This document shows, one piece after another, positions 1-64,000 of a DNA stretch of 64,000 bases. The notes beneath the pieces were generated by a model that was not told where the DNA came from, searched no databases, and saw only the letters and a list, made by a program, of their open reading frames with translations. This DNA is from Mesorhizobium escarrei. GTDB taxonomy: Bacteria > Pseudomonadota > Alphaproteobacteria > Rhizobiales > Rhizobiaceae. The stretch lies in the NCBI RefSeq assembly GCF_935825525.1, contig NZ_CAKXZT010000119.1, positions 115,364-179,363 of the forward strand. Reading direction: 5' to 3'. The position numbers and the translations under genes are program-made. Each line of letters begins with the position of its first letter. Position 1 is the stretch's first letter.

Positions 1-18
1 CCCTCTGCCCTGCCGGAC

Positions 19-41
19 ATCTCCCCCGCAAGGGGGGAGAT
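19..41. repeat. short GC-rich palindrome (dispersed rhizobial type)
   Basis: A near-perfect hairpin: an ATCTCCCCC arm and a GGGGGGAGAT arm around a few bases. It lies just beyond the stop codon of the TusA-like gene, so it may act as that gene's 3' hairpin. The type is common between genes of Mesorhizobium (from memory); only one copy is seen in this window. Confidence 0.6.
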
Positions 42-78
42 TGGCAGCTTCGCCGCCGCCGCGTTGGCAGAAGAAGAC

Positions 79-354
79 TCAGCCGCCGCCGCGTTCGACG
101 AGGAAGCGATGGCCGCCCGATATCGCTGCCGTTTCGATCAATCGATGGCCGCTCTCGGTGCAGAAGGCGGGAATGTCGATGACGGCGAGGGGGTCAGTGG
201 TTTCGAGCCACAGGCGGCTGCCCGGCTGCATTGTGACCAACCGCTTTTTTGCCTTGAGCACGGGCAACGGGCAGTTCAGGCCTTTGAGGTCGTAGACGGC
301 GGCGGGGCTGGTTGAGGGCCTGTCTTCCTGGCCCCCATCTTCTTGTTCAGGCAT
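79..354 (-). CDS. TusA/SirA-like sulfurtransferase family protein
   Basis: A 91-residue protein with the sulfur-carrier signature Cys-Pro-Leu-Pro at residues 28-31, following the start of the typical fold (YDLKGLNCPLP). TusA-family proteins accept a persulfide on this cysteine and pass it to partners in tRNA thiolation, molybdenum cofactor or other sulfur pathways; which applies here cannot be told. The N-terminal 18 residues are acidic, Ser/Pro-rich and probably disordered. The ATG start lies just upstream of the stop of the transpeptidase gene on the same strand, five bases apart, so the two are probably co-transcribed with the transpeptidase gene first. Confidence 0.85.
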   Translation of the reverse strand: MPEQEDGGQEDRPSTSPAAVYDLKGLNCPLPVLKAKKRLVTMQPGSRLWLETTDPLAVIDIPAFCTESGHRLIETAAISGGHRFLVERGGG

Positions 355-359
355 GAAGC

Positions 360-1703
360 TCAGCCGCCGAACATGCCGAGCAGCTTCTTTTTCAGCCTTG
401 TCGTCCTGCTTTCATTGGCATTCACCGCCTGCGTTGCAGCCGGGGCGGCATCGGGGGTCGACGCGATTGTCGCGGTAGCGACAGGCGCTTCGGCAGCAGC
501 CCTGGCCTCCTCCTCTTCGGCCAGCGAATTGATCCTGGCCGTTTCCTTCTCGGCCAGAGCCTGAGCCTTGGCCGCCTGAGCCTTGGCCGCCTCTTTCTCG
601 GCCTTGGCTGCTTCTATCGCGGCAAGCCTTTGCTCCTCGGCCTTCTGCTTGGCGGCTTTCTCGGCGTCGAGCGCGGCCATCTTGCGGCCCGCCGGCGAAT
701 CGATGCGGCCCATGCGCGCCGTCGCCGTCACCGAGCCGTCGGCGTTGAACGAAGGCGGATCGATCGGCACGCGTTCGCCGCGGGCGCGCTTCTTCGACCA
801 CTCGGAAACGATGCTGGCTTCCTTGATCCCGGCGATGGTCGGCTTGGGCGCCGGCACGCTGGCCTTGACCGCGCCGTTGAAAGCGGCTTCGTAGGTGCTC
901 TGATAGGCATTGAAGGCGCTCTTCAGCGAATCCGGCTGCGTCGTCATGGGGCAGGCGCCGGTCGGATCGAAGGTCTCGCCGTCAGCCGCGACCTGGTTGA
1001 AGACATAGCGCTTCTCGCAGACATCGACCTTCGGCGGCACTTTGGTGATCTCGAAATTGTCGTAGCCGACCTTCAGCATCTTCCAGAATTCGTAGTTCGG
1101 ATCCTTGCGATAGCGCGCCATGTTGGCGGCGGTCATGCGGAACGGAAAGGCCTGGATCTGGAACTCGGTCTGCCCGCCCTGGAAAGCGTCGCGGCCGAAG
1201 GCGTAGATCTGCTCGATCTGCGCGTCGGTCATCGAATAGCAGCCCGACGACGAGCAGGCGCCATGGACCATCAGATGCGAACCGGTGCGGCCATTGGCGC
1301 GATCGTAGACGTTGGGGTAGCCGATGTTGAAGGCAAGGTGGTAGCTCGACCGCGGATTCATCTGCGCCGGACGGACCGTATAGAAGCCTTCCGGCGCCTG
1401 GCGGTCGCCTTCGGTGTATTTGGGGCCCAGCTTGCCCGACCATTTGCAGATGTCGTAGCTGGCGACCAAATCGTAGCGGCCGTTGGTCTTGGCCTTCCAG
1501 ATCTCGAGCTTGCCCTCTTCCTTGAAGATGCGGGCCATCACCGGCGAGGTGCGGGTCATCCCCTTGGCCTTCATGCTGGCCAGGATCTTGTCGGGCAGCG
1601 GCTTGTTGGCGTGGGGGGCAAAATCCTTCATCGAAGAATCATTGCAGCCGGCGACGCCTATCGCGGCAATCAGAAGTGCGGTGCGGGCGAGCTTTGCAAA
1701 CAT
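360..1703 (-). CDS. YafK-like L,D-transpeptidase lipoprotein with coiled-coil tail
   Basis: 447 residues. The N-terminus is a lipoprotein signal with lipobox VAGC (Cys20). The YkuD-type catalytic motif is HGACSSSGCY at residues 147-156, with Cys155 the expected nucleophile; the following SMTD matches the YafK branch, which in E. coli acts on peptidoglycan crosslinks and on Braun lipoprotein attachment. The family is usually near 250 residues; here about 200 extra residues follow, including an Ala/Lys/Glu-rich predicted coiled coil at roughly 345-408. It should sit on the periplasmic side of a membrane and act on the cell wall. The catalytic call is firm, the tail's role unknown. The 290 bases upstream hold its promoter region and one palindrome. 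Confidence 0.85.
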   Translation of the reverse strand: MFAKLARTALLIAAIGVAGCNDSSMKDFAPHANKPLPDKILASMKAKGMTRTSPVMARIFKEEGKLEIWKAKTNGRYDLVASYDICKWSGKLGPKYTEGDRQAPEGFYTVRPAQMNPRSSYHLAFNIGYPNVYDRANGRTGSHLMVHGACSSSGCYSMTDAQIEQIYAFGRDAFQGGQTEFQIQAFPFRMTAANMARYRKDPNYEFWKMLKVGYDNFEITKVPPKVDVCEKRYVFNQVAADGETFDPTGACPMTTQPDSLKSAFNAYQSTYEAAFNGAVKASVPAPKPTIAGIKEASIVSEWSKKRARGERVPIDPPSFNADGSVTATARMGRIDSPAGRKMAALDAEKAAKQKAEEQRLAAIEAAKAEKEAAKAQAAKAQALAEKETARINSLAEEEEARAAAEAPVATATIASTPDAAPAATQAVNANESRTTRLKKKLLGMFGG

Positions 1704-1930
1704 GGGTATGGCTTTGTCTTTTCTTTCGGACCGCAGGCATCAGCGCCGTCAGGCCCAACCTAAGCCCGTTAACCTTGAAAATTCCTTACCGCAAGCGCCG
1801 GGCCTTCTGGCAATCCGATTGAAACGAACGCAGCGGCATTTTTGTGGCGGAAGTGCTCAATCTCGCCACATTGCGGCGCTGACACCCGTATTGCGGTCCG
1901 TCCAATTGAAATCCACCGGCCTTGCTTGAC

Positions 1931-1991
1931 CATGATCTTTTCCGAAAGCGGTTTCCACTTTTGCTCCGCTGGCCTTCGTTTCGGGATAATG
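1931..1991. repeat. palindromic repeat (CATGATC/CCGAAA family) at the accA stop
   Basis: Imperfect inverted repeat with CATGATC...CCGAAA on one side and TTTCGGGATAATG on the other. It begins two bases after the accA stop codon (TAG, read on the minus strand). Similar units lie at 10176, 23789, 25017, 27372 and 30143. The remaining bases from 1704 to 1930 show no gene. Confidence 0.7.
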
Positions 1992-1992
1992 T

Positions 1993-2943
1993 CTAGAGGT
2001 TTCGGCCCATAGAAAGGTATTTCTCGCGGCGCTGCTCGCGAAAATCGGTGTTGGCGCCGGAGAATTCCTTCATCGTTTTCGCAATGAGATCGCCGGTGGC
2101 GGCAATCACTGTTTCCGGGCCACGATGGGCGCCGCCGAGCGGTTCGGGAACGATGGCGTCGATGATCTTCAGCTCCAGCAGATCCTGGGCGGTGATCTTC
2201 ATGTTGGTCGCCGCATCCTTCGAGCGGGTGGTGTCGCGCCACAGGATCGAGGCGGCGCCCTCCGGCGAGATCACCGAATAGATGGCGTGCTCGAGCATGT
2301 AGACGCGGTTGGCGGTGGCGATCGCGATGGCGCCGCCCGAGCCGCCTTCGCCGATGACCACCGAGATCGACGGCACCTTCAGGCCGAGACAGGCCGAGGT
2401 CGAGCGGGCGATGGCTTCCGCCTGGCCGCGCTCCTCGGCATTGACGCCGGGATAGGCGCCGGCCGTGTCGACCAGCGTCAGCAACGGGATATTGAATCGG
2501 TCGGCGAGTTCCATCAGCCGCACCGCCTTGCGATAGCCCTCCGGCCGCACCGAGCCGAAATTATGTTTTAGCCGGCTGGCCGTGTCCGAGCCCTTTTCCT
2601 GGCCGATGATCGCCACCGGCTCGCCGCGGAAGCGGGCGAAGCCGCCGACGATCGCCTGGTCCTCGCCGAAATTGCGGTCGCCGGCAAGCGGCGTGAAATC
2701 GTTGAACAGGCCCTTGATGTAGTCGACGCAATGCGGCCTGTCCGGATGGCGCGCCACCTGCACTTTCTGCCACGGGGTCAGTGCCTTATAAGTGTCGCGC
2801 AAGGCGTCGCGCACGCGTTTCTCGAGCCGGCTGATCTCATCGCCGACGTCGACAGCCTCGCCATTCTCGGCGAGCTTCTTCAACTCGAGAATCTTGCCTT
2901 CAAGATCGGCGACCGGCTTTTCGAAATCGAGGTAATTGTACAT
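1993..2943 (-). CDS. accA: acetyl-CoA carboxylase carboxyltransferase subunit alpha
   Basis: 316 residues, beginning [18 protein letters not shown], the standard length and start for alphaproteobacterial AccA; an in-frame upstream extension to 3027 is rejected because it adds non-homologous sequence. The carboxyltransferase core is visible with [11 protein letters not shown] and the [11 protein letters not shown] segment that bind acyl-CoA. With AccD it transfers carboxybiotin's carboxyl group to acetyl-CoA, giving malonyl-CoA for fatty acid synthesis in the cytoplasm. It follows xerD on the same strand by about 100 bases. A palindrome closes its 3' end. Confidence 0.97.
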
Positions 2944-3042
2944 GCTTGGGCGGACCGATAAGCCGGGAGGCAATGACTGACGGAACCTGGGAAATAGAGG
3001 CTCCGGGCGGTGGAACGTCGTCCTCACATAGCGATATGACGC

Positions 3043-3960
3043 CTAGTCGGCAAGCGGATGATGATCGTTGACCAGCCGCACCAGCCGCTCCTCCAGCACA
3101 TGTGTGTAAATCTGCGTCGTTGAAATATCGGCATGGCCGAGCAACTGCTGCACGGCCCTGAGATCGGCGCCGTTCTGCAGGAGATGGCTGGCAAATGCAT
3201 GGCGCAGCACATGCGGCGATATTTTCGCCGAGGCGATGCCGGCCCGCGCGGCAAGGCCCTTCAGGTCGCGGGCGAAGACCTGCCTGGAGAGATGGCCACT
3301 GTCGCTTGCCGCCGGAAACAGGAACGGGCTATCTGCCAAAGCCGGCACTGTTGTACGGGCAGCGAGCCAGGCCCGCATCGCCACGCGCGCCTTTGCCGAC
3401 AGCGGCACCATACGTTCCTTGTCACCCTTGCCGCGCACCATGAAGAAACGATCGTCGCGCAGCGCCACCGTCACCGGCAGGCCGACCAGTTCGGAAACCC
3501 GCAGGCCGGTGGCGTAGAGCACCTCGACCAGCGCATGCAGGCGCAGCGCCGCCAGGCCGTCGCCATCGTTCAGCGAGGCGTCAGCCGCCTCCTGCGCCGC
3601 ACGGTCGATCAGCTTGCCGGTGTCGGCCTCGCTCATCGTCTTCGGCAGCGGCCGGCCCTTCTTCGGACTGTCCAGGGTTCCGGTCGGGTCGTCGCGGCGC
3701 AGGCCTTCAGCATAGAGGAACTTGAAGAACTGGCGGATCGCCGACAGCTTGCGCGCCTGCGAGGTGGCGGCAAAACCGCGTGCGGCTATATCGTCGAGAT
3801 AGTTGCGGATATCGGCGGCGGCGGCGCCAGCGAGCCCGCCGTCGATCTCGACTGACGCGTCTTCGAGGTCGCGGCGATAGCTGGAAAGCGTGTTTTCGGC
3901 AGCGCCGCGCTCGGCGCTCATCATTTCCAGAAAGGCTTCGATGCGGGCCGCGCTGTTCAT
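3043..3960 (-). CDS. xerD: site-specific tyrosine recombinase XerD
   Basis: 305 residues, the usual size. The N-terminal SAM-like DNA-binding domain spans about residues 1-95. The catalytic domain carries Arg in [12 protein letters not shown], the [12 protein letters not shown] box, [16 protein letters not shown] with the nucleophilic Tyr, and a conserved C-terminal tail. With XerC it resolves chromosome dimers at dif during division. The position beside accA and the aroK-aroB cluster is the usual one in Rhizobiales, which supports XerD rather than a phage integrase. Four bases separate it from the small membrane protein gene that precedes it on the minus strand. Confidence 0.95.
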
Positions 3961-3965
3961 GTCTC

Positions 3966-4118
3966 TCAGTTTTTCTTGGGAATAAGCTTTTCGGCAGGGA
4001 TGCGCACGCTCATTTCGGCCGTTCTCGGCTCGACGAACATCGCCAGAGCGAACATCGCGCCATAGACAATGCCGGCCAGAATCGTGAGCGTCACGACAAA
4101 GCGGAACAGTGTCGGCAT
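3966..4118 (-). CDS. small single-pass membrane protein
   Basis: A 50-residue protein, [20 protein letters not shown] onward, with one hydrophobic helix at about residues 5-28 and a short positively charged tail ending IPKKN. The ATG at 4116-4118 is preferred over an upstream in-frame start (4262) whose extra 48 residues are polar and not family-like. It lies four bases ahead of xerD on the same strand, so it is probably the first gene of that transcript, and is divergent from aroK. Small proteins of this kind at this locus are common in rhizobia; no function is assigned. Confidence 0.75.
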
Positions 4119-4325
4119 CAATTTTCGCCCGTCTTGTTGTTCTGCGTTTCCAAACCCTGTGCCCTTATGAGACGCCAATCCGGCCAATTCAAGGGCGAAG
4201 CTCGGACCCGCCGCCGCGCCACGCTTGACGCAATCAGGCTTTTGATGTCGATACGCCGGCAAAGAGGGCCCAAGCAGGCATCGTGGGCTAGCTCATGAAA
4301 GCCTGCCTGGATTGTTTGGCTTGTC

Positions 4326-4367
4326 GCAGGTTCTGTCGCAAACCTGGGATACTTTTACGGAACCTGC
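4326..4367. repeat. inverted repeat upstream of aroK
   Basis: Perfect 8-base arms GCAGGTTC (4326-4333) and GAACCTGC (4360-4367), separated by 26 bases that contain a further AACCTG. It lies 20 bases before the aroK start in the 268-base divergent region, where an operator or leader hairpin could act. No known regulator is assigned. Confidence 0.5.
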
Positions 4368-4386
4368 TTGGAAACATCATGGTGTC

Positions 4387-4992
4387 ATGAACGCGCTGCC
4401 AGCCAATCCTCCCGATGAGAGCCATGCTGCGCTGCTCGGCCGGCTGGGCAGCCGTTCCATTGTCTTTGTCGGCCTTATGGGCGCCGGCAAGACGGCGATC
4501 GGGCGCAAGGTGGCGGCGATGCTGGGACTGCCTTTCATGGACAGTGATCAGGAGATCGAAAGCGTGTCGCGGATGAGCGTCCCGGAACTGTTCGAACGCT
4601 ATGGAGAGCCCGAATTCCGGGCGCTGGAGCAGCGCGTCATCCTGCGCGTATTGGAACACGGCCCGCAGGTGCTGTCGACGGGCGGCGGCGCCTTCATGAG
4701 CGCGCAGACGCGGGAGGCCATTGCCGGCCATGGCGTCTCGGTTTGGCTGAAGGCCGAGATCGACCTTCTGATGGACCGCGTTTCCAAGAAGCAGAACCGG
4801 CCGCTGCTGAAAAGCGCCGATCCGCGTGCCGTGATCGAGCGGTTGATGGCCGAGCGCTATCCGGTCTACGCAACCGCCGATGTCACCGTGCCGACCCGCG
4901 ACGATCGCAAGGAGATCATCGCCGCCGAGGTGGTGAACGCGCTTTGCGGGCATTTCGGCGTGGCAGCCGCGACAGGCGAGGCGCGCTCGTGA
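4387..4992 (+). CDS. aroK: shikimate kinase
   Basis: 201 residues from ATG 4387. A P-loop GLMGAGKT lies at residues 29-36, followed by the shikimate-binding DSDQEIE and a GGGAF segment typical of shikimate kinases, and a LID with KKQNRPLL. It phosphorylates shikimate at O3 in chorismate and aromatic amino acid synthesis. An upstream in-frame start (4312) would add 25 residues outside the family. The stop codon overlaps the GTG start of aroB (GTGA), so the two are translationally coupled. The N-terminal extension of about 20 residues before the kinase fold is usual in rhizobia. Confidence 0.96.
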
Positions 4993-6152
4993 GCAGCAAT
5001 GCGACAGTCACCGTCGAAGTCGGGCTCGGCGATCGCGCCTATGACATATTGATCGGCTCCGGCCTGCTGTTGCGCGCCGGCACCGAGATTTCGCGCCGCC
5101 TGCCCGGCACGCGCGCCGCGGTGGTCACCGACGTCAATGTCGCCGCGGCACACCTCGAGACGTTGAAGGCCGGCCTTGAAAAGGGCGGCATCCAGCCCGC
5201 CGTCATCACACTGCCGGCGGGGGAAAAGACCAAGAGTTTCGCGCATCTCGAAGAGGTAGTGGACGGCGTGCTCGCCGCAAGACTGGAACGCGGCGATGTC
5301 GTCGTCGCGCTCGGTGGCGGTGTCATAGGCGATCTGGCCGGATTTGCCGCCGGCATCGTGCGCCGCGGCATGAATTTCGTGCAGATCCCGACTTCGCTGC
5401 TGGCGCAGGTCGACTCTTCCGTCGGCGGCAAGACCGGCATCAACAGTGCGCGCGGCAAGAACCTCGTCGGCGTCTTCCATCAGCCGAAACTGGTGCTGGC
5501 CGACACCGAAGTGCTCGACACGCTGCCGATCCGGGAATTCCGGGCGGGCTACGCCGAACTCGCCAAATACGGGCTCATCGATCGCCCCGACTTCTTCGCC
5601 TGGTTGGAGGAAAACTGGGGCAAAGTGTTCGCCGGCGGCCCGGAGCGGACCGAGGCCATCGCCGAAGCCTGCCGCGCCAAGGCCGATGTCGTCGGCCGCG
5701 ACGAGTTCGAGACCGGCGACCGCGCGCTGCTCAATCTCGGCCACACCTTCGGCCACGCGCTCGAGGCCGCCACCCGATATGACAGCGCCCGTCTCGTCCA
5801 CGGCGAGGGAGTCGCCATCGGCATGGCGCTGGCTTATCGCTTTTCGTCACGCCTCAACCTGGCAAGTCCCGACGATGCGGTGCGCGTCGAGGCGCATCTT
5901 CGCGCCGTTGGCCTGCCATGGCGCATGGCCGATATTCCGGGAGAATTGCCTGACGCTGAAGCGCTGCTTGCCTTCATCACCCAGGACAAGAAGGTATCGC
6001 GCGGCGCGCTGACCTTCATCCTGACGCGCGGCATCGGCCAGGCCTTCATCGCCAGGGATGTGCCGGCGTCGGAAGTGCTGTCGTTTCTGACGGAGAACCA
6101 TCCGGGTCAGCAGAAGAGCCGCCCGGGTCGGCCGAGAGGCCGACCGGGATGA
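4989..6152 (+). CDS. aroB: 3-dehydroquinate synthase
   Basis: 387 residues from a GTG start that overlaps the aroK stop. It shows the NAD-binding [32 protein letters not shown], and the zinc-ligand regions [11 protein letters not shown] and [10 protein letters not shown]. It converts DAHP to 3-dehydroquinate in the shikimate pathway. The last dozen residues ([12 protein letters not shown]) are unlike the family and are encoded by a GC-rich hairpin, so the C-terminus looks altered locally. The stop overlaps the start of the CorC-like gene, so all three genes are probably one operon. Confidence 0.96.
6122..6148 (+). repeat. GC-rich hairpin inside the aroB 3' end
   Basis: Arms CCCGGGTCGGCC and GGCCGACCGGG (one bulged G) around a GAGA loop. 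The hairpin encodes the last residues of AroB and ends exactly one base before the ATG of the next gene, so there is no room for a free ribosome-binding site. There is no T-tract, so it is not a classic terminator. Confidence 0.75.
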
Positions 6153-7042
6153 ATGAGGCCGGCTGGATTGTCGCTGCTGTCCTGGCCGGGCTCGGTCTGC
6201 TCGCTTTTGCCTTTCGCGCGCGCCTGCTCGCTGCCTTCGGCTATGAACTGCAGCGCATCGAGCCGCAGCATTCGAACCATGATGAATCGCACGGCGCCGT
6301 CGACGATTTTCGACGCGACGGCCAGGTGGTGCGCGAGGGTCGCGCCCGCATCGGCCGCCTGTCCGATCTCGACGAACTCGAAGTGTCCGATGTCATGGTC
6401 CACCGCACCAACATGCGCTCGGTGAATGCCGACAATGCGCCGGAGGCGGTGGTGCGCGAGATCCTGCAGAGCCCGCATACCCGCATGCCCTTGTGGAAGG
6501 GCTCGCTCGACAATATCGTCGGCGTGCTGCATGCCAAGGACCTGCTGCGCGCGTTGAACGATGTCGGCAACGACTTTTCCAAGATCGACGTGATGAAGAT
6601 CGCTTCAAAACCGTGGTTCGTGCCCGATACCACGACGCTGCAGGAACAGCTCAACGCCTTCCTGCGGCGCAAGGCGCATTTCGCAATCGTCGTCGACGAG
6701 TATGGCGAGGTCGAGGGCCTGGTGACGCTGGAGGACATCATCGAGGAGATCGTCGGCGAGATCGCCGACGAGCACGATATCGACGTGCAGGGCGTCAAGC
6801 AGGAAGCCGACGGCTCGGTCGTCGTCGATGGCACTGTGTCGATCCGCGACCTGAACCGGGCGCTCGACTGGGACCTGCCGGACGAAGAAGCCACCACCAT
6901 TGCCGGTCTTGTCATCCACGAGACGCAATTGATCCCCGACGAGAAGCAGGCGTTCACATTTCACGGCAAGCGCTTCGTCGTCATGAAGCGCGACAAGAAC
7001 CGGATCGCAAGGCTGAGGATCAGGCCGGCCGGCGAGATTTAG
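6149..7042 (+). CDS. CorC/HlyC-type CBS-domain protein lacking the CNNM membrane domain
   Basis: 297 residues. After one hydrophobic helix (about residues 5-24) comes a short charged linker, then the conserved start [14 protein letters not shown], a CBS pair (about 85-210, with TRMPLWKG and [19 protein letters not shown]) and a CorC_HlyC domain at the C-terminus. Full rhizobial homologues at this locus are near 430 residues, with an N-terminal CNNM/DUF21 membrane domain (from family knowledge); most of that domain is absent here. E. coli CorC (about 292 residues) is naturally CNNM-free, so the protein may still work as a soluble or anchored form. A role in Mg/Co efflux or stress is known for relatives only. 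It overlaps aroB by four bases. Confidence 0.85.
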
Positions 7043-7133
7043 TTCTGGTAGTAGTTCGGGTAGGTTCTTTCGCGGCTAACCAATCCTGACTGGACGCTCG
7101 CCGCGCCGGCACTTTCGACTGGGCTGGCTGGAG

Positions 7134-7943
7134 ATGACGGTGATCGATCGGCGAACCCTGCTTTTGATGTCGATGGCTTTGTTGACGGACAGCGCTTCAG
7201 CGGCGTCGCGCCGGCTTTCGCCATCTCCGCAAACCGTTGACTACGGACCGGCCAGGCTCGACATCTACGCGCGCACGGGCGAAAACTCCCTGCCTGTGAT
7301 CCTTTTCATCCATGGCGGTGCCTGGCGCGCCGGCAGTCGCAGCAACGTCGACGTCAAGCCGGACTTCCTGCTCGACAATGGCTTCTGCTTCGTCTCGATC
7401 GACTACCGGATGCTGCCCGAGGCTGATGTCGCCACCCAGGCCAATGATGTCGAGCAGGCCTATCGCTACGTGCGCGCCACCATCGCCGGATACGGCGGCG
7501 ATCCGAACCGGATAGCGGTGATGGGCCATTCGGCCGGCAGCCATCTCGCCGCACTGACCGGGCTGCGCGGCGGCCTGCCCGGCGTCGCGGCGCTGGTACT
7601 GAACGATACCAGGGCTTATGATCTGGAGGCGCTTGCGAGGAGCGGCGGCATGACACCGGCCTATGCAAAGGCCTTTCCCGACCCGGCGCAGTGGCGAGCG
7701 CTGTCGCCTGCCACCCATGTCGGGAGCCGCAAACATCCGCCGACCTTCATCGCCTATTCGCGCGCAATGGGTCGTGCGGCAGCCTCACGGGCCTTCGCCG
7801 AGCGCCTGCAGGCGATCGGAACGGAGGTGACACTGTTCGACGGCAGCGCCTATTCGCACATGTCGATCAATCGCGATTTCGGCGACGAAGGCGACGCCCT
7901 GACCCGTGCGGTGATGATTTTCCTGAAGGCGGCGCTTGGCTGA
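7134..7943 (+). CDS. alpha/beta hydrolase (HGG carboxylesterase type)
   Basis: 269 residues. The N-terminus DRRTLLLMSMALLTDSASA looks like a secretion signal, possibly Tat-type because of the twin Arg. The oxyanion-hole HGGAW is at residues 60-64 and the nucleophile elbow GHSAG at 131-135 (Ser133); His242 in YSHMS is the likely catalytic His. This is the hormone-sensitive-lipase/BD-FAE-like branch of esterases. The substrate cannot be told. It stands alone between the CorC-like gene and the convergent bolA gene. Confidence 0.85.
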   Translation: MTVIDRRTLLLMSMALLTDSASAASRRLSPSPQTVDYGPARLDIYARTGENSLPVILFIHGGAWRAGSRSNVDVKPDFLLDNGFCFVSIDYRMLPEADVATQANDVEQAYRYVRATIAGYGGDPNRIAVMGHSAGSHLAALTGLRGGLPGVAALVLNDTRAYDLEALARSGGMTPAYAKAFPDPAQWRALSPATHVGSRKHPPTFIAYSRAMGRAAASRAFAERLQAIGTEVTLFDGSAYSHMSINRDFGDEGDALTRAVMIFLKAALG

Positions 7944-7946
7944 GGC

Positions 7947-8249
7947 CTACCACCTGGTCTTTTCGTCCGGCGCGGCCGGCTCGATCGCCAGCGCATGGAC
8001 ACCAGCCTTCAATTCGTCGGCCAGCAATGCGTTGACCGCACGGTGGCGCTCAATGCGGCTCATGCCGGCAAAGGCTGAGGAGACGATGCGGACGCGGAAA
8101 TGCGTCTCACCGGTGCCGTCATAGGTGCCGTGATGGTCGGAGTCCTGATGGTGATGGCCGGCATGGAGATGGCTTTCGTTGATGATGACCAGCCGCTCCG
8201 GCGAAAACGCCTTCTTCAACTTGCCTTCCATCGTCGACTGTATGGACAT
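7947..8249 (-). CDS. BolA family protein
   Basis: 100 residues with the BolA fold: the N-terminal helix SIQSTMEGKLKKAFSPERL, VIINESHLHAGHH, then GETHFRVRIVSSAFAGMSRIERHRAVNALL. A His/Asp-rich loop (HHHQDSDHHG) is inserted between strands. BolA proteins pair with monothiol glutaredoxins in iron-sulfur trafficking and act in stress morphology. It is convergent with the hydrolase gene (3-base gap) and divergent from the J-domain gene across 200 bases, the usual rhizobial order bolA / J-domain / cobS. Confidence 0.93.
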   Translation of the reverse strand: MSIQSTMEGKLKKAFSPERLVIINESHLHAGHHHQDSDHHGTYDGTGETHFRVRIVSSAFAGMSRIERHRAVNALLADELKAGVHALAIEPAAPDEKTRW

Positions 8250-8452
8250 TCGTACTTCCCTTCACCACATATGGCCGGCGCATGAACCCCGAAAATCGGC
8301 GCCCTTTGCGCGTCCGGAAGGACGCGCGGTGCCGCCGCCCGCGACAAAATTCGCCGATCGCCCGCTTTATGCCGCGATTCAGCGGTTAGGGCGATCATCG
8401 CGAAAATGTCAATTCTTGTTTCGCACCAGCGAACAGCCCATAAATGGGTGAG

Positions 8453-9073
8453 ATGAAACCGTACCCCAAATATTTTGAGAAAATTCGCATCCGCCCGGAG
8501 AAGGATGCGGAGCTGAAGTCTCGTTCGCCGATCTGCCAGTGGGACGGTTGCAAGGAGGCCGGCACCCATCGCGCGCCGGTCGGGCGCATGAAGGAGGGCG
8601 AATATTTTCAGTTCTGCTTCGATCATGTGCGCGAGTACAACAAGGGCTTCAATTATTTCTCCGGTGTCCCCGATACCGAGATCGCCCGCTTCCAGAAGGA
8701 AGCGATGACCGGCCACCGGCCAACCTGGAAGATGGGCGTCAACGGCGCCTCGACGCGCTCCTCGCCCGATTTCGCCCAGCAGCGCTCCGGCCGCGCCGGC
8801 TACTACAACCGCATGCGCGATCCGTTCGACCTGTTCAAAGGCCCGAAGGATCCACGCGAGGCGCGTGAGCGCAAGGCCAAGCCGCTTGAGGCCAAGGCGC
8901 TGGAAACGCTTGGCCTTGATACAAAGGCGACTGGCAAGGATATCAAGGCGCGTTATAAGGAACTGGTGAAACGCCACCATCCGGATGCGAATGGCGGCGA
9001 CAGAGGTTCGGAAGACCGGTTCCGCGATGTGCTCCAGGCCTATCGCGTGCTCAAGCAGGCAGGATTGTGCTGA
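8453..9073 (+). CDS. J-domain protein with an N-terminal Cys/His module
   Basis: 206 residues from the ATG at 8453 (MKPYPKYFEKIRIRP); an ATG three codons earlier is possible. The C-terminal 65 residues are a J domain with helix II KARYKELVKRHHPD and the HPD triad, which stimulates Hsp70 ATPase. The N-terminal part holds C28-x4-C33 and C55-x2-H58, a possible zinc site, and the conserved FNYFSGVPDTEIARFQKEA. J-domain at the C-terminal end is opposite to DnaJ itself. It lies between bolA and cobS, as in other rhizobia. The client is unknown. Confidence 0.9.
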   Translation: MKPYPKYFEKIRIRPEKDAELKSRSPICQWDGCKEAGTHRAPVGRMKEGEYFQFCFDHVREYNKGFNYFSGVPDTEIARFQKEAMTGHRPTWKMGVNGASTRSSPDFAQQRSGRAGYYNRMRDPFDLFKGPKDPREARERKAKPLEAKALETLGLDTKATGKDIKARYKELVKRHHPDANGGDRGSEDRFRDVLQAYRVLKQAGLC

Positions 9074-9088
9074 GCGACCTCCGTGTCG

Positions 9089-9115
9089 TTTTCCAACTTT
9101 CATAAGGTTGGAAAA
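9089..9115. repeat. hairpin between the J-domain gene and cobS
   Basis: Nine-base perfect arms TTTTCCAAC and GTTGGAAAA with a nine-base loop. It sits 16 bases after the J-domain stop and 75 bases before cobS. Without a T-run on the plus strand it is either a weak terminator or a leader hairpin. Confidence 0.55.
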
Positions 9116-9189
9116 GGCTTTAAGACCGCCCCCGAACAAAATCGATTGCCGGCGAAGTCAGGCGTTCGCCCGTGGAGACGTTGATAGAG

Positions 9190-10176
9190 ATGAACAAGGT
9201 CGATCGCGACATCGCCAACCTGCCCGACACCACCGTGCCGGTGAAGGAGAAATTCGGCTTCGAGTCCAAGATGGTGGTGCCGGCCTATTCGGTGACGAGC
9301 GAGCATGTGCCCGACATCGATCCCGACTATCTGTTCGACAAGAACACGACGATGGCGATCCTCGCCGGCTTTGCCTACAACCGCCGCGTCATGGTGGCGG
9401 GCTATCACGGCACCGGCAAGTCGACGCATATCGAGCAGGTCGCCGCCCGCCTCAACTGGCCTATGGTGCGCGTCAATCTCGACAGTCATGTCAGCCGCAT
9501 CGACCTCGTCGGCAAGGACGCCATCGTCGTCAAGGACGGGCTGCAGATCACCGAATTCCGCGACGGAATCCTGCCCTGGGCCTACCAGCACAATGTCGCG
9601 CTGTGCTTCGACGAGTACGATGCCGGCCGTCCGGACGTGATGTTCGTCATCCAGCGCGTGCTGGAATCGTCCGGCCGGCTGACGCTGCTTGACCAGAGCC
9701 GGGTCATCCGCCCGCATCCGGCGTTCCGGCTGTTTTCGACCGCCAACACCGTCGGTCTCGGCGATACAACCGGCCTCTATCACGGCACCCAGCAGATCAA
9801 CCAGGCGCAGATGGACCGCTGGTCGATCGTCACCACTCTGAATTATCTGCCGCACGACAATGAGGTGAACATCGTGCTGGCCAAGGCCAAGCATTATCGC
9901 GATGCTAAGGGCAAGGAGATCGTCAACAAGATGGTGCGTGTCGCCGACATGACCCGTTCTGCCTTCATCAATGGCGACCTGTCGACCGTCATGAGCCCGC
10001 GCACGGTCATCACCTGGGCCGAGAATGCCGAGATCTTCGGCGATATCGGCATGGCGTTCAGGCTGACCTTCCTCAACAAGTGCGACGAACTGGAACGCTC
10101 GCTCGTCGCCGAGTTCTACCAGCGGGCCTTCGGCCAGGATCTGCCGGAGAGCGCCGCCAACGTGGTGCTGGGCTAA
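9190..10176 (+). CDS. cobS: aerobic cobaltochelatase subunit CobS
   Basis: 328 residues from ATG 9190 ([15 protein letters not shown]), which aligns with rhizobial CobS; GTG 9172 and TTG 9181 are in frame but less likely. It is an AAA+ MoxR-type ATPase with Walker [10 protein letters not shown] at about 71-79, Walker [11 protein letters not shown] near 136-145 and the [11 protein letters not shown] sensor. With CobT it forms the ATP-driven chaperone that helps CobN insert cobalt into hydrogenobyrinic acid diamide in aerobic B12 synthesis. CobN is not in this window. A palindrome starts on its stop codon and separates it from cobT. Confidence 0.97.
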
Positions 10177-10209
10177 GCATGGCTCGATTCCGATTTTCGG
10201 GGTCATGCT
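10176..10209. repeat. palindromic repeat at the cobS stop
   Basis: AGCATG...TCATGCT arms around ATTCCGATTTTCGGGG. The left arm begins on the last base of the cobS TAA stop and the right arm ends 15 bases before cobT. It belongs to the same loose family as the units at 1931, 23789 and 30143. Confidence 0.7.
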
Positions 10210-10223
10210 CCAGGGAATGATCG

Positions 10224-12122
10224 ATGGCGGGTCCGGGCGACAACACGCGCAACAAGTCGAAGACGGGTTCTGAAGCCGACAGCTTCAAGCGCGCCGTCAC
10301 CGTCTGCATGCGCGCAATTGCCGGCGACAAGGACCTCGAAGTCGGTTTCGCCAAGGATCGGCCGGCGCTGGCCGGCAGCCGCGCCCGGCTGCCTGAACTG
10401 CCGAAAAAAGCCTCGAAGGCCGACATCGCCATCACCCGCGGCCTCGGCGATTCCATGGCGCTGAAGCGCGCCTGCCACGACGCGCGCATCCACACCAGGC
10501 TGGCGCCGGAGGGCAAACAGGCCCGCGCCATCTACGATGCGGTCGAGCAGGCCCGCGTCGAGGCGATCGGCTCCCGCGCCATGCAGGGCGTCGCCGACAA
10601 TATCGGCTCGATGCTCGAGGACAAATACGCCAGGGCCAACCTCATCGACGTCAAGGACAAGGCCGATGCGCCGATCGAGGAGGCGCTGGCCCTGATGGTG
10701 CGCGAAAAGCTGACCGGCCGCGCCGTGCCGAAGAGCGGCGAGCGGCTGGTCGACCTCTGGCGCCCTTGGGTCGAGGAGAAGGCCAGCGCCGATCTCGACG
10801 GGCTGTCGGCAAAGCTCGACGACCAGCAGGGCTTCGCCCGTGTCGTGCGCGAGATGCTGGCTTCCATGGAAATGGCCGAGGAACTCGGCGACGACCAGGA
10901 GACCGAAGACAGCGAGGACAATGACGACAACCAGCCGCAAGGCGAGGAGCAGAGCGAAGAGGGTGGTGAGGACGATTCCGGCTCGGAGCAGTCGCAGTCC
11001 GAGGACACCGAGGCGTCGTCCGACGACGAGCAGGCCGCCGAGACGGAGGCATCCGATGCCACCGCCGACGACCTGTCCGACGATGACGACGCCGATGCCG
11101 AGACGCCCGGCGAGGCGCGCCGCAACGACAATCCCTTCACCAATCTGTCGAAGGAGATCGACTACAAGGTCTTCACCACCGCCTTCGACGAGACGGTGGG
11201 CGCGGAGGATCTGTGCGAAGAGGAAGAGCTGGATCGGCTGCGCGCCTTCCTCGACAAGCAGCTTGCCAATCTGTCCGGCGTCGTCGGCCGGCTGGCCAAC
11301 CGGCTGCAGCGCCGCCTGATGGCGCAGCAGAACCGGTCCTGGGATTTCGATCTCGAAGAGGGTTATCTCGATCCGGCGCGGCTGGTGCGCGTCGTCATCG
11401 ACCCGATGCAGCCGCTGTCCTTCAAGCAGGAGCGCGACACCAAGTTCCGCGACACGGTGGTGACGCTGGTGCTCGACAATTCGGGCTCGATGCGCGGCCG
11501 GCCGATCACGGTCGCCGCCACCTGCGCCGACATTCTGGCGCGCACGCTGGAACGCTGCGGCGTCTCGGTCGAGATCCTCGGCTTCACCACCCGCGCCTGG
11601 AAGGGCGGGCAGGCACGCGAGAAATGGCTGAAGGAAGGCAAGCCGCCCAACCCCGGGCGGCTCAACGATCTGCGCCACATCATCTACAAATCCGCCGACC
11701 ATCCGTGGCGGCGGGCGCGGCGCAATCTCGGCCTGATGATGCGCGAGGGCCTGCTCAAGGAAAACATCGACGGCGAGGCGCTGCTGTGGGCCCACAACCG
11801 CCTGATCGCGCGGCCGGAGCAGCGCAAGATCCTGATGATGATCTCGGACGGCGCGCCGGTCGACGATTCGACGCTGTCGGTCAATCCGGGCAACTATCTC
11901 GAACGGCATCTGCGCGCGGTGATCGAACTGATCGAGACGCGCTCGCCGGTCGAGCTCCTGGCCATCGGCATCGGCCACGACGTTACCCGCTACTATCGCC
12001 GCGCCGTCACCATCGTCGATGCCGAGGAACTGGCCGGCGCCATGACCGAGCAACTGGCCTCGCTGTTTGGCGAGGAAAACATGCGCGACACGCGACGCGG
12101 CGGTATGCGGCGCGCCGGATGA
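10224..12122 (+). CDS. cobT: aerobic cobaltochelatase subunit CobT
   Basis: 632 residues. The N-terminal half is helical, residues about 218-300 are a very acidic Asp/Glu/Ser linker, and the C-terminal third is a von Willebrand A domain with MIDAS motif DNSGS near residue 419 and [11 protein letters not shown] further on. Rings of CobT and CobS drive cobalt chelation with CobN in the cytoplasm. The acidic stretch and MIDAS are diagnostic. It ends MRRAG*, overlapping the next gene by four bases (ATGA), and follows cobS by 47 bases, so they are one operon. Confidence 0.97.
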
Positions 12123-13150
12123 TTTTTTCGCGGGGCGGCTTTCGGCAGACGCTTTTCGCCGCCACAGCGCTGTCCGTTGCCAACATCGCCTTGTCGCCTC
12201 CCATCGCCGCCGGCACCGTTTCGGTCGAGCCGATCGAAATCTCGGCACGGCTGATAGACCGGTTTCATATCGGCGGTGACGAAAAGCGGTTCGGCCCGCT
12301 CGAATTCGTCGGCGGCCTGGAAATGACCTCGCCGTCACGCGATTTCGGCGCGTTGTCGGCGTTTCGCTTCCACAAGCCCGGCAGTGATTTCATCGGCGTC
12401 GCCGACACCGGTTTCTGGTTCTTCGGCACCGTCACCCATGATGCCGACAAGCGCCCATCGGGGTTCCGGAATTTCCGTATGCAGCAGATGGCCGACGCGG
12501 CGGGCCAGCTGATCGACGAGAAATGGGAAGTCGACGCCGAAGGCCTTGCGGTCAAGGACGGCATTGCCACGGTCGGCTTCGAGCGCAACCACCGCGTCGC
12601 CCAGTTCAAGGTCGACCCGCACGACATGAAGCCGCCGTCCAGGCAATTGGATTTCCTGGTTCCTGCCTGGGAGCTCCGACGGAATCGTGGCTTTGAGACC
12701 ATCACCCACGCCGATCCTCACGGCCAGCACGAAGGCGGGCTGGTCGTGGTCTCGGAAAAGAGCCTCGACAAATCAGGCAACATCTATGCGGCTGTTATCG
12801 AAGGGCCGCACAAGGGCGTCTTCACCGTCAAGCGCAACGGCAATTTCGACATTACCGACGGCGCCTTCCTGCCGGACGGCGACCTCTTGCTTTTGGAGCG
12901 CAGCTTTTCGATGGCCGGCGGCATCAAGATGCGGCTGCGGCGCATCTATGGCGAAAGCGTCGAGAGGGGCGCCGTTGCCGACGGGCCGGTGCTGATGGAA
13001 GCCGACATGGGCTACCAGATCGACAATATGGAAGGGCTCGACGTCTGGACCCGCGACGACGGCGCGCTGATGGTTTCGCTGGTCTCGGACGACAACCACT
13101 CGGTGCTACAGCGTAATCTCTATCTGGAATTCATCCTGCACGAGGATTGA
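12119..13150 (+). CDS. secreted esterase-like phytase family protein
   Basis: 343 residues. The first 32 residues are a signal peptide (ending near SPPIAAG), so the protein is exported. The rest is an all-beta pattern with [44 protein letters not shown] and [12 protein letters not shown], the spaced acidic E-G motifs of the esterase-like activity of phytase family (beta-propeller). True substrates are unknown. The start overlaps the cobT stop, so it is coupled to cobalt chelation genes; whether there is a functional link is unclear. Confidence 0.85.
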
Positions 13151-13234
13151 GAACTTGCAGCCGTCGATTGGCTGATGGCGAGGCTATCGTCTCGCGCTCT
13201 TCGATGTTTCGCAGCGTCGCAAAGAGGGTTCGGC

Positions 13235-13909
13235 CTATTGCCCGTTGGTTGCGATCCAGATGACGTGGCGTGCCCCGCGCCTGCCATTGGCGCGGACCTT
13301 GACTTCCTCGACCGCGAAGCCCGCCTGCTTGAGCCTCCGCGTAAAACCGCTGTCAGGTCCCTGCGACCAGACCGCCAGCACGCCGCCGGGCTTGAGCGCT
13401 GCTCTCGCGCTGATCAGCCCGGCTATGCTGTAAAGGGCATCGTTGGCCTTGTGGACGATCCCTTCCGGCCCATTGTCGACGTCGAGCAGGATGACATCCC
13501 AGGCCGAGGCTTCCGATCGGACGATCTGCCCGACATCCGCCTCGCGAATGGTCACGCGCCGATCGTCGAGACAGCCGCCGAACAGCGAGGCCATCGGGCC
13601 GCGCGCCCACGCTGCCACGGCGGGCACCAACTCGGCGACAACGATGCCGGCATCAGCGCCAAGCTCAGCAAGCGCGGCGCGCAGCGTGAAACCCATGCCC
13701 AGCCCGCCGATCAGGATTTTCGGCTGCCTGCGGCCGGCAATCCTCTGGCAGGACAGCCTCGCCAGCGCTTCCTCGGAGCCGCTGAGGCGGCTGTTCATCA
13801 ACTCGTTCGAGCCGAGCATGATCGAGAACTCGGCGCCGCGTTGTTTCAGGCGCAACTGGTGGTTGCCGTCAGGCGTTTTCGCGCTATCGAGTTGGACCCA
13901 CGGGATCAT
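13235..13909 (-). CDS. spermidine synthase-like methyltransferase-fold protein
   Basis: 224 residues from ATG 13909. It has a nucleotide-binding GGLGMGFTLR, a VAELVPAVAAWARG acidic-loop region and DVILLDVDNGPEG, the pattern of spermidine synthase-like/SAM-binding folds. It lacks the full polyamine synthase signature, so it is best called a spermidine synthase-like protein of unknown substrate. The longer frame to 13978 runs through a hairpin and is rejected. The ATG sits in the arm of an inverted repeat (13904-13933). It follows the queuosine-precursor transporter gene on the same strand by about 30 bases. Confidence 0.8.
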   Translation of the reverse strand: MIPWVQLDSAKTPDGNHQLRLKQRGAEFSIMLGSNELMNSRLSGSEEALARLSCQRIAGRRQPKILIGGLGMGFTLRAALAELGADAGIVVAELVPAVAAWARGPMASLFGGCLDDRRVTIREADVGQIVRSEASAWDVILLDVDNGPEGIVHKANDALYSIAGLISARAALKPGGVLAVWSQGPDSGFTRRLKQAGFAVEEVKVRANGRRGARHVIWIATNGQ

Positions 13910-13933
13910 GCTCGAGAGCCTGTGAGCATGATC
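13904..13933. repeat. perfect inverted repeat covering a start codon
   Basis: GATCATGCTC (13904-13913) and GAGCATGATC (13924-13933) are perfect 10-base arms with a 10-base loop. On the minus strand the second arm contains the ATG of the spermidine synthase-like gene, and the hairpin starts eight bases after the stop codon of the transporter gene. Confidence 0.8.
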
Positions 13934-13940
13934 TTTTTCT

Positions 13941-14621
13941 CTATGCCGCCAGTGCCGGCTGGCTCCAGCGGGCGGCAAGCAGCCGGTAGGGGATCAGCGC
14001 CACCACGGCGATGATCAGCTTCACGCCGAGGTCGCCGAGCGCCCATGATACCCAGCGCATCGCCTCGACCGGCAGCACGCCCATCAGCGGCGCGGTTTCG
14101 AGCGCAAAGCCATCGTTCGGGCCAGCGAAGGCGAAAGCCGCCGAAAAGGCGATCGTGAAGAACACGGCGGTGTCGAACACCGATCCGACCAGCGTGCCGA
14201 CGATCGGCGCCCGCCACCAGCTCTGCCGGCGCAACCGGTTGAACACGGTCACGTCGAGCAGTTGCGCGATCAGGAACGCGGTGCCGGAAGCCGCCGCAAT
14301 GCGCACCAGCCGGTCGGCGGCCGTCTCGAACTCGATCAGACCGTAGCGGAACAGCAAGGGCGGGATGACGACCGAGCAGATCACTGCCGCCGTGAAACCG
14401 ACAAACACGATCCGGCGCGCCACAGCCGGGCCGTAGCGGCGATTGGCAAGGTCGGTGACCAGGAAGGAGAACGGGTAGGTGAAGGCGCCCCAGGTCAGAA
14501 TGTCGGCCAGCGACAGGCCGCCGACTGCACCCTGCAGCGGGAATTGCACGAGAATGTTCGACGCCACCACGACAAGCGCCATGGCCGCAACAAAGGGCAG
14601 GTATCGGGAGAAAAAACTCAT
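13941..14621 (-). CDS. queuosine precursor transporter (VUT/YhhQ family)
   Basis: 226 residues with about six hydrophobic segments. The family marks are ILTWGAFTYPFSFLVTDLANRRYG near residue 40-65 and DTAVFFTIAFSAAF further on. YhhQ proteins import 7-cyano/7-aminomethyl-7-deazaguanine for tRNA queuosine in the inner membrane. It lies between rpmB and the methyltransferase gene, all on the minus strand; 81 bases separate it from rpmB. Confidence 0.9.
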   Translation of the reverse strand: MSFFSRYLPFVAAMALVVVASNILVQFPLQGAVGGLSLADILTWGAFTYPFSFLVTDLANRRYGPAVARRIVFVGFTAAVICSVVIPPLLFRYGLIEFETAADRLVRIAAASGTAFLIAQLLDVTVFNRLRRQSWWRAPIVGTLVGSVFDTAVFFTIAFSAAFAFAGPNDGFALETAPLMGVLPVEAMRWVSWALGDLGVKLIIAVVALIPYRLLAARWSQPALAA

Positions 14622-14702
14622 TTTTTTATCCTGGGTAATGGAACCAGCGGGGTGTCATGCCGAGTTCGGACGACACTCCTCAGAAGGCGGCTGCCAGAGA
14701 AA

Positions 14703-14999
14703 TCAAGCGGCCGGCTGTTCGGCAAGCTTCTTGGCGATCTGCTTCTTCAGCAGCCGCGCGCGCTGCGACAGCTCCTTGGCGTCGGCCTTTGCCAGGAACG
14801 CATCGAGGCCGCCGCGATGCTCGACCGAACGCAGCGCGTTGGCCGAAATGCGCAGGCGCACATTCTGGTTCAGCGCTTCCGAGATCAGCGTCACATTGAC
14901 GAGATTGGGCAGGAAGCGGCGCTTGCTCTTGTTGTTGGCGTGGCTCACATTGTTGCCGGACATGACTGCCTTGGCAGTGAGTTCGCAGGTGCGGGACAT
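14703..14999 (-). CDS. rpmB: 50S ribosomal protein L28
   Basis: 98 residues, a full alphaproteobacterial L28: [32 protein letters not shown] at the start and the conserved [24 protein letters not shown] component of the large ribosomal subunit. It is the first gene of a minus-strand run with the transporter gene behind it, and is divergent from the DUF3108 gene, a pairing typical of Rhizobiales. It lacks the zinc-binding Cys of some L28 proteins. Confidence 0.98.
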
Positions 15000-15151
15000 G
15001 GTTCTAAACCTTCAGTTCTCGGTCTGGCCAAACATTCGACCCGCGCCGGGTGGCGCGCGGTTTCGGTCAGGCGGCCTTATGGAAAAAGTTGGCGTTCCAT
15101 AGTTGCATTTCGCCGATGCGTCAAGCTCCGGCTTGCGCGCGGGTGTGACAG

Positions 15152-15186
15152 CGCCTTTCACATAGAGGGCCTTTCACATAAAGGCC
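15152..15186. repeat. tandem 16-base repeat and hairpin between rpmB and the DUF3108 gene
   Basis: Two direct copies of GCCTTTCACATA(G/A)AGG lie head to tail. The second also forms a hairpin GGCCTTT/AAAGGCC (15168-15186). It lies in the 271-base divergent region that must hold both promoters, so it may be an operator. A smaller hairpin CAAGC/GCTTG sits at about 15122-15135. Confidence 0.6.
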
Positions 15187-15270
15187 GAAATTCAGTCTAT
15201 AAGCGGTCGCACAAGGAGATGCCAGGCTGAAGTTGTGCGCTTCTGTTGAAAATCGAGGATCGATCCCGCC

Positions 15271-16059
15271 ATGCTTCGTTCGTGTCATGCCCTCCTTGCC
15301 TCGCTCGCCGTGGCGCTGCCGACGGCGACGTCCGCCGCCACGCCACAATCCTTCAAGGGCGAGTACACGGTCTCGGTCCACGGCTTCTCGGTGGCCAAGG
15401 CAAGCTTTTCCAGCAGTTACGAAGGCGATGCCTATTCGATCGAGGGCAGCGTCTCCAGCGCCGGCCTCGCCACAATTTTCGACGACACGCGTGGCACGGT
15501 TTCGTCAAAGGGCAAGATTTCGGGCAAGCAATTGCAGCCGCAGGCGTTCCGCGCCGACTACAAGTCGGGCGACAAGGCATCGATGATCGATATCCAGTTC
15601 GCCAACGGCGCTGTTACCGCGACGAAGGTCGTACCTGCGCCGAAGAAACGCAATCCCAAGAACTGGATACCGCTGGCCGCCAGCCATCTCGCCTCGGTGC
15701 TCGATCCGATGGCCGCCACCGTCATTCCCGCCGATAGCCTCGACAAGGTCTGCGGGCGCACGGTGAAGCTCTATGATGGCGAGATGCGTGCCAATCTGAC
15801 GCTGACCTACGAGTCGAAAGGCTCGACCTCGGTGCGCGGCTACGAGGGCGATACCGTCACTTGCAGGCTGGATTTTGAGCCGGTGGCGGGTTATCGCAAG
15901 AACCGCAAATCCCTGGATTACCTGAGAAAGCGCAGCCGCATCATGGTGACGTTTGCACCGGTCGGCCAAACCGGCGTATATGCGCCGATCCACGCCACGG
16001 TCGGCACGAAAATCGGCACTCTCACCGTCAGCGCGGAGCGGTTCGAAGCGACAGATTAG
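15271..16059 (+). CDS. DUF3108 domain exported protein
   Basis: 262 residues with a clean signal peptide (MLRSCHALLASLAVALPTATSA). The mature part begins with the DUF3108 pattern FKGEYTVSVHGFSVAKASF and ends with IGTLTVSAERFEATD. The fold is predicted beta-rich and periplasmic or outer-membrane associated. No biochemical function is established for the family. It is the usual divergent neighbour of rpmB in Rhizobiales. The exporter gene follows by 28 bases. Confidence 0.85.
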   Translation: MLRSCHALLASLAVALPTATSAATPQSFKGEYTVSVHGFSVAKASFSSSYEGDAYSIEGSVSSAGLATIFDDTRGTVSSKGKISGKQLQPQAFRADYKSGDKASMIDIQFANGAVTATKVVPAPKKRNPKNWIPLAASHLASVLDPMAATVIPADSLDKVCGRTVKLYDGEMRANLTLTYESKGSTSVRGYEGDTVTCRLDFEPVAGYRKNRKSLDYLRKRSRIMVTFAPVGQTGVYAPIHATVGTKIGTLTVSAERFEATD

Positions 16060-16087
16060 GCGCGATCGCGCGCCGCCGGAGACGGAC

Positions 16088-16975
16088 ATGGGGCGCGCAA
16101 CACTGATCGGCTTCTCGGCGGTCGCCATGTGGGCGCTGCTGGCGCTGCTTACGGACGCTTCCGGCGCGGTGCCGCCATTCCTGCTTTCGGCGATCACCTT
16201 CACGATTGGCACCGGCGTCGGGCTCGTCGCGCGGCTGTTCACGCCGGCGGCCGCCAGCCGGCAGAAGATACCGCCGCAAGTATGGGTGATCGGCATTGCC
16301 GGCCTGTTCGGCTATCACTTCTTCTATTTCACCGCGCTGCGCAATGCGCCGGCGGTGGAGGCGAGCCTCATCGCCTATCTGTGGCCGCTGCTGATCGTGC
16401 TCGGATCGGCGCTGATGCCGGGCGAGCGGCTGGCGTGGAACCATGTCGTCGGCGCACTGCTCGGCCTTGCCGGCACTTTCCTGATCGTCACCAAGGGCGG
16501 CGGGCTTGCCTTCGACGCACGCTATGCCTTCGGCTATGCGATGGCCGGCTTCTGCGCCGTGCTGTGGGCGTCCTATTCGCTGTTGTCGCGCCGCTTTCCG
16601 TCGGTGCCGACCAGCATTGTCACCTGGTTCTGTGCGGCCACGGCAGCGCTTTCGCTTATCTGCCATCTCATGCTGGAAGAGACGGTGCTGCCTGTCGGCG
16701 CCGGCCAGTGGCTGGCCGTGCTCGGCCTCGGCCTGATGCCGGTGGGCGCCGCCTTCTACGCCTGGGATATCGGCGTCAAGCGCGGCAACATCCAGGTGCT
16801 GGGCGCGGCAAGCTATGCCGCGCCGCTGCTGTCGACGCTGGTGCTGATATCGGCCGGTTTCGCCGAGCCGTCCCTGCGCATCCTCGCCGCCTGCGTGCTG
16901 ATCACCGGCGGGGCAGCGCTTGCGGCGAAATCGCTGTTATTGCGCAAGCAGGCTGCGAGCGAGGCCGGGGCGTGA
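16088..16975 (+). CDS. EamA-family drug/metabolite exporter (YddG-like)
   Basis: 295 residues with about ten membrane helices and two EamA repeats. The first ends near GGGLAFDARYAFG, the second starts GYAMAGFCAVLWASYSLLSRRF. The features FGYHFFYFTALRNAPAVEASLIAYLWPLLIVL place it near YddG-type aromatic amino acid exporters, but the substrate is inferred only. ATG 16088 is chosen because an upstream in-frame start would prefix 45 charged residues. The stop overlaps the start of the YhhN gene (TGATG). Confidence 0.88.
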   Translation: MGRATLIGFSAVAMWALLALLTDASGAVPPFLLSAITFTIGTGVGLVARLFTPAAASRQKIPPQVWVIGIAGLFGYHFFYFTALRNAPAVEASLIAYLWPLLIVLGSALMPGERLAWNHVVGALLGLAGTFLIVTKGGGLAFDARYAFGYAMAGFCAVLWASYSLLSRRFPSVPTSIVTWFCAATAALSLICHLMLEETVLPVGAGQWLAVLGLGLMPVGAAFYAWDIGVKRGNIQVLGAASYAAPLLSTLVLISAGFAEPSLRILAACVLITGGAALAAKSLLLRKQAASEAGA

Positions 16976-17643
16976 TGCCGTTCCCCGGCGGCATCGATGC
17001 CAACGCCAACGCGACGCTGCTGTTTTCGCTGGCGGCGGCGGTGATCTACGCCTTCACCATCGACATGCCGCCGAAGCTTGCGCGTTCTGCGATCAAGGCA
17101 CTGGCCGTGGCAATGCTTGCCGTGCTGGCCTCGCTGCAGGGTGGTCCGTGGCTGCTTGTCGCGGCACTGGCGTTGAGCGCCATCGGCGATGCGTTGCTGT
17201 CACGCGACGGTGAAAAGGCCTTTGTCGGCGGGCTGGCCAGTTTTCTCGTGGCGCATGGGCTTTACATCGCGCTGTTCCTGCGCTCCAGCGATGGGGTCGG
17301 GCTGTTTTTGGCCGAGCCGTGGCGGGCGGCGATTGCCGGGGCAATGGCCGTGTTCGCGCTCACCATGCTTTTTGCGCTCTGGCGTCGCGTCGGCCCCGCC
17401 CTGCGCCTTCCGATCAGCGTCTATATCGCGACAATTTTTGCCATGGGCATTTCGGCCCTCACTCTGAGCAATTTCTGGGTCGTCGGCGGCGCCGTGCTGT
17501 TCATGGCGTCCGACGGGCTGCTCGCCTCGGAAAAGTTCCTGCTGACCGCCATCTCGCCGCACCGTACCTGGACGCGCCACGCGGTCTGGGTGCTGTATTA
17601 TGCCGCCCAGCTGGGGATCACGATGGGTTTCCTGCTGGGTTAG
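16975..17643 (+). CDS. YhhN/TMEM86 family membrane protein
   Basis: 222 residues with about eight hydrophobic helices and the family patterns ALALSAIGDALLSRDGEKAFVGGLASFLVAHGLYI and MASDGLLASEKFL. Animal TMEM86 proteins are lysoplasmalogenases; bacterial YhhN roles are not settled. It overlaps the exporter stop, so the two are co-translated. ATG 16975 is used; the GTG one codon earlier is also possible. Its TAG stop is the first three bases of a 172-base palindromic repeat. Confidence 0.85.
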   Translation: MPFPGGIDANANATLLFSLAAAVIYAFTIDMPPKLARSAIKALAVAMLAVLASLQGGPWLLVAALALSAIGDALLSRDGEKAFVGGLASFLVAHGLYIALFLRSSDGVGLFLAEPWRAAIAGAMAVFALTMLFALWRRVGPALRLPISVYIATIFAMGISALTLSNFWVVGGAVLFMASDGLLASEKFLLTAISPHRTWTRHAVWVLYYAAQLGITMGFLLG

Positions 17644-17812
17644 GTATGTCGATAATCAGGTGATGCCGGCCTGCAAAACGGCGGTTTCCTGCGCTTCCGG
17701 TACTCACGTACCCAAACGTACGCTCCGTTCCGGTTCTCGGAATCCACCTGTTTGGTCGCTTCGCGCCCGTCTTCGACGCCGGCTCGGCCTGACCTGAATC
17801 TCAACATACCTA
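17641..17812. repeat. 172-base palindromic repeat, family P1, copy 1
   Basis: Outer arms TAGGTATGT (17641-17649) and ACATACCTA (17804-17812) are perfect. Inside follow further paired stretches (TCAGGT/ACCTGA, GCCGGC/GCCGGC) around a core with ACGTACCCAAACGTACGCTCC. A second copy lies at 40778-40918 with the same order of blocks. The left arm begins on the TAG stop of the yhhN gene. The 195 bases to the cupin gene hold nothing else. Confidence 0.85.
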
Positions 17813-17838
17813 GCCCGGATATGTGTGAGATATCCCGA

Positions 17839-18267
17839 CTAGGGCGTTCCCGGCTGCCAGCCCGGCTCGGCCAGCTCGAAGGCGGCGAAATCGAAGCCCG
17901 GCGCCACGGTGCAGCCGACCAGCGTCCACTCGCCTAGGCTGCGTGCCGATTGCCACCAGCCTGCCGGCACAACGATCTGCGGCCGCTCGCCCGCCGCCAA
18001 TGCCGTGCCGAGCACCTGCTCGATCACCGGCCCGTTTTCCCGATGCATCGACAGTGCCAACGGGGCACCAGCATAGAAATGCCAGACCTCGGCGGTGTCC
18101 TTGACGCGGTGCCAGGCCGATACTTGCTCCTGCTCCAAAAGGAAGTAGATCGCGGACGAATGGCCGCGCGCGCCTTCCGCGCCATCGCGGAAGGTTTCGG
18201 CATACCAGCCGCCTTCCGGATGCGGTTTCAGGCCGAGCGTCGCGATGATTTCGGCGGAACTGGTCAT
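17839..18267 (-). CDS. cupin domain protein (DUF985)
   Basis: 142 residues from ATG 18267. The cupin_5/DUF985 pattern is clear: LGLKPHPEGGWYAETFRD, SSAIYFLLEQEQVSAWHRVK, AEVWHFYAGAPL, VVPAGWWQSARS and GCTVAPGFDFAAFELA. It is a small beta-barrel, probably metal-binding; the reaction is unknown. An upstream frame to 18375 is rejected because it overlaps gloB heavily. It lies 16 bases after the gloB stop on the same strand and so is likely co-transcribed. Confidence 0.9.
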   Translation of the reverse strand: MTSSAEIIATLGLKPHPEGGWYAETFRDGAEGARGHSSAIYFLLEQEQVSAWHRVKDTAEVWHFYAGAPLALSMHRENGPVIEQVLGTALAAGERPQIVVPAGWWQSARSLGEWTLVGCTVAPGFDFAAFELAEPGWQPGTP

Positions 18268-18283
18268 GAGCGCACCACAGGGC

Positions 18284-19051
18284 TCAGAAGTTGTCCTTGC
18301 GCTTGCGAATTTCGGCGAACACTTCGGCGTCGGAGGCGTTCTCCATGCCGAGATGCTTGCGGATTGCCGGATCATGCCAGCGCAGGAACGGATTGGTCGA
18401 AAGTTCCTCGCCGATCGTGGTCGGCAGCGTCGGCTTGCTGTCGGCGCGCAACGCCTCGATTTTTGCAGCGCGCTCCTTCAACGCCGAATTGGTCGGGTCG
18501 ACGGTCAGCGCGAAGCGGACGTTGGAAAGCGTGTATTCATGGCCACAATAGACGACCGTCTCGGCCGGAAGTGCCGCGAGCTTCTTCAACGAATCGTACA
18601 TCACCGGCGGCTTGCACTCGAACAGCCGGCCGCAGCCGAGCGCAAACAGCGTGTCGGCGGTGAACGCCACTTTCGACGCCGGCAGATGATAGGAGACATG
18701 GCCCGCCGTGTGGCCGGGCGTGGCGATCACGTCGATCCTCTCCTCGCCGAGGTGGATGACCGAACCCTGCTCGACGGTTTCGTCGATGCCGGGAATTTTT
18801 GCGTGTTCCGCTTCCGGTCCGACGATGCGCAGCTTGAACCGCTCCTTCAACGCCAGATTGGCCTCGACATGGTCGACATGGTGATGCGTGGTCAGGATCA
18901 TCGTCGGCGTCCAGCCGGTACGCTCGATCGCGGCCAGGATCGGGGCCTCCTCGGGCGCGTCGATGATCGCGGTCTGGCCGCTTTTCGGGTCATGCACCAG
19001 CACGCCGAAATTGTCGCTGCGGCACATGAATTGTTCGATTTCAACCGGCAT
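18284..19051 (-). CDS. gloB: hydroxyacylglutathione hydrolase (glyoxalase II)
   Basis: 255 residues. The metallo-beta-lactamase motif THHHVDH is at 55-61, followed by TPGHTAGH, the DTLFALGCGRLFE metal-bridging Asp and GHEYTLSN, all typical of GloB. It hydrolyses S-lactoylglutathione to lactate and glutathione in methylglyoxal detoxification. It is divergent from the methyltransferase gene; the 300 bases between hold four hairpins. Confidence 0.96.
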   Translation of the reverse strand: MPVEIEQFMCRSDNFGVLVHDPKSGQTAIIDAPEEAPILAAIERTGWTPTMILTTHHHVDHVEANLALKERFKLRIVGPEAEHAKIPGIDETVEQGSVIHLGEERIDVIATPGHTAGHVSYHLPASKVAFTADTLFALGCGRLFECKPPVMYDSLKKLAALPAETVVYCGHEYTLSNVRFALTVDPTNSALKERAAKIEALRADSKPTLPTTIGEELSTNPFLRWHDPAIRKHLGMENASDAEVFAEIRKRKDNF

Positions 19052-19067
19052 GGCGTCTCTCCACTAG

Positions 19068-19266
19068 GAGCGGTTCATCGTTTCACGGAACGCCGAACCG
19101 CTCTATCTCTTTGTTTTTGCGCAATTCCGGACGGAAAACCGTTTCACACTTTTCCTGGAATTGCTCTAGAGCGCCGTATGTCCAGTTGGACGCACAAAGA
19201 ACGCTCTAACACTTTTATCTGCTGCATCGTGCTTTCCGAATCGAAACCGATTTCGGGCCGATGCAG
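19068..19266. repeat. mosaic of four consecutive palindromes
   Basis: Four separate hairpins run end to end: GAGCGGTTC/GAACCGCTC (19068-19103), GCAATTCC/GGAATTGC (19121-19164), AGAGCG/CGCTCT (19168-19207) and CTGCATCG/CGATGCAG (19222-19266). Each has a different core. They fill most of the 300-base gap between gloB and the divergent methyltransferase gene. This resembles the mosaic intergenic elements described in Rhizobium and Sinorhizobium; the class is from memory. Confidence 0.8.
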
Positions 19267-19351
19267 TAGTCGCCGCAGACATAGGGCGCTTGCCCACGGT
19301 TGTCATCCGCCTTTGTTGAACTTGGATAGCATCGAAGATAGCGTGCCGCGC

Positions 19352-20128
19352 ATGCATTCCGATATCATCGACCTTCGCTCGTTTTATTCGACCACGCTCG
19401 GGCGATTGGCCGAACGCTCGATCACCATGGCTTTGTCCTCGATATGGGCTGTCGTGCCCAATGAGCGGCTGGTCGGCCTCGGTTACACCTTGCCGTGGCT
19501 GGAGCGGTTCGGCACCGACGCCGAGCGTGTCTTTGCCTTCATGCCGGCAACGCAAGGCGCGGTGGTCTGGCCGGCCACCGGGCCGACCGCGACCGCGCTG
19601 GTCTTCGATGAGGAATTGCCGCTGGTCGACGCCTCCATCGACCGCATGCTGCTCGTCCATTCACTCGAACATGCCGAGAACCCGCGCGAGACGCTGAACG
19701 AAATCTGGCGGGTGCTGTCGCCCGCCGGCCGCGTCGTCATCGTCGTGCCCAACCGGCGCGGTGTCTGGGCCCGTTTCGAGCATACGCCGTTCGGCAGCGG
19801 CCGGCCCTTTTCGCGCGGCCAGCTCACCGAATTGCTGCGCGAAGCAAACTTCACGCCCGCGGCCTGGTCCGACGCCCTGTTCTTCCCGCCATCGCGGCGA
19901 CGCTTCATGATGAAGTTCCACAATGTGCTGGAGCGCGCCGGCCGCAGGTTCTGGCCGATCTTTTCCGGCGTCATCGTGGTCGAGGCGCAGAAACGGCTCT
20001 ATCAGGGCGTGCCGGTCGTCCAGCGCGCCTCTCGCCGCGTCTTCGTGCCGGTTTTCTCGCCGCATGGCGCCACAAGGCTCGGTCGGATATCGCCGACCGG
20101 GAACGCGCTGTTGCCGGGCCGTCGATGA
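19352..20128 (+). CDS. class I SAM-dependent methyltransferase (Methyltransf_11 type)
   Basis: 258 residues from ATG 19352 (MHSDIIDLRSFYSTTLGRLA); GTG 19343 is also in frame. Motif I is degenerate (ERLVGLGYTLPWLERF), whereas later motifs are clear: LPLVDASIDRMLLVHSLEHAENPRETLNEIWRVLSPAGRVVIVVPNR. It is conserved beside gloB in rhizobia, which may mean a link to glutathione or aldehyde chemistry, but no substrate is known. The C-terminal 60 residues are basic. Confidence 0.85.
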   Translation: MHSDIIDLRSFYSTTLGRLAERSITMALSSIWAVVPNERLVGLGYTLPWLERFGTDAERVFAFMPATQGAVVWPATGPTATALVFDEELPLVDASIDRMLLVHSLEHAENPRETLNEIWRVLSPAGRVVIVVPNRRGVWARFEHTPFGSGRPFSRGQLTELLREANFTPAAWSDALFFPPSRRRFMMKFHNVLERAGRRFWPIFSGVIVVEAQKRLYQGVPVVQRASRRVFVPVFSPHGATRLGRISPTGNALLPGRR

Positions 20129-20250
20129 CGTTTTCGTGAACGGATTCACGCTTTTTTCCCACCTATCTGTCGTGGGCGGGTTTTGGTACCTGATTGAGTC
20201 GACTTGTTCACCGGTTTCAGCACCGCTTGCGAATTCAAGGGTCTTCATCA

Positions 20251-22077
20251 ATGGCTGATCATCCGGATTTCGAGGCCAGCGCCAAGCCGATTGCCGCGTC
20301 GGTCGAGGCCAGCAGCCTGCGCGACCAGCTGGCGACAATCAGGCTGGCGCTGGCGAGGTCGCCGATCCGCAAACAACTGCTCTGGGCCTGCGTCGGCATC
20401 GTCGCCGTCATTGTGGCAACCTCGATCGGGCAGGTTCTGCTCAATCGCTGGAACGAACCGTTCTACGACGCGCTGGCTCGGCGCGATATGCAGGGTTTCC
20501 TGCACCAGCTTCTGGTGTTTGCCGCCATCGCCGGCGGGCTTGTGGTGCTCAATGTCGGCCAGACCTGGCTCGACCAGACGATCCGGCTGAAGCTGCGTGA
20601 GGCGTTGACCGTCGATCTGATCGGTGAATGGATGCGGCCGGCGCGCGCTTTCCGGCTCGCCAACGCCGGCGCCATTGGCGTCAACCCCGACCAGCGCCTG
20701 CAGCAGGATGCCGGGCATCTCTCCGATCTTTCCACCGGTCTCGGCATAGGGCTATTGCAGTCGTTCATTTTGCTTGTTTCGTTCGTCGGCGTCCTATGGT
20801 CGCTGTCTTCCGGCTTCGTCTTCCATATCGGCGGCTATTCCCTGGCGATTCCGGGCTACATGGTGTGGGCCGCGATCCTCTATGCCGGCACCGCCTCCTG
20901 GCTGAGCTGGCTGGTCGGACGGCCGCTCATCCGCTTCAACAGCGACCGCTACACGCGCGAGGCCGAACTGCGCTCCTCGGTGGTCCGCGTCAACGAGAAT
21001 GTCGATGCCATCGCGCTTGCGCACGGCGAGGACGACGCGCGACGACGGCTTGAGCTCGACCTCGGCACGGTGCTGGGCGCGATGCGGCGCATCTACAGCG
21101 CCCAGATCAATCTTTCCTGGGTGACCGATACCTATGGCTGGATCACTGTCGTCGCGCCGATCCTCGTCGCCTCGCCGGTCTATTTCGCGGGTGATATCAG
21201 CTTCGGCGGGCTGATGATGGCTGTCGGCGCCTTCAACCAGGTGCATTCCTCGTTGCGCTGGTTCATCAACAATATCGGCGGCATCGCCGATTGGCGCGCC
21301 ACGCTGATGCGCGTCGCCGATTTCCGCATCGCGCTTGCTGAAACGGATGTGCTCCACCACACCGAGAGGCGCATCGAGTTCGGCGAAAATCCGGACGGCA
21401 GGCTGACATTCGAGAACCTCGAGATTGCGTCGCGGGATGGATGCACGAAGCTCGCCGAGCCGCATGTCGAAATCCGTGCCGGCGAGCGCGTCATGATCAC
21501 CGGAGATCCGCGCGCCGGCAAGACGCTGTTCTTCCGCGCCATTGCCGGCCTGTGGCCGTGGGGAAGCGGGCGGATCGGCATGCCGGCCGGAGATGTGCCC
21601 GCCTTCGTTCCCCGCAAACCCTATTTCCCGCTCGGCACGCTGCGCGAGGTGCTCAACCACGCCGATGCGGCGGTCAGCGACGCCGAGATCTCGGCGGTGC
21701 TTGCCGAGATCGGTCTCGGGCGTCTGTCGTCCTCGCTCGACCGGTCGGCGCGCTGGGAGCGCGAATTGAGCGATGACGAGCAGCGCCTGCTTGCCTTTGC
21801 CCGGCTGGTCTTGCGGCAGCCGAAATGGGTGATCATCGACGAGGCGTTGGACACGTTCGACGGCGCGACGCTGCGGCGGGTGCTGTCGATGCTGGAGGCA
21901 CGCCTTGCCGACGCCGCGATCCTCAATATCGGCCGTGGCCAGCAGAATATTGAATTCTTCCCGCGCTCATTGGCGATCGTGAAAGACGTCGAGCGACCGG
22001 CTCTCAAACCAGTCCGCGTCAGGGCCGGCGCGATCGAACCACCCCCGGCCGTCGCCAAAGCCGACCAACAGGCATAG
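20251..22077 (+). CDS. ABC transporter, fused permease/ATPase of the ABCD (YddA/SbmA-BacA related) family
   Basis: 608 residues from ATG 20251. The N-terminal half has about six membrane helices and the family motif RWNEPFYDALARRD, then NPDQRLQQD. The C-terminal ATPase has Walker A GDPRAGKT near residue 415 and Walker B WVIIDEALDTFD. The signature is LSDDEQ instead of LSxGEQ, so the conserved Gly is Asp. Relatives import or export acyl-CoA-like or peptide substrates; the substrate here is unknown. It starts 122 bases after the methyltransferase gene. Confidence 0.88.
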   Translation: MADHPDFEASAKPIAASVEASSLRDQLATIRLALARSPIRKQLLWACVGIVAVIVATSIGQVLLNRWNEPFYDALARRDMQGFLHQLLVFAAIAGGLVVLNVGQTWLDQTIRLKLREALTVDLIGEWMRPARAFRLANAGAIGVNPDQRLQQDAGHLSDLSTGLGIGLLQSFILLVSFVGVLWSLSSGFVFHIGGYSLAIPGYMVWAAILYAGTASWLSWLVGRPLIRFNSDRYTREAELRSSVVRVNENVDAIALAHGEDDARRRLELDLGTVLGAMRRIYSAQINLSWVTDTYGWITVVAPILVASPVYFAGDISFGGLMMAVGAFNQVHSSLRWFINNIGGIADWRATLMRVADFRIALAETDVLHHTERRIEFGENPDGRLTFENLEIASRDGCTKLAEPHVEIRAGERVMITGDPRAGKTLFFRAIAGLWPWGSGRIGMPAGDVPAFVPRKPYFPLGTLREVLNHADAAVSDAEISAVLAEIGLGRLSSSLDRSARWERELSDDEQRLLAFARLVLRQPKWVIIDEALDTFDGATLRRVLSMLEARLADAAILNIGRGQQNIEFFPRSLAIVKDVERPALKPVRVRAGAIEPPPAVAKADQQA

Positions 22078-22199
22078 CCGGCTGTACAGCCAAGCTTTAT
22101 TTTGCCGTGATCGCGGCGAAAGATTGCCGGTATCGTTCGGAAGCCTGCGGCATTGGACCATGCTTGATGCGCGGAAAGCGCGTCCCGGTGAAGAGATTC

Positions 22200-23075
22200 A
22201 TGCGACACGCTTTAAATCTTTGTTTCGATGCTTGTCGTTACCCCAAAACCGCTGCGAACTTTTGGGCGGCATGCATTAGCCTGCTTGCCTGCCTTGCCTG
22301 CGCCCAGGCAGCACCACTGGCCGCGCCCGCCGACACCATTGCGGTGGACGTCGAACTGGTGCTGGCGGTCGACATCTCGCACTCGATGGACGAAAAGGAA
22401 TTCGCCCTGCAGCGCGCCGGCTATGTCAAGGCACTGCGCCACCCCGACTTCATCAATGCGGTGCGTTCGGGTGTGACCGGCCGCATTGCGCTGGCCTATT
22501 TCGAATGGGCAGGCACCGTCCGCGACGATGCGATCATAGCCTGGCAGGTCATCGACGATGCTGAGAGCGCCGAGGCATTCGCCGACAAGATCGAGGCGCG
22601 CCCGTTCAGGAGCTTTCGCGGCACCTCGATTTCCAGTGCGCTCGCCTTCGGCGCCAAGCTTTTGGATGGAGCCGCTTTCGACGCGAAGCGCAGCGTCATC
22701 GACATCTCAGGCGATGGCCCCAACAATATCGGGATGCCCGTCACCACGACACGCGACGCCGCGATAGCAAAGGGCATCGTCATCAATGGCCTGCCGATCC
22801 TGATCAGCCCGTCGCCCAGTTTCAGCCATCTCGACCAATACTATGCCGAGTGCGTCACAGGCGGGCCAGGCTCCTTCGTGCTCCCGGTCTATGCCGCTTC
22901 GGAATTCGTGACAGCCATACGCCGCAAGCTGGTCCTCGAGGTCAGCGGTGTTGCCGATCCCAAGGCCGGCCCCGGATACGTCTCGGTCGATGCGGCAGCA
23001 CCGGTCGACTGTTTGCAAGGCGAGCGCGGTCGGCGGTTTTTCTCCGATCCGTATTTTCCGGAACTTGATCGCTAA
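22200..23075 (+). CDS. DUF1194 domain exported protein (vWA-like)
   Basis: 291 residues. ATG 22200 is preferred (GAAGAG just upstream); ATG 22167 is possible. A signal-like hydrophobic segment SLLACLACAQAAPLAA precedes the mature protein, which starts VDVELVLAVDISHSMDEKEF, a MIDAS-like DISHS, and later SVIDISGDGPNN. DUF1194 is a vWA-type fold found in Rhizobiales; no role is established. It is convergent with metW, 79 bases apart. Confidence 0.82.
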   Translation: MRHALNLCFDACRYPKTAANFWAACISLLACLACAQAAPLAAPADTIAVDVELVLAVDISHSMDEKEFALQRAGYVKALRHPDFINAVRSGVTGRIALAYFEWAGTVRDDAIIAWQVIDDAESAEAFADKIEARPFRSFRGTSISSALAFGAKLLDGAAFDAKRSVIDISGDGPNNIGMPVTTTRDAAIAKGIVINGLPILISPSPSFSHLDQYYAECVTGGPGSFVLPVYAASEFVTAIRRKLVLEVSGVADPKAGPGYVSVDAAAPVDCLQGERGRRFFSDPYFPELDR

Positions 23076-23153
23076 TTAGAATGGGCCGACGAATGGCGAT
23101 CGGTCCCAGATGCTTCCGGACCCGGGCCGGCTGGCCGAAGCGACGGGCCGCCG

Positions 23154-23768
23154 CTATCGCTTCAGCAGGAACACCGCCTGCTGGCCAAAGAAATTCCAGA
23201 ACCACCATGGCATCGACAGGCCGATTTTCTGGCCATTGGCGTCGAGCGCGGTTGCCTTTTCCACTGTTGCGCCGAGCTCCTCGCAGAGATTGACGAAGTC
23301 GCGGATGGTGCAGAAGTGGATGTTGGGCGTGTCGTACCAGCAATAGGGCAGATCCTTGGTCACCGGCATCCGCCCTTCGAGGAACAGCGAAAGGCGCACC
23401 CGCCAGTGGCCGAAATTGGGGAAGGAGACGATGGCGTGCTTGCCGATCCTGAGCAATTCGTCGAGCACCAGCTTCGGGTTGCGGGTCGCCTGCAAGGTCT
23501 GCGACAGGACGACGAAATCGAAACCCTTGTCGGGATAGAATTTGAGGTCCTTGTCGGCGTCGCCCTGGATGACGGACAGGCCGCGCGCCACGCATTCGTT
23601 GACGCCGCGCTGCGACAGCTCCATCCCGCGGCCGTCGACCTGCTTGGTCGCCTGCAGCAATTCGAGCAGCAGACCATCACCGGAGCCGACGTCCAGCACC
23701 CGCGACTGCGGGGGGATGAGATCGGCGACAACTTCGAGGTCGACGCGCTGGGCGTGGTTGACACTCAT
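23154..23768 (-). CDS. metW: methionine biosynthesis protein MetW
   Basis: 204 residues from ATG 23768. SAM-binding motif VLDVGSGDG lies at about 24-32, with GRGMELSQRGVNECVARGLSV and FPNFGHWRVRLSLFLEGRMP typical of MetW. MetW partners MetX in homoserine acetylation in many alphaproteobacteria. It lies downstream of metX on the same strand, with a palindrome at the junction. A longer frame to 23849 overlaps the metX end and is rejected. Confidence 0.95.
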   Translation of the reverse strand: MSVNHAQRVDLEVVADLIPPQSRVLDVGSGDGLLLELLQATKQVDGRGMELSQRGVNECVARGLSVIQGDADKDLKFYPDKGFDFVVLSQTLQATRNPKLVLDELLRIGKHAIVSFPNFGHWRVRLSLFLEGRMPVTKDLPYCWYDTPNIHFCTIRDFVNLCEELGATVEKATALDANGQKIGLSMPWWFWNFFGQQAVFLLKR

Positions 23769-23788
23769 GATCGTGGCTCTTGCTTGAC

Positions 23789-23832
23789 GCATGATCCTGA
23801 TCCGAAAGGTCTGCAACTTTTCGGGGTCATGC
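23789..23832. repeat. palindromic repeat containing the metX stop codon
   Basis: Arms GCATGA (23789-23794) and TCATGC (23827-23832) with inner TCCGAAA/TTTTCGG pairing. The TCA in the right arm is the metX stop (TGA on the minus strand) and the preceding GC closes the last Ala codon. It separates metX from metW and may tune the distal gene. Confidence 0.75.
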
Positions 23833-24996
23833 GCTGAGCCCCCTGGCACGTGCCGCCGAGGCGATGAAGCCGTTGATGGCGGCGAACAGCTCCGGTTCGT
23901 CGAGCAGGAAGGCGTCGTGGCCGCGATCGGTCTCTATCTCGACGAAGGACACTGAGGCGCCGGCGGCGTTCAGCGCATGAACGACCGAGCGGCTCTCCTC
24001 GGTCGGGAACAGCCAGTCGCTGGTGAAGGAGACCAGGCAGAAACGGGTCTTGGTGCCGGCAAAGGCGTCGGCGAGCCGGCCGCCATGGTCGGCGGCGAGG
24101 TCGAAATAGTCCATCGCCCGTGTCATATAGAGATAGGAGTTGGCGTCGAAGCGGTCGACGAAGGTCATGCCCTGATGGCGCAGATAGCTCTCGATCTGGA
24201 AGTCTGCGTCGAAACCGAAGGTCAGCGCTTCACGGTCCTGCAGGTTGCGGCCAAATTTTCGGTGCAGGGCCGCCTCCGACAGATAAGTGATGTGAGCGGC
24301 CATGCGTGCCACGGCCAGTCCCTTTTCCGGGCGCTTGCCCTGCTCGAAATATTTGCCGCCATGCCAGTCGGGATCGGCCATCACCGCTTGCCGGCCGACC
24401 TCATGGAAGGCGATGTTCTGCGAGGAATGGCGCGCGCCGGTGGCGATCGGCAGCGCCGAGAAAACGCGCTCCGGAAAGCTCGACGCCCATTGCAGCACCT
24501 GCATGCCGCCCATCGAGCCGCCCAGCACCGAGAACAGTTTTTCGATGCCGAAATGGTCGACCAGCATCAACTGCGCCCGCACCATGTCGCGGATGGTGAT
24601 GATCGGCAGGTCGAGCCCATAGGGCTTGCCGGTGGCGGGATTGGTCGAAGCGGGTCCGGTGGAGCCGAGGCAGCCACCGATAACGTTTGAGCAGATGACG
24701 AAGAAGCGGCTGGTGTCGATGATCTTGCCGGGGCCGATCAGCACTTCCCACCAGCCCGGCTTGCCGGTCACCGGGTTGGTGCTGGCGACATGCTGGTCGC
24801 CGGTCAGCGCATGGCAGACGAGGATGGCGTTGGAGCGGGCGTCGTTGAGCGTGCCGTAGGTCTTGTAGGCGATCTGGAACGGCGACAGCAGTGTGCCGGC
24901 ATCGAGCTTGAGCGGCTTGTCGGCGCCGAAACGCAACACCGGGCTCGATGGCTCGTCGGCCTCGTTGTTGGTTCTTTTCGTGCGCAGCGCGACCAT
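23827..24996 (-). CDS. metX: homoserine O-acyltransferase MetX
   Basis: 389 residues, standard MetX. The nucleophile elbow GGSMGG puts Ser161 as catalytic, with [10 protein letters not shown] (Asp) and [11 protein letters not shown] (His) completing the triad; [15 protein letters not shown] is the family hallmark. It acylates homoserine, the first committed step to methionine. It is followed by metW and preceded by a SAM-II riboswitch, terminator and promoter. The last Ala and stop lie within a repeat arm. Acetyl- versus succinyl-CoA use is not decided by sequence alone. Confidence 0.97.
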
Positions 24997-25016
24997 CGCA
25001 TCCTCTTACATCAACC

Positions 25017-25050
25017 CATCGCGAAATCGATTCCGATTTTCGGGTCGATG
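25017..25050. repeat. palindromic repeat in the metX leader
   Basis: Arms CATCG (25017-25021) and CGATG (25046-25050) with CGAAA/TTTTCG inside, between the attenuator terminator and the metX start. Its sequence resembles the CCGAAA-type family elsewhere in the window. Confidence 0.5.
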
Positions 25051-25072
25051 CGATCTCCGGCCAGCAACGGAC

Positions 25073-25104
25073 AAAAAAACCGGCATTGCCTTCGCAAAGC
25101 CGGT
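25073..25104 (-). terminator. Rho-independent terminator in the metX leader
   Basis: On the minus strand, ACCGGC and GCCGGT arms (25099-25104 and 25079-25084) with internal TGC/GCA pairing enclose a short loop and are followed at once by a run of seven T. It lies just downstream of the SAM-II riboswitch and upstream of metX, so it is well placed as a transcription attenuator. Confidence 0.85.
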
Positions 25105-25118
25105 TACAGGATGCAAAC

Positions 25119-25178
25119 GGCCCTTTAGCGAGTTGTTTAACGTGGCTGCAAGCCGACCGGCCAAATCACCACGGGATT
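25119..25178 (-). promoter_or_regulatory. SAM-II riboswitch upstream of metX
   Basis: Read on the minus strand: CGTGG (25173-25169), then TGATTTGG, an internal GCCGGTCGGC hairpin and CTTGCAG, closing with CCACG (25145-25141), then GTTAAAC and GCTAAAGGG (25129-25121). The CGTGG/CCACG P1 stem, the GATTT loop and the GCTAAA(A)GG tail for the pseudoknot match the alphaproteobacterial SAM-II (metA) element as I know it. The class binds S-adenosylmethionine and reduces methionine gene expression. Confidence 0.88.
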
Positions 25179-25186
25179 TCGCATTT

Positions 25187-25215
25187 CTTCTAGGACCGGC
25201 GCGCCTCGGCGTCAA
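25187..25215 (-). promoter_or_regulatory. sigma-70 type promoter for metX
   Basis: On the minus strand a TTGACG -35 (25215-25210) and a TAGAAG -10 (25192-25187) are 17 bases apart. A start near 25180 would put the riboswitch at the very 5' end of the transcript. Confidence 0.6.
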
Positions 25216-25320
25216 CGGCCAGCGCTCACCGATCATTGCCGCCTCTCGACATTCCGGGCCACGGCTTGTATTTCCGCTGCGGCTTCCCGGGTAGAAGCGT
25301 TCTCGGCGGATTTTTGCATT

Positions 25321-26430
25321 ATGAACCAGGCATCGGATCAGGCACGTCCAACGCCCCGCGCGGGCATCTTGGACATCGAAGCCTATGTGCCGGGCAAGAG
25401 CACGGCGCCGGCCGGCGTTGCCAAGGTCCACAAATTGTCGTCGAACGAGAACCCGCTCGGCCCGTCGCCGAAGGCGATTGAAGCCGCGCGCGACGTCGCC
25501 GCCAAGCTCGACCTATATCCCGACGGCACCGCCAGGCGCCTGCGGGAGGCGATCGCCGAGGTGCATGGCCTCAACCCGGCGAACATCGTCTGTTCCAACG
25601 GTTCCGACGAAATACTCGGTCTGCTTGCGCAGACCTATCTCGCGCCCGGCGATGAAGCCGTCATCACCGAACACGGCTTCATGGTCTACAAGATCTACAT
25701 CCAGTCGGCAGGCGCTGTGCCGGTGTCGGTCAAGGAAACCAATGAGCGCGCCGACGTCGATGCGATCCTCGCCGCCGTAACGCCGCGTACGCGGATCATC
25801 TTCCTTGCCAATCCCAACAACCCGACTGGCACCTATTTGCAGTTCCAGGAGGTGCGCCGCCTGCATGCCGGCCTGCCTCGAAACGTGCTTCTGGTACTGG
25901 ATGCAGCCTATGCCGAATATGTCCGCCGCAACGATTATGAAGCCGGCGTCGAGCTGGTGGCTGGCGCGGAAAACGTGGCTATGACCCGCACCTTCTCCAA
26001 GCTCGGCCTTGGCGGTGCGCGGATCGGCTGGATGTACGCGCCGATGCATATCATCGACGCGATCAACCGCGTGCGAGGCCCCTTCAACGTCAACGCGACG
26101 GCGATCGAGGCCGGCATTGCCGCGATCCGCGACCGCGCCCATGTCGAGCGCAGCGTGGCTCATAACGAGACCTGGCTGCGATGGGTGAGCGAGGAACTGA
26201 CCAAGCTCGGACTGCGGGTGACCCCGAGCGTCGGCAATTTCGCCCTCATCCACTTTCCCGAGGACAAAAAACATTCGGCGGCAGCTGCGGACGACTACCT
26301 CTGTGCGCGCGGCTATATATTGCGGCGCGTTTCCGGCTACGGCTTCCCCAATGCACTGCGCATGAGCATCGGCACAGAAGAGGCCAATCGTGGCGTTGTC
26401 GCCGCCCTCGCGACATTTCTGAAAAGCTAG
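25321..26430 (+). CDS. hisC: histidinol-phosphate aminotransferase
   Basis: 369 residues. Fold-type I PLP features: [11 protein letters not shown] near the start, [31 protein letters not shown] and [16 protein letters not shown] with PLP Lys227. It converts imidazole-acetol phosphate and glutamate to histidinol phosphate; in alphaproteobacteria the same enzyme often serves tyrosine/phenylalanine transamination, which fits its coupling with tyrC seven bases downstream. It is divergent from metX. Confidence 0.95.
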
Positions 26431-26436
26431 AAGACC

Positions 26437-27372
26437 ATGACATCAACGATGTTCGAAAAGATCGCGCTGGTCGGCATCGGCCTGATCGGCTCGTCGCTGG
26501 CCCGAGTAATCCATCGCGAAGGCCTTGCCGGTCACGTCGCTATCTCGACGCGCAGCGAAACGACGCTGGCGCGGGCGCGGGAACTCGGCCTCGGCTCTTC
26601 CTACGCGATGGACGCGAAAGAGGCGGTCGGCGATGCCGACCTGGTCATCGTTTCGGTGCCGGTCGGTTCTTCGGGCGAGGTCGCCGAGGAAATCGCACCG
26701 GCGCTGAAGCAGGGCGCCATCCTCACCGATGTCGGCTCGACCAAGGCCTCGGTCATTGCGCAGATGCAGCCGCATGTGCCTGCTGGCGTGCATTTCATTC
26801 CCGGCCACCCGCTGGCCGGCACTGAAAAATCGGGTCCGGACGCCGGCTTTGCCGAACTGTTCGAAAACCGCTGGTGCATCTTCACGCCGTTGCCCGGCAC
26901 CGATCCGGCCGCCTTGGAAAAGCTCTCGGAATTCTGGCGCCGCTGCGGCTCCAACATCGACACGATGGATCCCCAGCATCACGACATGACGCTGGCGATC
27001 GTCTCGCACCTGCCGCACATCATCGCCTATAACATCGTCGGCACCGCCGACGATCTGGAGTCGGTGACCAAGTCCGAGGTCATCAAATATTCGGCCTCCG
27101 GCTTTCGCGACTTCACCCGTCTGGCCGCGTCCGACCCGACGATGTGGCGGGACGTCTGCCTGCACAACAAGGATGCCATCCTCGAAATGCTGGCGCGGTT
27201 CTCGGAAGATCTGGCCTCGCTGCAGCGGGCGATCCGCTGGAGCGACGGCGAAAAGCTTTTCGACCTGTTCACCCGCACCCGCGCCGTGCGCCGCTCGATC
27301 ATCGAGGCGGGCCAGGACATCGACGTACCGGACTTTGGCCGGCAGGCTGTCGAGCACCCGGCCAAGGGATAG
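26437..27372 (+). CDS. tyrC: prephenate/arogenate dehydrogenase (cyclohexadienyl dehydrogenase)
   Basis: 311 residues with NAD-binding GIGLIGSS at about 13-20, the family HPLAGTEKSGPDAGF and TKSEVIKYSASGFRDFTRLAASDPTMWRD. It oxidises prephenate and/or arogenate in tyrosine synthesis. No ACT domain is present, so it is the feedback-less short form. Six bases after hisC, so one operon. The stop codon abuts a palindrome. Confidence 0.94.
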   Translation: MTSTMFEKIALVGIGLIGSSLARVIHREGLAGHVAISTRSETTLARARELGLGSSYAMDAKEAVGDADLVIVSVPVGSSGEVAEEIAPALKQGAILTDVGSTKASVIAQMQPHVPAGVHFIPGHPLAGTEKSGPDAGFAELFENRWCIFTPLPGTDPAALEKLSEFWRRCGSNIDTMDPQHHDMTLAIVSHLPHIIAYNIVGTADDLESVTKSEVIKYSASGFRDFTRLAASDPTMWRDVCLHNKDAILEMLARFSEDLASLQRAIRWSDGEKLFDLFTRTRAVRRSIIEAGQDIDVPDFGRQAVEHPAKG

Positions 27373-27420
27373 AGCATCGGACCGAAAAGTGGGTACCGGT
27401 TTTGGGAAAATCCGATGCTC
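27372..27420. repeat. palindromic repeat at the tyrC stop
   Basis: Arms GAGCATCGGA (27372-27381) and TCCGATGCTC (27411-27420) are perfect 10-mers; ACCGAAAAG and TTTTGGGAAAA lie inside. The first G is the last base of the tyrC TAG stop. The convergent PfkB gene ends 46 bases later, so it could serve as a bidirectional terminator. Confidence 0.8.
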
Positions 27421-27465
27421 AAACAAAAAGCTAGGTACGATTCGATTTGAAAGCCCGCCGCTGTT

Positions 27466-28389
27466 TCAGGCCGGCCAGTGAGCCGCCATCATCGCCAGTG
27501 TCTCGGCCCTGTCCGGCGCGCCCAGCCTGCCGCCGAAGCGCTGGCATTTGAGCGCGGCGGCGGCGCTGGCAAAGCGCAATGTCGGTTCGATCGGCATCGC
27601 CTCCGCCAGCCCGACGGCAAAGGCGCCGTGAAACACGTCGCCGGCGGCAAGCGTATCCACTGCCTTGATCCTTGGCGCTGCGACATGGCGTACAAATCCC
27701 ACCGAGCGGTCGAACCACCAGCTTCCCGCCGCGCCGCCGGTCACCGCGACAAACGCATCGGTGCGTCTGCCCAGCGCTTCACAGGCCTTTTGCGGACCTC
27801 GTTCCCCGCCGCAGAGGATGAACGCCGCCGGCTCCGACGCGACGATATGCGAGGCCAGCGGAAATAGCCGTTCCAGCACGTCTCGTGGCGCGGTGTCGGC
27901 GTCCAGTATGGCCGGACGGCCGATTTCGCGCGCCGCCGCCAGGGCCAAAGCTGCTGCGCCCGGCCAGCGCACATCGGCCAGGACAGTGTCGAATGCGGCG
28001 AGATCTTGAATGGGGAGCGCCTCGGGGTCGGCCTGGGCGAGCTTGTCATAGAACGGAACAATAATGCGCTCGCCATGCGTGTCGACCAAGATGGCCGACA
28101 GTGCCGACCGTGCGCCGGTGACGCGCCGGACAAAGCTGCAATCGACGCCTTCGGCCTCGATGCCGGCGACCAGCTGATCGCCGACGAGGTCGTCTCCCGC
28201 GCTCGCCCACAGCGATACGTGAGCGCCGAGGCGGCGTGCGGCGCAGGCAGCGCTCGAAGCCATGCCCGAGGCGATCTGGACGCCGTCAGCCGCGATGAAC
28301 TTGCCCTGACGTGCCGGAAGCGTGTCGACGCGAAGGATCGTATCGAGCGTCAGCGCGCCAACACTCAGGAGCTTCACCGGACGGTTCAT
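27466..28389 (-). CDS. PfkB family carbohydrate kinase
   Basis: 307 residues of ribokinase/PfkB type: SVGALTLDTILRVDTLPARQGKF at the start, ASGMASSAACAARRLGA, and DTLAAGDVFHGAFAVG with catalytic Asp251. The usual GAGD is AAGD here. Such enzymes phosphorylate sugars or nucleosides; sulfofructose or ketohexose-type kinases are near relatives but the substrate is not decided. It lies between tyrC and the DUF2125 gene, a place where other rhizobia often have no gene, so it may be an insertion into the conserved order. Confidence 0.88.
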   Translation of the reverse strand: MNRPVKLLSVGALTLDTILRVDTLPARQGKFIAADGVQIASGMASSAACAARRLGAHVSLWASAGDDLVGDQLVAGIEAEGVDCSFVRRVTGARSALSAILVDTHGERIIVPFYDKLAQADPEALPIQDLAAFDTVLADVRWPGAAALALAAAREIGRPAILDADTAPRDVLERLFPLASHIVASEPAAFILCGGERGPQKACEALGRRTDAFVAVTGGAAGSWWFDRSVGFVRHVAAPRIKAVDTLAAGDVFHGAFAVGLAEAMPIEPTLRFASAAAALKCQRFGGRLGAPDRAETLAMMAAHWPA

Positions 28390-28442
28390 CTATCTTCCTG
28401 TCTGACCATGGTCTCTCCGAACGGGAGGTTCGCAATCATGGC

Positions 28443-29441
28443 CTAATCGACCGGATTGATCCTGCCCAGCGGGATAAAACCGAGCGAGGCCTTGCCCTTG
28501 ACGATCTTGAGCGGCATCGACGGTTCGTTGCCAAGCAGCGCCAGCCCGGCAAAGCCTGTTTTGATCTGGCTCTTCTGCTCGGGAATGGCCTTGCCGAGGA
28601 TTGCCGCCACCGCCTTCGGATCGCTGAGCCTTATCATCAAATCGGCGTCGATCAGACCGTCGGCATCGACCGAAACCGGTCCGGAAACGGTGACGCGCGC
28701 GCTCCCCGACGACAGATCGAGCTTGCCGATATAGACCGCCTGGCCGCGCAGGCTCTCTATTTGTGTCTTGATCAGCGCCACGCCGTTCTTCAGCGTCACG
28801 TCGCCGCCGCCGTCGAGCGGCGGCAGCACGCGGCCCTCGATCGCCCCTGGATCGATTTCGAGACTGGTAAAACTCCCGGCATAGTCGATGTCCTGTCCGT
28901 CTGGACGCAATTCTCCGGCCGCTGTCCCAGCGCTGAACAGCTCGACCGGGTCTGTGCCATCGACCGGATCGGTCTGCGCTGACAGGCCCTCTGCCTCCAG
29001 TGAAACGCGCCGGGGCAGGGGCCAGGACAGTTTGACATTCGCCCGCAGATTGTCCCAGTCGATCCACAGCGGCGCCATCACCGGCAGCGAGGTCCTGAGC
29101 GGGCCCCGCAGGTCGGCGCCGGGCGACAGGATGTGGGTGATGTGCGTGACTGCGTTGAGGCTGCCGAGCGAGGCGGCGACGTTCCTGGCGTCGTCCTGGT
29201 AAGCCAGGCTGTCGCAGGAAACGGCAAAGCTTAAGGGATAGCCACTGACCGTGAGATTGGCGCAGTCCGCCTCGATGCCATCGCCGTTGAGCTCGGCCAC
29301 CGCTATGTCAGCTTCGCTCTTGACCTTGTCTGCCAGGTAGAACCAGCCGGCACTGTAGAGGCCGAACAGCGCGACGATGAAAGCGGCAAGCCAGAATAGC
29401 CGGCGGAGGAAATTCGGCGGGCGCTCGTCACTTGACGTCAT
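28443..29441 (-). CDS. DUF2125 domain membrane-anchored protein
   Basis: 332 residues from ATG 29441 (MTSSDERPPNFLRRLFWLAA). One N-terminal membrane helix (about 13-35) and a large periplasmic beta-rich part with WIDWDNLRANVKLSWPLPRR and the end GFIPLGRINPVD. DUF2125 is common in Rhizobiales; its function is unknown. It is divergent from chaC, a conserved arrangement. A start at 29492 is rejected for lack of homology. Confidence 0.86.
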   Translation of the reverse strand: MTSSDERPPNFLRRLFWLAAFIVALFGLYSAGWFYLADKVKSEADIAVAELNGDGIEADCANLTVSGYPLSFAVSCDSLAYQDDARNVAASLGSLNAVTHITHILSPGADLRGPLRTSLPVMAPLWIDWDNLRANVKLSWPLPRRVSLEAEGLSAQTDPVDGTDPVELFSAGTAAGELRPDGQDIDYAGSFTSLEIDPGAIEGRVLPPLDGGGDVTLKNGVALIKTQIESLRGQAVYIGKLDLSSGSARVTVSGPVSVDADGLIDADLMIRLSDPKAVAAILGKAIPEQKSQIKTGFAGLALLGNEPSMPLKIVKGKASLGFIPLGRINPVD

Positions 29442-29562
29442 GCTACGGCTCTCGCTAGCGCGTATTGCAGAGGGGACTGTCGTTTCCGGCAAGATCGGGT
29501 AGACGGAGACGGATTCTAAAAAACACCGATTCCAGTGCGGTGCTGCAACCAGGCTTGGCGAT

Positions 29563-30126
29563 ATGGGCGATTTTTGGGTTTTTGGCTACGGCTCGTTGAT
29601 CTGGCGGCCGGGATTTGCGCATGTCGAGACGCGACGCGCCCGCCTCCATGGCTACCGCCGCTCGCTGTGCGTCTACTCTTTCGTGCATCGCGGCACGCGC
29701 GCACGGCCCGGCCTGGTGCTCGGCCTCGACCGTGGCGGCTCCTGCATCGGGCTGGCCTTCCGCGTCCCCGGCGATCTGCGCAACGAGGTCATCACCTATC
29801 TGCGCGAGCGCGAGCTTGTCACCAATGTCTATCTCGAGCGCATGCTTAGCATTCGCCTCGACAAGGGGGACACGGGTGGTGCCGATAAGGATGGGGGCGA
29901 GACGGACGGAGGCGAGACGGTCGAGGCTGTCGCCTATGTCGTCGACCGTACCCACGAGCAATATGCCGGCGCGCTCGATGCGGCCGATGCGGCGAGCGTC
30001 GTTCGCGGCGCCGTCGGCCAGTCGGGAAGGAACGAGGACTACGTGTCCAGCACGCTGGAGCACCTCGAGGCGCTGGGGATCCGCGACCATTGGCTGGAAG
30101 AGGTAGCGAAACGGATCGGGTCGTGA
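29563..30126 (+). CDS. ChaC-like gamma-glutamylcyclotransferase
   Basis: 187 residues with the signature VFGYGSLIW at 6-14, YRRSLCVYSFVHRGTRARPGLVLGL and AFRVPGDLRNEVITYLRERE. ChaC enzymes cleave glutathione to 5-oxoproline and Cys-Gly. A Gly/Asp/Glu-rich insertion (DTGGADKDGGETDGGETVEA, about residues 102-121) with an internal 13-base tandem repeat breaks the usual fold between strands and is probably a loop. Divergent from DUF2125 and convergent with the oxidoreductase gene. Confidence 0.9.
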   Translation: MGDFWVFGYGSLIWRPGFAHVETRRARLHGYRRSLCVYSFVHRGTRARPGLVLGLDRGGSCIGLAFRVPGDLRNEVITYLRERELVTNVYLERMLSIRLDKGDTGGADKDGGETDGGETVEAVAYVVDRTHEQYAGALDAADAASVVRGAVGQSGRNEDYVSSTLEHLEALGIRDHWLEEVAKRIGS

Positions 30127-30142
30127 TCTTCTTTCGTTGTTT

Positions 30143-30207
30143 GACCATGATTCCGAAAACCGGTTCCCATTTCTTGCGTCGCTGACCTTCGGTTCGGGAT
30201 CATGGTC
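30143..30207. repeat. palindromic repeat between two convergent genes
   Basis: GACCATGAT (30143-30151) and ATCATGGTC (30199-30207) are perfect arms, with TTCCGAA and TTCGGTTCGG inside. It lies four bases from the oxidoreductase stop codon and 17 from the chaC stop, so it can work as a bidirectional terminator. Confidence 0.8.
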
Positions 30208-30211
30208 CGGG

Positions 30212-31192
30212 TTACATCCTGAAAATCTGCTTTCCGAGATCGGCGCGATCCAGGCTGTTAGTCACAACGAGCTCGAACTCCGCCAGCGGACGGATGCCGC
30301 CAACAGGGACATGGAAATCGGGTTGGCCGAAGATGTCGACAATCTCGCGTAACACTGGCCGGTCGGCTTCGACAGGCGGCGAAAAGAAGTAGCGGTAGAT
30401 ATTTGCCCTGATCTCGAGGCCGCTCAGCAGCACGTCGAAATTGTGCAGCTCGAAACGCTCGGTGCTCATGCCGCCATTGATGATCATCTGTCCGCCCATT
30501 GCGAGGGTGCGGATCAACTCGCCACTGACGGGTCCGCCGACGTTATCGATGATCCCGTTCAGCCCGGCGCCGTCGGTCATGTCCATGACTGCTTCCCTGA
30601 TGCCGACCTTCAAACCCGACAGATCGAGGATGGCGGTGGCGCCAAGCCGCTTTAGGTCCAGCCTGTCGCGAGATCGTCGCACGAGCGCGATCACGTTGAT
30701 GCCGCGCCGCTGGGCGAACTGCATCACCATCGTCGAAACCGATGAATAGCCGGCCGTGACGGCCAGCCACTGTCCTGGCTTCACGCGCGAATCCGCCAGC
30801 AGGTCCCAGGCGGTGATGGGGTTCACCATCTGCCCGGCGCGTTCGACCGGATAGTTGGCGGGCAGCGGGATCAGCCATTCGGCTGGAACGGCCGCATATT
30901 CGGCCCAGCTGTTGTAATAGCTGAACGCGACAAGCGTGCCCGGTTTCAAAGCGACGTTCGCGCCCACGGCCTCGACAATGCCAGCGCCATGGTTTCCGGC
31001 GATCTGGCGGGGGAAATGCGGCTTCTTCGGTTCGGGATAGAGGTTCTGGATGAACAGAAAGTCGCCAGGGTTGATCGAGGCGGAGACCATCCTGACCAGC
31101 ACCTCGCCGTCGCCGATTCGCGGCATGGGCAGGTCGTCGAGATAGAGCACGTCCTGCGGCGAGCCGATTGCGTCGAATACAACTGCTTTCAT
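30212..31192 (-). CDS. MDR-type zinc-independent oxidoreductase (alcohol dehydrogenase/quinone reductase family)
   Basis: 326 residues from ATG 31192 (MKAVVFDAIGSPQDVLYLDD). Groups of the MDR family are visible: PRIGDGEVLVRMVSASINPGDF, GNHGAGIVEAVG, LAVTAGYSSVSTMVMQFAQRRG (cofactor segment) and NVGGPVSGELIRTLAMGGQMI. The zinc-binding Cys/His residues of classical ADH are not evident, so a quinone/enoyl reductase role is more likely. The divergent regulator at 31362 probably controls it. Confidence 0.85.
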   Translation of the reverse strand: MKAVVFDAIGSPQDVLYLDDLPMPRIGDGEVLVRMVSASINPGDFLFIQNLYPEPKKPHFPRQIAGNHGAGIVEAVGANVALKPGTLVAFSYYNSWAEYAAVPAEWLIPLPANYPVERAGQMVNPITAWDLLADSRVKPGQWLAVTAGYSSVSTMVMQFAQRRGINVIALVRRSRDRLDLKRLGATAILDLSGLKVGIREAVMDMTDGAGLNGIIDNVGGPVSGELIRTLAMGGQMIINGGMSTERFELHNFDVLLSGLEIRANIYRYFFSPPVEADRPVLREIVDIFGQPDFHVPVGGIRPLAEFELVVTNSLDRADLGKQIFRM

Positions 31193-31361
31193 GGCGGTCT
31201 CCAATAAAGGGCGATCTGGCCATGCAATCTGGACGCGGCCAGGTCGCAGGCACCGGTGTCTGCATCGGCGTCGCGGAACCTAAGGCCGCTGGCAAAAATC
31301 GGAATTGGCAGATTTGACAATCTATGTGCTAAATTTGCCAAAGCTGTTCAAAGGAGCCATC

Positions 31362-32330
31362 TTGGGCAATCGTCCCGTCCACGCCGTGATCTGGCTGCCG
31401 TCGACCTTCTATTCGGCCGTTGCCGCGACACTTGTCGAAATGTTCGAGCTGGTGAACACGATTCGCGGCGCGCCGGTGATTTCCTTCGAATTCGTGGCGC
31501 GGCAGGCCGACGCCACGACGACGCCTGGAATTTCCTTCCACACCAGACGCGAACCCTCGCAGCGCATGGACCTGCTGATCCTGCTGGCCTTGCCCGGCAT
31601 GCAAATCCCGGAGCTTGTTGCCGCGCTGGAGGAAGAGAGCCGCCACGCCGCGCCGCTTATCGCAGGTGCGCAACGCGAAGGCGCCATCATCGCCGCGCAT
31701 TGCGGTGCCGGTTACTTCCTGGCAGACGCCGGCCTTCTCGACCGAAAGCGCGCCACCATCTCCTGGTGGCTGAAGATCGATGCCCAGCGCCGCTTTCCGA
31801 AGGTGCGTTGGGATGCTTCACGTGTGCTGATCGGGAACGGGCGGATCTACACTTGCGGCGGCGGTTTTTCAGGCCTGGAGCTCGGCAAGGCGCTTCTTCG
31901 GGATCTTGGCTTCGCCAGGGAGGAGCGCCTGGTTCGCAAATTGCTCGTGTTGCCACCGTCACGGCAGATGCAGACACCCTACGAGTTCCCGCTCACCGAT
32001 CTGTTGCCTTCGCATGAGCCGTTCCGCGACCGGCTCGAAGCCTTGTCCAGAAAACAGCTCGGATCGCTCGACCTTGCCTTCCTCGGAGCACAACTCGGTC
32101 TATCACCGCGAACGCTGGCACGCCGGTTTTCCGATGAATTGCACACCACTCCCGGCCGATGGATCCAGGACCGGCGCCTTGAGGCCGCGAAGGCGCTTCT
32201 TGAAAGCACCAAACTCGGGGTTTCGGAAATATGTTACCAGGTCGGATACCGGGATACGGCCTCATTCAGCCGGCTTTTCAACCGCGTGGTCGGAGTGCCG
32301 CCTGGTGAATACCGGCGCCAGAGCCAGTAA
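31362..32330 (+). CDS. GlxA-type AraC-family transcriptional regulator
   Basis: 322 residues from a TTG start at 31362, chosen because AAAGGAG lies five bases upstream (31350-31356). The N-terminal part is a DJ-1/PfpI-like amidase fold (VIWLPSTFYSAVAATLVEMF, AAHCGAGYFLADAGLLDRKRATISW). The C-terminal 90 residues are an AraC double helix-turn-helix, LGLSPRTLARRFSDELHTTPGRWIQDRRL and EICYQVGYRDTASFSRLF. It is divergent from the oxidoreductase gene (170 bases) and so likely regulates it; the ligand is unknown. Longer upstream GTG/TTG starts are possible. Confidence 0.85.
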   Translation: MGNRPVHAVIWLPSTFYSAVAATLVEMFELVNTIRGAPVISFEFVARQADATTTPGISFHTRREPSQRMDLLILLALPGMQIPELVAALEEESRHAAPLIAGAQREGAIIAAHCGAGYFLADAGLLDRKRATISWWLKIDAQRRFPKVRWDASRVLIGNGRIYTCGGGFSGLELGKALLRDLGFAREERLVRKLLVLPPSRQMQTPYEFPLTDLLPSHEPFRDRLEALSRKQLGSLDLAFLGAQLGLSPRTLARRFSDELHTTPGRWIQDRRLEAAKALLESTKLGVSEICYQVGYRDTASFSRLFNRVVGVPPGEYRRQSQ

Positions 32331-32484
32331 ACATCGGCTGCAGCTTCGAACGCGGCGGATCGCGCGCTTGTGAACCGCTGGTCCGTGGGAAAAGGGCGGC
32401 CAGGCCTTTGACCTCGGCGCGGTAAGACCTAGGTTAAGCGAGGGCTTTTCGCCCGCTTCTTTCCATTCCCCACGGAGATCAGCC

Positions 32485-33432
32485 TTGCAGAAACGTCGTC
32501 TCGGTCAAACCGACCTGTCCATCGCGCCACTGGTTCTAGGCGGCAACGTCTTCGGCTGGACCGCCGACGAGAAAACCTCTTTCGACCTGCTCGACCGGTT
32601 CGTCGGCGCCGGCCTCAACACAATCGACACCGCCGATGCCTATTCGCGCTGGGTTCCCGGCAACAACGGCGGCGAATCCGAAACGATCATCGGCAAATGG
32701 ATGAAAAGCCGCGGCAATCGCGACAACGTCGTGGTGATCACTAAGGTCGGGTCGGACATGGGACAGGGCAGGAAAGACCTCTCCGCGGCGTATATCGAAA
32801 AGGCCATCGATGCGTCGCTGAAGCGGCTGCAGACCGATGTCGTCGACCTCTATCTGTCACACTGGCCGGACCCGGCCACCCCTTACGAGGAAACGCTTCG
32901 CGCCTACCAACAGCTGCTCGACAAGGGCAAGGTCCGCCACGTCGGCGCCTCCAATCTCGATGCCGGCCAGTTGCGCGCCGCGCTCGACGTGGCAAGCCTG
33001 CGGGGCCTGCCGCGCTATGCGGTGCTGCAGCCGGAGTACAATCTCTATGACCGCGCCTCCTTCGATGGGCCGCTGCGCGATCTGTGCATGGCCGAGGATA
33101 TCGGCGTCATCACCTATTTCAGCCTCGCCAAGGGGTTTTTGAGCGGCAAGTACCGCAGCCAAGCCGATCTCGGCAAAAGTGCGCGTGGCGACGACGTGAA
33201 GAACTATCTCAACGCGCGCGGCATGCGCATCCTGGCAGCACTCGACGCTGTGTCGGCGCGTCACGCGGCCAAGCCGGCGCAGGTGGCGCTCGCCTGGGTG
33301 ATTGCGCGGCCCGGCGTCACCGCGCCGATCGCCAGCGCCACGACGCTGGATCAGGTCGACAGCCTCGTCCACGCCGCATCATTGGAGCTCAGTCCGGACG
33401 ATATCGCCGAGCTCGACAGCGCGAGCGCATAG
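32485..33432 (+). CDS. aldo/keto reductase
   Basis: 315 residues from a TTG start with CGGAGAT upstream (32472-32478). The catalytic tetrad is visible as DTADAY (Asp, Tyr), ITKVG (Lys) and YLSHWPD (His). LGGNVFGWTADEKTSFDLLDRFV and IASATTLDQVDSLV fit the YghZ/general-stress branch. It reduces aldehydes or ketones with NADPH. It stands in the accessory cluster with the oxidoreductase, regulator and exporter, suggesting a carbonyl-compound module. Confidence 0.9.
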   Translation: MQKRRLGQTDLSIAPLVLGGNVFGWTADEKTSFDLLDRFVGAGLNTIDTADAYSRWVPGNNGGESETIIGKWMKSRGNRDNVVVITKVGSDMGQGRKDLSAAYIEKAIDASLKRLQTDVVDLYLSHWPDPATPYEETLRAYQQLLDKGKVRHVGASNLDAGQLRAALDVASLRGLPRYAVLQPEYNLYDRASFDGPLRDLCMAEDIGVITYFSLAKGFLSGKYRSQADLGKSARGDDVKNYLNARGMRILAALDAVSARHAAKPAQVALAWVIARPGVTAPIASATTLDQVDSLVHAASLELSPDDIAELDSASA

Positions 33433-33579
33433 ACACCAGCGCGAAGCGGCGGCTTGATCAAACAGCAGCCAAGAACCGTGCGCGGCCTGCGCCGGAACGA
33501 TCCCTGCACGATCGTTCAAGACGCCCTGGTGTGCCCTGCCATACCATTCCCGGCATCGCGCCTGGATACTGGTATACAG

Positions 33580-34197
33580 ATGGCCGAACAGGTCTTTTCC
33601 CATCCGGAACTATGGCAGCAATTGCTCGCGCTTGTGCTGGCATCGGCGGTCGTGATGGGCAGTCCGGGGCCGGCGACGATAAGCGTCACCGCCGTTGGCG
33701 CCGCCTTCGGTCTGCGCGATTCGCTCCGCTACGCCTCGGGCATCATTCTTGGTACGGTCGCCGTGCTTTTGGTCGTCGCGACGGGCATTACGGCCATGCT
33801 CGCCTCGGTGCCGACGCTCACACCGCTACTGGCGCTGGCATCGGCAGCCTACATCCTCTACCTCGCCTTCAAGATAGCAACGGCGCCGCCTCTGGCGGCG
33901 CGTACCGGCGGGGCGGCACGTCCCAATTTCCTCGGCGGGTTTCTTCTGGCCGTTGCCAACCCGAAAGCCTATGTGGCGATTGCCGCCGTATTTGCCGGCA
34001 CGTCGTCCGCCGGTGAGCTCGATGCAGGGCTCAAGCTGGCGGTCCTCGCTTCGATGATCGTCGCCATCCATGTCCTGTGGCTTCTCGCCGGGGCAGCGTT
34101 TGCGCGCTTTCTGCGCAAACCGCTGGCCTCGCGGATCATCAATCTGACCTTCGCGGCAACACTGGTTTTGACCACGGCGCTGGCTGTGATTCCCTAG
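33580..34197 (+). CDS. LysE/RhtB family exporter
   Basis: 205 residues, about five to six helices. The family signature is ASAVVMGSPGPATISVTAVGAAFGLRDSLRYASGI at residues 17-51, then FLGGFLLAVANPKAYVAIAAVFAG. It exports amino acids or their analogues across the inner membrane; substrate unknown. ATG 33580 is chosen because an upstream frame to 33454 adds polar sequence. The 147 bases to the reductase gene hold no other gene. Confidence 0.88.
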   Translation: MAEQVFSHPELWQQLLALVLASAVVMGSPGPATISVTAVGAAFGLRDSLRYASGIILGTVAVLLVVATGITAMLASVPTLTPLLALASAAYILYLAFKIATAPPLAARTGGAARPNFLGGFLLAVANPKAYVAIAAVFAGTSSAGELDAGLKLAVLASMIVAIHVLWLLAGAAFARFLRKPLASRIINLTFAATLVLTTALAVIP

Positions 34198-34223
34198 GGG
34201 ATACTGCCGACCAAGCAGATGGT

Positions 34224-35018
34224 TCAGGCCGGGGTATCGGAGCCCAGTTCCCTCAGCCGCTTTACCGCCGTCGGCGGCATTGGCGGCGGGTTTGGCGCCT
34301 GGGACGCCTCGATGAGCAGCTGGTCGCAGGCGGCTTCCGTCTCGCCGATCAGCCGTTCCATGAATTCCTCCTTGCCCAACCCCGCCGGGATCGGCGGCAG
34401 GAAGCGCGCCTTGATCGTGCCGGGATAGCGCAGGAATTTCCGCCGCGGCCAGTAGAGGCCGGCGACATGGGCGACCGGCACCACCGGAATGCCAAGCTGG
34501 GTATAGAGCTCGACGATGCCGTATTTATAGGCCGGCTCGTCGCCCGGCGCCCGGCGCGTGCCCTCGGGATAGATGATCAGCTGGCGGGGATTGCGCGCCA
34601 GCTCCTGCCTGGTCGCGGCGACCACCGCTTTCAGCGCCTTCGAGCGGCTGCCGCGGTCGACCGGGATCATCCGCATTTTCAGGATGTACCAGCCGAAGAA
34701 CGGGATCCAGGTCAGTTCCCGCTTCAGGATGTAGATCGGATCCTGCAGGAACGGGAAGAAGGCGATTGCGTCCCAGAAGGACTGGTGCTTCGGCGCCAGG
34801 ATGAAGGAACCCTCGGGCAGGTTTTCCTGGCCGGTGATCTCGCTTTTGGTGCCGGCGATCTTGTCATAGAGCCACATGCTGGTGTGCGACCAGAATTTCG
34901 GCACGAACCAGGCGCGGTGGCGCGGCGACAGGAAATAGTACGGGGTCCAGAGGATCATCTGGACGATCAGATTGACATAGAAGACGAAGTTGAACGCCAG
35001 CGAGCGGACATAAAGCAT
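34224..35018 (-). CDS. plsC: 1-acyl-sn-glycerol-3-phosphate acyltransferase
   Basis: 264 residues. The acyltransferase motif HQSFWD (His78, Asp83), then RELTWIPFFGWYI, IPVDRG and the IIYPEGTRRAPG block. An N-terminal membrane segment (about 8-30) anchors it to the inner membrane. It acylates lysophosphatidate for phospholipid synthesis. In related genomes it follows the ydcF-like gene; here 1.9 kb with two unrelated genes lies between. Confidence 0.95.
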   Translation of the reverse strand: MLYVRSLAFNFVFYVNLIVQMILWTPYYFLSPRHRAWFVPKFWSHTSMWLYDKIAGTKSEITGQENLPEGSFILAPKHQSFWDAIAFFPFLQDPIYILKRELTWIPFFGWYILKMRMIPVDRGSRSKALKAVVAATRQELARNPRQLIIYPEGTRRAPGDEPAYKYGIVELYTQLGIPVVPVAHVAGLYWPRRKFLRYPGTIKARFLPPIPAGLGKEEFMERLIGETEAACDQLLIEASQAPNPPPMPPTAVKRLRELGSDTPA

Positions 35019-35121
35019 GCAGGAAGAGCCCGGTGAGGAGGTGTGCGTTGGTTACACCAAGCGCGGGCAAAAAGGAAACGGTCGATGGCCGGCGCTGACT
35101 TGGTGGACCGCTACCCGTTCG

Positions 35122-36033
35122 TCAGGCCTGCCACGTCGCTTGCACCAGCCGCTTCTTCAGGCGTGGGGCGGTGAAGTCGAGGAACGCACGCAGTTTCACC
35201 GGCAGCAGACCCTGGCTGGCATGCACGAGGCTGACCGGCCATGGCTGCGGCTCGAATGCCTCCAGCACGGTGCGGAGGGTGCCCGAGCGCACCGCAGCGG
35301 TGACCTGGTAGGAAAGCACCCTCGTCAACCCGATGCCGGCAATCGCGGCGTCGACCGCAGCTTCCGCGGTGTTGACCCGAAGCCGTGAGCGGATCGGAAC
35401 GGTGAAGTAGGGCTTGCCCGTGGCAAAGGTCCATGCGGCGGGAGCGGTGAGCCCCTCGAAGGTGATGCAGCTGTGTGCCGCGAGATCCTTTGGGGCCTCC
35501 GGCGTGCCGTGCTGGGCCAGATAGGCCGGGCTCGCGCAAACAACGCGCCGAATCGAGCCGATGCGGGTGGCCATCAGGCTGGAGTCGGGAAGCTGGCCGA
35601 TGCGGACGGCGAGATCGATGTGCTCCTCGGTCAACTGGGTTATCCGGTCCGCCAGCATCAGGCGGACAGCCACGTCGGGGTAGGCAGCGAGAAAGCCGGT
35701 GACGACCGGCAGCACATGCAGGCGGCCAAAGACGATCGGTGCGGTGATGATCAGTTCGCCTGTCGGGGCGCTGTATTCGCCGGCGGCGGTCCGCTCGGCC
35801 TCGCCGACCTCGTCGAGAATGCGATGGCAGGCAGCGAGGTAGGCGTGACCTGCGTCGGTCAGCGTCAGCTGCCGCGTCGAGCGGTTCAGAAGACGCGCCT
35901 TCAGATGCCGCTCGAGGTCGGAGACCTTGCGGCTGACCGTTGCAAGCGGGATGCCGAAACGGCGCCCGGCGGCCGAAAGGCTGCCGGCCTCCACCGCGGC
36001 GACGAAGAGCGACATGGCCCCGAGGCGATCCAT
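35122..36033 (-). CDS. LysR family regulator
   Basis: 303 residues from ATG 36033 (MDRLGAMSLFVAAVEAGSLS). The N-terminal wHTH shows SAAGRRFGIPLATVSRKVSDLERHLKARLLNRSTRQ. The effector domain is type 2 periplasmic-binding-like (GELIITAPIVFGRLHVLP, RIGQLPDSSLMATRIG). It is divergent from the flavin oxidase gene and probably controls it. The pair is likely an accessory insertion between plsC and the ydcF-like gene. Confidence 0.88.
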   Translation of the reverse strand: MDRLGAMSLFVAAVEAGSLSAAGRRFGIPLATVSRKVSDLERHLKARLLNRSTRQLTLTDAGHAYLAACHRILDEVGEAERTAAGEYSAPTGELIITAPIVFGRLHVLPVVTGFLAAYPDVAVRLMLADRITQLTEEHIDLAVRIGQLPDSSLMATRIGSIRRVVCASPAYLAQHGTPEAPKDLAAHSCITFEGLTAPAAWTFATGKPYFTVPIRSRLRVNTAEAAVDAAIAGIGLTRVLSYQVTAAVRSGTLRTVLEAFEPQPWPVSLVHASQGLLPVKLRAFLDFTAPRLKKRLVQATWQA

Positions 36034-36147
36034 ATTTCTCCCGGAAAATGGAAGGATAGGTTGCATTTATGCCATATGCATCCGGAAGATGGAAGCATTA
36101 TCTTTGCGGGCTGTGGTTGGCAGTGCTGCCTTCAAAGGAGGTTTTTC

Positions 36148-36765
36148 ATGAATGCTCACGTCTTCACCAGCGATGTCGCCTTTACGCCAACCGTCAAGGC
36201 GATCCAGGCCCGCAAAGGCTCACGCGAGGCCTATGCCCGCGTCGAGGAGCGCGGCAGCTGGCAATCCGACATTACGCCCGATCTCGCCGCTTTCATCGAG
36301 GCACAGACCAGCATCTTCCTGTCGACGGCCAATGGTGAGGGCCAGCCCTACATCCAGCATCGCGGCGGGCCGGCCGGCTTCCTCAAGGTGCTCGACGAGC
36401 GGACGATCGGCTTCGCCGATTTCTCCGGCAACAGGCAATTCATCACCCAGGGCAATCTGGACGACAACCCGCGGGCTTTCCTGTTCCTGATCGATTATGC
36501 GCGTCGGCAGCGCATCAAGATCTGGGGCAGCGCGCGGGTCGTCGAGGAGGACGCCGAACTGATGGCGAAGCTGATGCCGGAAGGCTACAAGGCGCGCCCT
36601 GAGCAGATCATCCTGTTCACGGTTTCGGCCTGGGATTCCAATTGCCCGCAGCACATTCCACAGCGTTTCGAAGCCGCCGATGTGGCGGCGGCGCTGGCCG
36701 AGCGAGACAAGCGTATCGAACGTCTCGAACACGAGATCGCGCGCTTGCGCAGCGCCACGGTCTAA
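36148..36765 (+). CDS. pyridoxamine 5'-phosphate oxidase-like FMN-binding protein
   Basis: 205 residues from ATG 36148, with a near-perfect AAGGAGG at 36135-36141. The split-barrel flavin fold is seen in AFIEAQTSIFLSTANGEGQPYIQHRGGPAGFLKVLDERTIGFADF and RIKIWGSARVVEED. The C-terminal helix is coiled-coil like (RDKRIERLEHEIARLRSATV). The reaction is unknown; relatives reduce small molecules or bind heme/FMN. The upstream LysR is divergent (114 bases). The TAA stop is the first part of a repeat element. Confidence 0.85.
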   Translation: MNAHVFTSDVAFTPTVKAIQARKGSREAYARVEERGSWQSDITPDLAAFIEAQTSIFLSTANGEGQPYIQHRGGPAGFLKVLDERTIGFADFSGNRQFITQGNLDDNPRAFLFLIDYARRQRIKIWGSARVVEEDAELMAKLMPEGYKARPEQIILFTVSAWDSNCPQHIPQRFEAADVAAALAERDKRIERLEHEIARLRSATV

Positions 36766-36850
36766 TGCATGTCGCGCAAAAGCATGCCCTCGGGCCTGAC
36801 CCAGGGCTTGACCCGAAGGTGTGCAGCGGTTTTGCGACAACGACAGTGAT
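36763..36850 (+). repeat. palindromic repeat family P2, copy A
   Basis: Begins TAATGCATGTCGCGCAAAAG, where TAA is the stop codon of the preceding gene. Blocks of GCATGCCCTCGGG, GACCCGAAGG and CGGTTTTGCGAC follow. The same order appears reversed at 42456-42537 and, shorter, at 52016-52075. Confidence 0.8.
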
Positions 36851-36867
36851 TAAAACAACAACCTAAA

Positions 36868-36901
36868 GCGCGTCGCATGAGGCCGGTCAAACGCGACGCG
36901 C
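36868..36901. repeat. perfect 9-base palindrome, GCGCGTCGC type
   Basis: Arms GCGCGTCGC (36868-36876) and GCGACGCGC (36893-36901) around a 16-base loop. It follows copy A and precedes the stop of the ydcF-like gene by 30 bases, so it lies between convergent genes and could end transcripts from both sides. Confidence 0.75.
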
Positions 36902-36930
36902 GTTAGGAATAATACCGGTTCCAGAGCGGC

Positions 36931-37650
36931 TCAGTTCGGCGCAACAGCCTCGGCCAGCGCGATGCCCGTTGGCGTTGGCTTCACCGGCACGATGCCGCGC
37001 GCCAGCGCCAGCAGATATTTGTTGTATTCGGTGAACAGCACGCGCAAGGCTCTCGGCTTGATCAGCCAGCCGCCATTGCCAAGATTGCTGTTGACCACCG
37101 GATAGGGCTCGAGCTTGGCCTTGTGCAGCAGCCGGCCCATTTCCAGCAGGCTGCGCGGCATGTGATAGTTGTTGGTGACCAGGATCACGGTGCCATAGGC
37201 GTGATCTTCCACCCACTTGGCACTTTCCTCGGCATTGCCGATCGTGTCGAGCGCGGTGCGGTCGATGTCGACGCAGCAGGAAAACAATTTCTTGTCACCG
37301 CGGGTCGCGACCTGAAGCTGACGGCGGCTGGCGGAAGGATGCACGCCGCTGATCAGCAGCCGCTCGCCCTTGCCGGACGCAAGCAGACCCATGGCGGCGT
37401 CGAGACGCGAATGGCCGCCGGTCAGCACGATGATGGCATCGGCCCTTGCCGGATTGGCGGGCGTCGCGAGACGGCTGACGGTGTTGGCGAACCAGCCAAA
37501 GCCGCCGGCAAACAACGTTGCCAGCACGAGCAGAAAGAAAGCGGAGATGCGTAGCGCGCTCGCCAATCGGCCGGGCTTGACGCGCTCGCTTGAACGCGTA
37601 ATCACCAAGGGCAACTGTCCAGCCATTCCGGTCGAGTCGCGCGCGTCCAT
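36931..37650 (-). CDS. DUF218 membrane protein (YdcF/ElyC-like)
   Basis: 239 residues. One N-terminal helix (about 33-58) and the DUF218 core ADAIIVLTGGHSRLDAAMGLLASGKGERLLISG, then NAEESAKWVEDH and VILVTNNYHMPRSLLEM. ElyC/SanA relatives act in envelope and peptidoglycan precursor maintenance. It follows ftsX on the same strand by 81 bases, the usual Rhizobiales order ftsE, ftsX, ydcF-like, plsC, but plsC has been moved apart here. Confidence 0.9.
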   Translation of the reverse strand: MDARDSTGMAGQLPLVITRSSERVKPGRLASALRISAFFLLVLATLFAGGFGWFANTVSRLATPANPARADAIIVLTGGHSRLDAAMGLLASGKGERLLISGVHPSASRRQLQVATRGDKKLFSCCVDIDRTALDTIGNAEESAKWVEDHAYGTVILVTNNYHMPRSLLEMGRLLHKAKLEPYPVVNSNLGNGGWLIKPRALRVLFTEYNKYLLALARGIVPVKPTPTGIALAEAVAPN

Positions 37651-37731
37651 CGTCCTTATCGTTAACTCCGAAATGCGGCGTTTAGTAGGTCGGAAAGCAC
37701 AAATTTCGTTACGCTAATTCTCTATCCGTGA

Positions 37732-38721
37732 TCACCCCGCGTCCGGCTGGCGGACATCGATGTCGCTGAGATAGGTGACGACGGTGACATGGGAGGTTGC
37801 CGCCGTCAGCGCACCGATGACCAGCACCATGAGGACGACGCCGAGATAGCCCGCCGAACCGATGGCGAAATTGCCGAACAGGGCGGTCGCCTGATCGGCC
37901 TGCGGCGTCGCCATGTTTCGCGACGACCACCACGAGAAGACGATGAAGACGAGCACCGCCGCCGCACCCCCGGCGGCGGCGCCCTTCATGCCGGTGACAA
38001 GAAAGTGGTGGCGGAATTCGCGCGCGATAAAGCGCGCTTCGGCGCCGACGAAATGCAGCACCTCGATGATGTGGCCGTTACCGGCCATGGCGCCGCGCGT
38101 CGCGAATACCACGGTCAGCACGGTTGCCGCCAGCATCAGCGCCAGCACGGCGATGCCGATGGTCACCGTGGTGCGGGCCATGGCGACCAGCCGGTCGACC
38201 CAGGTGCGATGGTCGTCAAGCGAGGCACTGGGCAGTTTCGGCGTGATCGCGGCGCGCATTGCGGCGAAATCGGGCGGGTTGGTCTCGTCTATGGTGACGA
38301 TGATCAGACGCGGCACCGGCAGCTCGTCGATGTTGAGACCCGAACCCAGCCAGGGTTCCAAAAGCCGCGCCGTGGCATCGCGGTCGACAATCCTGGCGCT
38401 CTTCACGCCAGGAAATTCGCCGGCGATCTGCGAGGCCTGAGCAAGTGCTGCCTCGATGTCGAGGCCGTCCATCGGCTTGATCTGGATCGTCGCCTCGCGT
38501 GCGATCTGGTTCTCCCAGACCGAGGCGGTGTCACGCACCAGCGTCACCGCGCCGAAGGTCAGGCAGGAGAGAAACGTCATGATGGCGATGACCAGGACCA
38601 GCGCCCGGCCGGCAATGTTCTGCGCCGGCACGATCGGCGCCATCTTGCGCTGAACGCGCTGCGTCGTCCCAGCCCTCCCGGCGTGCTGGTCTTCGACGTG
38701 GTTAGGGGAAAGATCAGTCAT
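37732..38721 (-). CDS. ftsX: cell division ABC transporter permease FtsX
   Basis: 329 residues from ATG 38721; a TTG three codons earlier is possible. Four membrane helices: one near residue 40-60, three in the C-terminal half (VTIGIAVLALMLAATVLTVV, GAAAGGAAAVLVFIVFSWW, SAGYLGVVLMVLVIGALTA) flank the large extracytoplasmic loop and RGAMAGNGHIIEVLHFVGAEARFIAREF. It works with FtsE to activate peptidoglycan hydrolases at division. The start overlaps the ftsE stop by eight bases. Confidence 0.93.
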   Translation of the reverse strand: MTDLSPNHVEDQHAGRAGTTQRVQRKMAPIVPAQNIAGRALVLVIAIMTFLSCLTFGAVTLVRDTASVWENQIAREATIQIKPMDGLDIEAALAQASQIAGEFPGVKSARIVDRDATARLLEPWLGSGLNIDELPVPRLIIVTIDETNPPDFAAMRAAITPKLPSASLDDHRTWVDRLVAMARTTVTIGIAVLALMLAATVLTVVFATRGAMAGNGHIIEVLHFVGAEARFIAREFRHHFLVTGMKGAAAGGAAAVLVFIVFSWWSSRNMATPQADQATALFGNFAIGSAGYLGVVLMVLVIGALTAATSHVTVVTYLSDIDVRQPDAG

Positions 38722-39373
38722 AGATATCAAGCCTTCCGCCGGCCAGGATCATGCGCCGCGCGTCGACCTGTTCCATCAGGCCGAGATCGTGCGTTGCGAT
38801 CACCACGGCGGTGCCCAGCCGGTTGAGCTCGATGAACAGCCGCAACAGGCGTCGCGCCAGAGGCGGATCGACATTGCCGGTCGGCTCATCGGCAAGCAGG
38901 ATTTCGGGCTGCTCGATCAGCGCCCTGGCGATTGCGGCGCGCTGCTTCTCGCCACCCGACAGCACCGGCGGCAGCACATGCATGCGCTCGCCAAGGCCGA
39001 CCCATTTCAAGAGCTCGGTCACGTCGGTGCGGTAGCTGGCCTCCTCGCGCCCGCGCACGCGCAGCGGCAAGGCCACATTCTCATAGGTCGTCATGTGGTC
39101 GAGCAGGCGAAAGTCCTGGAACACCACGCCGATGCGCCGCCGCAGAAGCGGCAGCTCGGCGCGCGAGATGCGCGAGCGGTCCTTGCCGAAGATGGTGATC
39201 AGCCCGCGCGTCGGCTTGAGCGACATGAACAACAGCCGCAGCAGCGTCGTCTTGCCGGCGCCCGAAGGGCCGCTCAGGAACTGGAAGGAGCGCTCCGGTA
39301 TGTGCAAGGAAATGTCGCGGAGGATTTCCGGACCCATGCCATAGCGGAGGCCGACATTTTCGAAGCGGATCAC
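38714..39373 (-). CDS. ftsE: cell division ATP-binding protein FtsE
   Basis: 219 residues of ABC ATPase. Walker A GPSGAGKT at about 35-42, signature LSGGEKQR, Walker B EILLADEPTGNVD and H-loop IATHD are complete. FtsEX links the divisome to cell-wall hydrolysis. It starts about 70 bases downstream of a CtrA-type box and is divergent from the hypothetical gene before hpt. Confidence 0.96.
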   Translation of the reverse strand: MIRFENVGLRYGMGPEILRDISLHIPERSFQFLSGPSGAGKTTLLRLLFMSLKPTRGLITIFGKDRSRISRAELPLLRRRIGVVFQDFRLLDHMTTYENVALPLRVRGREEASYRTDVTELLKWVGLGERMHVLPPVLSGGEKQRAAIARALIEQPEILLADEPTGNVDPPLARRLLRLFIELNRLGTAVVIATHDLGLMEQVDARRMILAGGRLDIYD

Positions 39374-39443
39374 GTTCGACGACCTGAAACTTGCGGCGGC
39401 GACGAGCCAGCCTTCTCTGAGAAAAGACCATCGGCCGCCATGG

Positions 39444-39458
39444 TTAACCGACGGTTAA
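39444..39458 (-). promoter_or_regulatory. putative CtrA-binding box upstream of ftsE
   Basis: TTAA-N7-TTAA; on the minus strand it reads TTAACCGTCGGTTAACC, an exact match to the alphaproteobacterial CtrA consensus TTAA-N7-TTAAC. It lies 71 bases from the ftsE start codon and about 110 from the divergent gene's start. The basis is a consensus match, not experiment. Confidence 0.6.
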
Positions 39459-39566
39459 TTTTGGGGTTTTTCGGGCGCGTCACAAGGGTTTCCGTTGGGA
39501 AACGTTAACCATTTCCGTTTACGCAAAAGAAACGAAGAGCGAACAAGTGCGAATGCTGGGGCCGCG

Positions 39567-40208
39567 ATGGCTAACGATCGAACCGCGCGCCCGGTTTCCG
39601 GCGAAATCATGACCGATACGGCCGCCGCGCCGGAACGCATCATCCGTGATCCAGCTGGTGACGTCGTCGACGCCGACTACGAGGTGCTGCCGCGCCTCAC
39701 CGCCAGCATTGACCCTTCACCGCCGCTTTCGCGGGTGATCGCCACGCCATCGGTCGAAGGCATGGATATGCTGCGCAAGCCGGTAGCGGCGATGGAACGG
39801 CTCCGGGCGTCGCGCGGCGGGCCGATCTTCTGGATCGCCGGCCTCGGCGTGGCGTTTGCAGCCTTCTGGATCTCGGGCGGGCACGCGCTGTTGCGCCAGG
39901 CGCCACTTCTTCTGGCGGCACAGGAGAGGGGCGTTGCACTCACCATTTCAGGGGTTATGTCGCGTATCGATGCGTCCGGGCCGCAACCGGTCTTGTTCGT
40001 CGGTGGCGAGGCCGCGAATGACGGCGCCAGCCCGTCGCCATTGCCGCCGCTGGAAATCCGGGTCACCGGCAATGATGGGCGCACAACCCGCTATACGCTG
40101 GGGACCTCCGACCGGTCGCTGGCGCCCGGCGAAAGATTTGCCTTTTCCAGCCGGCTCGACGTGCCTAGAAACGGAGTCAAGACCGTCTCGGTCACCTTCG
40201 CCAATTAG
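39567..40208 (+). CDS. single-pass membrane protein, conserved neighbour of hpt
   Basis: 213 residues from ATG 39567 (in-frame starts 39495 and 39609 are possible). One membrane helix GPIFWIAGLGVAFAAFWISG at about 85-104 and a C-terminal beta domain with APLLLAAQERGVALTISG and LAPGERFAFSSRLDVPRNGVKTVSVTF. In many Rhizobiales the protein at this place begins with an MJ0042 zinc ribbon; no Cys pair is seen here, so the zinc module is missing or replaced by an Arg/Asp-rich N-terminus. Function unknown. It precedes hpt by 27 bases. Confidence 0.75.
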   Translation: MANDRTARPVSGEIMTDTAAAPERIIRDPAGDVVDADYEVLPRLTASIDPSPPLSRVIATPSVEGMDMLRKPVAAMERLRASRGGPIFWIAGLGVAFAAFWISGGHALLRQAPLLLAAQERGVALTISGVMSRIDASGPQPVLFVGGEAANDGASPSPLPPLEIRVTGNDGRTTRYTLGTSDRSLAPGERFAFSSRLDVPRNGVKTVSVTFAN

Positions 40209-40235
40209 CGGCGATCATTTCGGGAAAGGCAGCCA

Positions 40236-40778
40236 ATGCCAATCGTGCGTGGCAAGGATATCGAGGTTCTGTTTTCGGCGTCGGCGATTGCCCGCCGCAA
40301 TCTGGAGCTCGCCAAGGAGATCGCCGGGCACGATTATCAGGACCTTCTGGTGATTTCGGTGCTAAAGGGGTCGTTCATCTTCGCCGCCGATCTCATCCGC
40401 GCCATGCACGATGTCGGCCTGTCGCCGGAGGTCGAGTTCATCTTCATCTCCAGCTACGGCGCCGGCACCACCAGCGGCGAGGTGAGGGTGCTGCGCGACA
40501 TTGACAATGAGGTCGCCGGCCGCGACGTGCTGTTGATCGACGACATCCTCGAATCCGGCAAGACGCTGTCCTTCACCCGCGAACTGATGCTGTCGCGCGG
40601 CGCCAAAAGCTGTTCCATCGCTGTGCTGCTCGACAAGCGCATGCGCCGCCAGACCGCGCTCAACGCCGATTATGTCGGCTTCGACTGCCCCGACTATTTC
40701 GTCGTCGGCTACGGCATGGATGTCGCCCACGCCTTTCGTGAACTGCCGTTTGTCGGCGTCGTCAAGGGCGACGCCTAG
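40236..40778 (+). CDS. hpt: hypoxanthine phosphoribosyltransferase
   Basis: 180 residues. The PRPP motif VLLIDDILESGKTLSF and VISVLKGSFIFAADLIRAM are diagnostic; LLDKRMRRQTALNADYVGFDCPDYFVVGYGMD completes the purine site. It salvages hypoxanthine or guanine to IMP/GMP. The TAG stop is followed directly by a P1 repeat. Confidence 0.93.
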   Translation: MPIVRGKDIEVLFSASAIARRNLELAKEIAGHDYQDLLVISVLKGSFIFAADLIRAMHDVGLSPEVEFIFISSYGAGTTSGEVRVLRDIDNEVAGRDVLLIDDILESGKTLSFTRELMLSRGAKSCSIAVLLDKRMRRQTALNADYVGFDCPDYFVVGYGMDVAHAFRELPFVGVVKGDA

Positions 40779-40918
40779 GGTGTGCTGATATTCAGGTGAG
40801 GCCGGCCTGCAAACAGCGGCTTCCTGCGCTTCGGTGCTAACGTACCCAAAAGTACGCTCCGCTCCGGGTTCTCGGAAGCCGCTGTTTTCGACTCGGCCTG
40901 ACCTGAATCTCAACACCC
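40778..40918. repeat. palindromic repeat family P1, copy 2
   Basis: Outer arms GGGTGT and ACACCC (40778-40783, 40913-40918). TTCAGGTGAGGCCGGCCTGC on the left and CGGCCTGACCTGAATCTC on the right, AGCGGCTTCC against GGAAGCCGCT, and a core with CGTACCCAAAAGTACGCTCC match copy 1 at 17641. The stem starts on the last base of the hpt TAG stop. The rest of the 275 bases to the regulator gene shows no other gene. Confidence 0.85.
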
Positions 40919-41053
40919 CCCGGTGCTCAATCCGGAAGGTGCGATGGGCTTGTAATCGCTGTGTATAACGCTTCGATGCGGCGTGCTCCGGATTTTCTCC
41001 CTGATCGGTTGCGGTTCAGGAAAAGTCAACTTTTCCCGGCGAAACTTTCCGCT

Positions 41054-41425
41054 ATGGCAAAGCTCCTGATCGTTGAGGACGATGAATCCGTCCGCACCCT
41101 CGCCGCTCGCGCGCTCGAACGCGCTGGGCATATGATCGACATCGCCGCCGACGGCGCGCAAGGGCTTGCCCTGATCCGCGCAGCACGTGGCGGCTACGAC
41201 CTTGTCGTCTCCGATATCCGGATGCCGGGAATGGACGGCATCCAAATGGCCAAGGCGGCTGCATCGCTTTTCCCGGCGATGAAGATCTTGCTGATGACCG
41301 GCTATGCCGACCAGCGCGAGCGCGCCGAGGAATTGAACGGCGTCATTGTGGACGTCGTGCAGAAGCCGTTCACGCTGGCCGAAATCCGCGCGCGCGTCGA
41401 ACAGGCGCTCGCCTGTTTCGCTTAA
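41054..41425 (+). CDS. single-domain response regulator, CpdR-like
   Basis: 123 residues, a lone receiver domain: acidic pair EDDE at 8-11, phospho-acceptor Asp54 in VVSDIRMPGMDG, the Thr in LLMTGYADQRERA and KPFTLAEIRARV. This matches the CpdR type, which when unphosphorylated directs ClpXP substrates such as CtrA regulators; the assignment is by resemblance and by place near the ftsE/hpt cluster. An upstream frame start at 40961 is rejected. Confidence 0.65.
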   Translation: MAKLLIVEDDESVRTLAARALERAGHMIDIAADGAQGLALIRAARGGYDLVVSDIRMPGMDGIQMAKAAASLFPAMKILLMTGYADQRERAEELNGVIVDVVQKPFTLAEIRARVEQALACFA

Positions 41426-41445
41426 ACCCTTAGGCCTGACCGCGG

Positions 41446-42396
41446 TCAGGCCGGATCGCAGGTCGCAGTGATTGCCGGCGCGCTGCTCCGGCGCCGGCTT
41501 GCGTTGAGCGCGAACAGACCGGCGCCAATGATGAGGGCGGCGCCGATGACGGTGGTCGATCGCGGCACTTCGGCAAAGAACAGGAAGCCCCACAGCGGCG
41601 ACCAGATGATTCCGGTGTATTCGAAGGTGGCGACGCCGTTGGCGGGCGCCAGCCGGTAGGCCTGCGACAACAGGATCATCCCGGCCGAAGCGACGACGCC
41701 GCAGGCGGCCATCGTCAGGAAGTCGATGGGTGTCGGCCAGATCCATGGCCTGACCAGGAAGTCGAGGCTCGGATGCGTGGCATGAGCTATTCCTGCCAGC
41801 CAGAACAGACCGGCGACCGCTGCAGCGCCCAGGAGATAGACGCCGTTTTGATAGAACGCCATGACCGTAGATGATTCGGTGTCGCCGATCTTGCGGGCCA
41901 TCAACTGCGAAAAGCCGTACAGCACCGCCGAGGCCAGCGACAGCAGCGCCGCCCAGTCGAACAGCCCGGCACCGGGCCGCAGCATCACCAGCACGCCCAA
42001 CATTCCGACCATGACGGTGACCAGCGTCTGCCAGGCCACCCGTTCGCCGAGATAAGGGCCGGCAAGCGCCATGATGAACAGCGGTGCCATGAAATAGAGC
42101 GCCACCGCGTCGGCAAGCGGCAGGGCGGCGATCGCCAGGTAGTAGACCGTGTAGGAGGTGAACAGGATCAAGGCGCGCATCGTCAGCATGCGAAACCGCT
42201 TCGAAAAGATCGCCTTAAGGCCGACATCGACATGAACCAGCACGAGAAGAATGGGCAGGGCGACGATCGAGCGGATCGTCATCACCTCGGTCACCGGATA
42301 GGTGCCCGATACTGCCTTGATCAGCGGATCCTGGAGCGAGAACACCAGAACGCCGAGGCAAAGGCTTGCCATGCCAAGGAAGATCCGGTTCTGCAT
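41446..42396 (-). CDS. EamA/DMT superfamily transporter (RhtA-like)
   Basis: 316 residues, about ten helices in two EamA repeats: LGVLVFSLQDPLIKAVSGTYPVTEVMTIRSIVALP at the start, YYLAIAALPLADAVALYFMAPLFIMALAGPYLGERVAW and the second repeat LLSLASAVLYGFSQLMARKIG. It probably exports or imports a small amphipathic metabolite; the substrate is unknown. It is convergent with the response regulator gene (20 bases) and divergent from the LysR gene. Confidence 0.88.
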   Translation of the reverse strand: MQNRIFLGMASLCLGVLVFSLQDPLIKAVSGTYPVTEVMTIRSIVALPILLVLVHVDVGLKAIFSKRFRMLTMRALILFTSYTVYYLAIAALPLADAVALYFMAPLFIMALAGPYLGERVAWQTLVTVMVGMLGVLVMLRPGAGLFDWAALLSLASAVLYGFSQLMARKIGDTESSTVMAFYQNGVYLLGAAAVAGLFWLAGIAHATHPSLDFLVRPWIWPTPIDFLTMAACGVVASAGMILLSQAYRLAPANGVATFEYTGIIWSPLWGFLFFAEVPRSTTVIGAALIIGAGLFALNASRRRSSAPAITATCDPA

Positions 42397-42455
42397 GTCG
42401 TTCGACGGCTCCTTGCGTGCGCGGCCCGAGAGCCGGGCCTGCGTAATTTTGCTTT

Positions 42456-42537
42456 ATGCATATCGCCCAAAACCGATGCGCAACCCTCGGGTCAGGCCAG
42501 GGTCATGCCCGAGGGCATGCTTTTGAGCGATATGCAT
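42456..42537. repeat. palindromic repeat family P2, copy B
   Basis: Perfect 11-base arms ATGCATATCGC (42456-42466) and GCGATATGCAT (42527-42537). Read on the minus strand the interior is GCTCAAAAGCATGCCCTCGGGC, like copies A and C. It lies in the 313-base divergent region between the transporter and LysR genes, where no other gene is seen; here it does not touch a stop codon. Confidence 0.85.
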
Positions 42538-42709
42538 CAAAAAGAACCCGCCACCGTTTCGGGCAGCGGGTACGAGTGAGGACTTTGATTGGTCCGCAGC
42601 CGATTTCGCAGCCGCATATCCAATGGGTGAAGCGACTATTATCCGCCGTTTGACATGTTGCAAACGAATTGGAATGATGCCAGCAATCAGATTTTCTTAT
42701 GGCGGACAA

Positions 42710-43567
42710 ATGAAGCCCACGCTCGACAGCGATCTGCTGCGCACCTTCGTCGCGATCGCCGACGCCGGCAATTTCACCAAGGCTGCGGCGCAGGCCGGCC
42801 GTACCCAGTCGGCGGTTTCGATGCAGATGAAGAAGCTCGAAGATATGGTCGGCGACAGCCTGTTCGAGCGCGGCTCGCGTGGTGTGGCGCTGACGCGCCG
42901 CGGCGGCGAACTCATCGTCAACGCCCGCCGGATCGTGTCGCTGCTCGACGAGACGGCGGCATCGATGGTCGCGGCGCCGCTTGGCGGACCGGTGCGCATC
43001 GGCATTCCGGAGGAATATGGCCACGCGATCCTGTCGCGCGCGCTCGGCGCCTTTGCCAAGCGCCATCCCCAGGTCGATATCACCGTCCGCTACGCGCATT
43101 CCGGTGCGCAGATCGCGGCGCTCGCCGCCGGCGAGCTCGATCTGGCGGTGGTGTTCGAATGGCAGGACCTCTCCGGCGGTGAGGTGCTGATGCATGACCC
43201 GACTGTGTGGGTGACGTCGGAACTGCATCATATGCATGAGGAGCGGCCGGTGCCTATTGCGCTCTACAACCGTGCCGGCTGGTGTAAGGATTTCGCGATA
43301 AAGTCGCTGGAACAACGTGGTCTCGCCTATCGTGTCGCCTATACCAGCGATACCAATGGCGGCCTGCGGCTTGCCGTCACCTCCGGACTGGCGATTGCGC
43401 CGATCTCGCGCAGCAACATCCCGGCCGGCTGCCGCGAACTTACCGCCGCCGACGGGTTCGGCGACATCGATTCCTCCAACGTGGTGCTGTGGCGCAATCC
43501 GAACGCGTCCGGCGAGGCCATCGACGGCATGCAAGAGGCGATCCGCGAGGCGTTTACCAATCGCTAA
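42710..43567 (+). CDS. LysR family regulator
   Basis: 285 residues from ATG 42710 (MKPTLDSDLLRTFVAIADAG). Clear wHTH, NFTKAAAQAGRTQSAVSMQMKKLEDMVGDSLFERGSRG. The effector domain shows PVRIGIPEEYGHAILSRALGAF. It is divergent from the RhtA-like exporter gene and is a plausible regulator of it; the inducer is unknown. Confidence 0.88.
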   Translation: MKPTLDSDLLRTFVAIADAGNFTKAAAQAGRTQSAVSMQMKKLEDMVGDSLFERGSRGVALTRRGGELIVNARRIVSLLDETAASMVAAPLGGPVRIGIPEEYGHAILSRALGAFAKRHPQVDITVRYAHSGAQIAALAAGELDLAVVFEWQDLSGGEVLMHDPTVWVTSELHHMHEERPVPIALYNRAGWCKDFAIKSLEQRGLAYRVAYTSDTNGGLRLAVTSGLAIAPISRSNIPAGCRELTAADGFGDIDSSNVVLWRNPNASGEAIDGMQEAIREAFTNR

Positions 43568-43581
43568 AGCCCTGGCAGCCG

Positions 43582-43950
43582 CTATGCGATGTCTTCGTAG
43601 AAGGTAAGCCGATTACCGAACGGATCGCCGACGGTGACCTCCCTTGTCTGCCAAGGTGTCTCTTCCAGTCCCGGTCTGGCAAAACGGTACTTCTTCGCTA
43701 TCAGTTCGCGGTGCAGCGCCGCGATGTCGCCCGCTTCGACGCGGATGTAAGCGCCTGGCGCGCCGTCGCCGTGATGTTCGCTCAGATGCAGCACGCAGCC
43801 ATCGCGCGAAATTCCCATATAAAGGGGAGCGTTGTCGTCGAAGCGGTGCTCGAACTGCACTTCGAAGCCGAGGAAGCCAACATAGAATTCATGCGCCTTG
43901 GCGATGTCGAAGATGCGCAGGATCGGGGTGACGGGCCCGAGTTTCACCAT
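43582..43950 (-). CDS. glyoxalase/bleomycin-resistance (VOC) family protein
   Basis: 122 residues in the pattern VTPILRIFDIAKAHEFYVGFLGFEVQFEHRF, then a GDPFGNRLTFYEDIA end with the typical Asp/Glu. It is a single VOC module; two pair in a dimer. The bleomycin-resistance-like branch is favoured by length. It is convergent with the LysR gene (14 bases). Confidence 0.85.
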   Translation of the reverse strand: MVKLGPVTPILRIFDIAKAHEFYVGFLGFEVQFEHRFDDNAPLYMGISRDGCVLHLSEHHGDGAPGAYIRVEAGDIAALHRELIAKKYRFARPGLEETPWQTREVTVGDPFGNRLTFYEDIA

Positions 43951-43991
43951 GGCGGTCTCAATGGTTCGATGCCTGAGGCGATAGGAGAGCT

Positions 43992-46640
43992 TTACTTCAG
44001 CTCCAGCAGTCGCTCCAGATAGCTGCGCTCGATGTCGGGGCTGAGCGCATTGCCGAGCCGCTTGCGGATCGCTTCGAGGATCTGGCGGGCGCGCTGCACG
44101 TCGATCTCGTCCGGCACCTTCACCGACTCGCCGAAATCGGGACCATCGGTGGCGCGCGGCCGGCCGAGCGGATCGCGGTCGGCATTCTGCTGGCGGCCGC
44201 CGCGCTGGCCCTCGCCCTCGTCGCCCTGCATGGCCTGCAATTGCTTCATCATGTCCTTGGCGCCCTTGCGCAACGCTTCCAGCGCGCGGCCCTGGTGACC
44301 GACGGCCTGGTCGCCATCGCTGTCGCCAAGTGCCTGTTCGGCATTGCCCATGGATTTGCCGGCCTCGCCAAATCCCTCATTGGGCTCGAGCCCCATACCT
44401 TCGAGACCTTTTCTCAGCTGGTCGAGCTCGCTTTGCAGTTTGCCCTGGCCTTCCTGCAACTGCTTCAGCGCGTCGGCGAATTCCTCCGGCGTCATCGGCT
44501 TCGGCCGGCCGAGCGGATCGCGGTCTTCGCCTGGGCCGGGCTGCTCGCCCTGTTCGCCCATTTGGCCCTGCTCGCCGTTCTCGCCGAGCTGCTCGTCTCG
44601 GTTCTGCCCGCGCTGTTGCTGGCCGCGCTGCATCTGGTCCATGCGGAAGGTCTCGTTCATCATCTCCTGCTGGCGCCGCATGATCTCGCCGAGCTTGTCC
44701 ATCTGCTGGCGCATTTCGCTGTTCTGCTGGCCGCCCTGCTGCTGACGCCCGGCCTGCAGGTTGTTCATCATGTCCTGCAGCTGCGAAAGCAATTGCTGCG
44801 CGCTGTCGCGATCGCCGGACTTCGCCAGATTCTCGATCTGGTCCATCATCCTTTCGATGTCACTCTGGCGCAGTTCCTGGCCGTTCTGCTGCATCTGCGG
44901 CGCGTTCGGATTCTGCTGCGCACGTTGGGCGAATTCCTGCAGGAACTGGTTCATCGCCTCGCGCAGTTCCTTCATCGCCTTGTCGATTTCCTCGTCGCTG
45001 GCGCCGTTCTTGATCGCGTCCTGCAACGCCTGCTGCGCCTGGCGCAGCCGCCTCTCGGCGTCCGAAAGGTTGCCTTCCTCGATGCCGAGCGCGATCTCCC
45101 AGAGATAGGCGACCTCGTCGCGCAATTTGTCGTCGCTGTCGGCCATCTTCAACCGGGTGCGGGCGCTCATGATGGCGAGGTAGTGCGCCATATTGTCGAA
45201 CGTGTCTTCGGGCCTGAGCGTGATCGCGTCCATCAGGTCGAGCACGCGGGTCTTGGCGTTGGCGTCAAGCGCCAGCACGCGCCGCTGCTCGATCACGGCC
45301 CTGGCCAGCGGGTTGGAGAAAGGTCGCTCCGGCATCACCAGGGTCTTGGTTTCGCTGGTTGCCGTATGTCCGGCATCGTCGGTGGCGACAAGCCTCAGCT
45401 TGATGTCGCCGCCGGCCCAGACGTGCTCGGTCAGGTCCTTCGTGGTCTTGGCGGCATTGCCCTTGGCGCCCCGGCGCGGCAGGGACAGCGGCATTTCGGG
45501 CGGGCCATAGAGCGGATGCGCATTCGGCGCCGGTGGGTCGGCCAATACGAAATCCGCCTTGGCGGAGGCCGCGCCATAGTCGTCGTCGATCTGGTAGTTG
45601 AGCTCGAAAGAGCCGTTGACGGCGCGTTTCGGCTCGCCGACGAAGCGGATCTGTGGCGGCTTGTCCGGGATCACCGCGAAGGCCCAGCTGCCGAGTTCGT
45701 CGCCGCCCGAGTTGAGCGTCAGCGTGCCGTTGGCCGTCAGCTTTCCGGTGAATTGGCGCACCGTGGAGGGGGTTGCCGCCGCCGGCTTGGCCGCAGCCGA
45801 CTTGGCCGCGTCGGGCTGCTGCCCGCCCGGCTCGATGGTGCGGGCGTTGCCGTCAGCGTCGGCATAGCTCAGCGTTTCCTCGCCCGAACCGCCGGTGACG
45901 CGCAGCGACACATCGCTGCCTGCCGGAACGGTGAAGGTGGAAGGTGCTTGATTGCCATTGCTGGCGAGGGCCGGGTTGGCGGAGGCTGGGGAAGTGAGGA
46001 AGACCGGTGCCCTGCCGGTGTAGGCCGGCGGCGTCACCCAGGCGTCGATGCGCGGGGGCACCGCGTCGCGCGCCGCGTGGGCACTGAACCCGTCCGCTAT
46101 GCGGCCGCCCGACGGCCCGAACGAGAAGGCGAAAGCGGTGACCAACACAAGCGCCGCCACGGCGCGCAGCCCCCATGGGTCGCGCTCCGGCACCCGGGTG
46201 CGCGGCAGGTCGCCACCGAGGTTGCCGAGTTTTTCGGCCATGCGTTTCTGGTGCTCGCGCCATAGCGCTTGCGAAAAAATGCTTTCTCTGCCGCTCGGCC
46301 GGTCGGTCTGCACCAGCACCGGACTGTGCAGCAACAGGTTGGCCGCCTCGATGCGCCGATCGATCTCAGCACTGGACGGCACCCGGAAGAAACGCAAGGG
46401 ATAGAACGCGGCAAGGGCTGCGATGCCGAACGCTGCCATGAGGCCGACGCGCGCCATATCGGGCAGCAGGAGGAAGACGCCGAGCCACGAGACGCTGAGG
46501 AACAGGCTGGCGACGATGACGAGCGGAAGCAGCAACGGCCAGCCACGCTCGACCGTCATCGAGACCCGCGTCGCCAGCCGGCTCAGGGCAAGGCGCCCGG
46601 CCAGGCTGCGATCGCTGGTGAAGGTGGGTCGTTGCGCCAT
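43992..46640 (-). CDS. TIGR02302/DUF4175 family large membrane protein
   Basis: 882 residues. Two helices at about residues 33-80 and one at 158-178 anchor it in the membrane; the rest is outside or cytoplasmic. Residues about 590-800 are Gln-, Asn-, Met- and Glu-rich with coiled-coil character (QQNPNAPQMQQNGQELRQ). DPLGRPKPMTPEEFADAL and DPLGRPRATDGPDFGESVKVPDEIDVQRARQILEAIRKRLG are family hallmarks. TIGR02302 is an alphaproteobacterial family without a known function, and it is often near lysA, as here. Confidence 0.92.
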   Translation of the reverse strand: MAQRPTFTSDRSLAGRLALSRLATRVSMTVERGWPLLLPLVIVASLFLSVSWLGVFLLLPDMARVGLMAAFGIAALAAFYPLRFFRVPSSAEIDRRIEAANLLLHSPVLVQTDRPSGRESIFSQALWREHQKRMAEKLGNLGGDLPRTRVPERDPWGLRAVAALVLVTAFAFSFGPSGGRIADGFSAHAARDAVPPRIDAWVTPPAYTGRAPVFLTSPASANPALASNGNQAPSTFTVPAGSDVSLRVTGGSGEETLSYADADGNARTIEPGGQQPDAAKSAAAKPAAATPSTVRQFTGKLTANGTLTLNSGGDELGSWAFAVIPDKPPQIRFVGEPKRAVNGSFELNYQIDDDYGAASAKADFVLADPPAPNAHPLYGPPEMPLSLPRRGAKGNAAKTTKDLTEHVWAGGDIKLRLVATDDAGHTATSETKTLVMPERPFSNPLARAVIEQRRVLALDANAKTRVLDLMDAITLRPEDTFDNMAHYLAIMSARTRLKMADSDDKLRDEVAYLWEIALGIEEGNLSDAERRLRQAQQALQDAIKNGASDEEIDKAMKELREAMNQFLQEFAQRAQQNPNAPQMQQNGQELRQSDIERMMDQIENLAKSGDRDSAQQLLSQLQDMMNNLQAGRQQQGGQQNSEMRQQMDKLGEIMRRQQEMMNETFRMDQMQRGQQQRGQNRDEQLGENGEQGQMGEQGEQPGPGEDRDPLGRPKPMTPEEFADALKQLQEGQGKLQSELDQLRKGLEGMGLEPNEGFGEAGKSMGNAEQALGDSDGDQAVGHQGRALEALRKGAKDMMKQLQAMQGDEGEGQRGGRQQNADRDPLGRPRATDGPDFGESVKVPDEIDVQRARQILEAIRKRLGNALSPDIERSYLERLLELK

Positions 46641-46813
46641 CGGCCCTTCCTGTTCGGGCGGGATAACCCGAACCTCACAAATCTATCGCACCGGCCCGAG
46701 AATCGGATGCGAAGGACTCAAAGTCTTAGATGCACGTCGCTCCAAACATACCAAGAAACACGGCGAAGGCGAGGCAGTTCCCTAAAACGTGAACAAGCGT
46801 GTCCCCGCTATCG

Positions 46814-47755
46814 TCAGGATCTAGCCGGATTGGCGTTTGCGCCGCAGACCAGCACGGCGACACGCTCGCCTGCAGCCGGCGCGTAGCGGCCGGACAAGAG
46901 CGCCGCGAAGGCGGCGGCGCCACCCGGCTCGGAGATGATTCGCACCCGGTCCCAAAGCGCCGCCTGCGCGGCGATGATCTCGTCGTCGCTGACCAGTATG
47001 GAACGCTCGACGAAGGCCTCGGCAATCGGAAACATCATTTCGCCGACGCGCTTCGGCGCCAGCGAATCGGCGGCGATGCCCTCTGTCGGCGCATCGACGG
47101 GCCGGCCGGCCTCGAAGGCGCGATGAAGCGTCGGCGCGCCCTCGGGCTCGACGGCAATGATCCTGATGCGGCCGGCAAACCAGGCGGCGATGCCGCCGAT
47201 CAGGCCGCCGCCGCCGACGGCGACCAGCAGCGTGTCGAGCTCAGGCAGGTCGGCCTCGATCTCGAGGCCGAGCGTGCCTTGCCCGACCAGCGTTTCCTCC
47301 TGGTTGAAAGCGTGGATCTGCAGCGCGCCGGACCTTTCGGCAAAGTCTTCGCTGGCGGCCAGCGCCTCGGCATAGCGCGCGCCGCCAACGACCAGCTCGG
47401 CGCCGTAGCCGCGGATGCGTTCCAGCTTGGCCGGCGGGCTCACTTCGGGAACGAAGATGGTCGCCTTGTGGCCAAGTCGCATGGCGGCGTAGGCGACCGC
47501 AGCACCATGATTGCCGCCCGATGCCGCGACGACGCCGGCCGCGGGAACCCGCCGCTCGAGAAGATTGGTGAACGCGCCGCGCGCCTTGAACGAGCCGGAA
47601 TGCTGCAGGCATTCGAGCTTCAGGTCGACGCCAAGAGGCGGACGGCCGAAATCGACCATATCGACGCCCAGCACCGGCGTGTGGCGCACGAACGGCCGGA
47701 TGCGCGGTTCCACTGCGGCGATGCGTTCGCGGGTGATGCTAGTGCCGTTCAGCAT
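46814..47755 (-). CDS. threonine/serine dehydratase (PLP, short form)
   Basis: 313 residues. PLP Lys57 is in LECLQHSGSFKARGA, followed by VVAASGGNHGAAVAYAA and the phosphate loop VAVGGGGLIGGIAAW. It lacks the C-terminal regulatory ACT domain of IlvA, so it fits a catabolic threonine/serine dehydratase. It is divergent from the ArsR gene; the shared 50-base gap carries an operator. The 173 bases after its stop hold nothing recognisable. Confidence 0.9.
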   Translation of the reverse strand: MLNGTSITRERIAAVEPRIRPFVRHTPVLGVDMVDFGRPPLGVDLKLECLQHSGSFKARGAFTNLLERRVPAAGVVAASGGNHGAAVAYAAMRLGHKATIFVPEVSPPAKLERIRGYGAELVVGGARYAEALAASEDFAERSGALQIHAFNQEETLVGQGTLGLEIEADLPELDTLLVAVGGGGLIGGIAAWFAGRIRIIAVEPEGAPTLHRAFEAGRPVDAPTEGIAADSLAPKRVGEMMFPIAEAFVERSILVSDDEIIAAQAALWDRVRIISEPGGAAAFAALLSGRYAPAAGERVAVLVCGANANPARS

Positions 47756-47771
47756 GGTCTGCTCCCAAGGG

Positions 47772-47808
47772 TTGACATCATTTAGTAACTTAGCAAAATG
47801 GCTAAATG
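47772..47808. promoter_or_regulatory. promoter and operator between threonine dehydratase and ArsR genes
   Basis: TTGACA (47772-47777) is a -35 for the ArsR gene. CATTTAG (47779-47785) and CTAAATG (47802-47808) are perfect outer arms with an inner TTAGC...GGCTAA; the right arm includes the ArsR ATG (47806). This looks like an autoregulatory operator. A transcript from this promoter would have little or no leader. Confidence 0.6.
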
Positions 47809-48108
47809 CAAGAGGTTGATGTCTTCAAGGCGATCGCCAACGAGCGCAGGCTGCAAATCCTCGATTGGCTGAAGGACCCGCGCGCGCATTTCCCACGCCA
47901 GGCGGATGGCGATCTGGTCGAGGACGGGGTCTGCGCGCTGCTGATTGCGGAAAAGCTGGGGATCACCCAGGCGACGCTCAGCGAGCACATGCGGGTGCTG
48001 ACCCAGGCCGGCCTTTTGCGCAGCAAACGCATCAAGCAGTGGACATTTTATCGCCGCGACGAGGGCAGGATCGCCGAGACCAGGGCGCTGATTCAGCACC
48101 GGCTGTAG
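47806..48108 (+). CDS. ArsR family regulator
   Basis: 100 residues: MQEVDVFKAIANERRLQILDWL at the start, helix-turn-helix LLIAEKLGITQATLSEHMRVLTQAGLLRSKRIKQWTFYRRDE. No Cys pair for metal sensing is seen in the alpha-3 helix, so a non-metal ligand is likely. It is divergent from the threonine dehydratase gene, whose control it probably shares through the operator over its start codon. Confidence 0.85.
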   Translation: MQEVDVFKAIANERRLQILDWLKDPRAHFPRQADGDLVEDGVCALLIAEKLGITQATLSEHMRVLTQAGLLRSKRIKQWTFYRRDEGRIAETRALIQHRL

Positions 48109-48139
48109 CTTCAGCTCCGGCTGTGACGCTGCAAGCGCT

Positions 48140-49408
48140 CTATTCCAGCCAATCAGGCAGCGAATCCAGCCCGATCAACTCGTCATAGGTCTGGCGCCGG
48201 CGCACGACATGGAAACGGTCGCCGTCGACCAGCACTTCCGGCACCAGCGGCCTGGTGTTGTAGGTGCCGGCCTGCACCGCGCCATAGGCGCCGGCTGTGG
48301 CGATGGCGATCAGGTCGCCGGCCTTGAGCCGCGGCAGGTCGCGGTCGAGGCCGAGATAGTCGCCGGTCTCGCAGACCGGGCCGACGACGTCGACCGTCAT
48401 GCGCGGCGCTGCTGCCGGCTGCTGCACCACCGGCTTGATGTCATGGAAGGCGTCGTAAAGCGTCGGCCGGATCAGATCGTTCATCGCGGCGTCGACGACC
48501 AGGAAATTCTTGGCGTCGCCCCCCTTCACGAACATCACTTGCGAGACGAGGACACCGGCATTGCCGACGATCAGCCGGCCCGGCTCGAACATCACCTTCA
48601 GCCCGAGTTTGGCGACGTGCTTCCTGACGATCTGGGCGTAAGCGTCCGGCAAGGGAGGCGGGCTGTTGTCGACGCGGTACGGAATGCCGAGGCCGCCGCC
48701 GAGATCGATATGCTCGATGGCGTGCCCGTCGGCACGCAGCACGCCGACCAACTCTACCAGCAGCGCGAAGGCGTCGTCGAAGGGCTGCAATTCGGTGATC
48801 TGGCTGCCGATATGAGTGTCGATGCCGGTGACCCTGATGCCAGGCAGTTCAGTCGCGCGGGCATAGACCTGGCGCGCCTTCTGCCAGGGAATGCCGAACT
48901 TGTTCTCGGCCCTGCCGGTGGAGATCTTCTTGTGGGTCTTGGCATCGACATCCGGATTGATGCGCAGCGAGATCGACGCGACCTTGCCAAGTGCCGTGGC
49001 GCGGGCCGACAGCAATTCCAGTTCCGGCTCGGATTCGACGTTGAAGCAGAGAATGCCGGCCGAGAGCGCAAAATCCATTTCGCGCGCGGTCTTGCCGACG
49101 CCGGAAAACAGGATCTTGTCGGCCGGAATGCCGGCGGCCAGCGCGCGGCGCAATTCGCCTTCCGAGACCACGTCGGCGCCGGCGCCGAGTTTTGCAAGGA
49201 TCTTTAGCACCGCCTGGTTGGAGTTCGCCTTCATGGCGTAGCAGACCAGCGCGTCGAGCCCGGCAAAGGCCTGCGCAAACACGCGGAAATGCCTGGTCAG
49301 CGTCGCCGTCGAATAGCAATAGAACGGCGTGCCGACGCTTGCGGCGATCTCTGATATCGCCACGTCCTCGGCATGCAGCACGCCGTCGCGGTAGTCGAAA
49401 TGGTTCAC
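48140..49408 (-). CDS. lysA: diaminopimelate decarboxylase
   Basis: 422 residues of fold-type III PLP enzyme. PLP Lys60 is in VCYAMKANSNQAVLKIL, then HIDLGGGLGIPY, MFEPGRLIVGNAG and GPVCETGDYLG with the active-site Cys. It makes L-lysine from meso-diaminopimelate, last step of lysine synthesis. It comes after the small lipoprotein and argH on the minus strand. Confidence 0.97.
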   Translation of the reverse strand: MNHFDYRDGVLHAEDVAISEIAASVGTPFYCYSTATLTRHFRVFAQAFAGLDALVCYAMKANSNQAVLKILAKLGAGADVVSEGELRRALAAGIPADKILFSGVGKTAREMDFALSAGILCFNVESEPELELLSARATALGKVASISLRINPDVDAKTHKKISTGRAENKFGIPWQKARQVYARATELPGIRVTGIDTHIGSQITELQPFDDAFALLVELVGVLRADGHAIEHIDLGGGLGIPYRVDNSPPPLPDAYAQIVRKHVAKLGLKVMFEPGRLIVGNAGVLVSQVMFVKGGDAKNFLVVDAAMNDLIRPTLYDAFHDIKPVVQQPAAAPRMTVDVVGPVCETGDYLGLDRDLPRLKAGDLIAIATAGAYGAVQAGTYNTRPLVPEVLVDGDRFHVVRRRQTYDELIGLDSLPDWLE

Positions 49409-49460
49409 GAGAGTGGTTCCGGAAGTTGGAGCACGATGAGATCGGCCGATCTCATCAGCG

Positions 49461-49667
49461 CTAGATCAACGGATCGAGAATGAACTTTTTGTCCTCGACC
49501 GGTTTTTCCGGCTCCGGCGGCACAGGCTGCTCTGCCTTTTGTGCGTCCTTGCGCGCCTGCACGGCCGCCTCATAGGGCGTATCGAGCCCGGCTTTCCTGC
49601 CGCAGGCCGTTACGGTTGCCAGCGCTGCCAGCAGCGCCAGCGTCACCAAAATCCTGCTTGCGGTCAT
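49461..49667 (-). CDS. small lipoprotein
   Basis: 68 residues from ATG 49667: MTASRILVTLALLAALATVT then AC, a lipoprotein signal with lipobox VTAC (Cys22). The mature part is only 47 residues and Glu/Lys/Pro-rich with GRKAGLDTPYEA and DKKFILDPLI. A lipoprotein of this kind between argH and lysA is common in Rhizobiales; LptM-type proteins are a plausible relation but not shown. Frames starting further upstream are not supported. Confidence 0.78.
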   Translation of the reverse strand: MTASRILVTLALLAALATVTACGRKAGLDTPYEAAVQARKDAQKAEQPVPPEPEKPVEDKKFILDPLI

Positions 49668-49727
49668 CGATCCATCCGTCCGAAACTTTTGCCCGCCGCT
49701 TTTAGCCGAGTTTTTCCGGCATTGCAC

Positions 49728-49803
49728 CTAGTGTGGTGGATTTTGAAGTTCCTGTCATTGATGGCATTCGCGCTAAGGAGCTTCAGATCCAAAACCACAC
49801 TAG
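49728..49803. repeat. MITE-like element with terminal inverted repeats
   Basis: CTAGTGTGGT at the left and ACCACACTAG at the right are perfect 10-base termini. Further pairing extends inward (GGATTTTGAAG against CTTCAGATCC), about 25 bases in all, in a 76-base unit. It lies between argH and the small lipoprotein gene. The duplicated CTAG at both ends is notable, but no second copy is seen in the window. Confidence 0.7.
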
Positions 49804-49817
49804 AATTCATGAATTAA

Positions 49818-49894
49818 CTCGTGCGGCTTTTGAATCCGAAATTCGCTCGCCGCGCTGCTCCAACGTGAAGCGAATTTCGGATTCGCTGCACGAG
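49818..49894. repeat. long hairpin at the argH 3' end
   Basis: CTCGTGC (49818-49824) and GCACGAG (49888-49894) plus GAATCCGAAATTCGCT and AGCGAATTTCGGATTC form a 23-base paired stem, with a 21-base loop. It ends two bases beyond the argH stop codon on the minus strand, so it is probably the 3' structure of the argH transcript. Confidence 0.8.
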
Positions 49895-49896
49895 CA

Positions 49897-51297
49897 TCAC
49901 GCACTCGCAATGTGCTTTTTCCAGTACCGGATCTGCTTCCTCACTTCCGACGGCGCGGTGCCGCCGAAGCTCGTGCGGCTCTTCACCGAGTTCTGCACGG
50001 CAAGCACGGAAAACACGTCCGCTGTGATGCCGGGGTGAATGGACTGCAAGTCTTCCAGCGGCAGCCTGTCGAGCCCGATCTTCCTCTCTTCGGCCAGCGC
50101 CACGGCGCGGCCGGTGACGTGGTGCGCCTCGCGGAACGGCAGACCGAGCGTGCGCACCAGCCAGTCGGCGAGATCGGTCGCCGTCGCATAGCCTGACCCG
50201 GCGGCCTTCTTCATGGCGGCGGCGTTCACCGTCATGTCGCGCACCATGCCGGTCATCGCCGCCAGCATCAGGTCGAGCGTCTCGGCGGCGTCGAACACGG
50301 ATTCCTTGTCTTCCTGCATGTCCTTGCCGTAGGTCAGCGGCATGCCCTTCATCACCGTCAGCAGGCCGACCAGATGGCCGGTGACGCGGCCGGTCTTGCC
50401 GCGCACCAGCTCGGCGGCGTCTGGGTTCTTCTTCTGTGGCATGATCGAGGAGCCGGTGGAGAATGAGTCCGACAGCCTGACGAAGCCGAATTGCGGCGTC
50501 GACCAGATGATGATTTCTTCGGCCAGTCGCGACAGATGCGTCGCGCAGATCGCCGCCAGCCCCAAAAACTCGAGCGCGAAATCGCGGTCCGAAACGCTGT
50601 CGAGGGAATTGCGCATCGGCTCGCGAAAGCCGAGCGCCTTGGCCGTCTGGTGCCGGTCGATCGGAAAGCTGGTGCCGGCAAGCGCGGCCGCGCCGAGCGG
50701 GCTTTCGTCCATCCTTTCGATAGCGTCGCAAACACGCGACAGGTCGCGCGAAAACATTTCGACATAGGCCATGCAGTGATGGCCGAAGGTTACCGGCTGC
50801 GCCGCCTGCATGTGGGTGAAGCCCGGCATCACGGTCGCCGCATGCTCCTCGGCCCGCTCCAGGAATGCCATGATCAGGCTCTTCAGCGCTTCGGCGACGC
50901 GAAAGCACTCGTCCTTGACCCATAGCCTGAGATCGACCGCCACCTGGTCGTTGCGCGAACGGGCGGTATGCAGGCGGCCGGCAGCCGGCCCGATCAACTC
51001 GGCAAGGCGCGCCTCGACATTCATGTGGATGTCTTCCAGCCTGGTCGAGAACTCGAACGTGCCGGCTTCGATCTCTGCCAGGATCGTGTTCAGCCCGTGA
51101 GCGATTTTTTCTTGATCGGCCGCCGAAATAATGCCGGTTTGCGCCAGCATCTCGCTGTGGGCGATCGAGCCGCGGATATCCTGCGCATAGAGTTTGCGGT
51201 CGAACGAGATCGACGCGTTGATCGCTTCCATGATCGCGGCCGGACCCGAGGCAAAACGTCCGCCCCACATCTGGTTGCTGGCCTTCTTGTCGCTCAT
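49897..51297 (-). CDS. argH: argininosuccinate lyase
   Basis: 466 residues, full size. Fumarase-fold signature [20 protein letters not shown], with [18 protein letters not shown], and [18 protein letters not shown]. It cleaves argininosuccinate to arginine and fumarate. The start is 34 bases from the divergent tlpA start, so the promoters overlap. The hairpin at its end separates it from the small lipoprotein and lysA. Confidence 0.97.
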
Positions 51298-51331
51298 CGC
51301 TATAACCCGTGCTCCGGAGCAGTTTTAAAAA

Positions 51332-52018
51332 ATGGCAGACGGCAATCGATTTTTCCCGGCCCCGCGCCTCATCCTCGCCGCTTTGGTGGCAGGCGTGCTT
51401 GCCGGTGCGGTCGCGGTATATGTCAGCGAAAGCGGTTCTGGCAACAACGCCCCCACGCAAGTCGCGGTTGGCGACAGCCAGGACGATGTCGCCTGCGCCG
51501 CCAAGGCCGACCGCGCCAAGACGGTCGCGGCGGCAGCCACCGGCCAGGTTGCAGCACTTTTGCCAGCCGATCCGCCGCAATCGCTGAAGGGCCTTGCCTT
51601 CAACGACCCCAACGGCGAGCCGATGGCGCTCGCCGACCATGCCGGCAAGACGGTGCTGCTCAATCTATGGGCGACATGGTGCGCGCCCTGCCGCGCCGAA
51701 ATGCCGGCGCTCGACGCGCTGCAGAAAGAAATGGGCAGCGACGCCTTCGAGGTCGTCGCGGTCAACGTCGATGCCGGCAACGACGCCAAACCGAAGAAGT
51801 TCCTCGAGGAAACCGGCGTCAAGTCGCTCGGCTACTACCGCGACTCGACGATGGCGCTGTTCAACGATCTCAAGACGCGCGGCCTGGCGCTCGGCCTGCC
51901 GGTCACCATGCTGGTCGACGCGGAAGGCTGCCTGATTGCCCACATGAACGGCCCGGCAGAATGGTCGAGCCCCGACGCCAAGCGGCTGGTCGAGACGGCG
52001 CTCGGCACGTCGGACTAA
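51332..52018 (+). CDS. tlpA: TlpA-type membrane-anchored thioredoxin
   Basis: 228 residues. An N-terminal anchor helix (RLILAALVAGVLAGAVAVYV), then thioredoxin fold with WCAPC at 116-120 and cis-Pro in LGLPVTMLVD. It is the periplasmic thiol reductase of cytochrome oxidase assembly and related tasks. Two Cys, C55 and C194 outside the active site, are odd; C55 lies in VACAAK. It is divergent from argH, an arrangement known in rhizobia. The TAA stop begins a P2 repeat. Confidence 0.92.
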   Translation: MADGNRFFPAPRLILAALVAGVLAGAVAVYVSESGSGNNAPTQVAVGDSQDDVACAAKADRAKTVAAAATGQVAALLPADPPQSLKGLAFNDPNGEPMALADHAGKTVLLNLWATWCAPCRAEMPALDALQKEMGSDAFEVVAVNVDAGNDAKPKKFLEETGVKSLGYYRDSTMALFNDLKTRGLALGLPVTMLVDAEGCLIAHMNGPAEWSSPDAKRLVETALGTSD

Positions 52019-52075
52019 TGCATGTCGAGCAAAAGCATGCCCTCGGACTTGAACCGAGGGTGCGACGCGCTTTTA
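52016..52075 (+). repeat. palindromic repeat family P2, copy C (short)
   Basis: Starts TAATGCATGTCGAGCAAAAG; TAA is the tlpA stop. GCATGCCCTCGG and CCGAGGGTGCG pair. It is about 20 bases shorter than copy A. The bases to ugpB (52076-52285) hold its promoter, with a GGGAGATG just before the start codon. Confidence 0.8.
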
Positions 52076-52285
52076 GGCGCCGCCGATTATTACCGATTTC
52101 CGTCGCCTTGTTCGTAAGCCGGCTTGGCAATTCCTTTCCACCGGCTCCTATTCGGAAGCGTGCGCAACTTTAAGTGGAGACCGAGTTCATCGATCCGCAA
52201 CAAAACCGTTGTCCAATTGTCACGGGCGACACATATTGCCTTTGCGAGAGCGCCCCTTTCGCCAACGACAAACGGGAGATGAAAC

Positions 52286-53596
52286 ATGAAGTTCTTCGGC
52301 TTCGCGGCTGGTGCTGCCGCCACCTTGACCCTGCTTTCCACCACCTCCGCCTTCGCCGTCACGCAGATCAGCTGGTGGCACGCCATGACCGGCGCCAACG
52401 CCGAGGTCGTCGACAAGATCTCCAAGGATTTCAACGCCAGCCAGAGCGACTATGAGCTGGTCCCGGTGTTCAAGGGCACCTATCCCGAGACGCTGAATGC
52501 CGGCATCGCCGCCTTCCGCGCCGGACAGGCGCCAGATATCCTCCAGGTGTTCGATGTCGGCACCGGCGTGATGATGGCGGCCGAGGGTGCGATCAAGCCG
52601 GTGGCCGAAGTGATGACCGGTGCCGGGATGACCTTCGACAAGAGCCAGTATCTGCCCGGCATCGTCGGCTATTATTCGAAGCCGGACGGCACCATGCTGT
52701 CCTTCCCCTACAACTCCTCCTCACCGATCCTCTATTACAACAAGGATATCTTCCAGAAGGCCGGCCTCGACGTGAACAACCCGCCGAAGACCTGGAACGA
52801 GGTTTGGGAAGCCGCCAAGAAGATCAAGACGAGCGGCGCCGCCTCATGCGGCTATACCTCGACCTGGCTGACCTGGATCCATCTGGAGAATTTCGCGGCG
52901 TGGAACGATGTGTCCTGGGCCACCCAGCAGAACGGCCTCGCCGGCGGTGACGTCGAGCTCAAGATCAATGCGCCGATTTTCGTCAACCACTTCCAGGCGC
53001 TCGCGGATCTCGCCAAGGACGGCACCTTCAAATATGGCGGGCGCACCTCCGAAGCCAAGCAGATCTTCCTTGCCGGCGAATGCGGCATCTTCACCGAATC
53101 CTCAGGCGGCTTCGGCGACATCGTCAAGTCCGGCATGAACTATGGCATCGGCCAGCTTCCCTACGATAGCGACGCCAAGGGCGCGCCGCAGAACACCACG
53201 CCGGGCGGCGCCAGCCTGTGGGTGTTCGGCGCCAAGTCGGACGAGCAGTACAAGGGCGTCGCGGCGTTCTTTGCCTATTTGTCCAAGACCGATGTGCAGG
53301 AATATCTGCATCAGAAGTCGGGATACCTGCCAGTGACGCTCGCCGCCTACGAGGCGACCAAGAAATCGGGCTTCTATGACAAGAATCCCGGCCGCGAGAC
53401 GCCCATCCTGCAGATGACCGGCAAGGCGCCGACCGACAACTCGAAGGGCGTGCGCCTGCCGAATCTGCCGCAGGTGCGCGATATCCAGAACGAGGAGTTG
53501 GAGAAGATGCTGGCCGGCCAGCAAACTGCTCAGCAGGCGCTTGACAACGCGGTCACGCGCGGCAACGCCGCGATCAAGGAAGCGCTGGAGAACTGA
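52286..53596 (+). CDS. ugpB: sn-glycerol-3-phosphate ABC transporter substrate-binding protein
   Basis: 436 residues. Signal peptide MKFFGFAAGAAATLTLLSTT ending SAFA-V; mature start TQISWWHAMTGANAEVVD, typical UgpB with the tryptophans. EPLRYNKD-like ILYYNKDIFQKAGLD and YLPVTLAAYEATKKSGFYD follow. It binds glycerol-3-phosphate in the periplasm. First gene of ugpBAEC, with a perfect palindrome behind it. Confidence 0.95.
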   Translation: MKFFGFAAGAAATLTLLSTTSAFAVTQISWWHAMTGANAEVVDKISKDFNASQSDYELVPVFKGTYPETLNAGIAAFRAGQAPDILQVFDVGTGVMMAAEGAIKPVAEVMTGAGMTFDKSQYLPGIVGYYSKPDGTMLSFPYNSSSPILYYNKDIFQKAGLDVNNPPKTWNEVWEAAKKIKTSGAASCGYTSTWLTWIHLENFAAWNDVSWATQQNGLAGGDVELKINAPIFVNHFQALADLAKDGTFKYGGRTSEAKQIFLAGECGIFTESSGGFGDIVKSGMNYGIGQLPYDSDAKGAPQNTTPGGASLWVFGAKSDEQYKGVAAFFAYLSKTDVQEYLHQKSGYLPVTLAAYEATKKSGFYDKNPGRETPILQMTGKAPTDNSKGVRLPNLPQVRDIQNEELEKMLAGQQTAQQALDNAVTRGNAAIKEALEN

Positions 53597-53624
53597 CGAG
53601 GTTATCTCGGTCTGTTTGAACATC

Positions 53625-53646
53625 GCCCACGCGAGCTCGCGTGGGC
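53625..53646 (+). repeat. perfect 22-base palindrome between ugpB and ugpA
   Basis: GCCCACGCGAG and CTCGCGTGGGC are exact arms, flanked by TTATCTC/GAGATAG that can extend the stem. Such intercistronic hairpins often protect the binding-protein mRNA from 3' decay, giving more UgpB than permease. Confidence 0.8.
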
Positions 53647-53674
53647 GTCTCCTGAGATAGCGAGGGAAATCAGC

Positions 53675-54559
53675 CTGTCTCCACGCGTCGTATTTCCCAA
53701 CAAGATCCTGCCCTACCTGCTGGTGGCGCCACAACTCGCCATAACACTGGTTTTCTTCTACTGGCCGGCCGGTCAGGCGCTTTACCAGTCGATGCTCAGA
53801 CAGGATCCATTCGGGCTGAGGACCAGGTTCGTCTGGTTTGCCAATTTCCGCAAGGTGCTGGCCGACCCGGCCTACCTCAACTCGATCCAGGTCACCGTAG
53901 TGTTCTCGCTTGCGACCGCGATCGTTGCCATGGTCGTGGCCCTTTTGCTTGCGGTCATGGCCGAGAAGGCGGTGCGCGGCAAAGGCCTCTACCGCACGCT
54001 GTTGATATGGCCCTATGCCGTGGCGCCGGCGATTGCCGGCATGCTGTGGCTGTTTCTGTTCAATCCTTCGATCGGCTCGTTGGCCTATGTGTTGAGAAGC
54101 CTCGGCATCGCATGGGATCCGCTGCTCAACGGCACCCACGCCATGATCCTGCTGGTGTCGGCCGCTGCCTGGAAGCAGATCAGCTACAATTTCCTGTTCT
54201 TCGTCGCCGGCCTGCAGGCGGTGCCGAAAACGCTGATCGAGGCGGCCGCCATGGATGGCGCCGGCGAGACCAAGCGCTTCTGGACCATCGTTTTCCCGCT
54301 GCTTGCGCCGACGACGTTTTTCCTGCTGGTCGTCAACACCGTCTACGCCCTGTTCGACACGTTCGGCATCGTTCATGCCGTCACCGGCGGCGGGCCTGGC
54401 AAGGCGACCGAGACGCTGGTCTACAAGGTCTATAATGACGGCTTCGTCAATCTGATCCTGGGTGACTCGGCGGCGCAGTCGGTCATCCTGATGGCCATCG
54501 TCATTGCGCTTACCGCCATCCAGTTCCGCTACGTGGAACGCAAAGTCCACTACGGGTGA
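53675..54559 (+). CDS. ugpA: glycerol-3-phosphate ABC transporter permease UgpA, probable CTG start
   Basis: 294 residues if translated from CTG 53675 ([20 protein letters not shown]), or 278 residues from GTG 53723. Family members begin with a similar SRAVFPNKLLPYLL-like segment, and no ATG, GTG or TTG occurs in the frame before 53723, while GAGGGA sits 7-13 bases upstream of the CTG. Six helices and the permease EAA loop ([26 protein letters not shown]) are present. It forms the inner membrane channel with UgpE. Confidence 0.85.
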
Positions 54560-54567
54560 GGGCAGCG

Positions 54568-55416
54568 ATGATCGGTCAGTCCCCGCTCCGCACCTTCATC
54601 GCCCATGCCGTGCTGATCCTCGGCATATTGATCGTGGGTTTCCCGATCTACTACACTTTCGTTGCCTCGACACACACGCTTCAAACCATTCTCAGGCCGC
54701 CGCTGCCGCTGTTGCCCGGCGGCCAGCTCTGGAACAATTACAGCGAGGCGCTGTTCGGCGGCATTGGCCGCATCGGCGGTGTCAGCGTCGGCCAATTGCT
54801 CCTCAACACCACGATCATGGCGCTCGGCGTTGCGGTGGGAAAGATCTGCATCTCGATCCTGTCGGCCTATGCGATCGTGTTCTTCCGCTTTCCCCTGCGC
54901 ATGACCTTCTTCTGGCTGATCTTCATCACCTTGATGCTTCCGGTGGAGGTGCGCATCCTGCCGACCTATAAGGTGATGGTCGATCTCGGCATGATCGACA
55001 CCTATGCCGGCCTGATCATACCGCTGATCGCCTCGGCCACCGCGACGCTGCTGTTCCGCCAGTTCTTCATGACCATACCGGGCGAATTGGTCGAGGCGGC
55101 GCGCGTCGACGGCGCCGGGCCATGGCGCTTCTTCATCGATATTCTGCTGCCGGTGTCGCGCACCAACATCGCGGCGCTGTTCGTGATCCTCTTCATCTAC
55201 GGCTGGACGCAGTATCTTTGGCCGCTGCTGGTCACCAACAGCAACGACATGAACACCATCGTCATCGCGTTGAGAAAGATGGTTTCCTTCGCCGATGCCG
55301 ATACCGAATGGCACCTGGTCATGGTCACGGCGATGCTGGCCATCGTGCCGCCGATCCTGGTGGTGGTGCTGATGCAACGCTGGTTCGTGCGCGGCCTGGT
55401 CGAATCCGAAAAGTGA
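54568..55416 (+). CDS. ugpE: glycerol-3-phosphate ABC transporter permease UgpE
   Basis: 282 residues from ATG 54568, with GAGGGCAG upstream; a GTG at 54556 is less likely. Six helices and the EAA loop [29 protein letters not shown]. It makes the heterodimeric channel with UgpA. Eight bases separate it from ugpA and seven from ugpC, so the genes are translationally close. Confidence 0.94.
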
Positions 55417-55423
55417 GAAGCTG

Positions 55424-56491
55424 ATGGCGACCGTCGATCTAAAGGACGTGAAGAAGGTCTATCCCAGCGGCGTCGAAGCCGTGAAGGGGGTCTCCATCGC
55501 CATTCCCGACAAGGAGCTTTGCGTGCTGGTCGGCCCCTCCGGCTGCGGCAAGTCCACCCTGCTGAGGATGATCGCCGGGTTGGAGACCATTTCTGCCGGC
55601 ACGGTCGCCATCGACGGCAAGGTGGTCAACGCCATCGGCCCGACCGAGCGCGACATCGCCATGGTGTTCCAGAACTATGCGCTCTACCCGCATATGAAAG
55701 TCTATGACAACATGGCCTATGGCCTGCGCAATCGCGGCACGCCGAAGGACGAGATCGACAGCAGGGTGCGTTCGACCGCCAAGGTGCTGGAGCTTTCGGC
55801 GCTGCTCGACCGGCGGCCGCGCGAGCTTTCCGGCGGCCAGCGCCAGCGGGTCGCAATGGGCCGCGCCATCGTGCGCAACCCGAAAGTCTTCCTGTTCGAC
55901 GAGCCGCTCAGCAATCTCGATGCCAAATTGCGCGGCCAGATGCGGGTCGAGATCAAGAATTTGCAGCGCACGCTTGGCGTCACCTCGGTCTATGTCACCC
56001 ACGACCAGCTCGAGGCGATGACGCTGGCCGACATCCTTGTCGTCATGAACGCCGGACTGGTCGAGCAAACGGGCGCGCCGCTCGACGTCTACGAAAAGCC
56101 GGCCTCGATCTTTGTCGCTTCCTTCATCGGCGCGCCGCCGATGAATCTTCTGGCGCTGACCGGAAGTTCCTCAGGCCCGATGCTGGCTGACGGCACCGCG
56201 ATCGGCTTTGCGGCTCGCGAAACACCAGCCGTGACACTCGGTTTTCGCCCGGAAGATGCCGACGTCACCTTCAATGCGGAGGCACTGCCCGGTGCGCTCG
56301 TCCTGCCGGCGACAGTCGAGGCGGTCGAGCCGGTCGGTGCCGAAAGCTTTCTTCACTGTGTCGCAGCCGGCAGCCGTATCATCGTGCGCGTATCAGGGCG
56401 CGCCACCGCAAAGCCCGGCGACCAGTTGCGTGTCGTGGCCAAAGCCGAAAAGCTGCACTGGTTCGATCAGGCCGGAAAACGGGTCGATTGA
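55424..56491 (+). CDS. ugpC: glycerol-3-phosphate ABC transporter ATPase UgpC
   Basis: 355 residues. Walker [10 protein letters not shown] near 37-45, signature LSGGQRQR, Walker [14 protein letters not shown] and [13 protein letters not shown]; the last 110 residues are a TOBE-type regulatory domain. It powers uptake through UgpA-UgpE. It is convergent with the iron ATPase gene (48 bases). Confidence 0.94.
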
Positions 56492-56539
56492 AGTCGCCCT
56501 GTCATCCTGACCAGCGAACCGCGAGAGGCGCAAGACCGT

Positions 56540-57622
56540 TCAGGCAAACACATGCGCCTTGCCCGACACCGTCAGCCGGACGATCTCGCCAACCATCGGT
56601 GTGTCCATGCCCGGCTTGCGCAGGATCAAAGGCGTGTTGCCGATCGCGGCTGCGTCCGGCGGATCGGGACTATTCAAGAGCCGCACCGCGATGGTGCACA
56701 TCGAGCCGGCGAATTCGGACTCCGTCACTTCGCCGAACAGCATGTCCGGCGTGCCCGACATGCCCTCGCGCGATGTCCGTTTCAGCAGTACCTGTTCCGG
56801 CCGCAGCATGATGCGGGCGACATCGCGCCGTTCGGTGCTGTCGACGGCGATGCGGCCGAGCGGCGAGTTGGCGAAACCGTCCGCGATCTTGGCCGGCAGG
56901 ATGATGGCGTCGCCGAGGAATTCGGCGACCATCCGGTCCTTCGGTTTGAGATAGAGCTCGCGCGGCGTGCCGACCTGCGAGAATTTGCCGTCGCGCATCA
57001 CCGCGACCTTGCTGGCAAAGGACAGCGCCTCGGCCTGGTCGTGGGTGACCAGGATCGTGGTGATGCCGGCGGTCTCCAGAAGCTCGGCCACCGCCTTGCG
57101 CATCGAGGCGCGCAAACCGGTGTCGAGCGCCGAGAACGGCTCGTCGAGCAGCATCAGCCGCGGCTTCATGGCCATGGCGCGGGCCAGCGCCACACGCTGC
57201 TGCTGGCCGCCGGAGAGCTCGTGCGGCCGGCGTTTCAGGATCGCCTTGTCGAGCCCGACGATATAGGCGAGTTCGACGATGCGCTCGGTGCGCCTGTCCT
57301 CGTGATGCCGCATGCCGAAGCCGATATTGGCGGCGATGCTCAGATGCGGGAACAGGGCGCCGTCCTGCGCCACCACGCCAATGCCGCGCCGATATGCCGG
57401 CACGGCGGCGCCGCCATTGGCCAGCACCTCGCCGTCGAGCACGATGCGACCCTGGTCCGGCGCTTCGAAGCCGGCGATCAGCCGCAGCAAGGTCGTCTTG
57501 CCGCAGCCGGACGGTCCGACGATCGCCGTGCGGCTGCCGCTAGCCACGCTGAGGTCGACGCCGGCCAGTGCGGCCACCGGGCCGTAGTGCTTGTGCACAT
57601 CGGTGAGTTCGAGGAAGCTCAT
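56540..57622 (-). CDS. Fe3+ ABC transporter ATPase (FbpC/AfuC-like)
   Basis: 360 residues from ATG 57622. Walker [10 protein letters not shown], signature LSGGQQQR, Walker [12 protein letters not shown], and a C-terminal TOBE domain. [28 protein letters not shown] is typical of ferric or spermidine/thiamine importers. Its start overlaps the permease stop by four bases. With the permease and the binding protein it forms an iron uptake operon. Confidence 0.9.
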
Positions 57623-59196
57623 CGTCCGGCCATCCGCTTCGACTGGACATAGAGCAGCCAGGTCAGGGGCAGCGACATCGCCACCATGATGAGCGCGTAG
57701 GGTGCGGCGGAGGCATAGTCGATCTCGCCGCTGTGGGCCCAGAACGCCATCGCCAGCGTGCGGGTGCCGTTGGGCGCCAGCATCTGCGTGGCGGTCAACT
57801 CGTTCATAATGCCGAGCGCCACCAGCGCCATGCCTGCCGCTGCACCCGGCGCCGACAGGCGGATCGTCGTCGACCACAGCGCCTTGAGCGGCGACCGGCC
57901 GAGACTGGCGGCGGCGCGCTCGAGCTCGACCGGCGCCTGCGCGATCGACGCTCGCAGGCTGATCAGGGCGCGTGGCAGGAACATCAGCGCATAGGCAACG
58001 AGGATCGTGAACAGGGTCTGGTAGAGCGGCAGAGCGATGCGCACAGTGATGGTGACCAGCGCCAGCGCCACGACGACGCCGGGCAGCGAGCCGACGATGT
58101 AGTTGCAGCCCTCCAGAAGCCGCTGCAGCGGCCCCGGCGCGCGGATCGAGATCCAGGCCATCGGCATGGCGGCGATGGTGGCGAGCAGGGCGCCGGCGAG
58201 CGCCAGGAACAGGGTCTGGCCGAGCGCCAGGCCGATCTCGTCGAGGCGCCAGACATCGGCGCCGCCGGCTACAAGCCAGCGGCTGATGGTGACGAACGGC
58301 ACGCCGAGCGCCAGCAGGGCGGTGACGACCGGCAGCAGCAGGCACGGGATGGTGGCGCGGCCGAGCCTTGTGCGTTGCTGCTGCCGCGCGGCGCCCGAGC
58401 CGACGCGGGCATAGCGCTCCTCGCCGCGCACCAGCACTTCGATCCCGAGCAGCACGAAACAGCATGTCACCAGCACCGCAGCCAGCATGTTGGCGGCAGG
58501 GCCGTTGAAGGTCGACTGGAACTGGTCGACGATCGCCGTGGTGAAGGTGTCGAAGCGGATGAACACGTAGAGGCCGTATTCCGCCAGGAGATGCAGGCCG
58601 ACCAGCAGCGAGCCGCCGCAAATGGCGAGCCTGAGCTGCGGCAGCACCACCCGCCGGAACACGCGCCACGGCCCAAGGCCGACGGCTGCCGCGGCATCTT
58701 CGAGAGCGGGATCGAGCCGGCGCAAGGCTGCTGCCACCGGCAGATAGAGGAACGGGAAATAGGCGACGACGGAAACCAGAACGCCGGCCCACAGCCCATG
58801 CAGTCCCGGCACCAGAGTGATCCAGGCGTAGCTGTGGACGAAGGCGGGGATGGCCAGCGGCGCCACCGACAGCCAGGCCCACAGGCGGGCACCGGGAAGG
58901 CTGCTGCGTTCGGTCAGCCAGGCCAGCGCCACCGAGAGCACGATGCAGATCGGTACCGCCAGCACCACCAAAAGCAGGGTGTTGGCCAGAAGTTCGCCGA
59001 CGCGCGGCCGGAAGACCAGTGCCGATACGCTTTCCCAGCCGGTCTGCACGGCAATCCAGATGATGAAGGCGAGCGGCAGCAGCGAGAAAAGTGAGACCAG
59101 GATGGCGGCGAGCGAAATCCAGGATAGCCGCCGGCGCGTCCATAGCCCAGCCGCCATGCCGGTCGGTGAACGTGCAAGTTCGGCCGCAGACTGCAT
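57619..59196 (-). CDS. Fe3+ ABC transporter permease (fused FbpB type)
   Basis: 525 residues from ATG 59196; a GTG at 59262 would add 22 residues. About twelve helices in two halves; both have an EAA loop ([32 protein letters not shown] and the [30 protein letters not shown]). This is a single-chain homologue of a pair of permeases, typical of FbpB. It follows the binding protein gene and a hairpin. Confidence 0.9.
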
Positions 59197-59307
59197 CAGC
59201 TCAGACGCCGAGCCGTTGCCGCCCGGTGGCGGTAACGATCGAAGGGCCGCAAACACGGCCAAAAATGCAGCTTGTCGTCATCGACGAATGCCACCTCGAA
59301 AAACAGA

Positions 59308-59342
59308 GCGCTCCTGCGGAAAGCGAATTCCCGCAGAAGCGC
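59308..59342. repeat. palindrome between the iron-binding protein and permease genes
   Basis: GCGCTCCTGCGG and CCGCAGAAGCGC pair at 11 of 12 positions. It is downstream of the binding protein stop and upstream of the permease, so it may limit downstream expression. Confidence 0.7.
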
Positions 59343-59372
59343 AGTCGGTTGCCGTTTTAGGACGAACGCGAA

Positions 59373-60380
59373 CTAAAGCAAGCCGGCTGCCGTCATCAGG
59401 TCGGTCACCTTCTTGGAGTTCAGCGTCGTCGCGTCGACCTTCGGCGCCTGCAGATCGGCCAGCGGCACCAGCGCCGGATTGGAATCCGCGCCCTTGCCGA
59501 CCGCGTATTCGAAGGAATTGCCGGTCTTCAGCACGTCCTGACCACCCTTGCCGGTCACCCATTTCAGGAAGGCCCGGGCTTCCTTCTGGTGCTTGCTGGA
59601 GGCCAGCACGCCACCGCCGGAAACCGAGACGAACGCGCCCGGATCCTGGTTCTTGAAATAGTGGAGCCCGATGTTCTTGCTGTTCTCGCCGGTCTTGGCC
59701 TGGTCGCCGTAGTAGTAATAGTGATAGATCACGCCGCCTTCGATCTCGCCGGCATTGACCGCCTTCATCACCGTGCTGTTGCCTTTGTAGGCGGTGAAAT
59801 TCTCCTTCATCGCCTTCAGCCAGTCGGCCGTTGAGGCCTCACCCTTGAGCTGCAAAAGCGCGCTGACGATCGCCTGGAAATCGGCGCCGGACGGCGAAGC
59901 GGCCCAGCGTCCCTTCCAGCTCGGATCGGCGAGTTCAAGCAGCGACTTGGGCAACTGCTCGGTGGTCAGCTTGGTCTTGTTGTAGGCAAAGACGGTGCTG
60001 CGCGCAGCGATGCCCACCCACTTGCCGCTGGCCGGCTGGTACTCCTTGGGAATCTGCGCCAGCGTGTCGGCGTCGACCGGCGCGAACAGGCCGGCGGATT
60101 CTACCAGCACCATGGCGGGAGAATTTTCCGTCAGGAACACATCGGCCGGCGAGGCGGCGCCTTCGGCGACGATCTGGTTGGAGAAATCGCTGTCACCGCC
60201 GTGACGAACGGTCACGTTGATGCCGGTTTCCTTGGTGAAACCTTCCACCCAGGCATTGGTCAGGCTCTCATGCTGGGCATTGTAAACGACGATGCCGCCG
60301 TCCTGGGCCATCGCCGGGCCGGCGACCAGGCTGATTGCAAGTGCCGTGGCACCGGCAAGGGCCGAAAGAGCAATTTTCAT
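59373..60380 (-). CDS. Fe3+ ABC transporter substrate-binding protein (FbpA-like)
   Basis: 335 residues from the ATG at 60380; an ATG three codons earlier (60389) has no spaced ribosome site, while AGAGGG lies nine bases before 60380. Signal peptide MKIALSALAGATALAISLVA ending AMA-Q. GGIVVYNAQHESLTNAWVEGF, the YNKTKL and the YHYYYYG tyrosine cluster are hallmarks of ferric-binding FbpA/FutA. It delivers iron to the permease. It is divergent from the sigma factor gene. Confidence 0.92.
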   Translation of the reverse strand: MKIALSALAGATALAISLVAGPAMAQDGGIVVYNAQHESLTNAWVEGFTKETGINVTVRHGGDSDFSNQIVAEGAASPADVFLTENSPAMVLVESAGLFAPVDADTLAQIPKEYQPASGKWVGIAARSTVFAYNKTKLTTEQLPKSLLELADPSWKGRWAASPSGADFQAIVSALLQLKGEASTADWLKAMKENFTAYKGNSTVMKAVNAGEIEGGVIYHYYYYGDQAKTGENSKNIGLHYFKNQDPGAFVSVSGGGVLASSKHQKEARAFLKWVTGKGGQDVLKTGNSFEYAVGKGADSNPALVPLADLQAPKVDATTLNSKKVTDLMTAAGLL

Positions 60381-60440
60381 GGACGTCATCCCTCTCGATC
60401 TCGATGGTCTTGATTTAACAAGGCTGCACCTATCAATTCA

Positions 60441-60455
60441 TGACCGGTGTAGTCA
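60441..60455 (-). promoter_or_regulatory. candidate iron-responsive (IRO-like) site
   Basis: TGACCGGTGTAGTCA is TGA-N9-TCA, the shape of the rhizobial RirA-type IRO box (from memory). It lies 61 bases from the iron-binding protein start. The centre is GC-rich, unlike good sites, so this is weak. Confidence 0.3.
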
Positions 60456-60541
60456 ACATTGATGAGCTGCGCAATTGGGCGCCGGAGGTGAAACCTTCGT
60501 GATGTTCCCATATTTTGGCTTGGACATTATTTCTCCGGCAC

Positions 60542-60567
60542 GTAACAAATCAGCGCCGTGGCGCGAA
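60542..60567 (+). promoter_or_regulatory. ECF sigma-F type autoregulatory promoter
   Basis: GTAACA and CGAA are exactly 16 bases apart, 20 bases before the sigma gene start. This matches the Caulobacter sigma-F consensus GTAACC-N16-CGAA as I recall it, differing in one base, so the sigma probably drives its own operon. Confidence 0.6.
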
Positions 60568-60586
60568 TATCGGGGAGTGAACTCTT

Positions 60587-61138
60587 GTGACCGGCAAGGA
60601 CGAGGCCGAGCTTTCCCGGCTGATGCAGGCCGCGATCGCGGGAGATGAAAAAGCTTACGCCGACTTTCTGCGCCGGACGGCTGCTCTCGTTCGCGGCTTT
60701 ATCAGGCGCAAGATCGTGCAGGGCGGGGTCGATCCCGAGGATGTCGTGCAGGAAACCTTGCTGGCCATTCATGTGAAACGGCATACCTGGCGGCAGGATT
60801 TACCTGTGCTGCCCTGGGTCTACGCCATAGCGCGTTTCAAGCTGATCGACGCCTTTCGACGGCGCGGGCGGCGCGTCGAGATCGAGATCGACGAGATCGC
60901 CGAGACCTTTGCCGAGCCGGAGGCCGAGACAGTCAGCGGGCGCGACATCAACCGGGCCCTGGACGGGCTGCCGCCGGCGCAGCGTTCGGTGGTTTCGTCG
61001 GTGTCGGTCGAAGGCCGTTCCATTGGTGAAACGGCAGCGAAGTTCGGCATCAGCGAGACGGCGGTGCGCGTGTCGCTGCATCGTGGTCTCGCAGCCATTG
61101 CCAAACGGTTCGCGGCAAAGCAGTTCGGGCGAGAATGA
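60587..61138 (+). CDS. ECF sigma factor (SigF-like)
   Basis: 183 residues from a GTG start with GGGGAG nine bases upstream. Region 2 (DPEDVVQETLLAIHVKRHTW) and region 4 (LPPAQRSVVSSVSVEGRSIGETAAKFGISETAVRVSLHRGLAAI) are clear. The partner gene encodes an NrsF-type membrane anti-sigma, so it resembles the Caulobacter SigF-NrsF pair for heavy-metal or oxidative stress. The signal here is unknown. Confidence 0.9.
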   Translation: MTGKDEAELSRLMQAAIAGDEKAYADFLRRTAALVRGFIRRKIVQGGVDPEDVVQETLLAIHVKRHTWRQDLPVLPWVYAIARFKLIDAFRRRGRRVEIEIDEIAETFAEPEAETVSGRDINRALDGLPPAQRSVVSSVSVEGRSIGETAAKFGISETAVRVSLHRGLAAIAKRFAAKQFGRE

Positions 61139-61139
61139 C

Positions 61140-61778
61140 ATGAGGACAGACGATCTCATCAAGGCGCTCGACGCCGATGCCCGCAGCACGGCGATGCCGC
61201 TTGGCTCGGCCTGGTGGATAGGCGCAGGTGCGGCTACGCTGATCGCGGCGGTCGTGTTCTGGCTGGCGATCGGCCCACGCACTGACATCGCCACCGCCAT
61301 CCATACGATGCGCTTCCTTGCCAAGTTCGTCTTCACGATGGCGCTGGCGGTCAGCGCCTTCGCCTTGAGCCGCGCCCTGTCGACACCCGGTGCATCGACG
61401 AGCAGGAGGGCGGCCTGGATGATTGCCGCACCGCTGCTGGTGGCCGTGGCGGTGGTTCTGGAGCTCTTTTCCGTGCCTGCGGCCGACTGGGGCAGGCGGC
61501 TGGTCGGCAGCAACATGCTTATCTGCCTAACCTTCATTCCGCTGATCGGCATCGGTCCGCTTGCCATCTTCCTGGCGGTGCTGCGCTATGGCGCGCCGAC
61601 GCGGCCGGTGCTTGCCGGAGCCGTGGCGGGCCTGCTCGCCGGCGGGCTGGCGGCAACTTTCTATGCCGCGCACTGCTTTGACGACTCGCCGCTTTTCGTC
61701 GCTACCTGGTACACGATCGCGATTGCCATCCTCGGCGCGCTCGGCGCGCTCGGCGGGCGGCTTTTCGTGCGCTGGTAG
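61140..61778 (+). CDS. NrsF/DUF1109 membrane anti-sigma factor
   Basis: 212 residues from ATG 61140, one base after the sigma stop. Six hydrophobic helices after an MRTDDLIKALDADARSTAMP leader, which is the NrsF/DUF1109 signature. FYAAHCFDDSPLFVATWYTIAIAILGALG is the conserved end with the Cys of NrsF. It holds the sigma factor at the membrane until a stress signal is sensed. Its TAG stop is inside a palindrome. Confidence 0.88.
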   Translation: MRTDDLIKALDADARSTAMPLGSAWWIGAGAATLIAAVVFWLAIGPRTDIATAIHTMRFLAKFVFTMALAVSAFALSRALSTPGASTSRRAAWMIAAPLLVAVAVVLELFSVPAADWGRRLVGSNMLICLTFIPLIGIGPLAIFLAVLRYGAPTRPVLAGAVAGLLAGGLAATFYAAHCFDDSPLFVATWYTIAIAILGALGALGGRLFVRW

Positions 61779-61793
61779 CGGCCGGCCGCTACC
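61774..61793. repeat. perfect 20-base palindrome at the anti-sigma stop
   Basis: GGTAGCGGCC/GGCCGCTACC is a perfect palindrome; its first arm includes the TAG stop (61776-61778). No T-tract is seen, so a terminator role is unproven. Confidence 0.7.
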
Positions 61794-62261
61794 GGAGACC
61801 GTATGCTCTAACGTCAAAACGCATTCATTTCTGAACGACCTGGTTCGACCCTTCTCGGCCTTTCGTTCGGAGAACTTCTACAGCAAGCCCTGACCCAACG
61901 GTGACATTCATTGTCCGCGTTGCGAATGGCAGCAATGCGCCAAAAACCGGTCGCTCAGCAGAGGTACGATCGCCGTCCGCTTCTGGCGCGACCTGCTCGT
62001 TCTGGCAGATGAGCCGAACGGCAGCGTCGCCGTGTGACGTTCGCGACATTCGCATCGCGGCCGCTTCAAACGGCTTGTTGTCGTCTTATTTGGTGTTGGA
62101 GCAAGCTATCGTGTTAAGATCGCTGGTCGGCACCGTGCTACCTTTAGGGCAACGCGGCTGCAAGTGCCGGTTCGTACGCATGAGTATACTGCCAAGCTGA
62201 CCGCAGAAGACAATGCAAAGATTTTCTTGCCGCAGATTTTCGCAAAAGCAAGGAGACGTTC
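61779..62261. other. 483-base region without a recognised gene
   Basis: Between the anti-sigma and FecR-like genes. Apart from the palindrome at the start I see no RNA gene, repeat or promoter with a clear match. Base composition is lower in GC than the neighbours and short frames on both strands show no coding pattern. It may be decayed DNA or a long leader; AAGGAGA lies just before the FecR-like start (62251-62257). Confidence 0.5.
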
Positions 62262-62798
62262 ATGAGCGCAAGTGGCCGATATCTCCGGAGCCTGGTGGCA
62301 TGCATGCTTGCCTGTGTCTTCTGGGTGGATACCGCTTCAGCGCAGTCGAGTAACGCCGGCTGTACGTTCGAACTGGTAGCAGGTACGTCCCGACAAATTC
62401 TGAGATGCCGGGAAGGCCTTATTATCATTGCGGAAGATGGCGCTCGTTTTGCACTGGTGGACCGTGATCGAAATGGTAGTGCCGATGCGGTCAGATTACG
62501 GCGCAAGGCGCTGTTGCTCGATGCTCCAGCCGGCAGGGTCAGGGGTGGCTTCGCTGTCGTCACCCCGCAGGCGATCGCCGCGGTGCGAGGTACAAAATGG
62601 GCAGTCGACGTTGCCCGAGGTAAGACGTCTGTTTTCGTCGTCAAAGGTCGCGTCGCCGTGCAAAGGCCGGCGTCCAATGCTGGCGTAGTCCTCGGTCCGG
62701 GCGAAGGCGTCGATGTGGAAGCCGGAACAGGCACACTGACGGTCAAGCGCTGGCCCGCCGCACGTGTTTCGGCTTTGATGGCCCGTTTCGGTCAGTAA
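62262..62798 (+). CDS. exported FecR-domain protein
   Basis: 178 residues. Signal peptide MSASGRYLRSLVACMLACVF ending near TASA. The mature part has the FecR pattern GTSRQILRCREGL, APAGRVRGGFAVVTPQAIAAVRGTKWAVDVARGKTSVFVVKGRVAVQ and VVLGPGEGVDVEAG. FecR domains sense or transmit signals in the periplasm, normally to sigma factors; this one has no membrane helix of its own and ends five bases before the CHASE2 gene, so it may act as a partner of that receptor. Confidence 0.86.
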   Translation: MSASGRYLRSLVACMLACVFWVDTASAQSSNAGCTFELVAGTSRQILRCREGLIIIAEDGARFALVDRDRNGSADAVRLRRKALLLDAPAGRVRGGFAVVTPQAIAAVRGTKWAVDVARGKTSVFVVKGRVAVQRPASNAGVVLGPGEGVDVEAGTGTLTVKRWPAARVSALMARFGQ

Positions 62799-62803
62799 GC
62801 TAA

Positions 62804-64000
62804 ATGAGCGAGCGAGCGCTTCAGACGCTGATCGCGCTCGTTCTGGCGGGTCTTTGGGGAGCCGGCCTTGGCTTTGCGCACTGGCGCGGCAACACGTGGT
62901 CCCTCGATCGCGTCGAAGCAACGATGACGGATCTTCGAACGCTTGTTCGGGGAACGGCAAAGCCGCCGGACCTGATTACCATTGTCGCAATAGACGACGA
63001 AGCGGTCCGAAACGAGGGCCGCTATCCCCTCAGCCGCGCCACGCTTGCCCGGATTGTCGATACGATAGCTCGCTTTGGACCGAAAGCCATTGCGGTCGAC
63101 GTGCTGCTGGTCGATCCCGGGAAAAAAGGTGATGATGAGGCGCTCGCGCGTTCGCTGCGTGGGACTTCAAGCGTAATCGCTGCTGCAGCGGTCTACTCGG
63201 GAGGCAAACAATCGATTGCAGCCGAGGGCGATGGCCCTCTCGCCCGAGTGCCGAATGCCCAGCGGTTTCTGTGGCCCCTGAAAGCGTTCTCGGATATCGC
63301 CGCTGTCGGCGTCGTGAACGTGGTTACCGACTGGACGGGAACGCCTCGGTTCGTCCCGTTGCTGTTTCGGGCCGGAGATCGGACGGAAGCGTCTTTCTCC
63401 CTGCGCGTTGCCGCCATGGCGGTGGGAGAGGATCCGGGAATTGCGCCCGACTATCTATCTCTGGGCGGACGGCGGATTCGGACGGACATTGGTCACATAC
63501 TCCCTCTGACATTCTATGGCCCCCGCGGCACGATCCGCACGATCAGCGCCACGACGGTGCTGGGGGGCCAAGTCGATGGCGGCATTATTCGGGATCGAAT
63601 TGTTGTGATCGGAGCAACTGCAACCGGCGCCGGCGATGTTTTCCCGACACCGTTTGATCCCGTGCTCCCAGGCGTCGAGGTCATGTCGACGGCCATTGCC
63701 CATCTGATGACCGGCGACGGCTTAGTGCGAGATCAGTACGTTCGCCTTGCAGATGCCGGCTTTGCAGTGGTGCTGCCAGTGGTTCTTGTGGGGCTGTTGG
63801 CATGGCGTCGCAACGCCATCGGCCTTGCAGCGATCGTCGGCGTGGTTGTGATCTGGTTCGTGGTCAATATGACCGCATTCTCACAGCATATCTGGCTGAG
63901 CGCGGCGTTGCCGATGGCCGCCGCCGTTCCGCCAGCTATTTTGTTCGGGGCCGCGCAGCTTTGGTTGGGCAGGAACCAGGCCCAGTATTTCGCCACGCAG
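62804..64000 (+). CDS. CHASE2 domain receptor, truncated by the window end
   Basis: 399 codons to the edge without a stop. An N-terminal helix LIALVLAGLWGAGLGFAHW is followed by a CHASE2 domain (VEATMTDLRTLVRGTAKPPDLITIVAIDDEAV, FGPKAIAVDVLLVDP, IVVIGATATGAGDVFPTPFDPVLPGVEVMSTAIAHLM), then three helices (residues about 310-390) and the start of the linker QLWLGRNQAQYF. The cytoplasmic output lies outside; nucleotidyl cyclase, kinase or GGDEF are all seen in CHASE2 proteins, cyclase being commonest in rhizobia. Five bases after the FecR-like gene. Confidence 0.88.
   Translation, partial: MSERALQTLIALVLAGLWGAGLGFAHWRGNTWSLDRVEATMTDLRTLVRGTAKPPDLITIVAIDDEAVRNEGRYPLSRATLARIVDTIARFGPKAIAVDVLLVDPGKKGDDEALARSLRGTSSVIAAAAVYSGGKQSIAAEGDGPLARVPNAQRFLWPLKAFSDIAAVGVVNVVTDWTGTPRFVPLLFRAGDRTEASFSLRVAAMAVGEDPGIAPDYLSLGGRRIRTDIGHILPLTFYGPRGTIRTISATTVLGGQVDGGIIRDRIVVIGATATGAGDVFPTPFDPVLPGVEVMSTAIAHLMTGDGLVRDQYVRLADAGFAVVLPVVLVGLLAWRRNAIGLAAIVGVVVIWFVVNMTAFSQHIWLSAALPMAAAVPPAILFGAAQLWLGRNQAQYFATQ

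Follow-up and report, generated by a model that had tools for sequence, protein, structure and literature searches.

A dispersed, mobile palindromic hairpin of alphaproteobacteria lies mostly at stop codons and keeps its structure on one strand

The window, meaning here the whole 64,000-nucleotide stretch of Mesorhizobium escarrei DNA that was analyzed, contains two palindromic repeats that are copies of one family (Table 1). The first lies between a YhhN-family gene and a convergent cupin gene, and the second follows a phosphoribosyltransferase gene. A preliminary description had placed a 172-base palindrome at the first site with a related copy near 40778-40918, and both were located and proved to be related. 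Copy 1 spans 172 bases, begins TAGGTATGT and finishes ACATACCTA. Blocks had been listed that the two copies would share in the same order: CGGCCTGACCTGAATCTC is indeed identical in both, whereas copy 1 reads AATCAGGTGA rather than TTCAGGTGA, and copy 2 holds CGTACCCAAAAGTACGCTCC where (A)CGTACG had been given. Terminal inverted repeats, by which MITEs are recognized, are present in the window copies and across the family, with inverted arms of 32 nt in copy 1 (81%; 17637-17668 / 17785-17816) and of 47 nt in copy 2 (81%; 40778-40824 / 40874-40920), the latter including GGGTGT at 40778 and ACACCC at 40913-40918. Between copy 1 and the cupin gene, at 17809-17843, lies a second small inverted repeat (CCTAGCCCGGATAT / ATATCCCGACTAGG), in which CTAGCCC, read as its reverse complement, matches the seven bases that end the upstream gene (GGGTTAG) at all but one position.

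Table 1 Features of the two hairpin copies and their neighboring genes in the window.
Feature	Coordinates	Strand	Basis or remark
Copy 1, entire hairpin element	17641..17812	- (strand with the family-preserved fold)	Fold, inverted arms, family alignment
Conserved tip of copy 1 (GCGCTTCCGG..CGGTTCTCG)	17691..17739	+ (core-forward orientation)	Tip alignment
Extra segment of the right arm, about 30 nt (GGTCGCTTCGCGCCC..)	17754..17783 (limits approximate)	.	Copy 1 and some others; absent from copy 2
TAG stop of the upstream ORF, common to the left end of copy 1	17641..17643	+	Sequence, ORFs
ORF upstream of copy 1, 504 aa, YhhN family	16129..17643	+	
Convergent ORF downstream of copy 1, 178 aa, Cupin_5 (DUF985)	17839..18375	-	
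Copy 2, entire hairpin element, including the shared stop TAG (40776-40778)	40776..40920	-	Fold, inverted arms
Conserved tip of copy 2	40826..40874	+	Tip alignment
ORF upstream of copy 2, 180 aa, phosphoribosyltransferase (Pribosyltran)	40236..40778	+	

Both copies fold far more stably as RNA than dinucleotide shuffles of the same sequence (copy 1, 17636-17817, z = -6.1; copy 2, 40770-40925, z = -9.1; 0 of 200 shuffles equal in each case). Rfam covariance models gave no match up to E = 1 over 17400-18000 of the window, and across six family loci they produced two cspA matches, both away from the element. An overlap of mir-1272 with the element at locus L315 (E 0.034, 30.7 bits against a gathering score of 80) was taken as chance.

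The existence of further copies had been set beforehand as a test of the palindrome, and the M. escarrei genome carries about 40 copies or more. Here the 172-base query yielded 53 matches at E <= 0.001 (40 scored candidates out of 82), a single copy sometimes being split into two matches. The core model R1, for which 21 of 30 fetched loci were used, yielded 42 matches at E <= 0.01 (150 scored candidates out of 4054). Counting this genome, R1 matches occur in 36 of 37 genomes of the genus (the sole miss being G024); they also occur in 2 of 24 genomes from other families of the order and, at E <= 1e-4 and again including our own, in at least 23 of 289 genomes of the class, a lower bound obtained with 18 candidates scored per genome under stricter filters. 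The exact tip pattern was found in at least 119 stretches from several alphaproteobacterial orders, many of them from Mesorhizobium, the names being those of record titles. Further titles were Phyllobacterium, Agrobacterium, Rhizobium, Ochrobactrum, Brucella tritici, Devosia, Bosea, Stappia, Sphingosinicella, Sphingobium, Sphingopyxis, Asticcacaulis, Inquilinus, and a Methylobacterium MAG. Plasmids carry the element in 18 records, 10 from Sphingobium and 3 from Phyllobacterium; phages gave no match to it.

A full copy forms one long imperfect hairpin, in which a near-invariant tip of about 48 nt, reading GCGCTTCCGGTRCTCACGKAC..GTMCGCTSCGYKCCGGTTCTCG, sits on arms that vary between copies yet stay paired. 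We extracted 138 distinct copies from loci L001-L090 and L147-L226, minus L031, and since all were found by the tip, its conservation among them is partly by construction. Type-A anchors (GATATTCAGGTGA on the left, CCTGACCTGAATCTC on the right) are present in 87 of these copies, the window copies being of this type, and absent from the other 51, many of which are type B with ends GAGAC.GTTT.GAAA. Other palindromic repeats (TACAGCGCCGCGCGCC.., AGCGCATGACCCC..GCGCTCTAAT, and GGCCTTCGCCGGCC..) were seen inserted at recurrent points within the hairpin tip at loci L013, L026, L028, L029, L093, L229, L233, L239, and L261.

The element has a preferred place relative to genes. In 70 of 87 type-A copies (64 when only the longest ORF is counted), the element edge, 7-10 nt beyond the left anchor, coincides with the end of an ORF of 90 codons or more, against 33 of 2741 random positions and 15 of 87 in the mirror test on the right side. 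Among 36 copies from other taxa, 24 lie within 6 nt of the end of an ORF of at least 60 codons (control, 43/673). Over 113 independent loci, the left gene runs on the plus strand in 93, on the minus strand in 8, and is unclear in 12, and for the right gene the corresponding numbers are 36, 49, and 28. At locus 2 the same TAG is present in empty orthologs, so the element did not bring the stop codon. In most copies the right arm also pairs with the final two bases of the stop codon; at offset -11, with the arm read as its reverse complement, TAA goes with TAA or CAA in 14 of 16 copies, TGA with.GA in 7 of 8, and TAG with.AG in 19 of 26. One and the same stop can hold different subtypes in different species, as in L063 (type A) versus L216 (type B) and L197 (type A) versus L080/L220 (type B), and at the L025 stop the arm type shared by G000 and G017 differs from that shared by G016 and G020. 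The right flank of the Asticcacaulis copy (L333) reads GACTCGC, an inverted copy of the upstream gene-end bases, as foldback copying could leave.

Comparison of orthologous places indicates that the copies are mobile. Copy 1 is absent from all 20 orthologous places read in relatives; in the two genomes G020 and G016 (94% and 92% identical) the sequence ends in GGTTAG and continues without the element. The site of copy 2 is filled in G016, with another repeat in the tip, is empty in G020 and G017, and holds a tip-less relic at the same stop in G003. Ten further copies of our genome, checked in G020, G016, and G017, were in some cases shared and in others empty. In G206, 5-bp duplications flank the ends GAGRCC.TTTCAAAA, 9 of 11 being identical and 2 having one mismatch when both flanks are compared by eye. 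TNA duplications occur in type-B copies of the genus and of a handful of other taxa; the 58 rows compared, at least 7 of them type-A rows assigned wrongly, contain 14 direct and 1 inverted 3-mers. The left and right stop-codon triplets of type A are mostly inverted and not direct, and we therefore claim no target-site duplication for this type. Duplications of 5 or 3 bp fit double-strand transposition of the DDE type and not HUH-type insertion.

Among 11 inspected of 28 type-B-end loci in our genome, no autonomous partner was found; these loci hold short elements, truncated copies, or solo ends. In G206, another alphaproteobacterial genome, at least 18 copies (L432-L449) have an identical model score, with several at contig ends and with A+T-rich flanks; they suggest a recent burst, and the transposase responsible may still be present there. 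NZ_VCCH02000140.1 (L383), titled Mycobacterium sp. KBS0706, carries a type-B element flanked by a TGA duplication; the organism label of this record may be wrong. That the copies are REP/REPIN sequences moved by a RAYT (Y1) transposase is barely credible and was rejected: they are palindromic and extragenic, and TAG stands at the foot of many, but 31 of 37 genus genomes lack a Y1_Tnp match at E <= 1e-5, including G036 and G034, with 62 and 61 element matches. The only Y1 match in our own genome, at L031 (G000:C68:18030-18215), is a fragment corresponding to the second half of the Y1 (IS200-like) profile, 62 of 121 positions. The element is also much longer than REP/REPIN sequences, which it resembles in that both are extragenic palindromes.

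Alignment of the family bears out the earlier proposal that the outer arms differ from copy to copy but pair through compensatory change. We aligned 72 of the 87 type-A copies; the 15 dropped were 7 with frame slips or different arms together with copies outside 128-150 nt. Their consensus is one single hairpin, which on the minus strand has 48 pairs, 26 of them changed on both sides, with 97.6% of cells paired, while slid structures pair just 31-40% of cells. Covariation reached 0.241 versus 0.139 in shuffles, and 0 of 500 shuffles, which ignore kinship, attained any measure, so the stem covariation by which the description could be checked was found. Even within the tip, pair 18-45 is G-C in 14 and A-U in 7 of 21 sequences, and pair 26-37 is U-A in 14, G-C in 5, and broken in 2.

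The structure is preserved unequally on the two strands, the minus strand being the better kept. The RNAalifold consensus of the 72 rows reaches -71.3 kcal/mol on the minus strand versus -31.4 on the plus, and the minus-strand structure contains 280 G.U versus 21 A.C cells, a count that leans to the minus strand because the structure itself was folded there. The anchor-based arm count and the fold-free arm alignment use no fold and hence carry no such lean. Without folding, the eight outermost positions of the arms were counted in 80 copies (7 of the 87 with anchors having been dropped for frame slips or different arms); in the plus reading these 640 cells comprise 533 Watson-Crick, 85 A.C, 8 G.U, and 14 other, against shuffled-copy averages of 426, 127, 52, and 35 for the same cells; an A.C read on the plus strand is a G.U wobble on the minus strand. 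Single copies likewise fold better on the minus strand (84/86 type-A and 50/51 other copies), with a mean advantage of 12.6 kcal/mol for type A and 14.1 for the others, compared with 5.1 kcal/mol in 117 mononucleotide shuffles of type-A copies. Among the 138 Mesorhizobium copies, 403 A.C stand against 70 G.U on the plus strand and the minus strand folds better in 133, and the 36 copies titled outside Mesorhizobium, of which one (L335) may sit on a same-genus contig, give 131 A.C versus 14 G.U in fold-free arms, with the minus strand better in all 36. This asymmetry argues against a plus-strand bidirectional terminator or an mRNA-stabilizing 3' hairpin of the upstream gene, an improbable reading that would suit a location directly after the stop in one orientation: the plus strand is the poorly preserved one, T-rich runs just beyond the arms occur in 1 of 87 copies on the plus strand and 0 of 87 on the minus, and 17500-17950, around copy 1, holds no terminator. 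The same interval holds no sigma-70 promoter-like site, which counts against an antisense RNA.

Divergence at shared sites shows the same direction. Where different species carry copies at one stop codon, some of which may be independent insertions there, 31 positions vary, with 19 showing a minus-strand wobble, 0 a plus-strand wobble, 10 two different Watson-Crick pairs, and 7 another mismatch, the last class swollen by one slipped row; a smaller set of this kind has 24 variable positions, with counts of 16, 0, 9, and 3, respectively. Taking the consensus as the ancestral state, paired minus-strand sites with an unchanged partner carry A>G in 65/1136 cells (5.7%) and C>T in 77/1851 (4.2%), as against T>C in 11/1087 (1.0%) and G>A in 8/1768 (0.5%). 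Unpaired minus-strand columns, whose consensus is purine-rich (2584 of 3631 cells), are skewed the opposite way, with C>T in 9/575 (1.6%) and A>G in 10/1293 (0.8%), and G>A in 68/1291 (5.3%) and T>C in 40/472 (8.5%). The reversal at unpaired sites points to selection on a single strand and not to mutation alone, and together with the covariation it supports the selection on structure that had been suggested from the two window copies. Strand-biased mutation as the sole source of the wobble asymmetry, which would draw on the fact that wobbles on one strand always come from C>T or A>G there, is accordingly very improbable, and we rejected it on this opposite skew, with the consensus again standing for the ancestor.

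Template-switch repair of quasi-palindromes could also keep the arms of a functionless MITE remnant complementary. The usual match of the right arm to the final two bases of the stop codon, which at locus 2, at least, belong to the host, is as expected of such foldback copying, and we regard a neutral remnant of this kind as unlikely, though distinctly less so than the terminator or mutational readings. Repair of this sort should leave A.C and G.T mismatches alike, whereas the observed ratio is 85:8; unpaired minus-strand A and C change least, and the tips are near-identical in several orders, although these tips were found by the tip itself.

The wobble asymmetry was also split by the context of the right gene, giving 16:1 at 14 tandem loci, 36:5 at 37 convergent loci, and 18:2 at 16 unclear ones. 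As it is as strong at tandem as at convergent loci, it holds whether or not the minus strand is the 3' UTR of the neighbor, and this weakens an RNA role in place. The minus strand might instead fold as single-stranded DNA during mobilization or replication and be selected for mobility, not as RNA. G.T pairs in DNA hairpins are tolerated more than A.C. This reading, which would accommodate the independence from neighboring gene orientation, the fixed orientation relative to the upstream gene, and the mobility of the copies, is on balance unlikely, slightly less so than the neutral remnant. The 5-bp duplications in G206 and the 3-bp duplications of type B, fitting DDE-type and not HUH-type insertion, weigh against it, as do the asymmetric changes that separate same-stop copies across species, apparently arising after insertion, with the reservation that some of these may be independent insertions.

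Beyond what the preliminary description contained, then, the element is mobile, adjoins stop codons, and has the minus strand as its preserved strand; it is a dispersed, covarying, strand-asymmetric, and oriented hairpin located mostly at stop codons. Our preferred reading, to which we assign a probability of about one half, is a MITE-like non-autonomous mobile repeat that carries a strand-specific structured module, probably an RNA antisense to the upstream gene. Copies would be moved by transposases acting in trans. In the genus they mostly lie immediately behind the upstream stop, with a constant orientation, and the preserved structure is that of the strand antisense to the upstream gene. 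Convergent or antisense transcription could then yield a structured antisense-strand RNA hairpin whose tip may bind a protein or RNA, and the hairpin might mark or insulate the 3' end of the gene. Close behind comes a single-stranded DNA role for this minus strand. As a more tentative extension of the RNA reading, different MITEs with differing ends and duplications might share one conserved RNA tip, dock at stops with one orientation, and leave there an antisense-strand hairpin that insulates or marks gene ends across the class, kept by selection. Palindromes between genes tend to be classed as inert MITEs; in this family the arms show strand-specific compensatory change, and most insertions lie at the very end of a gene. 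If the minus-strand hairpin is RNA, a large unannotated structured-RNA family would be distributed by mobile DNA, and if it is single-stranded DNA, the element would point to a new route by which DNA reaches gene ends. With so many natural variants, the choice between RNA and DNA is directly testable.

Among described repeats, the nearest kinds appear to be CIR, RIME, and Bru-RS, with CIR seemingly the closest and set apart by description. The Rhizobium-specific intergenic mosaic elements (RIME) are rhizobial intergenic palindromic mosaic repeats, and their likeness to the present element, drawn by description, is that of rhizobial intergenic palindromes. A title on them stands in the references of PMC1273637. 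Integron attC sites likewise stand behind stop codons with a constant orientation, work through a single folded strand, and have the ends RYYYAAC / GTTRRRY; the consensus outer ends of our element, GGTGTGTTGA / TCAACACACC, do not match these R-box ends. Bacterial MITEs such as Correia/NEMIS, ERIC, RUP, and RPE are given in the excerpted text of PMC2229807 as long stem-loops of about 100-200 bp, most with target-site duplications; our element differs in that its outer arms vary widely yet pair, in lying mostly at stops, and in its strand-specific structure. Bru-RS1 and Bru-RS2 are palindromic repeats of Brucella, according to a title in the references of PMC2267715, and are likened by description to the element, being palindromic and from the same bacterial order, with the element tip present in the Brucella tritici record. 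No published account of this element was recognized in the literature searched, part of it as excerpts, and the tip strings are absent from the papers that were text-searched; the CIR lead arose from searches for CIR and stem-loops. The CcrM-associated intergenic repeats (CIR) occur in several alphaproteobacteria, including Caulobacter and Brucella, and are described in the same excerpted text as intergenic stable stem-loops of about 110 bp with GANTC sites and an unknown mobility mechanism, built of two hairpin arms and a linker with GANTC at the terminal loop (PMC2229807). As far as that excerpt goes, our element differs in being one hairpin instead of two arms with a linker, and in a tip consensus without the GANTC that CIR has at the terminal loop. 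The likeness lies in GANTC itself, which is present in 84 of 87 type-A copies and, among the copies from other taxa, in the arms of 19 of 36, versus 11.7 in shuffles.
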